Assembly (NCBI GenBank): GCA_026120185.1
Contig: JANUWF010001218.1
Location: forward strand, 3,100,001 to 3,164,000
Direction of reading: 5' to 3'
Origin: Voacanga thouarsii
Lineage: Eukaryota; Streptophyta; Magnoliopsida; Gentianales; Apocynaceae
DNA: 64,000 nucleotides
Position numbers and translations under genes: made by a program. The notes under the pieces were generated by a model. That model was not told where the DNA came from, ran no database searches, and was given only the letters and a program-made list of their open reading frames with translations. Shown piece after piece: positions 1 to 64,000 of the stretch. The stretch's first letter is position 1, and every line of letters starts with the position of its first letter.

Positions 1-1399
1 TTTTGTCTATTTTCATTTTTAATTGTTTAGTATTTTGTTATTCCTCTAAATCAAAAAAATATATATTTTCCATCTTAAGTGTGGGGGAGTGAGTTGTGTC
101 TTTATTTCCTTTGTTAGGATCTTTATTAGTATTTCTCTTTAGTTTGTTCTCTTTTATCTAAGTGTGTTTTCTCTTTAAGATCTTTATTTGTTCTCATTAG
201 TTTCTATCGTAAGTGTTTTTTTTTTTTGTCTTTATTTTCTCTGTGCTTTTATTTGTATTTTGTTTTATAGGTAGGAATAAAATCCTCTTGAACAAGCCAT
301 TTTCTCTATCTCAAGTTTGGATGTCTATTGGAGCATTATTACACTTGGGGGGTATTGCTTAAACTTTTTACCCCTCTATTAGTTTTGGTCCATTTAGAGA
401 TTCTTTAATGTGCTAATTCTTGGCCAATGAGGACGGAATAGTTTGGTGATATTCTTTGTCCAAGTTTTTATTAATTATTTTTGTATTTTCTTGGCATTAA
501 ATTACTTTGGAAAATTTTGATTTGAAAAATTTTTTGATTGAAAAACAACTTTGTTGAAAATTCCTTGAAAGTTTTGAAAATTTGAAGATTTAAAAGTTTG
601 GAACTTTTGGAGCTAATTTGCAATTGAAGTATTTTCTTTTTTCTTTTTTTATTCTTTCCTTCTTATTTATTTTGGTCATTTGGCTTTGCATTCATTGTTT
701 TATTTTTTGCCATTGAGAACAATGTCCAGCTTAAGTGTGGGGGGAGAGTTTAGGTATTGAAGATATTTTCCATATCATTTTTTATGTGAAATTTTCAAAT
801 CAAAATTTTCATTATTTATTTATTTATTGTGCTTTTCATTGATTAGTAAGGATGTAATTCTTTTTCTTCCTTGGATATGATTCTTTGTCATTCATTAGGT
901 GGATTTTGATGAAATTAGTTTATTGGATAAGATATACGTCAAGACTTGAGAATTTGGATTAATCTTGTTTATACATTGTTATTTGAATGTTATTTGACTC
1001 ATCTAGTTTGAATATGACAAGTATGATGAACGTGGGTAAAGTTTATTGGCTAATTCTTGTATTATGAGTCTAAAATTTGTTTAGCTTTGAATTATGATGA
1101 GAATGTGAGTTGATAAAAGATTTTTGAGAGGAAAGATTGTGGAGAATTATGTGAAAACAAAATTTTTTGAGTTGAAAAAAAAAACAATGAGTGAAAAACA
1201 ACATCATTGTTATGTGAATTGGAAAAAAAATGCTCTTATTATTAATCTTTTAAGACCTTTTGCTAAAAAGAGGGTTAATATGGGGAGAAGTAGCAAGTGT
1301 ATTTGGTGCACTCTCTTGAGGCTATCCCGAAGACAAAAAGCCAAGAAATAGTAGAGAAAGAAAGAAAGAATTGTTTAGAGGAAAAAATGATGAGTGATA
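1..1399 (+). mobile_element. Ty3/gypsy-type LTR element, 3' internal non-coding part (interrupted)
   Basis: No open frame of note is present. The stretch carries G-rich polypurine motifs of the form CTTAAGTGTGGGGG near 75-92 and 729-746, a signature often seen downstream of pol in plant gypsy elements. It continues at 3158 after an inserted solo LTR and ends at the polypurine tract and 3' LTR beginning at 3637. The gag-pol part must lie left of the window. Assignment to the Tat/Athila group is a guess from the long LTR and non-coding tail; no protein domain is visible here. Confidence 0.6.
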
Positions 1400-3157
1400 T
1401 GTTGGGTATCTCAGGCTCGTATCGTATACGGCGCAGCGGAAAATAAAACGAGATACCCTCCCAGGACCCGTCTATGTGTGGAAAACAAGACATAATGATA
1501 ATAAAGGTAACAGCTTTTACCTTTGGGTGATCGTCTGAAGAACAAAATTGAAGTTGAGGCGCGATCCAATAATCCTCTTATGCAAACTCCACGAGAGTTG
1601 GACATCTAACTACTATAATCACAGTGTGTGATTATCTATAATAGTAATCCACATAGAAGAATGCTCAAGTATCAAAATTTTATGTGCTAGCAGAAAAAGA
1701 TGGCGGTTTTGGCTGTTTTTGTTTTCAGCAAAACGAGAGAGAGAGAGAGAGAGAGAAGAAGAAGAAGAAGAAGAAGAAGAAGAAGAAGAAAAAGAAGACG
1801 TTTGTTTTTTATGGCTCCTATTTTCATGTGAATCACCCTTGGATTAGGGTTTCGAGCATATCCAATATATATTCCAAAATTCACTGAAAATCTGAAATTC
1901 TAAAACAATTAGAATTTCCTAATTGTAATTGGAAACATCAAATTCTCACAATTACAACTAGGACCACAAATTATAACTAATTATAATTTGTCTATAACAA
2001 CTTCTCTTTCTCGCAGTTTAACCCCTCTATGTTATCAAATAACATCTTGAGTATATAATCCTCTATTATGTGTGACCTATTAGGTTTCCCAGTCAATTGG
2101 TAGCGAACATGAATTAATCCAAACGTCTTTGAGATTAATAATCCATAATTAATTAGAATTAATCCTATTAATTCTAATCAGGATTGGTTTATTAATTCAT
2201 CAATTAATAAACCCATATTCTCAGATCATGAGCGGTATCTAGCAACACATCATGACCACCCAAGAGTCCAGGAAGTCAAGTGGCTTGACATGAACCCTTC
2301 AATAATAAACTTCAATGCAATTAACTCCTTTCACCATACAATATCGCATTCAATTTGGAGTACAGAATTAGTGCCAACTCCTTCCAGAATTAATTCTGAC
2401 CCGAATACAATAGTACTTGTACCAAGAACCCACTACTCTAGATGTGTATCAATTGGAACTGTTTCCAATACACAATCACCTTGGCCAAGGACTTTCCGAG
2501 TAGTAATTCCTACAAGTAGCCGTGAGATATTCACCCCTACTATTAGGAGTGGTGAATCATTTATTGACCCTCTCAACTACTTTCGTTTACCTCACAATGT
2601 ACCCAATATCCATCCCATAGGCGGCCCTCGATCGAGCTCCGGAGATTAGAATCAAAGTACAAAGCTCAGCAAACAAAATACCTTAGAGATCTCAAGTCTA
2701 AGGATACTTGCATGTTTGCTATATTAAGATTATATCACTGACACTAAATAGTTATCCATGTAATTATCTCAAAACTAGGTCATCCAATGAACTTGTTCCA
2801 TTAACAAGCATCCATGTGTTAACTTTGAGTATCTCAATACTCACGGTTATAAGAACCACCGGCTGATCAAATCAGGAAGTCTAACACATGCTAGTCTTAA
2901 CGCATTAATGATGTCCTGTCTTATTAATACGATGACTAGGGACAATTTAAGTACTAACACCATCCATTGTAGTAGGAATCTCATATAATGATCTCTATCA
3001 TGATTTTCTTAACACAGTATTGTACTATGGACTTTATCGAATAGTTATATTATTTAAAGTAAACAAAAGAAACTATAAGATAAATAATGTCTTTTATTAA
3101 AATAAAATGTGTCATATACAATGTACAAGTGATTGCCTCTAGGGCACAACACTAACA
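1400..3157 (-). mobile_element. Solo LTR of a Ty1/copia-type element, inserted in the gypsy body
   Basis: Read on the minus strand, the segment starts TGTTAGTGTTGTGCCC and ends with CCGCTGCGCC then ACCCAACA, the usual form of one group of plant copia LTRs. It is bounded by TGTT...AACA. Flanking 5-mers tgata (1395-1399) and tgatg (3158-3162) fit a target duplication with one mutation. The gypsy tail reads on across the two flanks. No internal domain or second LTR is present, so this is a solo LTR of about 1.76 kb. A GA/AGA microsatellite lies inside at about 1735-1795. Confidence 0.75.
1735..1797. repeat. GA / AGA microsatellite
   Basis: A run of GA dinucleotides passes into AGA trinucleotides inside the solo copia LTR. 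It is simple sequence and does not code. Confidence 0.9.
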
Positions 3158-3636
3158 TGATGACTATAAAGGGGGCCAATACGATGTGTGGAAAGAAATC
3201 CATACACTTGAGGCTATCAATTCCCTAAGTCATTGAAAATTTTGAGAGAAAAAAATTGGAGTGCTTTCTTCATATCATAACTTGAGTTGTGCAATTTTTG
3301 GATTTATAATACTTGAGATAGTAGATAACTTGACTTATGTGATTCATATTATCTATGTTTTAACTTGAAGAGTAAAATAATTTTCTTAGATTAAGGTATA
3401 CACTTGAATAATTTGACTTCAAGAGTTTTGTGATGTCTTGTCAAATGCTTCAAAATTTGAATTATTTTCAAATGGTGTGAATGACAAGAATTGTATCTAA
3501 AGTTTGAAGGGAAGTTATAATCCTTGATATGTTGTAAAGAGTTTTTGGAACGGGTAAGAACTTGTGTTTTCTTGATAATTTTTTTGGTTAAAGTATTTTG
3601 CTTGAGAACAAGCAAAAGTTCAAGTGTTGGGGTATG
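3158..3636 (+). mobile_element. Gypsy internal remainder with polypurine tract
   Basis: This is the continuation of the 1-1399 segment. It ends in a purine-rich CAAGTGTTGGGGTATG just before the TGATAG that opens the 3' LTR, as expected for the plus-strand priming site of an LTR element. No coding sequence was recognised. Confidence 0.6.
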
Positions 3637-5140
3637 TGATAGGGGCTAAAATCACCATTATTTTTCTAGTTATTTGAGATTGTTTCGAGATACATTTGTT
3701 GTAATAACTAGGTATATTCCTTCCTATTTGACATTTTGCTTGTAAAAAGTATTTTTAGCAAATTTGTGCAGATTTGAGTTAAATTCAAGCAAAAAATGAA
3801 CAATTCCAGAATGCACATGGCGTCAGGCCCAGCCAAGGGACCAAGCGTCGAGTCCATTCTAGTCAAGCAGAGAGAACCAAGCAACTTTCAGGAAGAAGAC
3901 AGAATAGACCTGGTGCCAGGTCAGGTAAGTGGACCAAGCGTCGGGTCCATTCTAACCGGCTAGTGAAAAGAGAGCTAAAAAAATCAAAGAAAAAACATAT
4001 TGTACCTGGCGCCAAGTGGGTCGAAGGTACCCGGCACCAAACCCACTCTGGAAGGTAAAAATTCTGTGCATGAATTTGAGAATTTTAAGATTTCGGTATT
4101 TTCTAATTCTTACTCGGCCAAAATCCCTCAAGAAACGAATTTAGCTTCAAAGAGGCCTATAAAAGCAAGAGAAAAGGAGGAGAAGAGTGGATCAAAAAGT
4201 ATAAATTCCAATCACTCATTGAAGGAAGAATTCACCTAATTAAGGAGGATTATTCAAGAAGTCTTCAAAGGTGAAGAACAAGGCTTGTCTATGAGTGCTT
4301 TCTTTTATCTTTATTTTCTTTTCCTTAAACAATGATGCATTCAATATTTTTATTATAATTTAAAATTATTTTGGGATTCATGATTTTGTGTTAATTTGGC
4401 TATGTAATCAATTCTTTATCATCTTTGGTGTTTAATTACTTGTTATCATTAGTTACTGATGTAAATTCTTCTAATTGACTGGGAAAAACGATGTTAGGAG
4501 TTTATTGCATTGCTTTTGTATTTGTCTAATCTTAATAGACTTGAACGATGAAGTTAAGATTATAGAACTAAAGAAATTGAAGATTAGTTGATTTCACCTC
4601 GAGCAAAGGGTTATTAGCTAACTTCATGCTTATAAGGAATTGAGCATAATGCATGTTTTGGTTATATTAGCTTGATTGGAAAATCTGTTAATATTAATCA
4701 AAAAATAGTAATTCCATGGATTGAGAAATGAAGTGGAATTTATTTAAGTAGATTTATAACTTGTGAAATGATTGAATTTTACTTTATATTCCTTCATGAT
4801 GCTAAAATGATAATTAATTGAAAGAATTGTTAATTGGCTCATTATCATATTTTTTTAGGATAATTGTCTAAATTGCATAACCCTATATCCTTGAATTGTA
4901 TATATTTCTCTTTTTTTTATTATTATATTCTCACTTTATTTGGGTTGGTTAAATAATAAATGAAAAGTGATTACTGTGTACTTGTTCCTTTGAGGATTGA
5001 TACTCGTTAATTTCCTATGCTATGCTTGCGATAAGTATACTTGCTCGTATATGTATTTTGGGATTAATGTTTTAATTAAAACTTGACTAAGAGATGGATT
5101 TAAATTTGATAATTTTTATACACTCAAAATTTACGTATCA
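3637..5140 (+). mobile_element. Gypsy 3' LTR (copy A)
   Basis: A 1504-bp LTR running TGATAGGGG...CGTATCA. Its promoter region contains TATAAAAG at 4158. It is homologous along its whole length to the solo LTR at 5444-6959, though clearly diverged. The U3 carries several GGCGCC-like repeats (for example ctggcgccaag and ctggtgccagg). The base after its 3' end enters a copia LTR copy that lacks its first 335 or so bases, so this gypsy element is inserted in that copy. The expected target duplication is ttaat at 5141-5145, with its partner outside the window. Confidence 0.8.
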
Positions 5141-7640
5141 TTAATACATAGATTCTTGTTACATGAACTAGTTATTGAATGACATAATTATGAGATAATC
5201 ACATGGATAACTATTTAGTGCTAATGATAAAATTTTATTATAGTAAAAGTGCAAGTATTTTTAGAATTGAGATCTCTAAGGGACTTTGTATGCTAAGTAT
5301 TGTATTTTGATCCCTATCATTGGAATCTCTTTGAAACGGCCTATAGGGAGGACATTGTGTCTAGTATGAAGTATACGAAAGTAATTGAGAAGATCAATAA
5401 AGGATTCATCCCTCCTAATAATAGGAGAGTATATATCGCGGTCTGATATGGGCTAAATTAGTCGTATTTTTTCTAGTTATTTGAGGCTCTTTTGTGATAC
5501 ATTTTGTTTACTAACTAGCCATATTCCTTCATATTTGAGATTTTACCCTTGGAAAGATATTTTGTTCATTATTTCAGATTTTAAAGGGAAAACGAAGCAA
5601 AAACGTCACAAAATAGAATAGAGGCGGCGCTGGCCAGGACAGAGGAACCGATGCCGGCCATGTGCTGATGACACGAACTTCGAAGCGATGAAAAATTGTT
5701 GAAACGAGACCGGAACATAATGGAACCAGCACCGGCTCCAGAAGCCAAGGCGGCGCCAGCTGTACTCTGGACAACATGGTGCTGAAATCAAGAAAATATT
5801 GGCAAACGATTAAAGAAACAGAACACAACCAGCGCCGACTCCAATAGCCAAGGCGGCATCGGCTGTGCCCTGAGGAAAAGACGGGATCTTGATTTTTCAT
5901 GCGGTTTTTGGTAATCTGTGAAATTTTAGTACTTTCCTACTTCTACTCGGCCAAGAACACTACACCAACGAGTTTAGACACTTCGTAAGCCTATAAATAG
6001 ATGGAAAACACAAGGGCAAATGAGAGAATTCATTAACCATCATAGAAAATCACTCAAATCAAATGAGGAATTCTTCAATTTAAGAAGGGTTATACAAAAA
6101 GTCTTCAAATGAAGAAGAATGAGGCTTGTCTATGAGTACTTTCTTTTACTTTGTTTTCTTTTTCTTGAACAATGATGTATTAATTATCTTATTATAATTT
6201 GACATTGTTTTATGTGTTCATGATTTTTAGAGTTATTTAATCTTTTGATTAATTGATTTTTTTCTTGGTATTTAATTACTTGAGTTGATTACAAAATTAA
6301 TTAGTTGTTTCTTTCCATTAACTTGCTTGGAAAAGGAATTGATGGTGGTTTCAATTTATTGATTTCATATATGTTGTCTCTTAACTTGCTTGGAAAAGGG
6401 GTCAATTGCTAAGAATTGGTAATTAAAGGTTAATTGATGTCTGTCAGGAATGGATTCGTTGGTTAATTTCATGTTTTAAGTTTGCCGGAATGGAAATTGA
6501 ATCAAAAGATTGTGTTTAATGCATCTTTTTTTGTAGGACTGGTTGAGACAGGAATGTGATGCTAAGTTATCTAGAAGATAGGGATTCATGGATTGGAAAC
6601 GAAGTGAGTCTATATTAATCCTTTATGATGCCAAGAGAATAATTAGTTATGATAATGGTTAGATACTTTAAGGTCATGTTTGCCAAAATAATGGTTTAAG
6701 TTACATACTTCTTCATCCTTGACATGTATATATTTTTATTTTTTTTCCTTTTTATTTCTTTTTCACTTTATAGAGTATATTAAACAATGAAAGAATGGTG
6801 ATTAATGTCTACTTGTTCCTTGAGGATCGACACTCGTTTGAACCCTATGCTCTGTTAATGATGAGTACGCTTACTTATATGTGTAATTTGGGGTTAACGT
6901 TTTAATTTAAACTTGATTAGGAATGTGCTTATTTTTATACCCAAATAAAATACACATCATGGTCACTTATAGGGAATCATTACTCAAGAAGCCATTGGCC
7001 AAAACAACTATGTATTAAAAATAGTTCCAAATTATATACAGGTTAAGTAATAGATTTTGGAACAAGTACTAATAAATCTGGACTAGAATAAATTATATTC
7101 TAAAGAGAGTTGGCACTAATTTCATATTTTAAACCGAATGAGATATAAAATGATGAAAGGAATTTATTGTACTAATATTTTGCTAGTAAAAGGTCCATGT
7201 AAAATCACTTGACTTTTTGAACTTTTTAAGTGGTCAAGACGCATTGTTAGATGCCGCTCTTGATCTGTTAAATATGAATTTATTAATTAGATAATTAATA
7301 AATTAATTTTAATTAAAATTAATAAGTTAATTCTAATTAACAAGGATTACTAATTCTATAATTATTAGAATTAGCTCATGTTTTGCTACCAATAAACTAG
7401 AAAACCTAATAGATCACGCACAATAGAAGAATATGTACTCAAAATATTATATGATAATATTATAGGGACAATTTGTGATAAGAAATAACTTTATAAGCTA
7501 ATTATAAATTGGTTATAATAATTGGGATCAAGATTGCAATTACTAAAACTTTACAGTCAAATTATAAACTTATTATAGTTTGAGGGCCAAATTATAATTT
7601 TCAAAAATCAAGTCCATAATGGAAAAGGCTTTGTTGTTGT
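5141..7640 (+). mobile_element. Second copia LTR copy, inverted, 5'-truncated, split by a solo LTR
   Basis: Positions 5141-5443 plus 6960 to about 7640 are the reverse complement of the homologous stretch of the LTR at 1400-3157 (matching roughly its 1880-2830 part). The two pieces join cleanly when 5444-6959 is removed. The first third of a kilobase is missing at 5141, where the gypsy LTR abuts. The right boundary is uncertain because similarity fades after about 7640. Divergence from the 1400-3157 copy is substantial. Confidence 0.65.
5444..6959 (+). mobile_element. Gypsy solo LTR (copy B)
   Basis: A 1516-bp LTR, TGATATGGG...ACACATCA, homologous to the LTR at 3637-5140, with TATAAATAG at 5992. 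It is flanked by cggtc (5439-5443) and tggtc (6960-6964), a 5-bp target duplication with one change. The host sequence on either side is continuous with the inverted copia LTR. There is no internal region, so it is a solo LTR left by recombination. Confidence 0.8.
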
Positions 7641-9406
7641 TGTTTCCTAAAAGGTTTAGGAAACAACCGGCGTTCACATGTTACTCTCTAGAGGCAATGA
7701 ACATGATATAGAAACAAACATATATGTGCTATTTTCATATAATATAAAATTTCCAACCATTAATAAATTATATATTGCCACATTTCATGCCATTAAAAGA
7801 AGTCATTAGTCTTATGTAAAAAATTATTATGAATCAAATTTGATACCATTTTTTAAATTTCGCTTTGATAAATTGTGGAGAATCGTCTTAGCTAAAAAAT
7901 CTGCTAAGAAAAATCTTCATCAAGAACCTTTAGCTTGCTGATTGTGATAAGACAATTAGATTCTAGTACGACTTTTGAATAGCCAGCTTCCATAGCCACT
8001 TCGACTCTAGAAATTATCTCTTGCAGTTCAATATGTTGAATATATTTTTTATTGTGTGTCCTACACCAATCTAGAATCCAAATAGAATCTTCAGAGACAT
8101 AAAAGCAATGAGATTTTAAAAAATAGAAATAAAATGATTTATTATAAGTTATAATTATATTTGTTATTTATAATTTCTTTTATTAATTAAAAAAATCCTT
8201 CATATTTGCTAAAGCCAATTTCTTTAGAAAAATTCAAGAACTGGCTTGTTCGTTTTTCAAAAAACAAATGAGGAACAGTCAAAGATAGAAGTCTTAAGTC
8301 GTTTATCAAATAGAAAATAACTTGTTTATGGTTAAAAAAAAAGAGAGAAAACCAATCTTTTTTTTTTTTTTTTTTTTGCCCATTTGAAGTTTCATTTCAA
8401 AATGCTAAAAGTGGGGTAAGAAATTTGGATTCAAAGCAAGAACAATACAAAAATATAATTCTTCTCTTATGATTTGAAATCAAATGCCACCTATTGGATA
8501 CGCTTTGCAATTCAAATTAGCATATGGTCGCAGGCAAAACACTATGGGGACTCTTGTCCTTGGAGAAGGCAATCAAACCCAATGATTTGTTCTTGTATCA
8601 TAGGGTTAAAAAATTCACTAATTGCAACCATATAATGGCACCGCATCATGCCACCATATGGTACATATGCAAGCATCTTCAAAATAATAACCTAATACTG
8701 GCACTAATAGGCATCGAATATGAAATCTGCAAATGCCAAAACCAAACTTCCTTGTGATGGACTTGCTAGTTCATATCAACAAAACTCGAAATAGAAAATT
8801 AAACTAAATTACATAAATAGTATGACAACATCCTGGAGGTGGAAGACTGCAGCTCTGCTACAGCATTTAAGTTAATAGTTATCCTGGCTACAGAATTGAA
8901 GCAATAGTAGTAAATAACAATAGATTGTGAGTGGCCACATCGCAGAAAACTAAGGATAGTGCAACCAATCATAGCAAATAAAAACACAAATCGCTCTCCA
9001 AATAATATCAACATAGCAAACATATAGCACAACAGAGACATTTAACTCATCAATAACTACCTATTTCCTGGTGTTAGTACCAGATTGATTTGTTAACAAC
9101 TTAGCAATTGTTTCCACCAGTAACAGAATAAAACATGTTGTCTCCGAAATAGCACTTAATATCATCGTTATATTTTGCAAAGATGTTAACTTTACATATT
9201 GGAATTAGAAACTCAACCTGCAATTAGAAACTTTAATACACAAAGAAAAGTATGCAGACTTCCATGCCAATTAACCAACTCAGCATGGTAGTCTAAAGAA
9301 TACTTCTTAAAAGTTAATAAGATTTGAAGCAGATAAATTTCTATGACTGCAACACACAATAGTGGTAAACATAATTTATGAGAAGGGGAAATATTAAATA
9401 CAATAC
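7641..9406. other. Intergenic, no gene recognised
   Basis: AT-rich sequence with a long T run near 8360-8378. Short open frames exist at 8524-8757 (plus) and 8799-9041 (minus), but neither resembles a protein I know and neither has exon-like borders. Confidence 0.5.
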
Positions 9407-9535
9407 CTGAATCTCCTTTCGAATTTCCTTAAAATTGTAACATCTCTTCCCACGAAGATGCAGGAACTCTCTCCATTCCTCATCTGTGCCATCTTGCCTT
9501 CATTTAGTTTGCAAGAGCTGAAGCACAAGTGGTCA
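9407..9535 (-). pseudogene. Dynamin-related protein (DRP3-type) exon fragment
   Basis: The minus-strand reading gives PLVLQLLQTK, stop, RQDGTDEEWREFLHL and then FKEIRKEIQ, followed by a consensus donor (CAG|GTATTG). This matches the GTPase-domain segment that follows the first GTP-binding motif in plant DRP3 dynamins, which act in mitochondrial and peroxisomal fission. Two arginine codons of the family appear as TGA. The preceding P-loop exon and the following exon were not found. Neighbouring exons from unrelated genes on the same strand point to capture and relocation rather than a decaying gene in place. Confidence 0.75.
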
Positions 9536-9838
9536 TATAGTAATTCTCTGAACTGTCAAGACCAATGAAGCAAAATCGATTAAATCAACCGTTTTATATC
9601 AACACACAAATTAAACACAGAAAAAGTAATCAAGTTGCTATATAAGCAATAACAATAGATACCAACATATACTGGAAAAAAGCTGCAAATTCTATTAACT
9701 ATTTTCAAAATACTGCTGCTAAATAACAAATCAAAACTGCTGCTTGATTATCACAATGAGAAATGTGCTAATGGCACATAGACAGGCCTTTAGTTTTTGA
9801 GATCAAAATTTCTTGGCTCGCCCGAACCACATCAGCAA

Positions 9839-9933
9839 CTATGTTGCTTTTACAGCAGTAGTAGCTTCTTCTGCCATATTAGGTTTTGAATTCCTCTTCT
9901 TTATAAGATCCTGCTCTCCCTCTTCCTCCAATT
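9839..9933 (-). pseudogene. Exon-like fragment, C-terminal exon of an unidentified protein
   Basis: After a good acceptor (TTTTTCCAG) the minus strand reads a 31-codon frame ending in TAG. It opens LEEEGEQDLIKKRNSKP and ends EEATTAVKAT. The charged composition and clean acceptor suggest a real last exon. I do not recognise the protein. It lies between the DRP3-like and the beta-galactosidase fragments on the same strand. Confidence 0.4.
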
Positions 9934-10143
9934 CTGGAAAAAGAAAATGTCACCAACTGTAAAATCGCACTCAACTTATCACATCTATCAGATAAAAAAA
10001 GTTTCATAATGACCAAATTCTGTACCATTTCAGTGGGTTGTTTCATAATCCGAAGTTTCTTCCATGAATTTTCCTCCCAAAAGCATGGAAATCAAATAAA
10101 ATTATGAGCAAGTCACAAAGAGAAAGAATTGTATACAACTTAC

Positions 10144-10907
10144 CAGCTAATCCAGAGTTCTGTAAACATCTTTGGTTTCTAGGGCCTGTTGGGACGGAAA
10201 TTTTCACAGTAGTAACCATTGCAAGTGTCTATCTGTAAGATGAGTACATATGAGTTTCAGAGTGACAAACACGTAAAGCCCATCATTCAAATAGATGAAA
10301 AGCAAGCACATGGATAGGAGAGGCAAACTGTCTATCAGGATTCAGATCCAGGAATGGAAAAAATTTTTCCAAAATACTTCTGGGTAGTAGGTTGATCTTA
10401 TATCCCATATATACTTGATTTGTTTCCCGTAAGCAGAAAGAGGTAAATCTGTTTATCCCAACCCTGATATTTTGAAGGCCAACATGTACACATATACAGC
10501 ATCAAAGAAAGCACCAAAACTGAAACTTAATCAATTGAAGGTAAGATTTGAGGTAACACAACGACCATTGAGGACCACAGTATCTTTTTAAGTTTATAAT
10601 CAAATGGGACGTCTAACTATTCAACAATGCTCCAATTCCTAAGTGGACACCTCATTAATCAGCATGATCCCTGAACCCTCCGATATAGAAAATGAAGGCA
10701 CCAATAAGGAGAAGGCAAATAAGCAAAAACTAAGCCATTTGAGAAAAAGCAAGAAATGCTTACAATAGGGTCAAGGGCTGTTTCTTGTTTGCACATTATC
10801 CATGGAACCCCAGTGTTTTGTCCCACAACCATCTGTGCTGCCCACTTTGTATATGCCTTACCGAGAGCACCAATTGTCCACCCCATTGGGCCATACTCAT
10901 TCTCAAT
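10144..10907 (-). pseudogene. Beta-galactosidase (GH35) fragment, two exons
   Basis: Exon A (10764-10907, 48 codons) reads IENEYGP, then [23 protein letters not shown] and DPI, with a TTCAG acceptor and a GTAAGC donor. Exon B (10144-10232) reads IDTCNGYYCENFRPNRP, an in-frame TAG, KPKMFTELW, again with proper splice borders. In plant GH35 enzymes these exons are consecutive. The motif IENEYGP contains the glutamate conserved in the family's active site. Upstream and downstream exons are absent, and the TAG sits where the family usually has tyrosine. It is a dead internal gene piece, probably transposon-carried. Confidence 0.85.
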
Positions 10908-12760
10908 CTGAACATGACACCCATTAAATTTTCTTTAAAACTTCTTCCTACCAGTGGATGAATTAAGAAATTTCCTTGAAATCAAAGAAAACCAAAAGGA
11001 AGCTGAACCCATTTCTCTAGAAACGTAGCAAAAGACAAAAGAGATGATATTTCTCTATCCTACTAAAGGCCACACTAAGAAAGCTTTTTAGAGAGACAAA
11101 CTTCAAAAATACTATAGGCAAAGGGGGAAAAATTAGAAAAATGGCATAACTTTCTTCTGGGGCACTGGGACTTATTGCAATGCACCTTAGCCCAAAGAGC
11201 CATCTCCACCACATCAATGCCAACAACTTTGGGAAGATAGCCTAATACATCTTTGCAGATGTTTAAGATTCACATCAAGAAGCCAGTTCTTACAAAAAAT
11301 AAGCATGTCAAAGACAAAAACAAAACACTAAAATTAAGAATAAATAGTAATTGAGAAATTAGGACATTTGCATACAGTAGTTCATACCTATCATCAGCGT
11401 TATGCATAGTCTATTGAGATGGACTAACAATCTGACTTCCAAGGTTATCAAAAGCCTAAATGAATGAGATCAATCCAAATAAGTTTAGTGCTATTTCTAA
11501 CATGTAAAAAACCTCCAAAATAGAAAAATCTTGAAAAGTATTAGCACTATCCCAGAGATATGCACCAAGGAATACCATCATAAATGTACATCCACTCAGA
11601 TTATTTGTTATAAACTCCAAGATGCTTCAGCTTATAGAGTTTGGCGGGCTATACATTCAAACAATAGATTGTTATCAGCTATCTGCCTAATATATCTCCA
11701 AAAAGACGAAACAAATTAATAGCTCCAGTCACTGTCCCCAGAATCCTGCCACCACAAAAATTACTACTACAAAATAAAAATAAATTTAAATAGCATAACA
11801 CTTTATTGTAGGTATGGTATATCAAAGCAAACAGGGGTGGCCATTATAGGCATTACTACTTGAGAAGATCAGAATCAGGTGGCAAAATGTTATGAATTTA
11901 TTTAGTATACAATTTATCACTATAGCAACAACAAATACACATTGCCAAATCGTTGCGTCCACTCATAAAAAGATCAAAACAAATTAGCAGCCCAAATTAA
12001 ATAAATCTAACCCCAGCAGCTGTATGCAGTTTGTTCATCACAAGTCCTCAAAATAGTTCTAGGATTGTAGTAGTGCAAAAGTTCTATCATAAATTTACTG
12101 TATAATAGAAGGTAGCAAAATTTAAGCATACCAAACAGACGCTAATTTGGCTTTCTGGGAGCAACATCAATAGTCCTATTTTGTTTTGGTTAGAGGCGAG
12201 ATTCTTCAAAGTCATCAGAAGACTCCTCCTCCCTTTTCTTGTTCTTTTCTCTGCGATTAACGTCGACCACCTTGCTCTATCGTTGTGGCTAGGTATGTTC
12301 ATTATTTGCTCTCATCTGAACCCTTGTCCTTTTCTACTCACACAAATCACATGGAAAAAAGTTAGGATAAGATAACATACAAAAACAAATTAGCACCACT
12401 GAAAATGGAAGAAATGATGAAAGAATTTATGAAACTAATCGAACCTGAGTGATAGTCTCTGAACCAACTTACTTTTCATCCATTAGGAAAGGCTCTCTAG
12501 ACAACCAATGGTGGCGCCGCGTCCTCCGCAACTATCGCTGCTACTCCTGTTGTTGCTGCCTGCATGTAGATGGATCTGATCCCTTCGTGTCTCGGATTAA
12601 CGAAGAGCCAATGATGGATTCTAGAAAGAAGAATAGGAGAGATGTTGGGAGATGTTGGGTTTTGAGGAGTTCTAGAAAGGAACGGAAGAAGAAAAGATAG
12701 TATGGAAAAGAATAAATATAAATTAAGATATATCAATATATCCATTCATGAGTTTTCATA
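10908..12760. other. Sequence with further exon-like scraps, no identified gene
   Basis: On the minus strand several short stretches look coding-like: [12 protein letters not shown] around 11170-11230, RREKNKKREEESSDDFEES around 12190-12260, and an alanine-rich TTGVAAIVAEDAAPP around 12500-12550. None could be tied to a family, and none forms a long frame. They may belong to the same captured-fragment cluster as 9407-10907. Confidence 0.3.
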
Positions 12761-12811
12761 TGTCGCTAACATACAAAGCCAAGTGTCGTAACAGGAGAAT
12801 TGTTCTTCAGC

Positions 12812-12812
12812 T

Positions 12813-12864
<52 letters not shown>

Positions 12865-12866
12865 TT
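12812..12866. repeat. AT / GA compound microsatellite
   Basis: A TA dinucleotide run is followed directly by a GA run. Simple sequence. Confidence 0.9.
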
Positions 12867-15800
12867 TCTTCTAGCTAGTTTTAAGCTGGTTGGGATGTTG
12901 ATTCTTATTAATTGCCATCTCAACGTTCTTGCCATCCCCAGTTTAAGCTGGTTTTTATTAATTGCTCTCATTCAAAAATATTTGTAATTTTTGTTTAAAA
13001 AAACACAAATTTTCTTTCAAATTGCCAAAAGAATTTATTAATTACACTGCATATTAGTTTAGTTAACTTTTCTTTTGTCGTTTAAAATAATAATGTATTT
13101 TATCGTATTCTTTCAATTTATTTATAATTACATATAAAATATTATTATTAAAATCTAGCTTTATTGGCAAAAAAGACTTGACTATTCTCTAAAAGATTCA
13201 TATTGTTTACATCTGTAATCATATTTTTTTCAAAACGAAAATTTTGTTTTTACTATACACTATATTTTCGAACATTTGTTATATTATATAATCTAACGAA
13301 AATTTCCAGATCTATCGTGGTTAGAGAATGTAAAATGATTTATTTATAGTACCTTTAACCGTGTATTGCAAAAGGTAAATAAAGTTAAACCATTATATTT
13401 TGTGAATAAATAGCAAAGAGTTACGTACTCTTAACTTTGTAATCTGATAGGAGGAATAATTAGTTATTCCAATGGTCTCATCTTAATTACAACTAATGAC
13501 CAGAGATGTCAATGTTTAAATTTTTATTGGCATAGGTTTGGTTACGTACTTTTATCTCCGTAATCATATTTTTTAATTTAAAAAAAAATATTTTGACTGT
13601 ACAGTAAATTTTAAAATTTTACTATTATAAAACTTTATTCCTATTAGAAAATTTTTTTAAATCTACTTTCATTAGGAAATACATAATAAAACAATAAATG
13701 AAAAATCAAAGATAATTTCTTATTTAAATAAAAATGAACATCAAAATTTATAAGTAAAATGCAACTAATTTGTATTTATAAAATTTAGACACTGAATTAC
13801 TAAATTGCGAATCGAGGAGTACACAACTCCCAAAATCCAAATTAACCCAATAATGTCATATTCCTTCGCTTCACATGCTTGTGGCAAAAATTGATAATTT
13901 AAATGATCACTTTTATCAAAAATTAATAATTCAAATTAAATATGGTTCCACATCACTAACATAAGGCACCTCACTAAATATGTAATGAATATTTAATGTA
14001 ATATTATTTCTAAATTATTTTTTGAATTATTTGAGATAGTTAGTATTGAAATTTTTATATTGATATTTCAAGTTTAAATTTTTCTTGAGACATAAGTTAT
14101 ATACGCACCTTCAAATAGTGACGGCGAGTTTCTTTTATTAAGAAAAAAAACTGTCAATATTTTAAGATATTATTTCTAAATTAGCCCACGGCTAAGATAG
14201 TTTTTGGAAAGAAAAATGCTTAGATAGGAGGGAAATTGCTCTGGCCACACATTTCCACTAGGTGATCTGTTTTTTTTTTATTATTATTAAATTAAAAAAA
14301 CATTTGGGTTGTAAACCGCCCCGCTTTTTCACACAAGGAAAAGTTGTACCTTTTAAGTATGTCATATATCAACAAGCTATATGGTAGAACTTTTAAATGT
14401 AAAAATTAGGTTACAAATAATTCTGTAATCTTTAAATTATTCAGAAATAAATTTTTTGTTACTATTAAACAATTCTCATCTACGTACAAATAATACCATT
14501 TCTTCAGTTAACCAACTATCAACTGTCATTTCTTTCAATCACATGGACACATTTTGTTTCTTTACATTTCTTATTAAAATATGTTATTATTCTATTTTTA
14601 TTTGTCTTCCTTTTCTTTATTTTCTTTTCTTCTCCACTGAATTGTCCCACTACAAATCGTTCCACTATAGACCAATGACAATGGCGTGTTGTCCACTCAG
14701 AGTCCAATCCAATGTCTCATTCAGAGTTTCAAAATTGATAATGGCCTGAGGATCCAAATTAACTACTTTGAAGTTTATTTTAGTACGAGAATTATTATTA
14801 GAGACGTAGATTTTAAATTTAATACTAAATTATATTTTATCTTTTCTCTTATTTCTTTTTGTTCTTTGTCTTTTCCTTTTTTTTTTTTTTTTTGCATGGT
14901 ACTTTTGTAACTTGGCAAGATTATTTTGAAATAAATAATAGGAGTCTTGTAAAAGAAAACTTTATGGAGTTTTTGTTAACTTGGTGGAGCATTGTTGGGA
15001 TAAAACAATTCCAATGACAATATCACTCTTAGCCCAAAGATTTTAACACTTGGAAAGGTACAATTGAGAATTTTGTAAAATGTAGGATATAATTGCAAAA
15101 GCGGCATAATCTGAAGGGTAAATTTGTGGTTAACCCTTGTCATTTTTAAATTTACCCTTCAAAACTTGGAATTGTAGCAATCATACCCCTATTTTTGTAA
15201 AACTCTTAATTTTACCCTCCAAAATTTTTTCTTAGTTTTAATCACGCCCCTTTCTTACTCTTCTAAAGGGAAGGGGTACGCTGACCACTAGTTGGGGACT
15301 TGGCTAAAAATATTCAAAAATATGAGCTCTGAGGGATAAGTTAAAATATTGCTATATTACTTTTAAATTTTAACTTATCTAAAAATAAAAATATTTATAA
15401 TTAAAAATAGAAATATTAAAGGCAAATTTTGGTTTGGTTTGGTTTTCTTCTATTCTTGTAATTTACAATTCTCTTTTTTTTAAATAATAATTTTTAACTA
15501 AAATATCACATAGGGATTATGGTATTCAAACCATAATTTATCTCTTTAGTCGCAAATCTTTAAAATATCATACTCGGAATTGTGGATAATCATCAAAATA
15601 CATGTGTGGTAAAGGTTTTACCCGTTAGCCAAAAAATACTTTAGAAGAAAGTGCGGCAAAAGAAGGGGAGAGGAAAAAAACGGAGAATGCATCCTATGGC
15701 AGATCTTGTTATAGATAAGTGAACCTAAATAAAAAATTTATTAAAACTAGAGTAATGAAACATTTGGTTATGCTTCATCCGTCCTAAAAAGGATGTCAAA

Positions 15801-17849
15801 AATTTTTATTTTTATTGTACCAAAATATTTATCAATTTTACAAATCAAAAACGCGTTTATTACGTATATTCTTAATTTACCTTTCCTCCAATTACTCATT
15901 AAATATGTATATTCCCAATCTAATTAATGGAAATTTATTTTTATTTAAGGATATAATAGTTTTTTTCTATTATAATTATATAGATTTTAACAATTTCTTA
16001 ATATGTGTATCATTTGTTAAATTAATATTCTTTTTAGAATGAAGAAAGTAGTTCAGAATTGAGAATGCAAGCTTGAGCTGACTACTTGCAATTTGTTTTA
16101 CCAGATTTTGTTGACTGAAGAACAGATCAATAAGAGAGAGCACATGCTCTTAACAAACCATTTGTGAAGAGGTGAAGCAAATTGTCAAAAAGATTCTGAA
16201 CAGCTTTCTCCATGCGTGTGGCCAGTATAAGAAAATCACTTCAATCTTCCTCTAAATTTAAAGTAGCATGCCTGCTACTTTTAATATCTTATTATTTATC
16301 TACAGGACCATAACAAAATCAAAAACCAAGAATTGAACATGCAAGATATATAAAAAGATATATTAAAGGACAATTTGTATGAAACGTAATTTAAACCAAA
16401 TTCAAAAGTCAAAACCTCTATCTTATATTTTAAAGTTTAAACGCCACACCTTGCTTGTTTCTCACATGCAGCACTAGCTACTTATCGTACTTCTTGAAGA
16501 CCTCCGTTATTGTCCTCATCGTATTGTACTACATCAACCCTCTATCATGGTAAAGACCAAAGTGCTGGTACTCGTGGCTTTTGGTTTTCTTGCACCATGC
16601 TGCCTTCTGGGAGATCCTTTAGGACCTTTACCATGTAATGCATATCCGACCACCAAAACTAATTAGCCACAGGATTCAGCAGCCGGTGCTCGAGTAACCG
16701 TCTTTCTTGATTACTCGGCACCAAGAAGCCGCCCACCCGTACGCAATGACACTCACTTGCCTCAGAATTGATAGATTCAGAAATTGCTGCAATTTCCTTG
16801 CGATGTTTTGCTGCTTCGTGGGTTTACAATTCTTTTTCTCCTATGGTGCATTGGCAGGTGTACCCTTTCTCTTCCCCCTTTTTGATCCATGTATCACGGA
16901 TATATTTTTCTCTTCTTTGAATTATGGCTTTGTTTATCTGCAGTGTTGTAATGTAGCTTTACACCTTTTCCTCCCTCCTTTGTGATCCTTGGTTTCTAGT
17001 TGTTTTAACCGTTGCAAGGATTGCCAATAATATTTTTTTTTTGTTTTTATTTGATGAAAGAAAAATATAATTCTTACATTGGTACAAGGGTTGAAATATA
17101 TTATTATTTGGAAAAAAGCAAACTTCTAGGATATTACCCAGATTCAAGATTCAGCTTTAGTCCCCTCCCTATCTTGAGGAAAAAGGGGGAAGAATTGCTC
17201 TGCTATTGCACCAAAAGCTACTAAAAAAGGTGGTGTTGGAAACATTGAAAGTTAGATCGACAAATTCTCAGCAGTTACATTGGACATTGATTTTTGGCGC
17301 CTGGAGAAGGCAGGGGAGGCAGGAGGGAAAGAAAAAGAGGGGGGGGGTGCGTGTGGGGCAGGGAAAGAAAAGTAGGACTAACAAGTCGATGAAAATTACA
17401 AATAAGTTGATGTCGGGGTTTCCTTTCTCTTCCTAACTGACAACCTACAAAATCATTAAAGCAAATAGATTTCGAATGGCAAATGCTTGGAGGCCTACTC
17501 AGTATTCATATTGTCTAACTGGAATATCTGTTGAGCTCCTACAAGTGATGAAGTACAACAATGGAGCAACCGTGCAGAACGAGTACACAGACCAACTACA
17601 AAATTCTGGCAAAAAATGCTTTTCAACAAATTTTCCAATGGGACAGCTTATTCTGGAGATGACCTGAAGCTAGAAACAAAAGGATGGCAAAAAAAAACAA
17701 ATGAATATTGTGAAAGGGCTAAAAGACATAGGCTTTGTGAAGTTTGAGTAGTGCTGCAAGAAAGATTTCGATATATTAAGGGAAAAAAAAAAAGAACAAA
17801 ACAAAACTTACCTGGTAGAAAGTTCGCGATGTATATACACATTCGCATC
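12867..17849. other. Intergenic region downstream of AAPT, no gene recognised
   Basis: AT-rich with many homopolymer runs. Around 15110-15260 there are repeated phrases of the type AAATTTACCCTTCAAA, possibly a degraded MITE. The part just below 17850 must hold the AAPT 3' UTR on the minus strand. The open frame at 16707-16985 has no recognisable domain, and I do not call it a gene. Confidence 0.5.
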
Positions 17850-20800
17850 TCAAGCTTCTTTTCGTGTTATCCTGAATTCAATGGTCAAATAAAATCAGAA
17901 ATCAACCGTTTGTGTTTAAAATGGCAAGTTACTAAGCAGCAAATTCAGGTTCCAAGTTATTCATAAGCTCAATTTAGATTCATAATATCATTTGACAAGA
18001 AAACATAGAGGAAACAATATAACTGGACAAAATTCCTACTTTCTGATATGCAAGAATTTTTGAAAAACTAGCAACCAACTAAGGCAAATATTCCAACTAA
18101 CCAATTATTAGTGATAACAAATAAAATTTTTTTGGGCAAGTAAAAATTAAATATTGTGTGTCACTTTCAGTAACACTACGAAAACAAGAAACAGCTAGTA
18201 TCCACAGGTACTTTTTCTGCAATAAAATGGTAAAATTCCAAACCTCCACACTGGAAGACCAGTAATAACATCTAAATAGCATTTAACAGAAAGGAAACTC
18301 AAATTGAAACCTCCTTGCAGCAAATTTAAAGTCCTAGTGAGGAAATTTCCTCCATCCTTTTAACTCATTTGTTTTTCTGGGGGAGGTGGTTAAGTGAAGG
18401 GGTTGACATGTCAGCCAAAGATCACAATGAATATCTACATGTAACAAGAAAAAATTTTCTCACCTGAAACAATAGATACCCAAAGCCGTCGTGATCTCAT
18501 GAATGACTGATGTAGCAAAATAGAGATACAGAGCCGCTGAGCACAATGAAAAAGGAACCATCAATCAGCTATATAGCAATATAATTCGTGCCAATTAACA
18601 TTTCACAAATGTTCATTTACTAGTCATGGAAAAAGATAACTTCATTGGGAACACAGAATACAGAAGACACTCAACAATCTTCAAGAAGCATGTAATTGGC
18701 ATTGATTTATAGAAGGGATAACTAATCATAAATTGCATTTACACAGAATTCAGGCTAGATCAAGACATGATGAAAATTTTTATCAGTTTATTTAAAAGAG
18801 GCATAGAAGCTTCTAGTAGTAAACTTGCATCAAAACCAATGAAAGTATAAGAAATACCTGTGTATCCACAGTAACCAAGAACAATCCAGAACTCGTCTAC
18901 CAAAGGAATACTGCACAAAAGAAGTATATCATGAGTGCATGGAAATAGAGTAATTAGGTAGGGGACAGAATAGTAAAAATGCAGGATATTTCGACAACTC
19001 TGCTCTAAAATGTAAAAGTTCCACTAACTCTATTTGAAAAGGTACAAGATGTTGACATTCTCAAGTCATGCAAAAATAACACATACCCTTCATTCAGTCT
19101 GGCAGTGAGAGCATTTGCAAGGGCAAAAGGCAAATACAACAAGGACTGCACCAAAAAATGAAAACAAAATTAGAAGCACAGAAGGATATAACCACTGGAT
19201 CACAGGATTCTACCAAATGCTTCACAATAAAATCAGATCACTCGTATCAAAGTTAATACTCATCAAGAAGAATAATAATTTCAGATTTGTCTTTGCTAAA
19301 GAATCAAAACTAGGCTTCTTTCCAGCAGAAAGATTATTTCAATTACAATATTCGCAGAGAAAGAATCATAATAAGCGCAGAGAAGGGACAGTTTTGACAA
19401 TCATGGAATCAACTTGATCCTCAGATTACAAGTTCATAATTCTAGCACATTCCCATGGGTGAAACAGGAGTACTAATTCTCTTATTCCATTTAGTAAAAG
19501 GAACTTGAACTAAGAAAGAGGCTCTATAGAAGCTAAACAAGTCTATCCTGAGCAATTGCAAAAATTTGGTTCCTGGAGAGTTCTAGTATAGTAGAGGCTA
19601 TTAAGCGTCATGCCTAAAGAATCCATAGAAGTGCACCAGCCACTGGATATATCAAATCTATCACAACAGTAGATATGTTTCATATCCACAAGCATTGCAC
19701 GATCATAATGAAGAAGTTAATATACCTTAGACCAAATTATTACTGCAAAATATAGCTTTAAGCACAAGTTACCCAATAGTAAACACAAAGCATGAATCCA
19801 ATCAAAGCTTTACATGTATAGAAGATCAAGTAGAAACAGAATGCTTGTGTTAAATGCATGGCCTGATACAAGCTTGATGCATGAGTCCACCAGAAAGAAT
19901 TGACATACCATGCACATGCTAGTTTTCAAGCCCTTTGGTTCATCACATAAGTGAGCCAGAATCATCCTTCCCTGCAAAACAGGACTTGAGTTCAGAAGCA
20001 ATGCAAATTGCCTCAAGATTGAACAGTAGAATATCTCCATAATTGTTGGACATCTTGTACAAATTTTTGCCACTTATAACCAACTACTTAAGCTCTAAAT
20101 TTATTTTTTTTAAAGATTTACATCTTCCGTACTTATTTCATCCAAAAGTGTTCAAATTTTTTGGACACTCCCAATCAAAGAAAATATTTTGTTCTAAGAA
20201 TTACGAAGTTCAAATTTGCAGACTAGTGGGTTAAGCCTTTGGATGCTGCTAAGACGGATTGGATATGCTACTTAAATAGCAAACATCTTATAGATCCTAA
20301 AAGTAGCACAAGGAAAAAGGAATTATTCAAATAGCAAAAAGCTGGCTATCGTAATAATTTACAACAGTTTCCAACTCAAGTGCCTTGACATAATTAAAGA
20401 CAGAAACTGGGTTCAAAGGAGCCATGACCTTACCACAAGAAATCCAAATGCAAGCCCAGTACCCACTACAATCAGTGGTGGATATGTTCCCATTAAATCA
20501 ATTGGAGACAGGTAATCCCTGGATCAGAAATTAAGTCAATAATAAGACGTGAAGAAACAAAAAACAAAGCACAAAACAAATTCAACAGAGAGACAAACCA
20601 TGCAAGAACTCCACCCAACAGCAAAGCAAAAGGGTAAAGCTGTCACCATGTGAAATCGAAACAATTTAGCAATGTAGGAAAATGATAAAAAGCTTCCTTT
20701 TTTTTTTCATGTAGAAGAACATGGATTACCATTGCCAAAGCCAATAGCATGCTGCCTTTTCTTGCTTGAACCACATTATAAACATTGTAAATGCTGCACA

Positions 20801-23800
20801 CAAGCATAACAAACTTGAGGCATAGGACGGCTGGTAAATAAACCAAATGCAAGGAATTGCCATTTTCATCCATGCAATAAACTGAAACATGAACAGATTA
20901 AAACTGCTGACAACTGAACTGATCCCACAAAATACAAATAGTTAAGCAAAAACCGTAAGATATCAGCTCAGAAGCACAGTTCATGCTGCATATGCCTATT
21001 GACAATGGGAGTGGTCCTCAAGATATGACCATCAGAACAATAATAAACGAAAAACCCTGCTTGACATCTCTAGAATCACATATTTAATACACAAATGAAT
21101 TGATATGGATTCAAGAGATTCATAAGTATTGTAAGAAATTCTTCATAGGTAAGTTAGGAAAGGGTTATATGACAATGGCTTACTTGAATGCCAGTGTTGG
21201 TATAACAGCAAAGACTATCATTAGGAATATCACAGCACCATATGTTGGAATTTCTGCGCAAGAGCAAATATCACACAAAATCACTTCCCAAAAGACTGCA
21301 GAAAAGAAATCAATTACCAATATAGGAAGGTTTCCTGATGACGCATAAACCAGCATGACGCAAGTTGAAAGGGTAAACACTAAACATAGAACAGTTTATT
21401 CACCAAAAAACAGAAGAACGAAAAGTATTAGAGAATGACAACTAATAATAACAAAGGAAACTGAATAATCAGCCTAGTTATGAATTGTCAAAAGGGATAT
21501 TAGCAAGCAGGGCAGCAGTTTGTTCAGTTCTCATCTACTCAAAAAAGTGAGGCACTGTGCAGTATTTCGACTGCTTGAATATTGATATGTAAACAACAAA
21601 CTTAGCTTTTATCATACTCGGTTATCAATAAGAATGAATCATTTGAGCACTTTTTTACAAGAGAGCATGGCCACCTATTTCCTACAATGTTTAACCAGTT
21701 CAAATATGTTGTGGGTGTTTCAAAATATATAACCATAAGGGATGCAAAGTAATGAGCTAACGAAGAATACCACAATTCAGAGTCAACATTAACAATTAGC
21801 ATATAGCAGCTGAACACGAAGTAAGATAGGTAATGAAGACATGTTAATATAGTATGTTTGCAATTATCAAATCCCAAAAGTTTTTGTTCAGCCGAGCCTC
21901 ACCACTAATGAACGGAACCCAACTAAACATCGGAATAGATTTTCCAAACTGTTGAGCCCACCACTCAGCACCTGAAAGGAATGGATCATGAAATTAATAG
22001 CATAGCAATCCAGATGCATATTTCTGCATGACAAGGAATGGATCAAGTATTTGTGTAAATACAAGGGGAGAAACGCAAACACATACCAACTATAGCCGTA
22101 AAGAAATGCATTACATATATCAACAAGAGACCCTCTGTAGGCCCATTTATTGCTGGAAGTATTAGAGTATTGGTGAAGAAGCTGCACATGGAAACAATAA
22201 AATGACCACCGCATAAAAATTTCAACATCAGTGTCAGCCAAATTAAGTGAAGAGAAAACAGGGAACATTCCAAAGGGCAAGTATAGAAAGACAGCAATAG
22301 ATTTGCTCGTACAAAAATCCAATTGCTCTGCATCTCTATATAATATTACTAGAACATGGACATGTTCCCCAATAGCTCTATCTAAAGAATAACAAACTTC
22401 TGTTCCACACCCTTAATACACTCTGTAATTCAAGAAAGTGTTAAAAAAAAAAAGGGCAAACCCCAGTGCATAAGCACTACCCGCCTCACAGGGGTAGGGG
22501 GAGGGAACAACAAAATGTACACAGCCTTCCCCTTGCATTTTTGCAAAGAGGCTGTTTCCGCGGTTTGAACCCGTGACCTATAGGTCACCAAAGGAGCAAC
22601 TTACCGTTGCGCCAAGGCTCGACTTCAATTCAAGAAAGTATAACATTCAAAAATTAAAATTGCATCTTCTTGGTCATGTCCTATTAAGAAAATACATATT
22701 ACTAAACTTATGGCAAACAAAATACACAACCACGTTTAAATTGAAAACTTGCTGCCGATTGCATATGCTATCTCAGGGAAACCAAAGAGAACCAATACAA
22801 GCTCTCTCAGGCTAACATCCAGGAAAGCCCAAATATCCCTGTGATGCTCCTAGACATAGGCTAAAAAGCAAAATGAAGCAGAAAAAGAAGATCAGTACGC
22901 TATAACCTACGAGCAGTGACTGATGAAGGGCTATTATATTAGGTACTTACTGTTCCCATGTGGCACAGTAGAAAGGAACAGCTGATATAAGCCAGAACCA
23001 GAATGTAGCCGGTCCACACATAGCAGTACTCCCGAAGGCCACAGCTTCAAACTGATAAATAATCAAGATGAACCCTCAAGCCCTTGCAATCAGAGAAACA
23101 AATAAAAATAACCAGAAAATGGTGGAACATACTGCACAGGCAAGGGCATCACAACCTGCAATCATTGTGGAAGCAAAAGAACGTATTTAATTAAAAGTCA
23201 TCACTTAAAAAGTAAATGCAGGAAAAAAAATTTTAAAAAGGAAAGTTAAAAGACATCAAGAACATATTTACATGTGTGTGTGAGAGAGAGAGAGAGAGAG
23301 AAAGAGGGGTGGATCACCGTGATCAAAAAGCTCCCCCAACGGACTAGAGGAGTTTGTTCGTCTTGCTTGCTTTCCATCAACAGCATCAAAAGTCTATCAT
23401 GAAATTTATACGGTCAGAAGCAAAAATACATGGTTTATGCCTATGAACTACACAAATCTCACTCTAATAAGTTATTCAATTTCGCCTTTTGTTTAGAGTG
23501 AATTTCGGATTGTTGAAGATGAAAACAAAGATAGGTTTCTCCCAAATCAAAATCTGCCTATATGGTGACAACATAACAAAACTTACGTATAATGCCAGGT
23601 CAATATCCCAAGTTGCATTACTCTACATAAACTCCACCAAGTGAAGTCAGTGACAAGACGAATTATGATCAAACAATCAAGTTGATCCAAGATCTAATTT
23701 TAGAGCCAGATAGTCAGGAAGAGCTTAAATTTTCCTGGCAACATACACCAGGAAAACAAGTAACAAAAATAATCCCTGAACTAGAAAATTCTTATTTGCA

Positions 23801-25710
23801 AAAGTGGAGAGCATTAGAAAAGGGGTAGCTAAGGATGCAGCACACTGCACAAATACAACAAACTCCTTTAAAAACTTGTAGGATCATTACAAAACTCAAC
23901 TAAAACAACAAAACATCAGAAAGCACATCATGCTCCTTCACAAACTTGTTGTTTCCAGCAACTTAAGATGACTGGCAGTATACCCTACCATCCAAAACCT
24001 TTATTGGTTTCAAACACAAGACACAGTATTTCTGAAAGCAAAGCTTCCATAAGCAAAACCAAGGAAATTTAATAGGAACAGACATGTATATTGAGCTAGA
24101 TAGATGCCAGACAATCAGCACAAGGAATCATATGTATGGATTAAATGCAGCAAACTCACTGTATAGGAAAGCTAGGCACACCTGGTATAAGAATAGAAGT
24201 ATTCCATGTGCAAAGTGCACCCATCTAGGCGGAGGTGTATTCAGTTGAGGTGAGTATACCTGAGAAAAACGGAGATAAAGGAAGAAAAGATCAGATCCTC
24301 GTAAAACTATACCCACAAGAGGATTTGCCAACAACAGGAAAAAAAATGTGAATCTCACTTGACATGGAATTTTCTGTAGTCTATACGAAATTAATATTTC
24401 TAATATTTTATCACAAATTCTTTATTGTATAATCTCCCTTGAATTCAAGGATGTACTTGTTTTAAGATAAAAATGAAGTCAAGAATATATTTTGCCCAGA
24501 CCAAAAACATTAAGCAATGGGAGGAAAATAAGGCAGGTTCTTTAAATCTTATGATAGATCAACAACACAAATGGAGCTGAGGAAAGTAACACTCAATTCA
24601 GTAAATGTCAACTATTGCAAGAGTACAACTATGTTGAAAGGTGCACAAGATAGCATATGAAAAGAATTGTAACCAGAGAGAGAAGAAATAACCAGCAATC
24701 ATGAATATACATGCATATATACATGATAGACACACAGAGATAGAGTGAGAGAAAGAGCCAACTTACATATCCAAGCAAAGCAGATGTGACCAAAAACATG
24801 AACCCAGTAAGTGTAATCTGAGGAAAAAGTGCAGAATGCAATAGCCTCAGCCTCAATACACAAGCAAGACAAAAATATTCAAAAAATAACTTTACATTCA
24901 AGACAAAATAACCAAGAACTTAAGGGATGCTCACCATATTGGGTCTGCAGAAGCAACCAGATCATGGACACAAAAATAAGCACATTAGTGACAGTCAAAA
25001 TAGCAGGGAAGTATATAATACTACAGAAAAGCATGTTTACATAAATAGCTAAATAAGAATAGATCCCTAAGTATAATAGTTGTCCCAATTCTCTATAGTT
25101 AGATGCCTAACCATTGGATTACTCTCAATCTACAGAATTTGAAATAACACATTTCCCAAATAAAATAGCTTCAAATGCAAAAGTTCAAATCTTCAACCTA
25201 TTTACAAGCCCACTTGAACAAACAAAAAGGAAAAAAAGCATAGACTCCAATGCATCCACACATGCAGCATATCTAAGCCAATACATAATAAGCCAAAAGC
25301 TAACCAACAAATATTCTAGCTTCTTGCGAAGATAAGCAACACTAGAAGAACAAGATCAAGCAATAAGCAATCAACTTTCTATTCAGATTTTTAAGCACCA
25401 GATCAGTGCAATTGATTTACTGCAAAATCCCATAAATATTAAAATTTCACCCAAAAAAAAAAGATCATTGAATCTGCAAATAAACTTCAGAGTTCAGACC
25501 ACCACCAAAAAATAAATAAATAAATAAAGGGTCGCAATATGTAAATGAACGAAAAGATAAGGAGAAAACTTACGGCATCCAAAGAGGGAAAAAATTAACA
25601 CAGCGACTCCAAAAGGGCTGCAATACATATTTTGCAACATAAGAGTGATCTACTCCGCTGTACTTGTATCTATGCAGCGTCATCACTCCATGTTGCCCAA
25701 TATAACCCAT
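17850..25710 (-). CDS. AAPT1: Aminoalcoholphosphotransferase (CDP-choline/ethanolamine:DAG phosphotransferase)
   Basis: This enzyme transfers phosphocholine or phosphoethanolamine from CDP-aminoalcohol to diacylglycerol in the endoplasmic reticulum, the last step of Kennedy-pathway phospholipid synthesis. Eighteen coding exons with GT-AG borders join in frame to 389 residues plus stop: 25574-25710, 24935-24944, 24767-24817, 24182-24259, 23318-23393, 23133-23155, 22951-23051, 22087-22181, 21903-21971, 21184-21253, 20730-20793, 20599-20639, 20434-20518, 19909-19971, 19087-19145, 18858-18910, 18464-18536, 17850-17871. The protein starts MGYIGQHGV and ends RITRKEA, as plant AAPTs do. The CDP-alcohol phosphotransferase motif is complete: D95, D98, G99, A102, R103, G112, D116, D120. 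Multiple hydrophobic segments fit an integral membrane protein. Length equals that of Arabidopsis AAPT1. No frameshift or stop was found, so it is probably functional. AAPT1 versus AAPT2 orthology cannot be settled here. Confidence 0.95.
22440..22626 (-). mobile_element. tRNA-derived SINE in AAPT intron 7
   Basis: Read on the minus strand, it begins near GCCTTGGCGCAACGGTAAG (A-box region), then has GGTTCAAACCG (B box), an AGGCTGTGTACATT middle part, and ends in a T run. Perfect 13-bp direct repeats AATTCAAGAAAGT flank it at 22427-22439 and 22627-22639. Length about 187 bp. It belongs to a widespread plant SINE type with this head, and it lies in the same orientation as the gene, between exons 7 and 8. 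Confidence 0.9.
23277..23305. repeat. GA microsatellite in AAPT intron 5
   Basis: A GT/GA dinucleotide run immediately downstream of exon 5 in the gene's direction. It lies 13 bp or so inside the intron. Confidence 0.85.
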
Positions 25711-26130
25711 TCTTCCTCTCCCAGTTTCCTCTTTGTATACAATATCGATTCAAAACCTGCCAAATTCAAGAAAACAACTAAAGAAAATGATTATTTAAAG
25801 AGTGAAACAAGAAGAAGATGGATTTGTAGATTCAAATACAACAAATCTAGAAAATAATTGCAGATTTCATACACATGCAAGAGAGTCCCACGCGATTGTT
25901 TTCCCAATGTAAAATTGAAAAAAACGGAAAGGGATTGATCAAAGTTTAACCTTTTTCAACGAAGATAAAAAGGTTTGTGGGAGCTATGGAGGAATAAATG
26001 CGCGTAAAAATTAAACACAGAAAAGCAAAGAGAGCGGCCAGCGTGTTAAAACAATGCCGAATTTTTCTCTCCCGCCCGGAACCCAGGAATAAATGGGGAT
26101 TCTCTATATTTTATGGGCGCAGACCATCTT
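25711..26130 (-). promoter_or_regulatory. AAPT 5' UTR with probable UTR intron, and core promoter
   Basis: Upstream of the ATG at 25710 the minus strand shows a good acceptor (TTTGGCAG) ending at 25757, so a leader intron is likely. A possible donor GAAAAAG|GTTAAAC lies near 25945. A TATA-like ATAAAATATAGAG sits at about 26102-26114, roughly at promoter distance from a leader start near 26070. The exact transcription start is not visible. Confidence 0.45.
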
Positions 26131-26339
26131 GCCTGAGAAATGTACAAAGACAAATGTACCCTCAATGACGTCCTCTCGGTTTCCTTTCCTTTTTCATTTT
26201 TTTTTTTTTTTTTTTGGAGGAGCTAATTCTTCGCTGTTACTGCACGCTTTTGATGAGTGCCCTTACAATTTTGCCCTTAAGATGCCAGGCAGAGCAGCCT
26301 ACCTGTCTCGATCGTTGACTGCTACCAGGGCTTAACCAC

Positions 26340-26986
26340 AACAAGTGTTTTGTTAAATACTCGTTCTGTTGTTCTCCTTCCTCCTCTCCACTTTCCCCTA
26401 CTGAAACCCTAGGTAAACAACAAGTTACGCCACCGAAAAAATGTCGCGGCAGATGATGCCGCTGAATTCAATTAGTACGACGCCACCACTGCCACCAATA
26501 TCCGGTGGGAAGTAATAGAAAATAGAAAGAGCTTCATACTCATTCTATACTCGATCAATTTTCGATTGTGAAAAATAGCCGCAATAATATCATAAAATAA
26601 AGTTCGGATTTTCTAATATACTTTTTATAATATTCTCTATTATACTATTAAAAACGTAACATGCATTTACTAATTTAATAGATATTATCCAATTTTTATA
26701 TAATCTTTAATAAATATCTAATACGCGTACCTACTAATTTACAGAATTAAGTAAATATTTATTAAATCAATTTACGTTTTTAGTAATATATTAGAGAATG
26801 TTGCAGGAAAAATGTACTAGAAGATTCAGAACTCATGGTATAATCCAAAAAGAAAAAATAAAAAAAAATTCAAATGAAAATATCGGTGTTGAAATCTAAC
26901 TCCTCTAACAAGCCGGCAGGCATCAGGTACTTCGCACAACGCCAGTCATGGAGGAAGAGGGCCAACAACAATGGCTCATCTTCGCC
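26340..26986. other. Intergenic, no gene recognised
   Basis: Between the AAPT promoter and the hAT-like element. There are two partly complementary AT-rich stretches around 26600-26800 (for example ATATTCTCTATTATAC near 26628 and TATTAGAGAATG near 26786), a possible decayed inverted-repeat element. No coding sequence seen. Confidence 0.4.
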
Positions 26987-26994
26987 GTCAACTA

Positions 26995-27960
26995 TAGAGC
27001 TATCAAAATGGGTCAACCCAGCCTAACTCACGTGAGCGGGTAGAAATATGGGCTGGGATAGGCCAGCCTATTTTTTTGATGGATTGGCTAAATCCTAAAC
27101 CCAACCCAGCCCTTCTTAGCCTATGAGCTGGCTCATGGGCCATTTATATATAATTAATATTTTTTTAAAACAAAATTATACTATATTTATATTTTTCAAT
27201 TTTTAATTATAATTCTAGTACAAATATAATGAATCAAATTATAATTTAAAATAAAATATTAATATTAAATAATAAGTTAAGCATATTTTATCTATTATAC
27301 TTTACACATATAATTCTACTAAATTTACAATTTTAACAATCCCGATAATTAAACATTACAAATCACATATTAAATTCATAACTCTCAAATATATAAATAT
27401 AGTAATCCAATTTAAAAGTTCAAATTTAGAAAAATCAAAATTAAAAATCAACATTTGTTTCACAATTTCATAAAAGGGTTATGAAAGGTTAAAAATATTA
27501 CTCATACTGCCAATCTGCCAAAAAGATATACATTTTTTAATCATTTAAGATTTTTTCAATGATTTTATTTGAACATACGGTTGATAATGATATATTTCAT
27601 ATGACTGTTTTAAAGTTAGATTGTTCATCTAATAATCACAAATCACAATAAGAAAGAATATGATTAATATTATACTTATTAATTATTAACTAATTAAAAG
27701 CATTAAAAAACTATTATATATTATTATCATCATTTATACGCATGTGATTTTGACTTTTAAAACTTTTATAATTTTTAAATTTAAAATTGGCCCATGGGCA
27801 AAGCTCGATCCAAGCCCGCCTCACTCAATCCGTAGGCTTTGTAGGCCGAGCTAAATAGACCTAGTTGAAATATGAATCTGAAAAATTATAATTCACCACG
27901 GGCCATATTATTTGTAAATTGGGTTTGACCAATGAACTTAACTTATTTTTACAGCTCTAA
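26995..27960. mobile_element. Non-autonomous hAT-like DNA transposon
   Basis: Left end TAGAGCTATCAAAATGGG and right end ...TTTTTACAGCTCTAA form short terminal inverted repeats (tagagct-t-aaaat). The flanking 8-mers gtcaacta (26987-26994) and gtcaatta (27961-27968) match at 7 of 8 positions, the hAT target-duplication length. The subterminal parts share the GGGC/GCCC-rich phrases typical of this plant element type. The AT-rich core has no transposase. Confidence 0.7.
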
Positions 27961-27968
27961 GTCAATTA

Positions 27969-30900
27969 GCATTAAGAAATGAGGATGGTAGAGAGAAAAA
28001 AATAAATAAATAAATAAAGCAAAACAAAGCCTCTTTCCTCTTTTCGTAATCAACCTAGTCCTTTTTCACTTTATTTGCGTAACCAGTCTACTGCTTTTCC
28101 CTTTATTTGTGAAAAGGTGTAATGGTAGGGTTGGATATATGTAAATTTACTCTTTTGTCCCTCTGGACGGTCAACATCTCTCACTGCAGAAGAGTTATGG
28201 TTTGGTTTTAAAAATTTATCGGGCAATTTCGATCACTTGTGTAGGGTTAAAAACGTCTATTCCTAAAATAATTAATTTATCCTGAGTTTTTGTTATTTTG
28301 GATTTATATTCCAGCAAATGAGAAGATGGTTCAAGAATCTATCCCTCACTATTTGAAACCATCACCGGCGGAAGGAAAATAACCTGAAAAATCTGAAAAA
28401 TCTAGCAGGCAAGAGGCTGGCAAGAGGTTATTGGGAAGGCAGAAGAATAGAACTGCCAACATTATGGTAATGTAATTTTTTTATATTTTTACAGTAAAAT
28501 AATAATTCAACGAATAAATTTATCAGAAAGTACAATATATATCTTTACATTCACATATTTTTAATTTTTCCCTGTTTGCATTTGCATTCAATTCTTACTT
28601 TTCAATTTCATCTATAATTTCATTTTTTTTTTTGGTTATAAAACAGGAATTATGAATTTAGTTGATAATTTTATAAATGCATTAGAAGATAAAAAACCAT
28701 CTTTTGCATGAAAAAAGAGTGGTTATAACTTTTTTTTTTTTGTGAAAAATTAGTAGTATACATTACATACAACAAAGGTGGTTTATATTTGCCGCTTTAA
28801 AAGACATATTTTTGCAATTTAAAAAAAATGGAGAGATCAATTTACAATTAAACTTAGAGTAGACCATTCCAAACAAAGGATTGACACTGAGGTGGAGTTT
28901 TGGATTTATAATTTTTTACTTAAAATAAGACTATGAAAATATCACAGATCTATTTTAATTTCGAAAGTCTCCATATAATAAGGTAACTGTTGAGATTCTA
29001 ATTATTCTTAAAAATTGGTACACTCTATTATATAAATATATATATGTAATATATGTATAACATATATAATATATAAAATTTTATAAAATATATTTATATA
29101 TATTTAAAAATAATTAAATATATTCTATTTTTATGCATTATATAGTACAATAAATATATTATAATGTATATTGAGTATATTGGTGATATGTGAACTGTTC
29201 TTACCACGTTGTAGTCTGTGGTCAACGGTCAAACGGTCAACAATTATTTGATTTGCTTCTTCCAGATAGTGCCATATTTTTTTAGTTATTTTACCACTGG
29301 GAGTTGGTGTTTAAACTATAATTTTGGTCATGTCAACGAAGTGAAGGATCCTTTTGGGGATTCCACAATAAATAAATAAATAATGTTAATAGTTGCATGC
29401 ATGCAGGGGTTTAGAAGTTTTGTTTTGTTTGTTTTTTTTTTTTTTTTATGAGTATAGGTCTAAGGTTGAATTTGAATAAGAATTTGATTAAGATAGATTT
29501 ATTAAAATTTAATAAAATATTATTAAATGTGAGATCTAATTATTAATGAGAAAAAAATATAATATATTGTGTATATACAATAATTTTCAATTTTTTTTAA
29601 TTAAAATTTTGATTTAGAATAAAAATAATTTTTTCTTAAGTAAAGCCTAAATCTCTTATTTATGTTTTATGCGTCAGAGTTAGAATGTCGCCCCTACAAG
29701 GAACAATATCTTATGGTACCAATTTCATTTTTTTTTTTCCTTTTGTAAGAACGGAATCTGTTTCTTCAAAAAGGGAAAGTGGAGTTGACCTTTTTTTTTT
29801 ATTATTTTAACGGAATATTACGTTTTCATGTTTTTTTTGGGGGCGGGGGGGGGGTGGGAAGAGCGAATACCCCAAACCCATTGGAGGAAAAATTTTGACC
29901 TTCCTATCTATGCATCGTATATCAATATATATATTTTTTTATTTTTTATTAAAAGATATCGAAATCTGAAAGTGATATTGATAAACTTGTTATTTTGTAA
30001 TAACTTACAAATTAACCTTGACAAGAATAATAGTCTGTAAATTAAGTTAGATAAGAAAAACCAAACTCATAATGGCTACCTATATTTGCAGTGGGTAATC
30101 CCTTTTGCAAACTATAGAAAAGGGAATGTTGTATTAAGTAAAATGTTGTTTAATATATTCATATAGTAAGAGATATTTGAATTTGAATGAAAAGAAAAAA
30201 ATTATTGATTTTCTAACTTAAATAACACATTTAATATTTAATTCTCGTATTATTGTATTTGTTTGAATTCAAATCTTTTACGTTTTGAAATAGATAAACA
30301 TAAAGTTTAGGCTTATTTTAGTTCACGAAAGGTAGGGGGAGAGGAAATGGGAGGAGGAGTGGTACATTCTACTTCCATTAGAGAAAGTAAATGTATTTAC
30401 TCTTATTTTGTTTGGTTGGAGTGAAAATAGGAAGGAAATGAAAGGGAAGAAAAGAGAAAATAATTAATTTAATTTATTATTTTATCCTTCGTTTTTTATT
30501 TTATTAAAATTATTAATGTAAAAAATATGGTCAATGTTGTCATTATTACTCTCACTTTATTTTTTTTTCTCACAATCCCTCCAAATTGGGAGGAAAGAAA
30601 ACACTGATGTAAAATGATGGTGATACCTTTCCTGATTTACTTCCCCCCACATCTACATCCAACTAAATGATTTTCCCTTACATTTATTTCTCTTTCTCAT
30701 TTACTTTCACAAAACAGTTCAATCAAACCAAGTATTAGTAAAAAAAACATGATTAAAGTAAATTTATACCAATATAATTGGAGCTTATTCCTGTCTTGGT
30801 CCCAATAAACTTTTTCCTCTATGTTAGCGTGTTTGCATATAATATATATATATGAAACAATTTTAATAGGCGATATTTTAAAATCAACGTCAACACATGG

Positions 30901-33293
30901 AAATCTCCTTCCCGTCGACCCAAATCACTTTCGAAGAAATCATTTTCATTCTCTTTAAGGAACTTTTATGTGTGGCTGTTGCCTACACGCTATGAGTCAT
31001 GAGAAGTGCAACTGCCCACGAAAATTGCTCGAAAGGACTTTGACATTTTTTTTCTTTCCCTCCTATCAGGGGAGTTCCCAACTACGCGTTTGATGCCTTC
31101 AAAATTTTGCATGGGATATGCCATATTCCAGCCTCCTTTTCCTCTTTCCTGTTTTTGGAGTATATGGCAGCCTTGCAACGGAAACCCTACTCTTTTTCTT
31201 GACTTGTAAGTTATAGTATTTCCAATTGCAGATCAACACTTATACGTGTGTTGCGTGTGTTTTTAATTATTTCTTAAATTAGTCGAAATAATTAATATTA
31301 AAATTTTTATATTAACATTTCAAATTTGAACATCTTTTAAGATATGAATTCTGTACGCATTTTTAAAATTTTATTATCAATAAAAAAAATTATATACACG
31401 AATTCTTGGCTCTCATAATGGTCAAAATTATGAAAACTTTTAATAATATTTCATTGGTCATACGTTTCACATGTATACGATAATTATAAAAGAAGTTAAA
31501 AAGTCTTTATTTTATAAATATTTGATAAAAAAATGTTTGTATTTAAATAAAGATAAAACTTTTTAAGAATGTAAAGTGATACTAATATATAATTCTTTTT
31601 CACATATATATATTTCATTAAAAAAAAGAATAGAAATTACTCTATGGTAAATAAGGTGTTGATTTTGGCTTGCTAACTAAACAACTAATCAATCTGGATT
31701 ATTCCAACCAATAGGATTTTGCATAGATAAGTATCAAGCATACTTAGTTAGGTGAAATGCCACTTAAACCGCAACTTTTTCTTTGATCACATAGTTCTAC
31801 TACTTGGAATTTTGGAAGGCTACATGGGGAAACCTCCAAAGATGGAACTTTCCAGTGAAACTTTTGTTTAGTGATATTTATATTTTTCCTCTTTTTTCTT
31901 TTTTCCAAGTAATGGTCACTTTTTTCCAAGTAGTGAAACTTTTTATATTTTCAAATATATATTATTTTAAAAAATCATAAATATATTTATTATCTTTTTC
32001 TGCTTATATCTTTATTTTTTTTATTATAATACTTATTTCATTAAATTTATACATTAATTAATTTTCTAATAATATTTTTTTAACTTCGTAATTAAGAGTT
32101 TTTAACAACTTCATTTAAGCTGACAATTATGAGGTAGTAGTATTTCGATGTCTCATGCAAAGGGGTGGTCAGTGGTTCCATCTCGCAACTTGCAAAGTTG
32201 GCTTGGCTGGCTGTATATTGGACTATTAGAGCTCGTGAATGGTCATTGTTAAGCACAACATGCACACACAACAATGTGCATAATTTTCCTTGGAACTGTG
32301 TCTCTGAATAGGAAGGCAACTTGCTTCAAAGTATTGTTGCAACATGGTAAGTAAATTTGATGCTTTCTAGAAAAAGGTATGATAACAGATATGCCATAAA
32401 CGGAAAAGGTATAGGTGGTGGTATTCTAATGAGGCTATTGGTTTGAATTCAAATTTATTTTGAAGTGTTAGCTTACAAATTAAATTATATGTTTATGGGA
32501 TAGTAATAATAAAATAAAAATAATAATAGATAGTATAATTTAAATAAGATATTTAGCATGCTCGAAAATATTACTACGCTATCACTTGCATTTCAGTTAA
32601 AAAAGAATAGAAGCAGTTGCAATGTAGTACATCTTCCATGATATAGAGATGATTCAGGTGTATTTAAATATATATGTTGTATAACTTTGTAAGAGTTGAT
32701 ATTATGGCTGTATTCAAACAAAAATTTCTCATGCTTCCGTCCTCTCAGTGGGGAAACTAGAAATCTGGGATTCTGGAGGTGGGGGGTAAAAGAAGGAGTG
32801 GTTGTGATGGCGGATTCAAATTTCACGAGGGTAAACAAATTTTAAGGGGCAAAGGAGTATATTGCCAAGAAACTTTTGGGACTTTTACCACCCACCCACC
32901 AACAAAAAAAAAAAAAAACTTTGGGAATTGAAAGAAATTTTGGACATTTAGGGGAAACATGGGTGGCCTTCCTGGGCTTCTGCGGCCATTCCAATCGAAC
33001 TTTGTTTGCATGATTGCATCCCCATGAAGTTTCCCGCTTGAATGGGGATAGATTTAAAAATTTATCTTAAATTTGAGATAGATTTGTATGGAATTTTTTA
33101 TTAATTTTTATTAAATAATATTTTTAAGAATATATTCCAAATTTTAATTAATTTGGGATAGATTTGCAATGAATACATTTATTGTTTTATTATTTTTAAA
33201 AATAAAATTTTAAGAATTCATCTTAAATCTATTCGAAATCCTTCTAAATTTGGAGGTAGATTTTTAATTACTTTATTATTTAAAAAAAATAGT
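27969..33293. other. Intergenic, no gene recognised
   Basis: Very AT-rich, with many T runs (28740, 29435, 29725, 29800). The stretch at about 30310-30730 has the GTTTGGTTGGAG / CAATCAAACCAAG phrases common at the ends of plant MITEs, but I could not pair its ends. The open frames at 30990-31209 resemble nothing known to me. Confidence 0.5.
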
Positions 33294-33553
33294 CGATTTC
33301 ATCTCTTAACTTTTATATTTTGGATGTTTAGTTTTATTTCTTTTTTTTCAACTTGTTAGGTCCTTTAACTATTATTTTTATGCCACTTTGGTCCTTTTAT
33401 TTAGATTTTGTTAGTTAGATGACGATTTAACTAACGGAACCCTAAAAAAAAGATTACAATCTTACAAAAATTATAGTTAAGGGATCTAAAATGTTGAAAC
33501 AAAAAGAAAATGAATCTAAACTTTCAAAATATAAAAGTTAAAGGATTAACCCT
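33294..33553. mobile_element. MITE with long terminal inverted repeats
   Basis: The left arm CTTAACTTTTATATTTTGG... and the right arm, read in reverse complement as CTTTAACTTTTATATTTTG..., pair over roughly 90 bp, including matching blocks around TTTCAAC and CCTTTAACTAT. The whole is about 260 bp and can fold as a hairpin. The outermost bases and target duplication could not be fixed. A Mutator-type MITE is likely from known plant families with this sequence. Confidence 0.65.
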
Positions 33554-33641
33554 ACAAGTTTGTCATACGTTGGATAAAAGTTATGGGTAAAATTGAAAGA
33601 AACAAGTGATATAAGAAAAAAAAAAACAAACAAAAACTTAG
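33550..33641 (+). repeat. Segmental duplication, copy 1 left part
   Basis: Together with 38698 to about 38830 this is homologous, in direct orientation, to 54207-54425. The shared phrases include TTGTCATAC, AGGGTAAAATTGAAA, and on the other side GGACAGATG, ATCCAAT and ATATGGGCTTT. The copia element sits inside this copy and is absent from the other. Confidence 0.6.
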
Positions 33642-33984
33642 TGTTATGAATTATTGGAATCTCCATTAATTAGTGGAGGCTCCACTAATTATGGATTTAT
33701 GTGAATTATTAGAAGATTTTTATGGATGTCCACCATTTAGTGGAGACACCATTAATTGAGATTAGTTGAAGATGATGTATGCCATGATGTATTTCACTAA
33801 TTAGAGCTCTATAAATAGAGCTATTCTCTAAGCTTGTAATACACCATCATTTTGTGAAAGAAAGATTAGTGAAAGAAAGATTAGAGAAAGAATTGTGAGA
33901 GAAAGAAAGAGAGAAGTTTGAATTAGAATTTTCTTAGTGTGTAGTGTGTAGATTTTATTCTAACACTACCCTAATTTTATAACA
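33642..33984 (+). repeat. Copia 5' LTR
   Basis: 343 bp, TGTTATGAATT...TTATAACA, with a TATAAATAG promoter element at about 33811. It differs from the 3' LTR by three substitutions and one 1-bp indel. Confidence 0.95.
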
Positions 33985-34029
33985 CGTTATCAGCACGAGT
34001 CTCTGCCGTTTTAAAGCCAGAAGACAGGT

Positions 34030-34550
34030 ACGCATTTATTGATCTCGCTAAATTCGAATTTGTAGCCATTGATATTTACGAAAAAAAATTTATATGTCAT
34101 ACGAAATGCATCTAAATGCTAAAAAAAGGAGATCCATATGTCATGTGGATAAAAAGAAAGATTTGACCACTCGAAGATGGTCGTACTACCCATTGCACGG
34201 TATGAATGGTTGCACCTGAAGTTGCAAGATTGTAAAACCGTGAACTCCGTGATGTATAAAACTACATCTTAGTTAAAAATTTTGCGGAGAAAAAGTTACT
34301 GATGAAGTTATATTGGAGAAGACATTCTCCACTTTTCATACCTCGAATATTGTCCTGCAGTAACAATATCGAGAAAAATGGTATCCCAAATTGACAAATT
34401 TAATATGAGTTATTATTGAGAAATCATGAAGCGGATGAAGCGGCTCAACAGACACTCCCAGAAGTGAATGCTGTTAGCTCCAGCAGAAGCCATCGTTATA
34501 GTCGTAGTTGTGGCAGTGGCCGTGGTTATGGTCATGGACACACTCGATAT
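34030..34550 (+). pseudogene. Copia gag remnant
   Basis: Scattered in different frames are gag motifs of this copia group: GEKVTDEVILEKTFSTFH, then VLQ and QYREK with intervening stops, and at the end a serine/glycine/arginine stretch (SHRYSRSCGSGRGYGHGH) like the C-terminal RNA-binding tail. A large part of gag between about 34140 and 34270 is deleted or scrambled. Not translatable as one protein. Confidence 0.75.
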
Positions 34551-34556
34551 TTCCCT

Positions 34557-35780
34557 TATCACTGCGAAATGAGTCTTGAGATTTTATGATCTCCTTAAGT
34601 TTATTATATTTCTTATTATATTTGGCCTTGAAACATGCTTGTCTCAATTTCTGTGTTTGGTCCTCTAACTGCGTATTAGGACTTTCTTCCACCAACTGTT
34701 TTTCACATTCCAGTATCGCAATGGCTTCTTGTAATTTCTTCTCAGCCATTTGTCCTCCTTCTTCTTTATTTTGCATATCCTGTAAATCGAAGTGATATCA
34801 TCGGTTATTTACTTATAAATCTTTCATAGTTTCATACTTAAGTATGTATGAGAGAGAACCTGAACATTCTTGATTATGGTCTCCAAGCTCACCAATTTCC
34901 TGTGAGGCCATCGACGAATTCCTAACTCCCTACATCTTTTCTTGAGACGGGTTATGCCAATATTCGAGTTCTTTGGTTGCGCTTTTGATTGGTAGGTAAA
35001 AATCTTTGCGAAATTGTTTCTCTTGATAGTGTCTGGGAGTTATTGCCATTCTTCTCTCTCTGCCTCTTAATCATCTTCTTCTCCCCAAGAATTTTGTCTG
35101 CAATAATATCTTGAACTTCGATATTATGCATTTCATGAGTACTTACTCCGACTTCGTTGCCAAGACCACTCATTATTTCTCCTAGAAAAAGAAAATAATA
35201 TCGATAAAGGTAATACCATTCAAAATCCATGTTTAAATGTATAATAACCCGGAAACATATTATGGCTTTGTTCAAAATCCATTAGAGAGTAGAAAGGATC
35301 ATGCACAAGCATATCCTCATTCAAAGGAATAGCATCAAGAAGAACAGATATCAAAGCGAGTCTCTTGTAGAGGCGGATTAACTTGGTCCAAAGCGGTATG
35401 TTCAAAACTTCCACTGATTTACATCAAAAACAAACCAAAAGAGAGTTTAATTTCATTATCAAGCACACTAAAAACAAATGGAAGCTATCAAAGGTATCTC
35501 ACCTGAAATTAGGAGGAAGTGGTTGGTTTGGAAAGGAAAATATATCAAAATCTTCTGCGTTCGAATTAGACAGAAGCGGTTGGTTTGAAAAGGAAAACAT
35601 ATCAAAATCTTCTGCGTTCGAATTAGGCAGAAGCGGTTGGTTTGGAAAGGAAAACATATCAAAATCTTCTGTGTTCGAATTAGGCAAAAGCGGTTGGTTT
35701 GGAAATGAAAATACATCAACATCTGCTGCAGAAACTAAGTCAAAATTTGACCATGTCTCAAATGAATTACGAGTCTCCAT
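34557..35780 (-). pseudogene. RWP-RK (RKD-type) transcription factor gene, antisense inside the copia element
   Basis: RKD proteins are plant DNA-binding regulators of egg-cell and embryo identity. Exon 1 (35503-35780, ATG at 35780) encodes METRNSFETW followed by four copies of a 19-residue acidic repeat with FSFPNQPLLPNSN. Exon 2 (35249-35413) holds FEHTALDQVNPP and, after a frameshift, an acidic stretch. Exon 3 (34860-35181) ends in the RWP-RK domain: ITRLKKRCRELGIRRWPHRK. Exon 4 (from 34779 down to about 34557) encodes the coiled-coil tail ending LRQACFKAKYNKK. All introns have GT-AG borders. Frameshifts are visible in exon 2 and at two sites in exon 3 (near 35010 and 34970), so no full protein is made. 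Upstream to about 36060 there is an AT microsatellite/TATA-rich leader. It occupies the place of protease and integrase. Confidence 0.88.
35503..35735 (-). repeat. 57-bp tandem repeat in RKD exon 1
   Basis: About four imperfect copies of a 57-bp unit, kept in frame, each encoding EDFD(M/I)FSF(P/S)NQPLL(P/S)NSN with slight changes. Similar acidic/aromatic repeats are typical of activation regions, but that role is inferred. Confidence 0.9.
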
Positions 35781-35841
35781 ATCTGCTTTGTGATTTTTGT
35801 TTTTGATGTTTACTAATGACTGATAACTGAGATATATATCG

Positions 35842-35843
<2 letters not shown>

Positions 35844-35878
<35 letters not shown>
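35844..35878. repeat. AT microsatellite
   Basis: A TA run lies about 70 bp upstream of the RKD start codon, in its leader or promoter region. Confidence 0.9.
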
Positions 35879-35879
<1 letters not shown>

Positions 35880-36089
35880 GTATGAAGAAGAAGAAGAGGT
35901 AGATGGTAGGTAGAGGGTCGGAGGAGAAGAAAAGACAAGAGAGGAAGATGAAAAGTCGATGACGGGAAGAGTGAAAAAAAATAGATATTTTTCTTGGCAT
36001 TTCCTGCTTGTCATCATTTTCTTATATTTATTTTTTTATTCTCTTATGAAATCATTATTCCCTAAATTAAGAGGAGAATAGAAACAGTA

Positions 36090-38227
36090 CAAGAAAGATC
36101 GTGATTGGACAACATCATTAAATTATCTTGATCCGCATACAAGCGCATGTGAACTTGAAGTTCAAAAGATAATTCATTTGTAAAGCATTGCAAATCAAAT
36201 GCCAGACGCTTTTGTTGACTCTAGAAGAGTAACAAAATCGCATATGCCAGCTATAAATGCTCCTATTCGAATTGAAGTTCCAGCAGAACAAAATATTATA
36301 CCTATAGCTGCTGAGCCAAAAGCATGCCAGAAGCATGGCCGACCTCTTGGTTCTAAAGATAAAAATCCTCGAAAGAAAAAGGATTAAATGATCCAGAAGA
36401 TCATATTGAAGAAAAGAATGATAAAGACCAAGAAAGAACTGATGACAAAGAACCAGAAGTTGATGAAAGTAACACTGAAATTTCTATCAATTATACCACT
36501 TCTGGTAGAAGTTGGAATCGGATAGAAACTGTTATTGATGATATATTTGCATACAATATATCTCTTGATGTTACACAGGATAATGATGATCCTGAACCAA
36601 TATCAGTTGATGAATGTCGGCATAGAAAAGATTGGCTGCAATGGAAAGATGCGATTCAATCGGAGTTAAATGCACTGACAAAACGTGAAGTCTTCGGACC
36701 TGCAGTCCGAATACCAGAAGGTGTAAAACCTGTTGGCTACAAATGGATATTTGTGCGAAAGCGCAATGAAAAGAGTGAAATCGTTCGATATAAAGCGCGA
36801 TTAGTAGCCCAAGGTTTTTCACAAAGACCAGGTATTGACTATGATGAAACTTATCTCCTGTTGTTGATGCTATTACACTCCGATATCTTATCAGTTTGGC
36901 AGTACATGAAAAGATAGATATGCGCCTATTAGATGTTGTCACTGCTTACTTGTATGGAAATTTAGAAAATGATGTTTACATGAAAATCCTCGAAGGATTT
37001 CATATGCCTGAAGCATATAAACATTATCCTCGTGAAAATTACTCCATCAAGTTGCGTAAATCATTATATGGCTCTGAAGCAATCTGGCGCATGTGGTTCA
37101 CACGTCTTAGTGAATATTTATTGAAAGCGGGATTTAAAAATGACCAGGTATGTCCATGCATTTTTATTAAGAAATCGATTCTAAATTTGTGATATTAGCT
37201 ATATATGTTGATGATATTAATCTTATTGGAACTCTGAAGAGCTCCAAGAAACAATTGATTATTTAAAAAGAGAATTCGAAATCAAGGATTTTGGTAAAAC
37301 CAAATTTTGCCTTGGTTTACAAATTGAACATTTGGAAAGTGGAACATTTATTCATCAATCAACATATACAGACAAAAGTGCTAAAAGATTTTACATGGAC
37401 AAAGCACATCCATTGAGTATTCCAATGATCGTCCGATCATTAAATGTGGATAAAGATCCTTTCCGACCTCAAGAAAATGATGAAGAACTCCTTGGTCCTG
37501 AAGTACCATATCTCGAGTGCAATTGGTGCATTGATGTATCTTGCTAATAATACAAGACTCGATATTGCTTTTCTTTGTCAATTTATTAGCAAGATTTAGT
37601 TCTTCACCAACACGACGACATTGGAATGGAATTAAACAAGTCCTTCGATATCTCCAAGGTACAATTGATCTCGGATTATTTTATTCAAATAAAACCAGTC
37701 CAACATTGATAGGTTATGTAGATGCTGGTTATTTATCTGATCCACATAAAGCACGTTCTCAAACGGGCTATCTATTTACATGTGGAAATACTGCTATATC
37801 ATGACGTTCTACGAAACAATCTATAGCAGCTACTTCTTCAAATCATGCTGAAATTATAGCCATTCATGAAGTAAGTCGAGAATGTGTATGGCTAAGATCC
37901 ATGATTCATTATATCCGAGAAAGTTGTGGATTATCATCAATCAAAGGTATTCCAACTCCTCTTTATGAAGACAATGCAGCTTGCATAACTCAATTACGAG
38001 GAGGATATATTAAAGGAGATCGGACAAAACATATTTCACCAAAATTCTTCTTTACTCATGAACTCCAGAAGAAAAGTGAAATTGATGTGCTACAAATTCG
38101 ATCATGTGATAACCTCGCAGATATTTTCACGAAGACTTTACCGACTGCAACATTTGAAAAGTTGAGATATAAAATCGGTATGCATCGGTTTAAAGATTTA
38201 AAGGAATCATCTCATCAGGGGGAGTAA
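36090..38227 (+). pseudogene. Copia pol remnant (integrase C-terminus, reverse transcriptase, RNase H)
   Basis: The first part encodes the tail of integrase (LDPHTSACELEVQ, QMPDAFVDSRRVTKSHMPA). Reverse transcriptase begins around 36600 with KDWLQWKDAIQSEL, GYKWIFVRKRN and YKARLVAQGFSQ; the catalytic YVDD is intact at 37204-37215. RNase H follows, with the frames LYEDNAACI and NLADIFTKTLP ending at 38227. Small indels and stops break the reading frame near 36850, 37065, 37170, 37220, 37375, 37510 and 37800. Family order is normal for Ty1/copia; only its N-terminal domains are missing, displaced by the RKD gene. Confidence 0.9.
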
Positions 38228-38350
38228 TAAATGGACATATAGAATAGTGTACTCTTTTTCCTTCACTAGATTTTTTTCCCACTGGGTTTTTATCTAGTAA
38301 GGTTTTAATGAGGCATATTCTTTATGTATGGATGGACATCCAAGAGGGAG

Positions 38351-38692
38351 TGTTATGAATTATTGGAATCTCCATTAATTAGTGGAGGCTCCACTAATTA
38401 TGGATTTATGTGAATTATTAGAAGATTTTTATGGATGTCCACCATTTAGTGGAGACACCATTAATTGAGATTAGTTGAAGATGATGTATGACATGATGTA
38501 TTTCACTAATTGAGCTCTATAAATAGAGCTATTCTCTAAACTTGTAATACACCATCATTTTGTGAAAGAAAGATTAGTGAAAGAAAGATTAGAGAAATAA
38601 TTGTGAGAGAAAGAAAGAGAGAAGTTTGAATTAGAATTTTCTTAGTGTGTAGTGTGTAGATTTTATTCTAACACTACCCTAATTTTATAACA
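38351..38692 (+). repeat. Copia 3' LTR
   Basis: 342 bp, preceded by the purine tract CATCCAAGAGGGAG. The direct repeat of cttag follows immediately. Confidence 0.95.
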
Positions 38693-38697
38693 CTTAG

Positions 38698-39958
38698 AAT
38701 TTTTTCAAAAAGGAAAAATAAAAATCTGATAATGTGGACAGATGAATCCAATCGAAGCTGGGCTCTCTAAGAAAGACGACCCTTTGCACATACAGCCACC
38801 GTCTAGAGGATGAATTGGACAAGATATATGGGCTTTTGGAAACCTGGCCCAACGAATCGTGGGCCTTGTGAAAATCTTTACTTTGCCCAAGGAGGCTTTA
38901 CCATGTGGATATGTTATCTGTTGAGAGTAGGACTTGCCATCGATCTAATCCCCCTACCTCCATCAATAAATTTCAAAAGAAAGATAGGTACATGAAAACC
39001 CATCAGCCATTCGCGGATTTGACATGTAATCTGCTGGTCTGTTGGCTTCACGAAAAAGATGAGCAAAAGTGACGGAGATATTTAGAAGTTGGTGGAGCTA
39101 CCACAATTTCAATGGAATAGCACAACGGCCTAGTACCTGATTGACAAGAGCCTGTGAATCCCATTGGATTACCACCCAAAAACCCCTGTTTGATACACAA
39201 TTCTATAACTAAAGGATGAGAAAAGATCATTGACTATTTCTTTAGAAATCTCTGGCCTTCCTTTATTGTTCTTGTGTCTTCTAAAATTCACTTGATTTTT
39301 CTTTATTATCGAAGATTCGACACATAACTTTTTCAAGAAAGTATAACAAATAAAATATTATCTATTTCTTGTAAACTAACTTATAATGTTGATGAAGAGC
39401 ACATTAAAAATAGACTCAAGTGGTGAAGTACAAGTGTAAAAGTGGTGCACTTAACAAATAAAGTATTAACTAGAACAAAAGCGTCAAGTGTGTTTGGGAG
39501 TTGTGAGTGTTCAAATATTTTAAAAGAAATTTATTTGAGAATTTTATATAAAAAAATCTTGTTCTTTTGTTCTTAATTCTCAGTAACGGATAGCTCCCCG
39601 ACCTCGTCCGTTTGTGAAGCAAGATAGGCACTGACCTAGCCAATTGTCGTACCCAGAGGCGCATAAACCATGTGAGTAAACAAAGTTTATATATATTATT
39701 AATATGGTAGTTGAATAATTATTTTTTTATTTTTTTATTTTGAGCACTTATATTTAAATTTTATTAAAATATAAAATATATTAATTAATTAAGTATATTA
39801 TAAGCTGATGGTAATTGACTTATAGTAATTAAAATTTTATAATATGTTAACCATATTAAATTTAATTCGATTTAATCTTTTTATTAAAAAAAAGGCCATA
39901 TTTGCTTCCGCTCCCCCGACTTTACAGTGATCTGTCCGCGCCACACATGCAACAGACT
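38698..39958. other. Segmental duplication copy 1 right part, then intergenic
   Basis: Up to about 38830 this matches 54300-54425. Beyond that there is unremarkable AT-rich sequence with no recognised gene. The 9-bp target duplication ctccaaggt of the Mutator-like element begins at 39959. Confidence 0.5.
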
Positions 39959-39967
39959 CTCCAAGGT

Positions 39968-40039
39968 GGATTTGGGGCCACGCAATTCCTATATGGGAAT
40001 TGCGCGGCTCTTTTGTGGCCGCAATATGAGGTTCACAGA
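39968..40039 (+). repeat. MULE left terminal inverted repeat (core)
   Basis: 72-bp core that pairs with 53488-53559. It contains its own small inverted repeat, GCAATTCC...GGGAATTGC, which could form a hairpin. Confidence 0.9.
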
Positions 40040-40195
40040 TCCTACAACACAGAAGATGCCACGTCTTCTAGCTCAAAAGTAGGGAAAACGACATCGTTTT
40101 GCCCTAATCTGGCTTTGGCTCTATAGCTGCTGAAGTCAAGCCGGGTTCTGGTCCCTCTTGAAAAAAAGTGTAGATGAGACGTTTGGTAGTGTGAG

Positions 40196-40646
40196 TTGAT
40201 GTTTTCCTTATTACCAATACGAACTTGTAGAGTTTCAATTTCTTCACGCCACCATCTTGCCTTGCTGTTTCATCTCCTTCAACAAAAAAAACCATTGCCA
40301 TTCTTCAATTTTTTGTTGCCCATTCACCTCCCCCGTCGCCGAAAAACCATTGTGCTTTTTCTCTCTGAGTTGCTCATTCGCTCCATCACTGTCAACCTCT
40401 TTCTCCTTCTATCCCTTCACCATTTGTGGATACTCTCAGTCAGTGTCGAGTACCGTATTTTGCCTCTCTCTTATCACTCTAAAGAACACCTTACCTTTCC
40501 TGTCAAAGTTGCCCGTTTACTCCCTCACTGTCAACCTCTTTTGAACCTTGGGATAAAAAAAAAAGAAGTGGCAAGAGAGCAAGAACGAAGAAGAAGAATA
40601 AGAGAGTTCTGCAACTTTTGAACCTTGGGATAGCTTCAAAGCTCAG
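40196..40646 (+). other. Possible leader exon inside the MULE
   Basis: An open frame from 40196 to 40621, with CT-rich, UTR-like composition, is followed at 40646 by a strong donor (GCTCAG|GTAAG). Part of it (about 40370-40480) recurs at 42170-42290 in diverged form. The peptide has no recognisable domain. It is more plausibly a 5' UTR exon of a MULE-borne transcript than a coding exon. Confidence 0.3.
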
Positions 40647-41790
40647 GTAAGATCATTTCCCTTAGAACAAAAAAGTATTCTAGGCATCACAAGGTTTCAT
40701 TTAATACAAGTGTTGTTGGTAGAAATTGCAAAACAAAAGTTAAAGTCCTTGGAAAAAATTTTCTATTTACATATTATTTGGAGTTGGGAAGTTAACCGTT
40801 TTGCTTAAAGATGTTTTGGTGAAATTTTGCTGTTCATTTTATGTGAATGAAGTGCAGTGAAAGGAAGGACAAAAATAGGTCACACAAAGGTTATGTAAAA
40901 TAAGAAGATAAGTTGAAAATGGAATGAAAAAAATGATGGAAACAATTTTTGTTCATTAGTTATAGCTATGGAATTGTTGTGATTGCAGGGTATTAAACTC
41001 AAATGGCTGAACCAAAGCATGCCATGATATATTATAAGAGTTGTGAAGTTGATTTTGGGTGATTTTGAATGCAAACAAAGCTACAGAAATTAAATGAGCT
41101 AAAGCTAGTTGCATAATGCTCCTGAAAATATAGTTTTGTTATGTTCAATACCATGAACTATTTGAACGGTTTTAAGAGAGCTAGGTTGAAGGGGTGAATG
41201 AAACTCTTTTACTGAAATAATGTCTAAGAAAGCTTAGATTTTATAGGTTACATGAAAAAGTCATAGAAATTTCCTAGGTAAAATTTGTTCTAAAACTGGA
41301 ATACTGTTTGAGCAGTTTGTGTATGTTGTTTGTTTGCTAATTTAACCATATGGAATGGACTTAATTCTAGAACCTTGTGAGTTGAAATTTGTAGATAATT
41401 TTTTTAGGAACATTTTGAGGTAAATTTGACTTGATTTGGATAAGTGGATAAAACGTTATAGAGTATATAATGAAGGTTGTCATAGTACTATTGCTGAGAA
41501 TGGTGTTTTTGCTTAATAGAAGGTTGGTTGTTTTACCTTATTTTAACCTAAGGGATTGTTATAAGCCTTAAGAGATTGAATATATAAACCTGAAGCCTTT
41601 GATGTGAAAAAGAAAATGGCAAAGGATTTGTAGGATATTTGATGCTTTCTTTGTCTCACCAAAGCAAAATATCTATATAGCCTAAAGTAACCATATAGAA
41701 ATGGGATAGTGGCTATATTTTCATTTTTTTTCTACTTAGTTGAGTTAGATGCTTTGTTTCACCATGAAATATTGTAATACTTTGTTGTAG

Positions 41791-41858
41791 GTGATCTTAA
41801 CGGGGGGGAGGATGATAAACCTTGGGAAGTATTGAATCCAAAAACTTCCAAATACAAG
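41791..41858 (+). other. Exon-like piece of an unidentified gene in the MULE
   Basis: Bounded by TTGTTGTAG and AAG|GTGAG. One frame reads DLNGGEDDKPWEVLNPKTS. No family recognised. Similar exon-like pieces follow at 42821-42927 (reads PLRRYMWLKENMKEENHEI) and 45601-45651 (reads VWDRWEKKAEAIVDLQ). Their phases do not chain directly, so either intermediate exons are missing or decayed, or some of these are false. Confidence 0.3.
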
Positions 41859-43398
41859 GTGAGTTCTTGTTAGCTGAAAAACATGTTCTGCAAGTGGTTT
41901 TTAAAAAAATTCATGGCCACAATATCACAATATGTAGTATTTCCTTTTTTTAACCTGCCCAGTGTAGTGTGTGAATGACTTTTGAACTAACTCCATAAAT
42001 TTTTCCTTTACAATAGTCTAACAACTCATAGATAATTGTAAGTTCGTCCGTTTTATATATGCTTTCTTAAAGCATTATTTTGCCATGTTTAAATATGAAT
42101 ATAATCTACACTTTACTTATCAGCTTTTAGATATTAATGAATCTCTTAAATCCTTTTCTCTTCTTAAGAAATCCACCTCTTTTGAACCTCTTTACTCCCT
42201 CACTGTCGACCTCTTCCTCAAACCTCTCCCTTTATCGTTTGTGGTTGCTATCGATCGGTGTCATTAGCTGCTTTCTGCTTCCCTTATCTCACTATGTGAC
42301 AGTGTTTTCAAAGTGGAGACCCTTTTAAAAATAACATTATGCTAGTTTAAAGGTGATTTCTTTTAACTAAATGTCTGTTATTTTTTAGCTTCCTGTCTTT
42401 GTTTGTCTATATAATGCTTTAGTTCAAACCCAATATGGAGCTTTTATTGCAATTTTTCTCTGTTTCTTGATTTATGCTTGGTTTATGTTTCTCTGCTTTC
42501 CAATAGCTTGTGTTTTATATTTTTCTACTACTTTTTTAGAGTTCTACCATTTTTTGTGAAATATTTGATATTGTGGTTGCAATGAAAAAAAAATATATGG
42601 TTAGAATGCGGTTTAGAAATTTGCCAGAATTATTATTTTTATTTGGTGAAAAAAAAAATTGATAAACAGTGCTTTGTTTCTTGTGTTCTGAATATCAAGA
42701 TTCAATCATAATTATAACTAGTTTTATCTAACGCAACTTAAATAAAGTCCTTATACTTTACTCTGAGCCTTTTTCCCCCCATTCCTTGCTCCCTTCTGTT
42801 GTTTGGCTCTTGCAAAAGGACCATTAAGAAGGTATATGTGGCTGAAAGAAAATATGAAGGAAGAGAATCATGAAATTTTCATGAAGACCTGGTTATTAAA
42901 AGCTAGACAAGATACAAAGAAGACTGGTAGGAGGCATATTTTATTTTGAGTAGATTTTTTCATTGTTGCTTCCTTAATTTAAAGAGAATTATATCAATGA
43001 TTTTTGGAAGGCTATTTTCTTTGTGAAATGAACATCAAAATCAGTATAACGAATTTATTATGTACCATCAGATTTGTAGTCTTAATTGATGCTATAGGCA
43101 GTGTTCCATTCTTCAAGTCTCTTATGTTGTTTATCATTTTAGTCTATAAAAAAGAATTTAATTGGTTCTTTTATCCAAGTTTTATTAAATTTTGTCTCTT
43201 TTGGCATTATTATTTTTTTGTTTTTCTTTTTTAGCAACTGAAGCTTGTATTTGGAATTGAATCCTGCATTTCTTGAGGGACTTTAAGCTTAAATGAAAGG
43301 GAGTAAGTAAATTGTTGAAAAGTATTAGAACTGTTAATTGAAAAGTATCAGAACTATTAGTTGAACATTCTTGGATGCTAAACACATGATACTCTTGA

Positions 43399-43931
43399 TG
43401 TGATGCCCCAATCCCACATGGGATTGGGATGAGAAGTATGAATGGTATATAAGAATGGGCCTAAATACCAATTGTCAACTTGGGATATCTATTTTGGTCC
43501 AGCGAGGACGGCGGCCAAGAAGTTGACCGTAGGTACTGCCAGGCCCATAGTTGCACTCCCGGGTCTGCGGGCACGGGACATGACATTTGGTATCAGAGCG
43601 GTAACTAGCCCCGGTATGGGAATTAAGTGCTACACTGTACGCGGTGGGAGCCACCTCTAGAATCCTATGCCACCTGGTTGGTCCTAGGTTTGGCCCCTAA
43701 AGTATGGGTCCAGTGAGGACGTTTGAGCCTAAAGGATGGGTGAATGTAATGCTCCAATCCCACATGGGATTAGGATGAGAAGTATGAATGGTATATAAGA
43801 ATGGGCCTAAGTACCCATTGTCAACTTGGGATATCCATTTTGGCCCAGCGAGAATGGCAGCCAAGTAGTTGACCGTGGGTGCTGTCAGGCCCATAGTCGC
43901 GCTCCCGGGTCCGCGGGCACGGGACGTGACA
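43399..43931 (+). mobile_element. TRIM retrotransposon (complete)
   Basis: Two 187-bp LTRs (43399-43585 and 43745-43931), TGTGATGCCCC / TGTAATGCTCC to ACATGACA / ACGTGACA, enclose only 159 bp. A primer site TGGTATCAGAGC (43588-43599), complementary to initiator methionine tRNA, follows the first LTR by two bases. Flanking 5-mers cttga (43394-43398, 43932-43936) are identical. No protein is encoded, which defines a terminal-repeat retrotransposon in miniature. Confidence 0.95.
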
Positions 43932-44804
43932 CTTGAGACTGTTATGCTAAGGGAAAGGAATTAGTAGAATGGGTTTGAAAAAGGAGAAAGAATCTTTAGG
44001 TAAAATGAGTGTGAGTTATCCTAACATAATGATTGCTATGTTTTGCTAAAAATAATAATTGGCTTTTGCAAGATCATCTAATACTTGTTCTTTTCCTTTC
44101 TTTATCATCTAAATAAGTGACAAATGGAATTAGAAAAACTACATATAAAGGGCTTCGTTTGTCGTGTGAGTTGGAGTTGGACCACCAATTAAAACTATAT
44201 TTTTCTTTCTAAATTTGCATTATGTACTTGTTAATGTCGAAAACCTTTGTTCTTATTCTTAAATTTCTCAAATCTCTTTGAATACAGGACTATCATTCTA
44301 TTCAAAAAATACTTCATGTTACTCTTATATGCATATTTGCATAAAATATCCTAGTGGTCTGTTGCCTCTAAAAACCTCCTTCTTTTCTACTAGTTGAGCA
44401 TCCCTCCAATGCATTCTTTCCATGCACAATGTCTATAGGGTAGTAAATTGAATCAAAACTCAAGTGTAGAGTGACGAATCTCCCTGCCATTAAGTATAGC
44501 CTGCAATATTTCCTCCTTCAGAATAGTACCTAACTATGCTTCTTGACAAAAAGTAAGAAAGATTCATGGCATGTACGATTGTTGTTTTAGGCTTCTTTTA
44601 GAAATGTTTGAAGTGAAGTTTTGTAGTTGTAGTGATTACCCATTTTGAAATAATAATTGCAGTCATATAATAAGTTGAAAATTACTATCTTGAAAGTGAC
44701 ATGAATATCATCACAAGTTACATTAAACATATATTTTATACTATGGATTTGTGCTTATAAAATACTCGGTTTGGCATTATTACTAGTAAATTCTCTATCT
44801 TTCT

Positions 44805-44811
44805 ATCTGTA

Positions 44812-44846
<35 letters not shown>

Positions 44847-44850
44847 TATT
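44805..44850. repeat. CTAT microsatellite
   Basis: A tetranucleotide run of about ten units passing into ATT repeats. Confidence 0.9.
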
Positions 44851-44879
44851 ATTATTATCATCTAAATATGATGTATGCT

Positions 44880-45805
44880 AGTGCCTGGGTGGTAGCTTCC
44901 AGTAGACCTGGGCGGTGGTCTATTGTGTATTTTTTAATCAGTAATTATTATGCATATTTTTTTAAAATTCATATTATGTTTCCATTAGTCTTGGATTTTA
45001 AATGAAAATTGTATTTGTTTCGGTGGTCATAAAGTGCATGAACATGGCACAGAAATACATAAACATATAGCAAGAGTATATTCACACTCTCAGTAAGGTA
45101 GTTATATGGCAGCATAGGCACATTGTAATATGTTATAGAAATATATGAACACAATATAGAAATACAATAAAGATATAGCGAGATCATATTAACATTTTCA
45201 CTAGACACCTTAGCATACATTTTGTAAAATTTTATACTGTTATTACAACAAAAGGTAATACGCAGTAATGCTTCAACTTGTAACTGGGGATAAATTATGA
45301 TACTTGAGAGCAAGTTTCTAACACCAATAAATAATTATGTTGCAGAACACCAAGAGTCAGGAGTTACCTCTATATATACATAAATATCACTAGCCTAAGA
45401 TGTACAAAGTTTGATACTTTAGAAAAAACAACAAATATGATGCAACTTGCTTTTAATAGGATAACGTTGACACTCTGAATTAAACTTTCATCTTGTGTGA
45501 TTGCTTCTTGCAATGTTAAGAGGGATCTGAGGCCGCTCAATTCTTGATGTCGGTAAATTTTATTTTTTGCATTTCCTGACTTCTATGTTTCCATGTACAG
45601 TGGTGTGGGATCGTTGGGAGAAAAAGGCAGAGGCAATAGTTGATCTCCAGGTGACTACTATAATCAGTAAGCCAGTGAGCCTGGGTGGTGGCTCCTAATA
45701 GACCTGGGTGGTGGTCTTTCTGTACATTTTATAATATATAATTAGTATGTGCATATGTTAGATTGGGATTTGTGTTTCCATTAGCCTTAGATTTCAGATG
45801 ATTTT
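44880..45805 (+). repeat. Direct repeat pair of about 125 bp in the MULE
   Basis: 44880-45005 and 45673-45800 share CCTGGGTGGT-GCT-C, AGACCTGGG-GGTGGTCT, and a later GTTTCCATTAG-CTT. The second copy is diverged. A likely internal duplication within the element. Confidence 0.7.
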
Positions 45806-46199
45806 TTTTAATTGTTTCGGTGTTCACAAAATGTCATCTTTTAAGATAAATTTGTCAATTACATCTTGAAAAAAATCTGAAGGTGAAAGTGATTTTTCAT
45901 TCGAAATTACTCGTGTATGTTATTTTAATAGATAGTTATTATTATATACATACGATACATTTGTATTTGAATAATTTAACTGGAAAAGGAGTGACATGAC
46001 TTCATTTCCAACGTTTGGTGGGCTTCTTGTATGTATGGTCATTGGAGAGCTTTGGAGAAGGAAATCTAAGGAGGATATACAGCCTTCAATGTTAGTAAAG
46101 AATCTTAATGATGATTACTGAGTAAATATACTGTAATTGACTAGCAGAAAACATGAGTAGCTAGTCTTCAATAAAATAATAATTGTAGTAGAAAACATA

Positions 46200-48790
46200 T
46201 TAACCAGTGAGCCACTATCATATGCTTGGGGCTTGTGTTCATGTGAACGTGTAAGGTAATCATACAAAGTGTTCATGTACTCGTGGTATGTAGTTCATGT
46301 GTTTGTGTGGCAATGTCCATATAGTTCATGTGTTTGTGTGGCTATTGTAATGCATTGTGGTTCTTGATCCATCGTAGCAAGCTTTGCACATTACCAACAA
46401 TGCCAAGAAAAGTACTGTTAGATTGATAATTTTTGGATAGAATGATGTACAGTGACATGATTTCCCCCCCCTTCTCCCACTGTATTCTTTTATCATTCGA
46501 AACTTGATTAGATAGGATATTGATCTCCTGTCTGGTACACCCTCAATAGAGAGAGACAGGAGCGGAGAAGGGAATATGATAGGTTCCTTAGTATTCTGCA
46601 ATGTTCTACAATGAAATTTGGATGCAATAATTTTTTTTATGTTCTAATATCTTCTCCAATATTGTACAATGAACTATGATAGGGTAATGAAATTTTGATG
46701 TAAAAAACATGTAACAAGTATAAAAAGATAATCCCGTCTCGCTCAACTTTTTTTTCCTTCTCAAACTTCCATTTCTAGTACACCTACTATTTTTTTTTTC
46801 TTTTTCTTTTCCCCTCAGTACTATTCACATCCCCTTCAGCACAATTTCTGTCTTTTACTTTTTGATATGCTATATCACTGATTATGCCTTGATCCTTCAT
46901 TGTTGTTTTTCTCTTTGCAATCTTCTTCCATTATTTATATGTTATATATAGAAAATACATGCTTAGAGCTTGTGTTCATGTGGTTGTGTAAAGTGTTGCT
47001 GTATTTGTGTTAGTTGTTCATGTGTTCCTGTGTCTAGTTCATATGGTTGTATAAGTTGTTCATATATTTATATCCTGTGTTCATGTGTTTGTGTGACTTG
47101 TTCCTGTAGTAAGTAATGCAGATTGACCAATGCGGTTTTGTAAGGTATTCATATAGTTATGTCAAGTGTTCATGTGTTTGTGTGCCAATGTCCATGTAGT
47201 AACGGACGATATGCAGGTTCATGCTAAAATAGTTTCATAAGTTGTTCATGTGTTTGTGTGGCTAGTTCATGTAGCAACTAGTACATATTGACCAACTAGT
47301 CTAATTATTATCCTATGCTATTTGTTGTTACTCGTTATCAGGTGTGATATTGGGATTATGGCTATACAATTCTTAGAACGGTGGTGGGGTTGAATTGACC
47401 CATTTGTGACCAAGGTAATCCAAGAGGAAAGTATCATGGTCGGGTTTCAATTTTATCTCTTTAATACACATAGATTTAATTTTGTGTTCTGTTGATACGC
47501 AACTGGACAAGTTAATGCCAATCGGTACCGTGTGCAATCCTGCGGGGCATTAATGAGAGCCAGTGCAAATGAGGAGCAAGAACGGATATGCCACGAGCTG
47601 AAATTATCTAGCTAGGTTGCTAAGCACTGGAAATGATGGTGGAGACAGAAAGGTGTTGGAGATGCTCGAACACGGAGAACTAACTTATCATTTGGAAATG
47701 CTTTGGAGATGCTCGATAGGAAGGAGGCTCCCCTTCATAGTATGACTGAGGTTTCTGAATCAGACCAAGGTGTGAGTGGGGTGCAGCAACACAAATGTTA
47801 TTGCTTGACATAAAAAAGCCTGCCAATTTTTTGAATTCTACTGACCCCTTCTATATACTGTATTTTCATGTTGGATATTTAATGGATATTAAACGAGGAT
47901 GAACAGTGCTGTTTATCGAGGATATATTACATAGTATTGTTGGTGATACATTATTATGTGTGTAGATAAGTAGTGCATATGGTCTTAATCAAACTTGTGG
48001 TGTTTGTGCTTCAACGTTAACGTATGATATATAAACAGTGTTTTTAAAGTTTGTCACGAGATAAGTAGTGCATATTTGTCTGTGTTTATGTGGTTGTGAA
48101 AGGTTGGGAATATATTGAGGATTGTGGTCATGTAGATATGTATGACGTTCATGTATTTGTGACTGGTGTTCATGTGTTTGTGTGGCCGTGTCAGTGTGGC
48201 TGTGAAAGGTTGACTATATGGTTGGTAGGTGTTCATGTAGTTATATAAGATGTTCATGTGTTTTTGTAACTGTGTTCATATGGTTGTGAAAGGTTGGCTA
48301 TGTTGGGATTGTGTTCATGTTGTTATGTAGCATGTTCATTTATTTTTGGTAGGTGTTCATTTGTTTGTGTGGCTGTGTTCATGTGGTTGTGAAAGGTTAG
48401 CTATGTGGTTGGCAGGTGTTCATGTGGTTGTAAAAGGTTGGCTATATGGTAGACAGGCAACATGGTAGACAGGTGTTCATGTGGTTGTAAAAGGTTAGCT
48501 ATATGGTAGACAGGTGTTCATGTGGTTATATAGGATGTTTATGTATTTGTGGTATGTGTTTATGTGTTTGTGTGGCTGTGTTCATGTGGTTGTGAAAGGT
48601 TAGTTATATGGTTGGCAGGTGTTCATGTATTTGTAGCAGATGGTCATGTGTTTGTATGGCTTTGTTAAAGTGATTGTGAAAGGTTGGCTAACTCTATGCC
48701 ATTGTGTTCATGTTGTTATGTATGATGTTCATGTTTTTGTGATAGATGTTCATGTGTTTGTGTGGCTGTGTTCATATGGTTTTAAAACTT
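46200..48790 (+). repeat. Degenerate minisatellite field (GTTCATGTG units)
   Basis: Dozens of imperfect copies of TGTTCATGTGTTTGTGTGGC and GGTTGTGAAAGGTTGGCTAT alternate, densest at 48100-48780. The order of the two blocks is partly regular, suggesting higher-order units of about 80-120 bp. No long coding frame. Reverse-oriented relatives (CACATGAAC, ACACAAA) occur at 44990-45320 and 49570-50170. Confidence 0.8.
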
Positions 48791-51779
48791 GATGCAAGCG
48801 TTCGGGGAGAAAATTGAAAATCTTTTACATCTGGCTATGATCTATTCATGTTTTTCCCCAAACTAAAGAAAAATATTTTCTGGTGTAACCCTATTGTAAG
48901 TCGGCACAAAGTGAAAGTAGCAAATTTAGTTTCCTCCACGACTTCCTAATAAAATGGAGTAAGTAAAAAAAAGGAAATCAAATCTAAGTAGCATATTAAA
49001 ACAAACAAAAACCAAATGTTACACTATCTTAGGAAGCAAGAGGCAACGGATAAAAAGAGCGAATTGTAGTGTTCATTGAGAGATAAGCAGGATAGAAACT
49101 AGGGGTTAAAAAACATAATAAAAATTCAAACCATGCTCAATACAGAGAGCTACATCTATTCTAACCTTAGAGGGCAAAATCAATAGTTAGAATTATAAGG
49201 TTCATGTGTATACAAGAAATTGCATACACAATGGCTGAGGTGATTAACGCTAATGTAATGAGCAGTAAGTATAAAACTTTACAAATGAGCAGGACAGAAG
49301 TGCTTCAAAACAGAGGAGTGAGCCCAGAGACGAACCGGCGCCGGCCTTGTTCGATCCACGTTTTGTTATTATGTGATGAAAGTCTGTTTTTTAATCATGT
49401 GATTAAATGTTTTTCAGCTCTGTTTGTCTGCACTGGTCGAAGTAATTATAGCAGTGGGGTGTTTTTCAAAAATTTTCAACTCCTCTATTTGTTAAAGGAA
49501 AAAACATACAGCATTGCAAGACTTGTTAAACATAACCAATCCAACAAGAACACAAGACTTGAGCATTTAGGCTAATATCAACATGTAGAAAGTTACTACA
49601 TGAACATGCCCCGCAAACATAGGAACATATTATACAATCACTTGAACATAATCCGCGGGGATATGTTAACTTCCACTCGTTAACTCCAATCTAACACAAA
49701 GGTTAGCATTTCAGCATAAGTACCAGTATACCATAAATATTTTTTCTATTGAGACTAATACCTCTTCAAGACTCGTTCCCTCTACATGATCATAAACTTC
49801 ACCATACACTTCGTTCACGACGTGGGAGATGCAGTTCAATCAAACTGCTTTACAAAATTTAGTTTGCTCCTACAGAGAAAACAAACTTTACAAAATGTCT
49901 GTAACATCGAAAATGTAACAATTAGCATCAGATTAAGCCCTGTAACTCCAAACTATCATAAGAATGAACTCCACACACATGGACAAGCTACACAAAGACA
50001 TAAACACCTGAAACAAATATATGAACATGTTGCACAGCCACATCAACAGCCGTGATCTAAGCATGTGGTCAACCTGCACCAATTACTTCTTGAATATATC
50101 ACGCAGATATATGATCAGATTGCACAAATACATTAATACAATCCCCAAGCATGTCATCCACATACACCTGCACTAGCTACTACTCTAAGAAAAAGTTGCA
50201 TTGGAGGTTCTCTAGTGTGCCAGTACAATACCGCATGTCAATGTCGAATGTTTCCTTAAAATCTTTGTCTTGTGAGAGGATCCAATACAACTCTGTATGG
50301 AATATGAAAAAAATCAGTGCCACAATTACATATCAAAGTGCTACTACTATTATCATATATGACACCTTCAAATGTGTTTATTTAACTTGAAAATCATATT
50401 ATTATCTGGAATAAGAAGACAGAAGCAGAAGTAATATTAGACAATTTTGATCAATTTGTATTCGCAATAATGCACTCCATTGAATAGATATTAATATGAA
50501 AGCTAATGAAAGTAACTCCACAAAATTCACCTAAACTGTAGCAGTTAGTATCCACTTCCATCACAATGTATACACTTTTCTTGAAGAATACAAATTTTAA
50601 TTTCTAGGTAGTAGGTTTGAAAATGCCACATTGTTTATGGAAAATGCCACAAATATATACCAACTATGAATATGAGTGGCTCTACTCAAAATTCTTCTTG
50701 TAACGACATCTGCTAAAACACACTGAGAAATCTAAATTAATGGTATGTTGAGCCTAAATTAGTATCTACAAGCATGGTATTCAAGAGCAGAATTACTCGT
50801 TAATACTTCTAAAGCACAATCACAGAAGTTAAGCAAGTGCCCATCAAGCGGCAAACTAGCTTGAAACATGTGAATATATAGAATATAGATTACGATCTCT
50901 ATTGATTTATACAGGCATTTCTCTAAGCACATTGATCTCCGGATTGTCATCCATAGATATACACATATTTATTCCTTTTTTTTCCTAGAAAAACAAAACA
51001 AGAAAGAAAACATTAAAAGATTCCTAAAAACTTCAAGAAGTAGCTTCTTTATCAAAAATCCCAAAAAGAGAAAAAGATTTAAGACATCATGATCTGGTAC
51101 AGATTAAAGCCTTTATTTGATGAGTATCAAAAGTCATACATGGTACCTATGAAAAAATTGGAACAAAGAGGTGCGCACAAAGACTGTTTACGTATCATCT
51201 TCTGTTATCTATAGCTGCAAGTTTTCGACTTGATTCATCAAAAGAGGACCGTTCTACTATATGAAATGGGGAACAGAGAGGTGCAGCGTCTGTCCAAAAC
51301 ACCGTTGTCTGTTAGGATATCTCGTAATTATAGCCATTATGGCTTAAAGAAAATCAAGAAGTAAATTCAAGCTGTGAGATGTACCATTTCCATGAGCGAA
51401 AAATTTGTTAGAGAAGCTGATAGAATGCTAGTCGTGCTACACTGTATAAGTATAGATGTCACGTTGCTTAACGATATTTGCTACATGAGAAGAATTTTTT
51501 TTTTACCTAAATATATTTGCTAGGTGCCTTCAAATTTATATCATATTTAAGGGATATACAATGATGTTACCCACCGATTGCTGTGAGGCTTGACAAGTTT
51601 CAGTTGTGCAATAATTATTTTCCTCAGTGGCATTTTCTATGTGTCGAGTACATTGCTGGCCCTGCTACTCCCCTAGCTATTTCAACAAGTAAACTTTTTC
51701 ACTTAATAGTACGAATGTAAATAAAATTTATGCTAACAAATAGGGAATACAATAGTATTCCAGTAACATTGTTGTACAA

Positions 51780-52546
51780 CACATACCTGGTGCATTGGTG
51801 TGCCTTTCGTGGTCTCCATTTGTCAAGAAAACTCTTCAATCGTTTTCATGATATCATGATAACTTCAGATGGTCCTTTAAATCTACATTAAAGCTTTCAC
51901 TCAATTGTGTACTATGCATCCCAGCCGTCCAGGTACCCATCAGGCAGTATCATGCCCACTTCACTCTAGCTACAAATATGCTTTTGGATCTATTCATTTG
52001 TCTCCAACTCGCTTCAAGTCTTTTTTGGTGCACTCTAAATTTTCTTTGTCACCTACTTGTGCTGACATTAGTTCATGAGATTGCTTTAAAGATAATCCTG
52101 CAGCTTTGGCTAAAGAAGCGTCGATGCCTTGCGCATTGCTCACATTCCTCTGTGACGGCATGAGATGAACACAGGCAATAGTATAAAGGTCATGGTTGTG
52201 GCTTGATTCAAACTCGGTCTCCTTGTATTTTTTTTTTCTCCCTATCTAGAACAATGACCATCCGAGGAGCACAATCGGTCTTCCTTTCTGCACGAGGACA
52301 CTTAATTTCTCTATCATATTTATCGATCCTTAGAAACCCTACTTTGCAGCATGTAAACCTCCTAGATGTCAACACACCAAAGTCATTCTTGTTCCCATAA
52401 TCTCTACGTATACCAAAACCCATAGTTGCACCATAACAATTGTAAAAGTTGTACGCTTCTTCATCAGAATCAAGTAACTGTCCAATAGCAAGTAAAAAAC
52501 AAATATTCGCACTTGTACAATCCTCCATTAAAAGGAATCTATGCAC
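51780..52546 (-). pseudogene. FAR1-type MULE transposase, decayed
   Basis: 52208-52546 encodes a FAR1 DNA-binding domain: DSDEEAYNFYNCYGATMGFGIRR, SRRFTCCKVGF, CPRAERKTDCAPRMV. After a frame change in an A run near 52230 it continues EFESSHNHDL, the conserved His pair of the domain, and SLAKAAGLSLKQSHELM to a stop near 52010. A separate piece around 51780-51950 reads GMHSTQLSESFNVDLKDHL, a C-terminal transposase motif. The central catalytic DDE part was not found, so the gene is dead. FAR1/FHY3 regulators of plants derive from this transposase type. Confidence 0.8.
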
Positions 52547-53487
52547 ATCATTAAAAAAAAAAAAAAAGGAACAAAAAAATATATTAAAATACTTGAGTAC
52601 CCTTACAGGTAAATTTCATAGGATGTTCCAAAACAGGTTACTAATTCCAACCAATAAGTGCAATATGTAGATAAAAAAGAAATATTACTATCTTGGTCAA
52701 ATTTAAAGAATTACAAAGACATCAGTAATAAACTGTTAAAATATTTTTTCAACTGGAACATGTAAATGTATAGGCAATTGAATACATTGCGGGAAAAATT
52801 TTTAATTTAACCTCGAGATAATCAGAGAGAATGTTATACATAAGTTGACGTGTGGTCAGATGCTGTGCTATGCTCTGCTGTGTTCTGTATACAATCAATG
52901 CTGCCAAACAAATATGTATTAACAAGTAAAGTAATCACATGAACATGAATGTATACATTACTAACTCACTTTCACAGAGACATAAACATAAATATTAACC
53001 TAAAAATCCAAATTACATTGAATGCAATTTTTCAGATGAACATACTTAACTATCGGAAGACAACTTAGGTGACTGGATATTTTTACGAGGAACCTTAACT
53101 GCAGATTTTGAAGGAGAAAAATCCCCTTTAGCATTGCATGCCCATTGCCTCGTTTGTGTATCAGGAGCGCTTCAATTTCGTCATATTACACTAACTCTAT
53201 CGACACCATTCAAAATAATCTCAGTATTTGAAAAAATGAGAGAAGAAAGAGAATGGAAATATTAACATCTGAGGAAAGCTTTTGTTTATGTTTGCACAGT
53301 AGGTGATTTAAGCGGGATTTTTAATTTTTTGGTGAACAGTACAAAATACATATACAGTAGAACTTGCAGAGGCTTGTGGAAGCTGGCTAACAATACAAGC
53401 CACGATTTTCAATCGGTTAGAGGCAAAATGACGTCGTTTCACACTTTTTTTGGGACCAGCGGTGTGGAAGGTTCCTAGCCAGACAAT

Positions 53488-53559
53488 TCTGTGAACCTCA
53501 TATCGCGGCCGCAAAAGAGCCGCGCAATTCCCGTACAAGAATTGCGCAGCCCCGAATCC
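53488..53559 (-). repeat. MULE right terminal inverted repeat (core)
   Basis: Inverse partner of 39968-40039 with 8 mismatches. The internal hairpin GCGCAATTC...GAATTGCGC is preserved here and longer than on the left. Confidence 0.9.
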
Positions 53560-53568
53560 CTCCAAGGT

Positions 53569-54206
53569 TGGCTGGGTGAGCATTCCGAACATTGTACTTG
53601 ATCATCATAAATCTTGCCCACACAGAGTTAGTTATCACAGATTCGCAGCTTCCACATTTGTATAGACTAATTTGATTATATTTTTGAATTTGTGTAATTT
53701 AAATTAAACAAAAGTATTTATTTAATTTATTTTTGTAAAAAAAATATTAATATTTTATTACTGCATTAGTGGTATTATTATAAAATTGGCAACAGATAAA
53801 ACTAATAATATGAATATTGGATAAAATAATACACATTTCGATAATAATTGAAACAATAAAAGTAAAATTTTATTTTTTATCAAAAAATTATTAATACAGT
53901 AATATTACATAACTGATAAAACTAACCGTATAAATGTTAATAAAATAATAAATATTTCGATAATAATCGATACAATAATAATAGAAGGATTTTTTATCGA
54001 TAATTGATAAATCGTAAAATTAATGTACTATTTTCATTTCTAGATATTAAGGGGAAAATATTTTTATAGATTGATCTCCTAGATTATGATTAAAAAAATT
54101 GTATTTCCTTAATGTCTAATTTTATATTGAAATTTAAAATGAGATATTTAAATTCAAATAGAGTGAGTATTGAAAAAATATATATATAAATTCAACCTAA
54201 TAATTC
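53569..54206. other. Intergenic, no gene recognised
   Basis: Right flank of the MULE. AT-rich, with a duplicated phrase ATAATA-ATATTTCGATAATAAT near 53815-53850 and 53935-53970. Confidence 0.5.
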
Positions 54207-54425
54207 TCCTTTGCAAGATGCCCTACTGGCTTGTCATACATTTACTATCATGTTGATAAAAGCTTAGGGTAAAATTGAAATAAACAAATTAAAGAAAAAA
54301 AATGGGAATTTCCTTAAGCTGGGGGTTGGTTGGACAGATGCATCCAATCCAAGCCGTGCAACGTAATCCTGCTATGCGTATACCGCCACCCACTACATAG
54401 GTTGAATTGGCAAAGTTATATGGGC
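54207..54425 (+). repeat. Segmental duplication, copy 2 (no copia insertion)
   Basis: Homologous to 33550-33641 joined to 38698-38830. It serves as a paralogous empty site for the copia insertion. Confidence 0.6.
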
Positions 54426-55419
54426 TTTGAGAAACATCCCCTGCATATTGGTCTTTTAGAAATATTTGCGTCTTTCATAGTTTCAGCTACTCGATTTAGT
54501 CCACAATTGATCACCTCAACTTGTTTTTTAATTAAATCTACCATTGCAACTTTTCTTTTTCCTTCTTCCTTTGGTGTGTCAACATCAGTTATTTTCAGAC
54601 ACACTAATATTTTCAAAAGGGGAGAAAGAAGAATCAACATTTACGAAGGGTTTATCCAAATTAATTGGATTTTCCTCCCTAGCCCATTGATATAATCATT
54701 CCTTAGCACTTATTGTGATATTCTAATGTCACGCCCCGTGCCCACGGACCTGGGAGTGCGATTATGGATCTGACAGTACCCACAGTCAATTATTTGGTCA
54801 CCGTTTTCGTTGGGCCAAAATGGATATCCCAAGTTGACAATGGGTATTTAGGCACATTCTTATATACCTAGACCTATCTTTATATACTATTTATACTTCT
54901 CATCCCAATCCCATGTAGGATTCGGGTATCGCACTTATAGCACGTTTCCCATTTACACAGTCTTTGACAAAAATATCTCTATTTTGTCATAGTGGGAAAT
55001 TGTAATGTACCCTCATTTTCCAATTTTAGGTTTAGCTTACAAAAAGAAATGAAAAGTTAATAAACTTTTTTAGGAATTATAAGTTAACAATAAAATCAAG
55101 ATAAATAAAAAATTATTAAGAAAAATTTCACCTCTATTTTTTCCTTCCATACTTGTGGCTTGGCTTCAAACATTCTTGATTCTTGATTCCAACTAAAAAC
55201 ACTCAATCCATGAAAGAGATCGTAGCAAATACCAAGATTAGCTTTTAATGTCCTCAAACAATTTTTAACATGATTTTTGTTTATGGGGTACCCAAATTTT
55301 TTACTACAATACTTCACTATAGTAGCATATGCTTGGGTTGTCCATGTTCCATCAACTCTATTTCCCTTCTCTCACTCAAGTATAAATGCATCAAGAAGGA
55401 TCTCATCTTTCCAAGTCAT
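54416..55419 (-). pseudogene. PIF/Harbinger ORF1, Myb/SANT-like protein, decayed
   Basis: From ATG 55419: MTWKDEILLDAFILE, a stop, then GNRVDGTWTTQAYATIV and NHVKNCLRTLK, GLSVFSWNQESRMFEAKP, the Myb/SANT-like (Myb_DNA-bind_3) domain found beside Harbinger transposases and in plant L10-interacting Myb proteins. A C-terminal piece at 54416-54690 reads DLIKKQVEVINCGLN. A TRIM solo LTR lies between the two parts. In Harbinger elements this protein helps the transposase enter the nucleus and bind DNA. Confidence 0.75.
54727..54933 (-). mobile_element. TRIM solo LTR
   Basis: Reverse complement of the TRIM LTR at 43399-43585, starting TGTCACGCCCCGTGCCC on the plus strand and ending CGAATCCTACATGGG in reverse. 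Length 207 bp, with a small internal TATA-region duplication. No clear target duplication; ends may be off by a few bases. It splits the Harbinger ORF1. Confidence 0.8.
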
Positions 55420-55629
55420 TTTGACACATTTAGAACTTCCCCCTCAACTCTTTGTTTTTTTAGCCTCCCCATCAATTCTTGTAATATTAATTTCATACAT
55501 AGAGTAGTGTATGTAACATTACAATATATACACATGTAATACATGAACCATGTAATTCCACTAGATTGGTTTATACCATTTGTCAAACAGCGTTCAACAA
55601 ACTGTTTCCAGCAACATAAATGCAACAAC

Positions 55630-56960
55630 CTATTCCTCTAATTCACAGTCAACTTCAGCTAAGATTTGATAATTAGGGTCAACTCGTAACAAATAAATGT
55701 GAAGTATACAACATTCCAGAATGATATTTGTGAGAATGTCAACATTATATGTTGTAGTTCTCCTCCACTAATGATTGGAAAACGCTTCTTAAGTATTCCA
55801 AATGCTCTCTCAATATCACTACGGAAGGGAGGCAAGATGCAAGTTAAACAACTCCTCAGTATTTTTTTGAGGATGTGCGGAGTATTATTTTAAGTGGTAG
55901 CGCACACCTCTAAATGGTGTAATAAGTATACTCTTTAGTATAAAACCCCCATCTACTAAATAATATTTTCTTATAATATTATTAAATAAAAAAGTTAGAT
56001 CATGAGGAGATATATTACAATTTTATATCCTAAAAAAATAAATATATTAAATTCTACCTCAAGGTATTTTAAGGTTATCTTCCCTACTTAAACCATTTTT
56101 GATTATGCCTGAATCAAATGCAATCCCCTCCCACCCTGATAGCACATAAGTAAATTTCATATCAAAATCACAAGTTGCTAAAACATTCTGGGTTGGCCAT
56201 TCTTTTCTTCCACGATATCTGGGTGCCTCGTATTCAGACACTTTAACATGAATATGTGTCCCATAAATTGCACCTACACTATTATGAATATACAACAGGT
56301 TATATTAAGTTATATAATAGGTATAGAATATAAAGTAGCAAAGTACTTTTTTTTACCTCAAAATATGGATAAAACCTTCCACTATTCTAGATTTGAGATG
56401 GAACTTCTCTTCTTGTAGGTAGTCTAAAAAACACAACCTCTAAAAAGATGATTTCCCTCAAGACATTATGAAATGATGACTTATAGTCTCAAAGGATTTA
56501 CAGAAGAAAAATCGAATACTTCTATTCTTTGTATGATATCCAAACAACCACAAAAATTTAGCTACTTGATCTTGAATAAATTAATTTCTATTATCATGTA
56601 GTCGGCCAATACCACGAAGTATCTCACATAATATTAGAAATGCATGTGGGCTTATTCTTGTTACATCCTTTGCATACTCATTAGTACTTAATCAACACAA
56701 CAACTCAGTGTGGATTTTTCCTCTTTATATATTTGCTCAATCAACTTTTGGTTCTCATTCGATAGGAATTAAATGGTTGTCACTCCTAGTAAATAAATTG
56801 CGTGGACAACATAGCAAAGAACTTGAACCGCTCCTAATCGACGATGCCATTCCCAATCATTCAAAAAATTAAAGCATTAAATCTGTCATTATCACCATCG
56901 AAAATCTCATCAAATCCATCCAAGTCAATGACATATCCATCTATTGCATAAGGCAAGTAA
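55630..56960 (-). pseudogene. PIF/Harbinger transposase (ALP1-like), decayed
   Basis: In different frames the minus strand gives ILRGIGRLHDNRN and DQVAKFLWLFGYHTKN (N-terminal helical region), then an open stretch at 56059-56295 with VGAIYGTHIHVKV, RYRGRKEWPTQNVLATCDFD and GWEG-AFDS, the first DDE aspartate region and the GWEGS block. Downstream pieces near 55930 (YHLK) and 55780-55840 (IERAFG-like, LKKRFPIISGG in shifted frames) end with VDPNYQILAEVDCELEE and a stop at 55630. Frameshifts and stops are many. Terminal inverted repeats of the element were not found. Confidence 0.8.
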
Positions 56961-58290
56961 CATGAGAAAAAATAACAACAAATCGACTAGACAAAAATTC
57001 TCAATAATATTTAAATCTTTCAATTCCCACACAAGAACATCTCATATCACTAATGAAATGAAAAAAAAGGAATCATGGCAAAATAAATATTTCATCTACA
57101 AAGTCATTATTAGATCCTAGCATATCAATACAAATAATATAATACTTATTGGAAAACTAAGTTTAAAGGATCATAATGAAATTTCTTCATTAGTCAAATG
57201 ACTTTAATTAGTTCATCTAATTTTTATCAGTTTATTTATAGTAATAAAAAGGTAATGTTTTAAGTAATCTATTATATTAATTGTCACATGTAATTCCCAA
57301 CTATCTAGTGTTGAATTAGTCCCCTGCTCGCAAAATGTTACAAACTTTCTCGACAATGTTCTGTTCTTTCATTTTTTGCAAGAAAAAGTTAGATTGGTCT
57401 CAAATTTATTCTATATTTCTGTGAGGAAAGAGCACTCCAGTTGAGAAATAGTATCATGGCCCCCTAAGCATTAATTTTGAGGGTTAAGGAAATGGATACT
57501 GCCATGTTTATTCATTAAAATAAGATTGCAAAACAATTATAAATTTATTCTTGAAATACAAAGCTTTAGAAATACACCGCATACTTTGAGACATATGATG
57601 AAATTCTACTTAAGTAGATATGCTCAATTTGATCAATTTAAGTTGTAAATGAATTTATATACTTTAATAGTGTGATTGCATTGTCAAAGAATGTATGGCT
57701 TTTGAAAGTAGTCTCAACTTTTTGATGGCTATTGTGATTTAAGATGAACTATTAGCAAGAGTACTATCGAACTTTTACATGAGTAAATTGCAATTTTTTT
57801 TTTTTTTATGGAATCAAGCATACAAATAATTTTGGACATTTTGTAATTTATATCATTCCTTACCACACATTGACCCTGATTTCATTTGTTCATAATTACT
57901 TTCAAAAATTGAAGTAATATACACAAGAAATACCATACATCATATAGATAGTAAAATACAAAAATTGCCTCCCTCCGTAGCATTTCTCACGGGATTTTTT
58001 TTTTTAAATTGCAAAAATTTCTTTTAATAAACAAATAAAATAGATGAAAAGATATATAAAAACCACAGAATATTAGACAAAATAGAAAAGAAATTGGAAC
58101 TCCAACTTTACACCAAAAAAAAGAAAGAAAAGAAAAAAGTATAGAGTGTCATAATAATACCCTAAATTTACAAATTATTTCTATAAATTTGCATAAAAAA
58201 ATATGGGAACTATAGAGACAAACTTGTGCTTGGAGAATCACATACTATCACACGCCAAGTCCAAGGATGACATGGCAACACCCCCAAATG
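56961..58290. other. Intergenic, no gene recognised
   Basis: AT-rich, with long A and T runs at 57798 and 57990. No coding pattern. Confidence 0.5.
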
Positions 58291-58291
58291 A

Positions 58292-58344
58292 GATGTCGAA
58301 CCCTTAGCTTGCCAAGCTAAATCCACCACACCTCCGCTACACCA
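58292..58344 (-). tRNA. tRNA-like relic (tRNA pseudogene or SINE head)
   Basis: On the minus strand an A-box-like TGGTGTAGCGG is followed by a perfect 5-bp stem/7-base loop TTAGC-TTGGCAA-GCTAA, which places GGC (alanine) at the anticodon, and then a B-box-like GGTTCGACATC. The flanks do not give a convincing acceptor stem, and the D-arm is poor, so it is not a working tRNA. No target duplication was found. Confidence 0.45.
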
Positions 58345-60550
58345 CTCTGATTCTCAAAACTCATACATATAAACTCACACTTATTGAAATTTAAATATAA
58401 AACCCTCAAATATAAGATAAAATATAAGAATATTAAAACTTGCTTAATCATGCCAACCCAAAAGCTCGCTTCCGGAAAACATTCAGAATATAACTGAAAC
58501 TTCCACAAAAGACGTCATATTACTCAAACTCTAACTTTACAATTACTCAAGAGTTTCTTTAAACCGTTCATCTAATGCAACACCTTCTAACTGACAACCT
58601 ACAAAATGTTAATGAAGGAGTGAGCTCACTAACTCAGTAAGGAGACAGGATTTGCTTGGGAATGAGCATGTTACTTATAGTACTAGTTTTGTGAAACAGT
58701 TTTAAGTCTTAGTTCATACATAGTAAAATACTCTTTTTGTTGATGAGTTGGCAACTTATCAGGAGTCAAAGAAACATCATATCCGAATCGTATGGAAAGC
58801 ACTAAGAGAATACATGGATTTTCCAGCCAAAAACATGGTTTATCAACATTCAGTATAGTAATCGGTGTCATCTAAGGCTTATGAACCAACACTGGTTTTG
58901 ATAAATAAAAGCGGTTGAATTTTCAAGGAGGAACTGGCACTCGTTAAAGAAATGAAACGGTGTCGGTTAGAGGTATTCGACGTCGGGTCTAAGGATTAAT
59001 TCGTATCGTTCAAAATAGTAGCTTTGGAGCTCAAATTTCAGGGATTAACCGGCGTCGGATTAAAAGTGAACAGGCGCCAGTTGGGGTCGTGAACTTGCAA
59101 AAAACACCAAGCAACAACAGAACAAACAACTGGACATATTCCAAGCTCAATACTCAAAATAAACCAACGAAGCAATAGTACCAACACAACCCTTTTCTTA
59201 CCAAAACAAGTTTCATCATACTCACACCAAAACATAACTTTTCATCATACTTATACCAAAAAATAGCTTTTCACTTATCCATTCAGAATTGTTTCATGCT
59301 TGGAGACTTGGTTTAGCTTAACTAATCAGTTTTTCAATTATTATATCCCATTAGAAGAAGGGCCTTAGTTTATCTTAGGTATTGTATCCCCCTAATAGGG
59401 CCTTATAGCTTATAACATTAGAAATTCCCTACTAAAACAACCCACAAGCATTCAACACCTCATGAATAAAAAACCAGAACATAAACAACACTTAGCTTAA
59501 ACTCACAGTTTTCAGTTAACACAACCATAACAGAAGTAACTAATAATCATATCATGCTCAATACAATTTCCTTATATTCCAAATAGCAATTTCATAAAGA
59601 AAGTAAGAACACACGTGATTCTAAAAGGACAGTAACTAGAAGTCAAAATACAGGAAACCTAATTTCCTTACCTGACGCCACAATCAGATAATTCAACAAG
59701 TCAAATATTCTTAATCACCACCAAAAGCTCTTAGATGCCTACAATTCCCCAATAACCACAATCACAACTCAGAATCATAACATTACTGAAATCTCCCAAT
59801 TCGAAACCCTACAACCCATTACCTCATAATCATAAACCTGAAGGCCTAAGAACAATCTAGATCCATAACCAAAGAGAAGAGGAGTCAAACTTGCCCAAAT
59901 CCATGATTTCTGGCTCAATCTCTGCCCTAGGTTCTCCTCTCCCATCGTTATTCTCCTCTTCTGGTACAGAAACTGAAAGAACAATGCGGTTGTTTAGAAC
60001 ATCGTACGTTACAAAATAAAGAAAACCCCAAACTAAAATAATCAATTAAAACCCAGAACCCCACTAACTTTCTAATATCACATAATAACCCCACATTATC
60101 AATTGGACCCTAAGCCCACCAAACATAATTAAAAGAAAACCCAAATAGGCAAGGCCTGAAAAGGGGAAAAAGGTCCAGGTCTCACACATACATAGCCTGC
60201 AATGGGAGGCAAAAAGAGACGGGGAAAGAGAAAATATGGAGAAGAGATTGGAAAAGAAGACGCGTGAAAAAGATGGAAGGGGCGAGAAAAAGATGGAAGA
60301 CATTGATGGGTCTGAAAGTGGGCGAAGTGTGAAGGGTAATTTTATCAATTAGCACGAGGTATTTGCTCCATCCGTCCAAACTTGGAAGGAAAAAAAATCT
60401 GACGTGGAAGGGGAACTCTTCCCCCTCCTAATTTACTTCCAACCCTTCTTATCACCCAACCAAATAATGTAAATTTGCTATTTACCCCATAATTTTCTTC
60501 TCACTCTCTTTTACTTCCTCTTTTCACTCTAACCAAACAAAGGTTAAGGG
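58345..60550. other. Unresolved region, possibly an old LTR or transcript remnant on the minus strand
   Basis: Read on the minus strand it looks transcript-like: C/T-rich leader near 60180-60340, a donor-like GCGTCAG|GTAAGG near 59668, and several GGCGCC-related phrases near 58930-59085 resembling those in the gypsy LTRs at 3637 and 5444. A frame starting MGEENLGQRLSQKS (about 59949 down to 59775) matches nothing I know. No domain or repeat boundary could be fixed. Confidence 0.3.
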
Positions 60551-63470
60551 AAAAATATTTTCACAAACCGACTTTGTTGACTACATGATTAACAATTTGT
60601 GTTTCTTTTGATTGAGTTTTAATATTTTATTTTATATTAAAATTTACTATAAAATAAAGCATTCAAATTCGAATTAGTTTAAATCAATCAATTTATTTAA
60701 GAATTAGATTCAGAATTTTAAAATTTTTATAAACTCAAATCTAAAAGGTTCGAAACGCCCATTTTGGATTACTTGGACAAGCTTAAGGGCTTAAATAAAT
60801 ATTAAAGTCAAGAAATCCTGTTGTTCCCCCCTCCCCACCCCACCCCCCCGCCCTCTTTTTTTTTTCCCCTTAAAGAAAATAAGAAAATAGGTCAATTCTA
60901 TTATTATACTCCCAAACTCCCGCCTCTTTCATATAGATATTCATTCTGCAGGAAATTAGAAACTAGATCGAACTTTACACTTAAAAGGATTTCAAGTTCC
61001 CAATATTCTATTTGAGAGTCTATGGAAAAAGAAAAACCAATATTTTAGAAACCTTGTACATGACTACAAAAGACTGCAAAACTACATTATTCACATTAAA
61101 TCCCAACCCCCATTATTCATTTATTTGCTATAAGCGTAACCAATTATTTTTTAAATTTAAATTTATTATCTCTATCTATTATTAATATTTTTTTAAAAAC
61201 TAATAGGAAATTTTGTTGTCAAAATTTTGACATATAAAAGAATAAAAATAATCTTGCTAAACGTTACTTCCGTTAGAATCCCAAAATTCGTAAACATAAT
61301 ATATAAAATATATAGATCTATACATTTATTGTTAATTGATTTTAAGTTTGATATCATACCCTGCAACATGATCTCAGAGTAGGTCTTAGTTTTATTTCAC
61401 ATGTTATTTTCGCCGGCAACTGACGAAGGGTAGTGTTTCATCACCCATTTTCCGTTCATTCGATTAGATTAATTTCTTCTCTTTTTTTTTTGTTGAGAAA
61501 ATCGATTAGGTTAATTTCATTCTAATTAGCTTCAACTGATTTCATTCTTTAATCCCAAGTTATAAGCTACGGTTGAAAAGAATATTTAATATAATTCGAC
61601 ATCTCTATCTATATATTTTTTAAAATAATATATAATTCATATATCTCTTCAAATACTATCAATTTATCTTAAGTTGAATACTCATAATTTTTAACAATAT
61701 TGATTTTTTAGAAACTTAAATTGTTTAGTTCATGGATTTACAAATTTATGAGACATTGAGATATTGAAAAAAGAACATCACCCTATTGTTTTGTATTTCT
61801 AATGATATTGTAGCCTTTTGTTTTTCTTTTCCCGCTCTTGCTTTCCAAGAAGAAAAGAACATAAAGTTGGGTGCGAGTGAGAGGCTACAAATTGTCTCGT
61901 TCTTTTATTCTCTATCGCACTTAAAGTTTGCCAAAGAAAGGAAATACATCTTCTTATAATCTTATCGTAATCTTTTCTTTCCTCCCTATTTATTTCTAAA
62001 TCAAATCCCACAAGAAAGATCAGAATATTGCCTGCCTCAGCATCATTTAACCCACTTCTAGTCTTCTCTAGTTTTTGTCTTCACTCTTGGACGAGACAGA
62101 TGATCGATTTGCGTCTAAGAGATTCCCTTTTATAGTCAAATTTTCATGCCGGAAAATGATATAATAAAGTCACAAAATACAAAGCTAAAAAATAATAAAT
62201 AATAAATAAGGGGCAGAGGCAGAATGTGGGATTTTCTTTTGTTATCATTATTTTATTTTGACTTTAAGAAAATTCATTTAATTCAAACGAATGAGTATTA
62301 TTTAAGATATTCAAATTCAGAAATGACGAAATACTCTTCTAAACAAAACCGCGTGCAAAGGGACGAGAATATACCTCAAGGCATATGGAATAAACATTAA
62401 AAATTTCTCACAAATGTTGAACTTGAGATGCCATCTTAGCCAAAGAGAAATCTTAGGGTCAATCTTTGTTAATTAAGATTAATTGGGTGGAGCCGCCGAG
62501 GTGACTCTTGAAATGAATGCTGATATATATAATACTACTATAATTATAATTTAATTGATTAAAAACATTCTTTAACAAATAAATTATTAATTAGATTTAT
62601 AATCTCGTTCTCCAATAAATATTCTAATGTGAACAATAAATATTGCCAAAATCTATCGTCCAACTAGGACCATCTGTTTTGAAAAAACGTCCACATTCAA
62701 AAAAGATGTATAAGAGCCGAAGTGTATTGGAACTCCTAGCTAGCAGCTATGATTGTGAATTTTTCATTAGTAGGGTTGGTACTAATTGATTTTTTTTCCT
62801 TGACAAGGTTTGCATTTGATTGTATCCAAATGACCTACTTTTGATATTGGAATTATTGTACTTTGCTAATCTTTAATTAGATTAAGATCCTAATCGTGCA
62901 AGTGTGGAAGTACTTTTTGGCTAAAACAATTCTTTACCTCATATTTTGTCTTCTTCCCTATTCTTTTCCTTGCTTTTTATCCAACTAATATTCCAATAAA
63001 TAAATAAATAAAGTAATAGTAACTTGTCTTTTCTTTCTTTCAACACTTTTAACCCCCCAACCCCAAAAATAAAAAATAAAAAAATCAAGATTTGAATTAT
63101 GATTGCTTAGAATAAAATATTAAATGTTCAACTATTCCATTACTACATCTTATCTTATCGAGAAGAGAAAGATATATATTTTTTATTATTAGATTTTGAT
63201 TCATCTTTTAAATTAACATATGCGTAGATTGGAATTATTCTCAATTCAAAATTTTATTTTAATTTAAAAATAATTATAATTTAATTAATTTTTTATTTTT
63301 AAAAAATTATCATATATTCACTAACATATTATATTTTCATATTGAATTCCCGTTTTAATTCTATTTAATTTAAAATAATTTTTATTTTATTTAAATAAAT
63401 TTATTTCATCGAGTCATTTACTCAATCGAGAAGAGGTAAATTACTCTTGAAAAGGAATAGGGGTAATTGA
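60551..63470. other. Intergenic, no gene recognised
   Basis: AT-rich, with C runs at 60825-60852 and short TAA repeats. No exon-like borders or known protein pattern. Confidence 0.5.
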
Positions 63471-64000
63471 TTAGAGTGGCCCCCATTCGTCCTCGTCTAG
63501 CCCGTGCACTGATGGAAGGCCTAAAATGACTTGATCACTATCAGTACATTCTCTAGCATGCTCAAAATTTGCCATTTCAGCTATTTATGTTCAATGTCTA
63601 GACCTCAGCTGCAAAAACAATAACACAAAATACAACTAAAATTGAAAATATTCAATATTAACGATATAAAAAACTAACCAATTGTTATCTGTGTGCTCGC
63701 TTCGAACAAGTCAGGACGCTGAAACGAGTTCAATTTATCTATGCAAAAAAGAATTCAAAAATCGTCGAATTTCAAAGACAGTCGCCGGAGGGAAGGCAGA
63801 TCGTTAAATTGCCGGAGGAGAACCAAATCGTCGGGATGTAGGACGTTGTTATTCCGATAGAGAAGGCACAACGCAATGCTTGACGACGGCAGCAAAGTAC
63901 GCCAAGATTGCCAACAAAGATGAGGAAAAATAGAATTGCAGACGACGAGGAAGATCAAAACTGCAGAAGAAGACGCAATATGAGTAAGACATTATTAATA
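63471..64000 (-). other. Possible 5' part of an unidentified gene entering from the right
   Basis: The sequence turns more balanced in composition at 63700-63960, as plant 5' exons often do. A frame at 63755-63958 ends in LPSLRRLSLKFDDF, which is weakly LRR-like but too short to assign. Further down, after an acceptor GTTTTTGCAG near 63615, a 34-codon frame (63471-63575) opens MANFEHAREC and ends GLDEDEWGPL. No family recognised. Confidence 0.25.

Follow-up and report, generated by a model that had tools for sequence, protein, structure and literature searches.

Host-gene capture by plant LTR retrotransposons is reported to be common, with 672 captured genes in rice, 1343 in sorghum and 424 in maize (PMC3726574, PMC2774510). 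A second kind of cargo is formed by the conserved antisense ORFs of these elements, whose origin and function are stated to be unknown in a review of additional ORFs, which also reports no similar genes outside the elements (PMC7264820). Grande gene23 of maize is reported to be nuclear and to be transcribed from its own upstream promoter, and the same source also notes that HTLV has an antisense promoter (PMC7264820). The RWP-RK/RKD family of transcription factors has been linked to egg-like cell fate (PMC11202622), and CitRKD1 has a reproductive role and is linked to nucellar embryony in Citrus (PMC6090715). In the titles and opening abstract lines of the open-licence PMC papers examined, no report of an RWP-RK or RKD gene inside a retrotransposon was found.

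Here we describe a copia element in a 64,000-nucleotide stretch of the Voacanga thouarsii genome (the window). An earlier note had recognized it as a copia element with intact ends carrying an RKD-type gene in antisense, with introns. Unlike the antisense ORFs described above, this RKD gene has introns and is recognizable as a host transcription factor.

The element in the window

The window holds a Ty1/copia insertion with LTRs that are identical at 339 of 342 positions, plus one 1-bp indel, and it is flanked on either side by the 5-bp target site duplication (TSD) CTTAG, a 5-bp agreement for which the probability by chance is about 0.0017; this confirms the intact ends claimed before. The features are collected in Table 1. 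Paired LTRs with TG..CA ends, the 5-bp TSD and a run resembling a polypurine tract are all present, as in Ty1/copia elements; the run we take to be a polypurine tract is CAAGAGGGAG. RVT_2, the copia-type reverse transcriptase (RT), was detected in the element, and rve was found upstream of the RT region in L051, a relative that has no RKD gene. The RVT_2 pieces sit in different frames, so the RT/RNase H (RH) region is broken as well. Directly after the 5' LTR, at 33985-34000, the sequence starts CGTTATCAGCACGAG, which is not the plain initiator-tRNA complement that many copia elements are expected to carry after the 5' LTR. Scans of the window with Rfam at the gathering threshold and for tRNAs were empty, a viral-contig scan with the RNase H region of the element confirmed no relative, and a library of solved structures gave no match.

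Between the gag remnant and the RT/RH remnant the minus strand carries four exons separated by GT..AG introns of 89, 67 and 80 bp. The RWP-RK domain matched PF02042 at 1.6e-12 in one frame piece and at 2.4e-15 in a spliced read with X at the frame breaks. Three frameshifts, one in exon 2 and two in exon 3, interrupt the frame, and for this reason the copy encodes no complete protein. In lesion dating of this single copy, the frameshift counts of RKD and pol were not clearly above the expectation from the LTR pair. At 34560|34561, 322 bp of the copy L024 are absent; the missing part runs from the gag end through the RKD 3' UTR and stop codon into exon 4, of which the last part is lost. Judging from this alignment, the left edge is a later deletion and not the capture junction; a short exon 4 was also seen in L030 and L013. 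The right edge was placed near 36030, where similarity to the RKD-less relative resumes. The segment had earlier been bounded at 34557..36060, of which the left limit lies at the deletion breakpoint and the right limit too far out. The antisense RKD-type gene with introns thus stands, with four exons and three introns, but its frame is broken and its 3' end truncated. Given the broken frame and the missing 3' end, the RKD gene of the window is a pseudogene, and the element around it is defective; this copy is a recently inserted, broken and truncated member of a family.

Table 1. Coordinates of the element features, numbered by window position.
Feature	Position	Strand	Basis or remark
TSD CTTAG, left	33637..33641	.	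LTR/TSD comparison
5' LTR, 343 bp	33642..33984	+	339/342 identical to 3' LTR
gag remnant, broken frame	33985..34560	+	aligns to gag of other copies, via L024 to L051
C-terminal Gly-rich stretch of gag remnant, readable	34404-34589	+	
Breakpoint, 322 bp of L024 absent	34560..34561	.	alignment to L024
RKD exon 4, 3'-truncated	34561..34779	-	
RKD intron 3, 80 bp, GT..AG	34780..34859	-	
RKD exon 3	34860..35181	-	contains RWP-RK domain (about 34880-35035); two frameshifts
RKD intron 2, 67 bp, GT..AG	35182..35248	-	
RKD exon 2, one frameshift	35249..35413	-	
RKD intron 1, 89 bp, GT..AG	35414..35502	-	
RKD exon 1 including start codon	35503..35780	-	
In-frame 57-bp tandem repeat, 3.9 units, in RKD exon 1	35507-35729		
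Captured RKD upstream region, about 250 bp	35781..36030	-	leader and presumed proximal promoter; AT microsatellite inside
Integrase-region end and RT/RNase H remnant	36031..38227	+	frameshifts, in-frame stops
Polypurine tract-like CAAGAGGGAG	38341..38350	+	
3' LTR, 342 bp	38351..38692	+	
TSD CTTAG, right	38693..38697	.	

Elsewhere in the window, a diverged tandem-repeat array with periods near 21, 57, 82 and 203 bp lies at 48075-48787. Two pairs of inverted copies (1970-2525 with 6957-7519, and 2520-2822 with 5141-5441; 72-77% identical) perhaps represent an old transposon, and a repeat of about 190 bp occurs in direct and inverted copies at 43398-43589, 43744-43935 and 54725-54933 (77-90% identical). 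Minus-strand ORFs at 10659-10934 and 52208-52615 resemble a beta-galactosidase exon and a FAR1-type domain, respectively.

The RKD-bearing family and the captured segment

The assembly searched, from the same genome as the window, comprises 1,345,666,469 bases (1.35 Gb) in 1,848 contigs. A PF02042 search gave 3,618 first-look RWP-RK candidates, and all 150 that were scored passed the Pfam cut-off and had no internal stops. Fetching 10 kb for each of 20 of the 21 best among these 150 scored matches showed the RWP-RK gene in antisense within an LTR-gag-RKD-pol-LTR element at 17 loci; among these, L013 had no detected gag and one LTR only, and the 3' LTR of L011 fell outside the fetched piece. 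The other three were L009 and L010, which are distant RWP-RK genes, and L020, a related RKD with neither LTR nor gag. L009 and L010 (contigs C486 and C1026) have open exons and were the two best PF02042 matches; their RWP-RK exons gave no blastn match to the element gene, and L010 has a fragment of the element at its edge.

A 27-mer spanning the RKD/pol boundary had 2,610 matches in the assembly with at most 2 mismatches (1,287 forward and 1,323 reverse), compared to 0 for the reversed control and at best 7 mismatches in the RKD-less L051. The same threshold was satisfied by 43 of 45 tested loci and, among the loci not chosen by the boundary query, by 19 of 21 (exceptions L010 and L019). RKD sequence was present at all four loci fetched from the boundary list (L053-L056, 4 of about 100 listed places), in L055 partially. 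The family therefore has about 2,600 boundary-bearing copies, a figure that counts boundaries and not complete elements. The search for the same junctions in other copies, proposed in the earlier note, thus gave a clear outcome: the junction is not unique to the locus but recurs genome-wide, in elements with different TSDs. These comparisons support the view that the RKD gene was already inside the element before the element moved.

The LTR divergence K of the 15 fetched elements with both LTRs ranged from 0.008 to 0.138. Substitution rates between 6.5e-9 and 1.3e-8 per site per year place their ages at about 0.3 to 10 million years. Perfect 5-bp TSDs were found in 11 of these 15 elements (the others being L015, L016, L027 and L028), or in 12 of 16 if the window element is included, and every TSD was different. 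A tree rooted on L020 had the form of a ladder in which L013 branched first and the window copy fell within the most recent group. The tree was dropped as a test of a single origin of the element copies, L020 being the sole outgroup, and a single capture is suggested instead by the boundary that the copies have in common. None of the 14 complete elements had an open frame across gag or RT/RH, the longest pol piece being 338 aa (L023). The RKD form has no integrase region and thus does not possess the intact gag, protease, integrase and RT of an autonomous element. Three fetched pieces contained a second family member within about 1 kb of the first-fetched element (L012/L050, L018/L052 and L025/L051).

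The last of these neighbors, L051, adjoining the element in L025, is the RKD-less relative. Its LTR is 96.5% identical to that of L024, and its stretch from RT/RH through the 3' LTR is 91.5% identical. L051 has its own LTR pair (363/367 identical) and the TSD ATTTT. At the position of RKD it gave matches to Pol_BBD, gag_pre-integrs, rve and SH3, with a zinc knuckle below the cut-off; Pol_BBD was taken as marking the protease region. Alignment of L024 with L051 showed an insert at element positions 983-2617, which is 1,635 bp long and displaces 1,668 bp. Read along the gene, the insert begins with about 250 bp ahead of the start codon, continues through the four exons with their three introns, and closes about 45 bp past the stop codon.

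A related RKD outside any detected copia element, as expected for a transduced gene, was found at L020 (C2:1963400-1973399, about 4000-5650). This locus is about 75% identical to the element RKD over 1.2 kb, has no LTR or gag match and a pol match of 24 bp only. Since L020 also aligns across most of the upstream region of L024, with a local score of 126 against a shuffled maximum of 79, this upstream region belongs to the RKD gene. L020 is itself decayed, with the start lost and several stops, and may be regarded as a possible donor relative. Insertion of a Helitron or MULE into the copia element was judged unlikely, as no hairpin/CTRR end was present and no terminal inverted repeat occurred among the 25 of 30 inverted pairs shown; both checks were made on the window copy, in which the left edge results from a later deletion.

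The state of the gene was followed in an alignment of 36 copies, which leaves out L010 (edge fragment), L011 and L015 (large insertions in RKD), L020 (non-element) and L049-L052. The insertions in L011 and L015 measure about 1.5-1.9 kb. An undisturbed four-exon frame was found in L024, L025 and L043, in which every splice site is present and any indel against L024 is a multiple of three; the RKD of L023 is open as well, although part of its exon-1 repeats is read in a shifted frame, and that of L046 is open without a stop. Intron sequence was present at all three positions in all 36 copies, with the donor GT in 104 of 108 cases and the acceptor AG in 96 of 108; in L028, where exon 2 is deleted, the neighboring introns are shorter. 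A sample chosen without regard to the frame (n=25: L029-L048, which are 20 of 39 non-window matches, L053-L056 and the window copy; below, the ORF-blind sample) contained one strictly intact RKD (L043), L046 being without a stop and L053 without start and stop. RKD lesions did not rise with LTR age (15 elements, Spearman 0.006). The number of 57-bp repeat units in exon 1 differs among copies, and exon 1 is mostly near 164, 221 or 278 bp long.

The L024 gene encodes a protein of 365 aa with a natural stop, which matches PF02042 at 8.3e-23 over positions 2-49 of 49 and thus has a full RWP-RK domain. This was the sole Pfam match at E<=0.01, and no PB1 domain was found. The PB1 domain marks NLPs, and the RKD type is defined by its absence (PMC11202622). 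We therefore assign the predicted product to the RKD-type RWP-RK proteins on the basis of Pfam, size and PB1 absence.

Probable constraint on the RKD frame and its possible explanations

To compare RKD with pol, variants were scored against the codons of one observed copy and binned by the number of copies sharing each. The 15 elements used exclude L015; L011 and L013 are without one detected LTR. RKD variants common to at least 3 of the 15 elements comprised 43 synonymous and 53 nonsynonymous changes (N/S 1.23, neutral 3.32, P=2.4e-6), and the N/S of singleton variants was 2.62. In pol RT-RH of the same elements the shared variants were 29 synonymous and 77 nonsynonymous (N/S 2.66, neutral 3.07, P=0.29). 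Since shared amino-acid changes are depleted in RKD and not in pol, selection seems to have kept the RKD protein. The depletion in RKD persisted without the RWP-RK domain (P=1.6e-4) and with transitions only (RKD P=1.5e-4, pol P=0.67). It was also found in the 25 ORF-blind copies (shared RKD variants 38 vs 50, P=2.5e-5), where shifted frames gave P=0.76 and 0.21.

When two groups of copies were considered on their own, depletion was observed in each: P=1.2e-4 for the 27 copies of group A and, depending on the reference copy, P=7e-6 or 2e-6 for the 8 copies of group B. In the tree group A is a clade with a low support of 0.41 and group B a grade. Mean pairwise dN/dS was 0.39 within A (36 pairs), 0.36 within B (28) and 0.36 between A and B (72), and values against the most diverged copy L013 were 0.50 and 0.70 (9 and 8 pairs).

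Several contrasts were weaker. For the near-fixed differences between groups A and B (12 synonymous, 25 nonsynonymous) the departure from neutral was not significant (P=0.13). With transversions alone the depletion was weak or absent (P=0.029 for 36 copies, 0.27 for 15). The direct contrast of singleton and shared variants in the first ORF-blind set gave P values between 0.055 and 0.37, according to the choice of bins and reference and the treatment of the domain. The same contrast for pol gave P=0.079, and thus pol is not quite flat. One antisense control frame shifted in the same direction as RKD (P=0.014), the +1 frame and another antisense frame shifted in the opposite direction (P=0.044 each), and ORF-blind singletons were slightly below neutral (P=0.034). 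Overall the family has the two properties of a conserved antisense ORF, many copies and conservation, the latter with the weak contrasts just listed. Purifying selection on the RKD frame during the spread of the family, with pol near neutral, is likely, although not proven, from these sequence data.

In the mechanism that we propose, a Ty1/copia element evidently exchanged the stretch from the gag end through the integrase (about 1.67 kb) for a complete antisense host RKD gene (about 1.64 kb), and the captured piece comprised a short 3' UTR, the four exons, the three introns and about 250 bp upstream. The resulting non-autonomous family, as its present copies indicate, retained LTRs and RT/RH remnants and was amplified to about 2,600 boundary-bearing copies. 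The introns would have persisted because the copied RNA is antisense to the gene; of this explanation, already offered in the earlier note, the retention is borne out by the 36 aligned copies and the reason is one that we infer. The missing proteins may be supplied in trans by integrase-bearing RKD-less relatives such as L051. In the lineages that went on transposing the RKD frame would have stayed under purifying selection with pol drifting, a step that the tests above support with the weak spots mentioned. The RKD gene would be transcribed from the upstream region captured with it, its RNA would be spliced and translated, and the product, a transcription factor of the egg-cell/embryo type, could help the element to be expressed or transmitted in reproductive cells. 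By analogy, such action may be likened to that of the accessory antisense genes of retroviruses, which serve the virus. The whole account of antisense RKD capture, amplification, frame-conserving selection and benefit to the element in reproductive cells seems to us moderately probable, and the earlier interpretation is partly supported. A more specific reading, that of a selfish family in which selection kept a complete, intron-bearing antisense RKD through millions of years of transposition for expression or transmission in the female germ line, is put forward tentatively, as possible but short of probable; by analogy and as part of the same reading, its RKD would be the plant analogue of the oncogenes or accessory transcription factors of viruses.

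The constraint could also originate from the host. If the plant has put one or a few of the element-borne RKD genes to its own use, perhaps as substitutes for a resident gene that was lost, selection on these source loci would conserve the frame of their descendants. This agrees with the decay of L020, the only related RKD found outside an element, and with the open frames in three of the five youngest of the 15 elements (L023, L024 and L025). The separate depletion in groups A and B, however, looks as if several moving lineages were constrained, and we consider such domestication unlikely.

More doubtful still is that RKD displaced dispensable sequence and rode passively on the amplification of the family, the selection signal being an effect of sampling or alignment. 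The insert of 1635 bp is nearly as long as the 1668 bp it displaced, so that length alone might have mattered. Moreover, 24 of the 25 ORF-blind copies are not strictly intact, and several selection contrasts are weak. Against this, the signal relative to neutral is frame-specific, persists without the RWP-RK domain, in ORF-blind copies and with transitions only, and is absent from pol of the same elements.

LTR-driven RNA antisense to RKD, as proposed in the earlier note, or double-stranded RNA formed with sense RKD transcripts might give small RNAs that silence parental RKD genes or the element. The orientation of the gene fits, one transgenic citrus line with forced antisense expression of CitRKD1 is reported to have lost nucellar embryony (PMC6090715), and captured sequences in maize are reported to serve as reservoirs of siRNAs directed at their donor genes (PMC13317346). 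Such control does not predict conservation of the amino-acid frame, and as the explanation of the family it appears very improbable; it may act in addition. Insertion of the element around a resident RKD, or recombination at one, was rejected as having next to no probability, since the two TSD copies at the window locus match and the boundary recurs at some 2,600 further sites in the genome.

Comparison with known systems

The favored account, antisense capture of RKD followed by amplification and frame-conserving selection, has parallels in several described systems. HBZ is an antisense spliced transcription factor gene of a retrovirus, HTLV-1, and the RKD gene resembles it as an antisense regulatory gene on a reverse-transcribing element. 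The two are not homologous, HBZ being located in a complete virus and belonging to another protein family. The Rider/SUN case of tomato concerns a transduced segment of one locus and not an amplified family. As an LTR retrotransposon that moved a host locus, Rider/SUN (PMC13317346) parallels the RKD family.

CitRKD1 of 354 aa and the L024 protein of 365 aa are both RKD-type RWP-RK proteins, but CitRKD1 is a resident gene of six exons with a MITE upstream and lies outside a retrotransposon (PMC6090715), whereas the element RKD has four exons. Since the gene family is tied to egg-like fate and nucellar embryony, the idea that a mobile element carries a reproductive regulator to its own advantage can be tested. 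Many RWP-RK sequences in the V. thouarsii genome reside in transposons, and gene counts as well as the mapping of RKD or apomixis loci would be misled by them.

Like Bs1 and other captures by plant LTR retrotransposons, some of which were remobilized, the RKD element has a host gene inside an LTR retrotransposon (PMC3726574, PMC2774510). Bs1 and TRIM captures are reported to be exon-only (PMC4717578), whereas the RKD family carries a whole gene with introns. Captures are described as usually being in sense orientation and present in one or few copies (PMC7264820); RKD is antisense, occurs in about 2,600 copies and has an apparently conserved frame. In having a conserved antisense gene in most copies the family resembles maize Grande with gene23, rice RIRE2, Silene Retand and bean PvRetro13 (PMC7264820). 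The antisense ORFs of those four elements are located between pol and the 3' LTR (PMC7264820), whereas RKD replaces the integrase region. Here the origin of a conserved antisense gene can be read directly, from a whole intron-bearing host regulator and an RKD-less relative that shows the displaced part. The family thus joins two known kinds of cargo, the captured host gene and the conserved antisense accessory gene.
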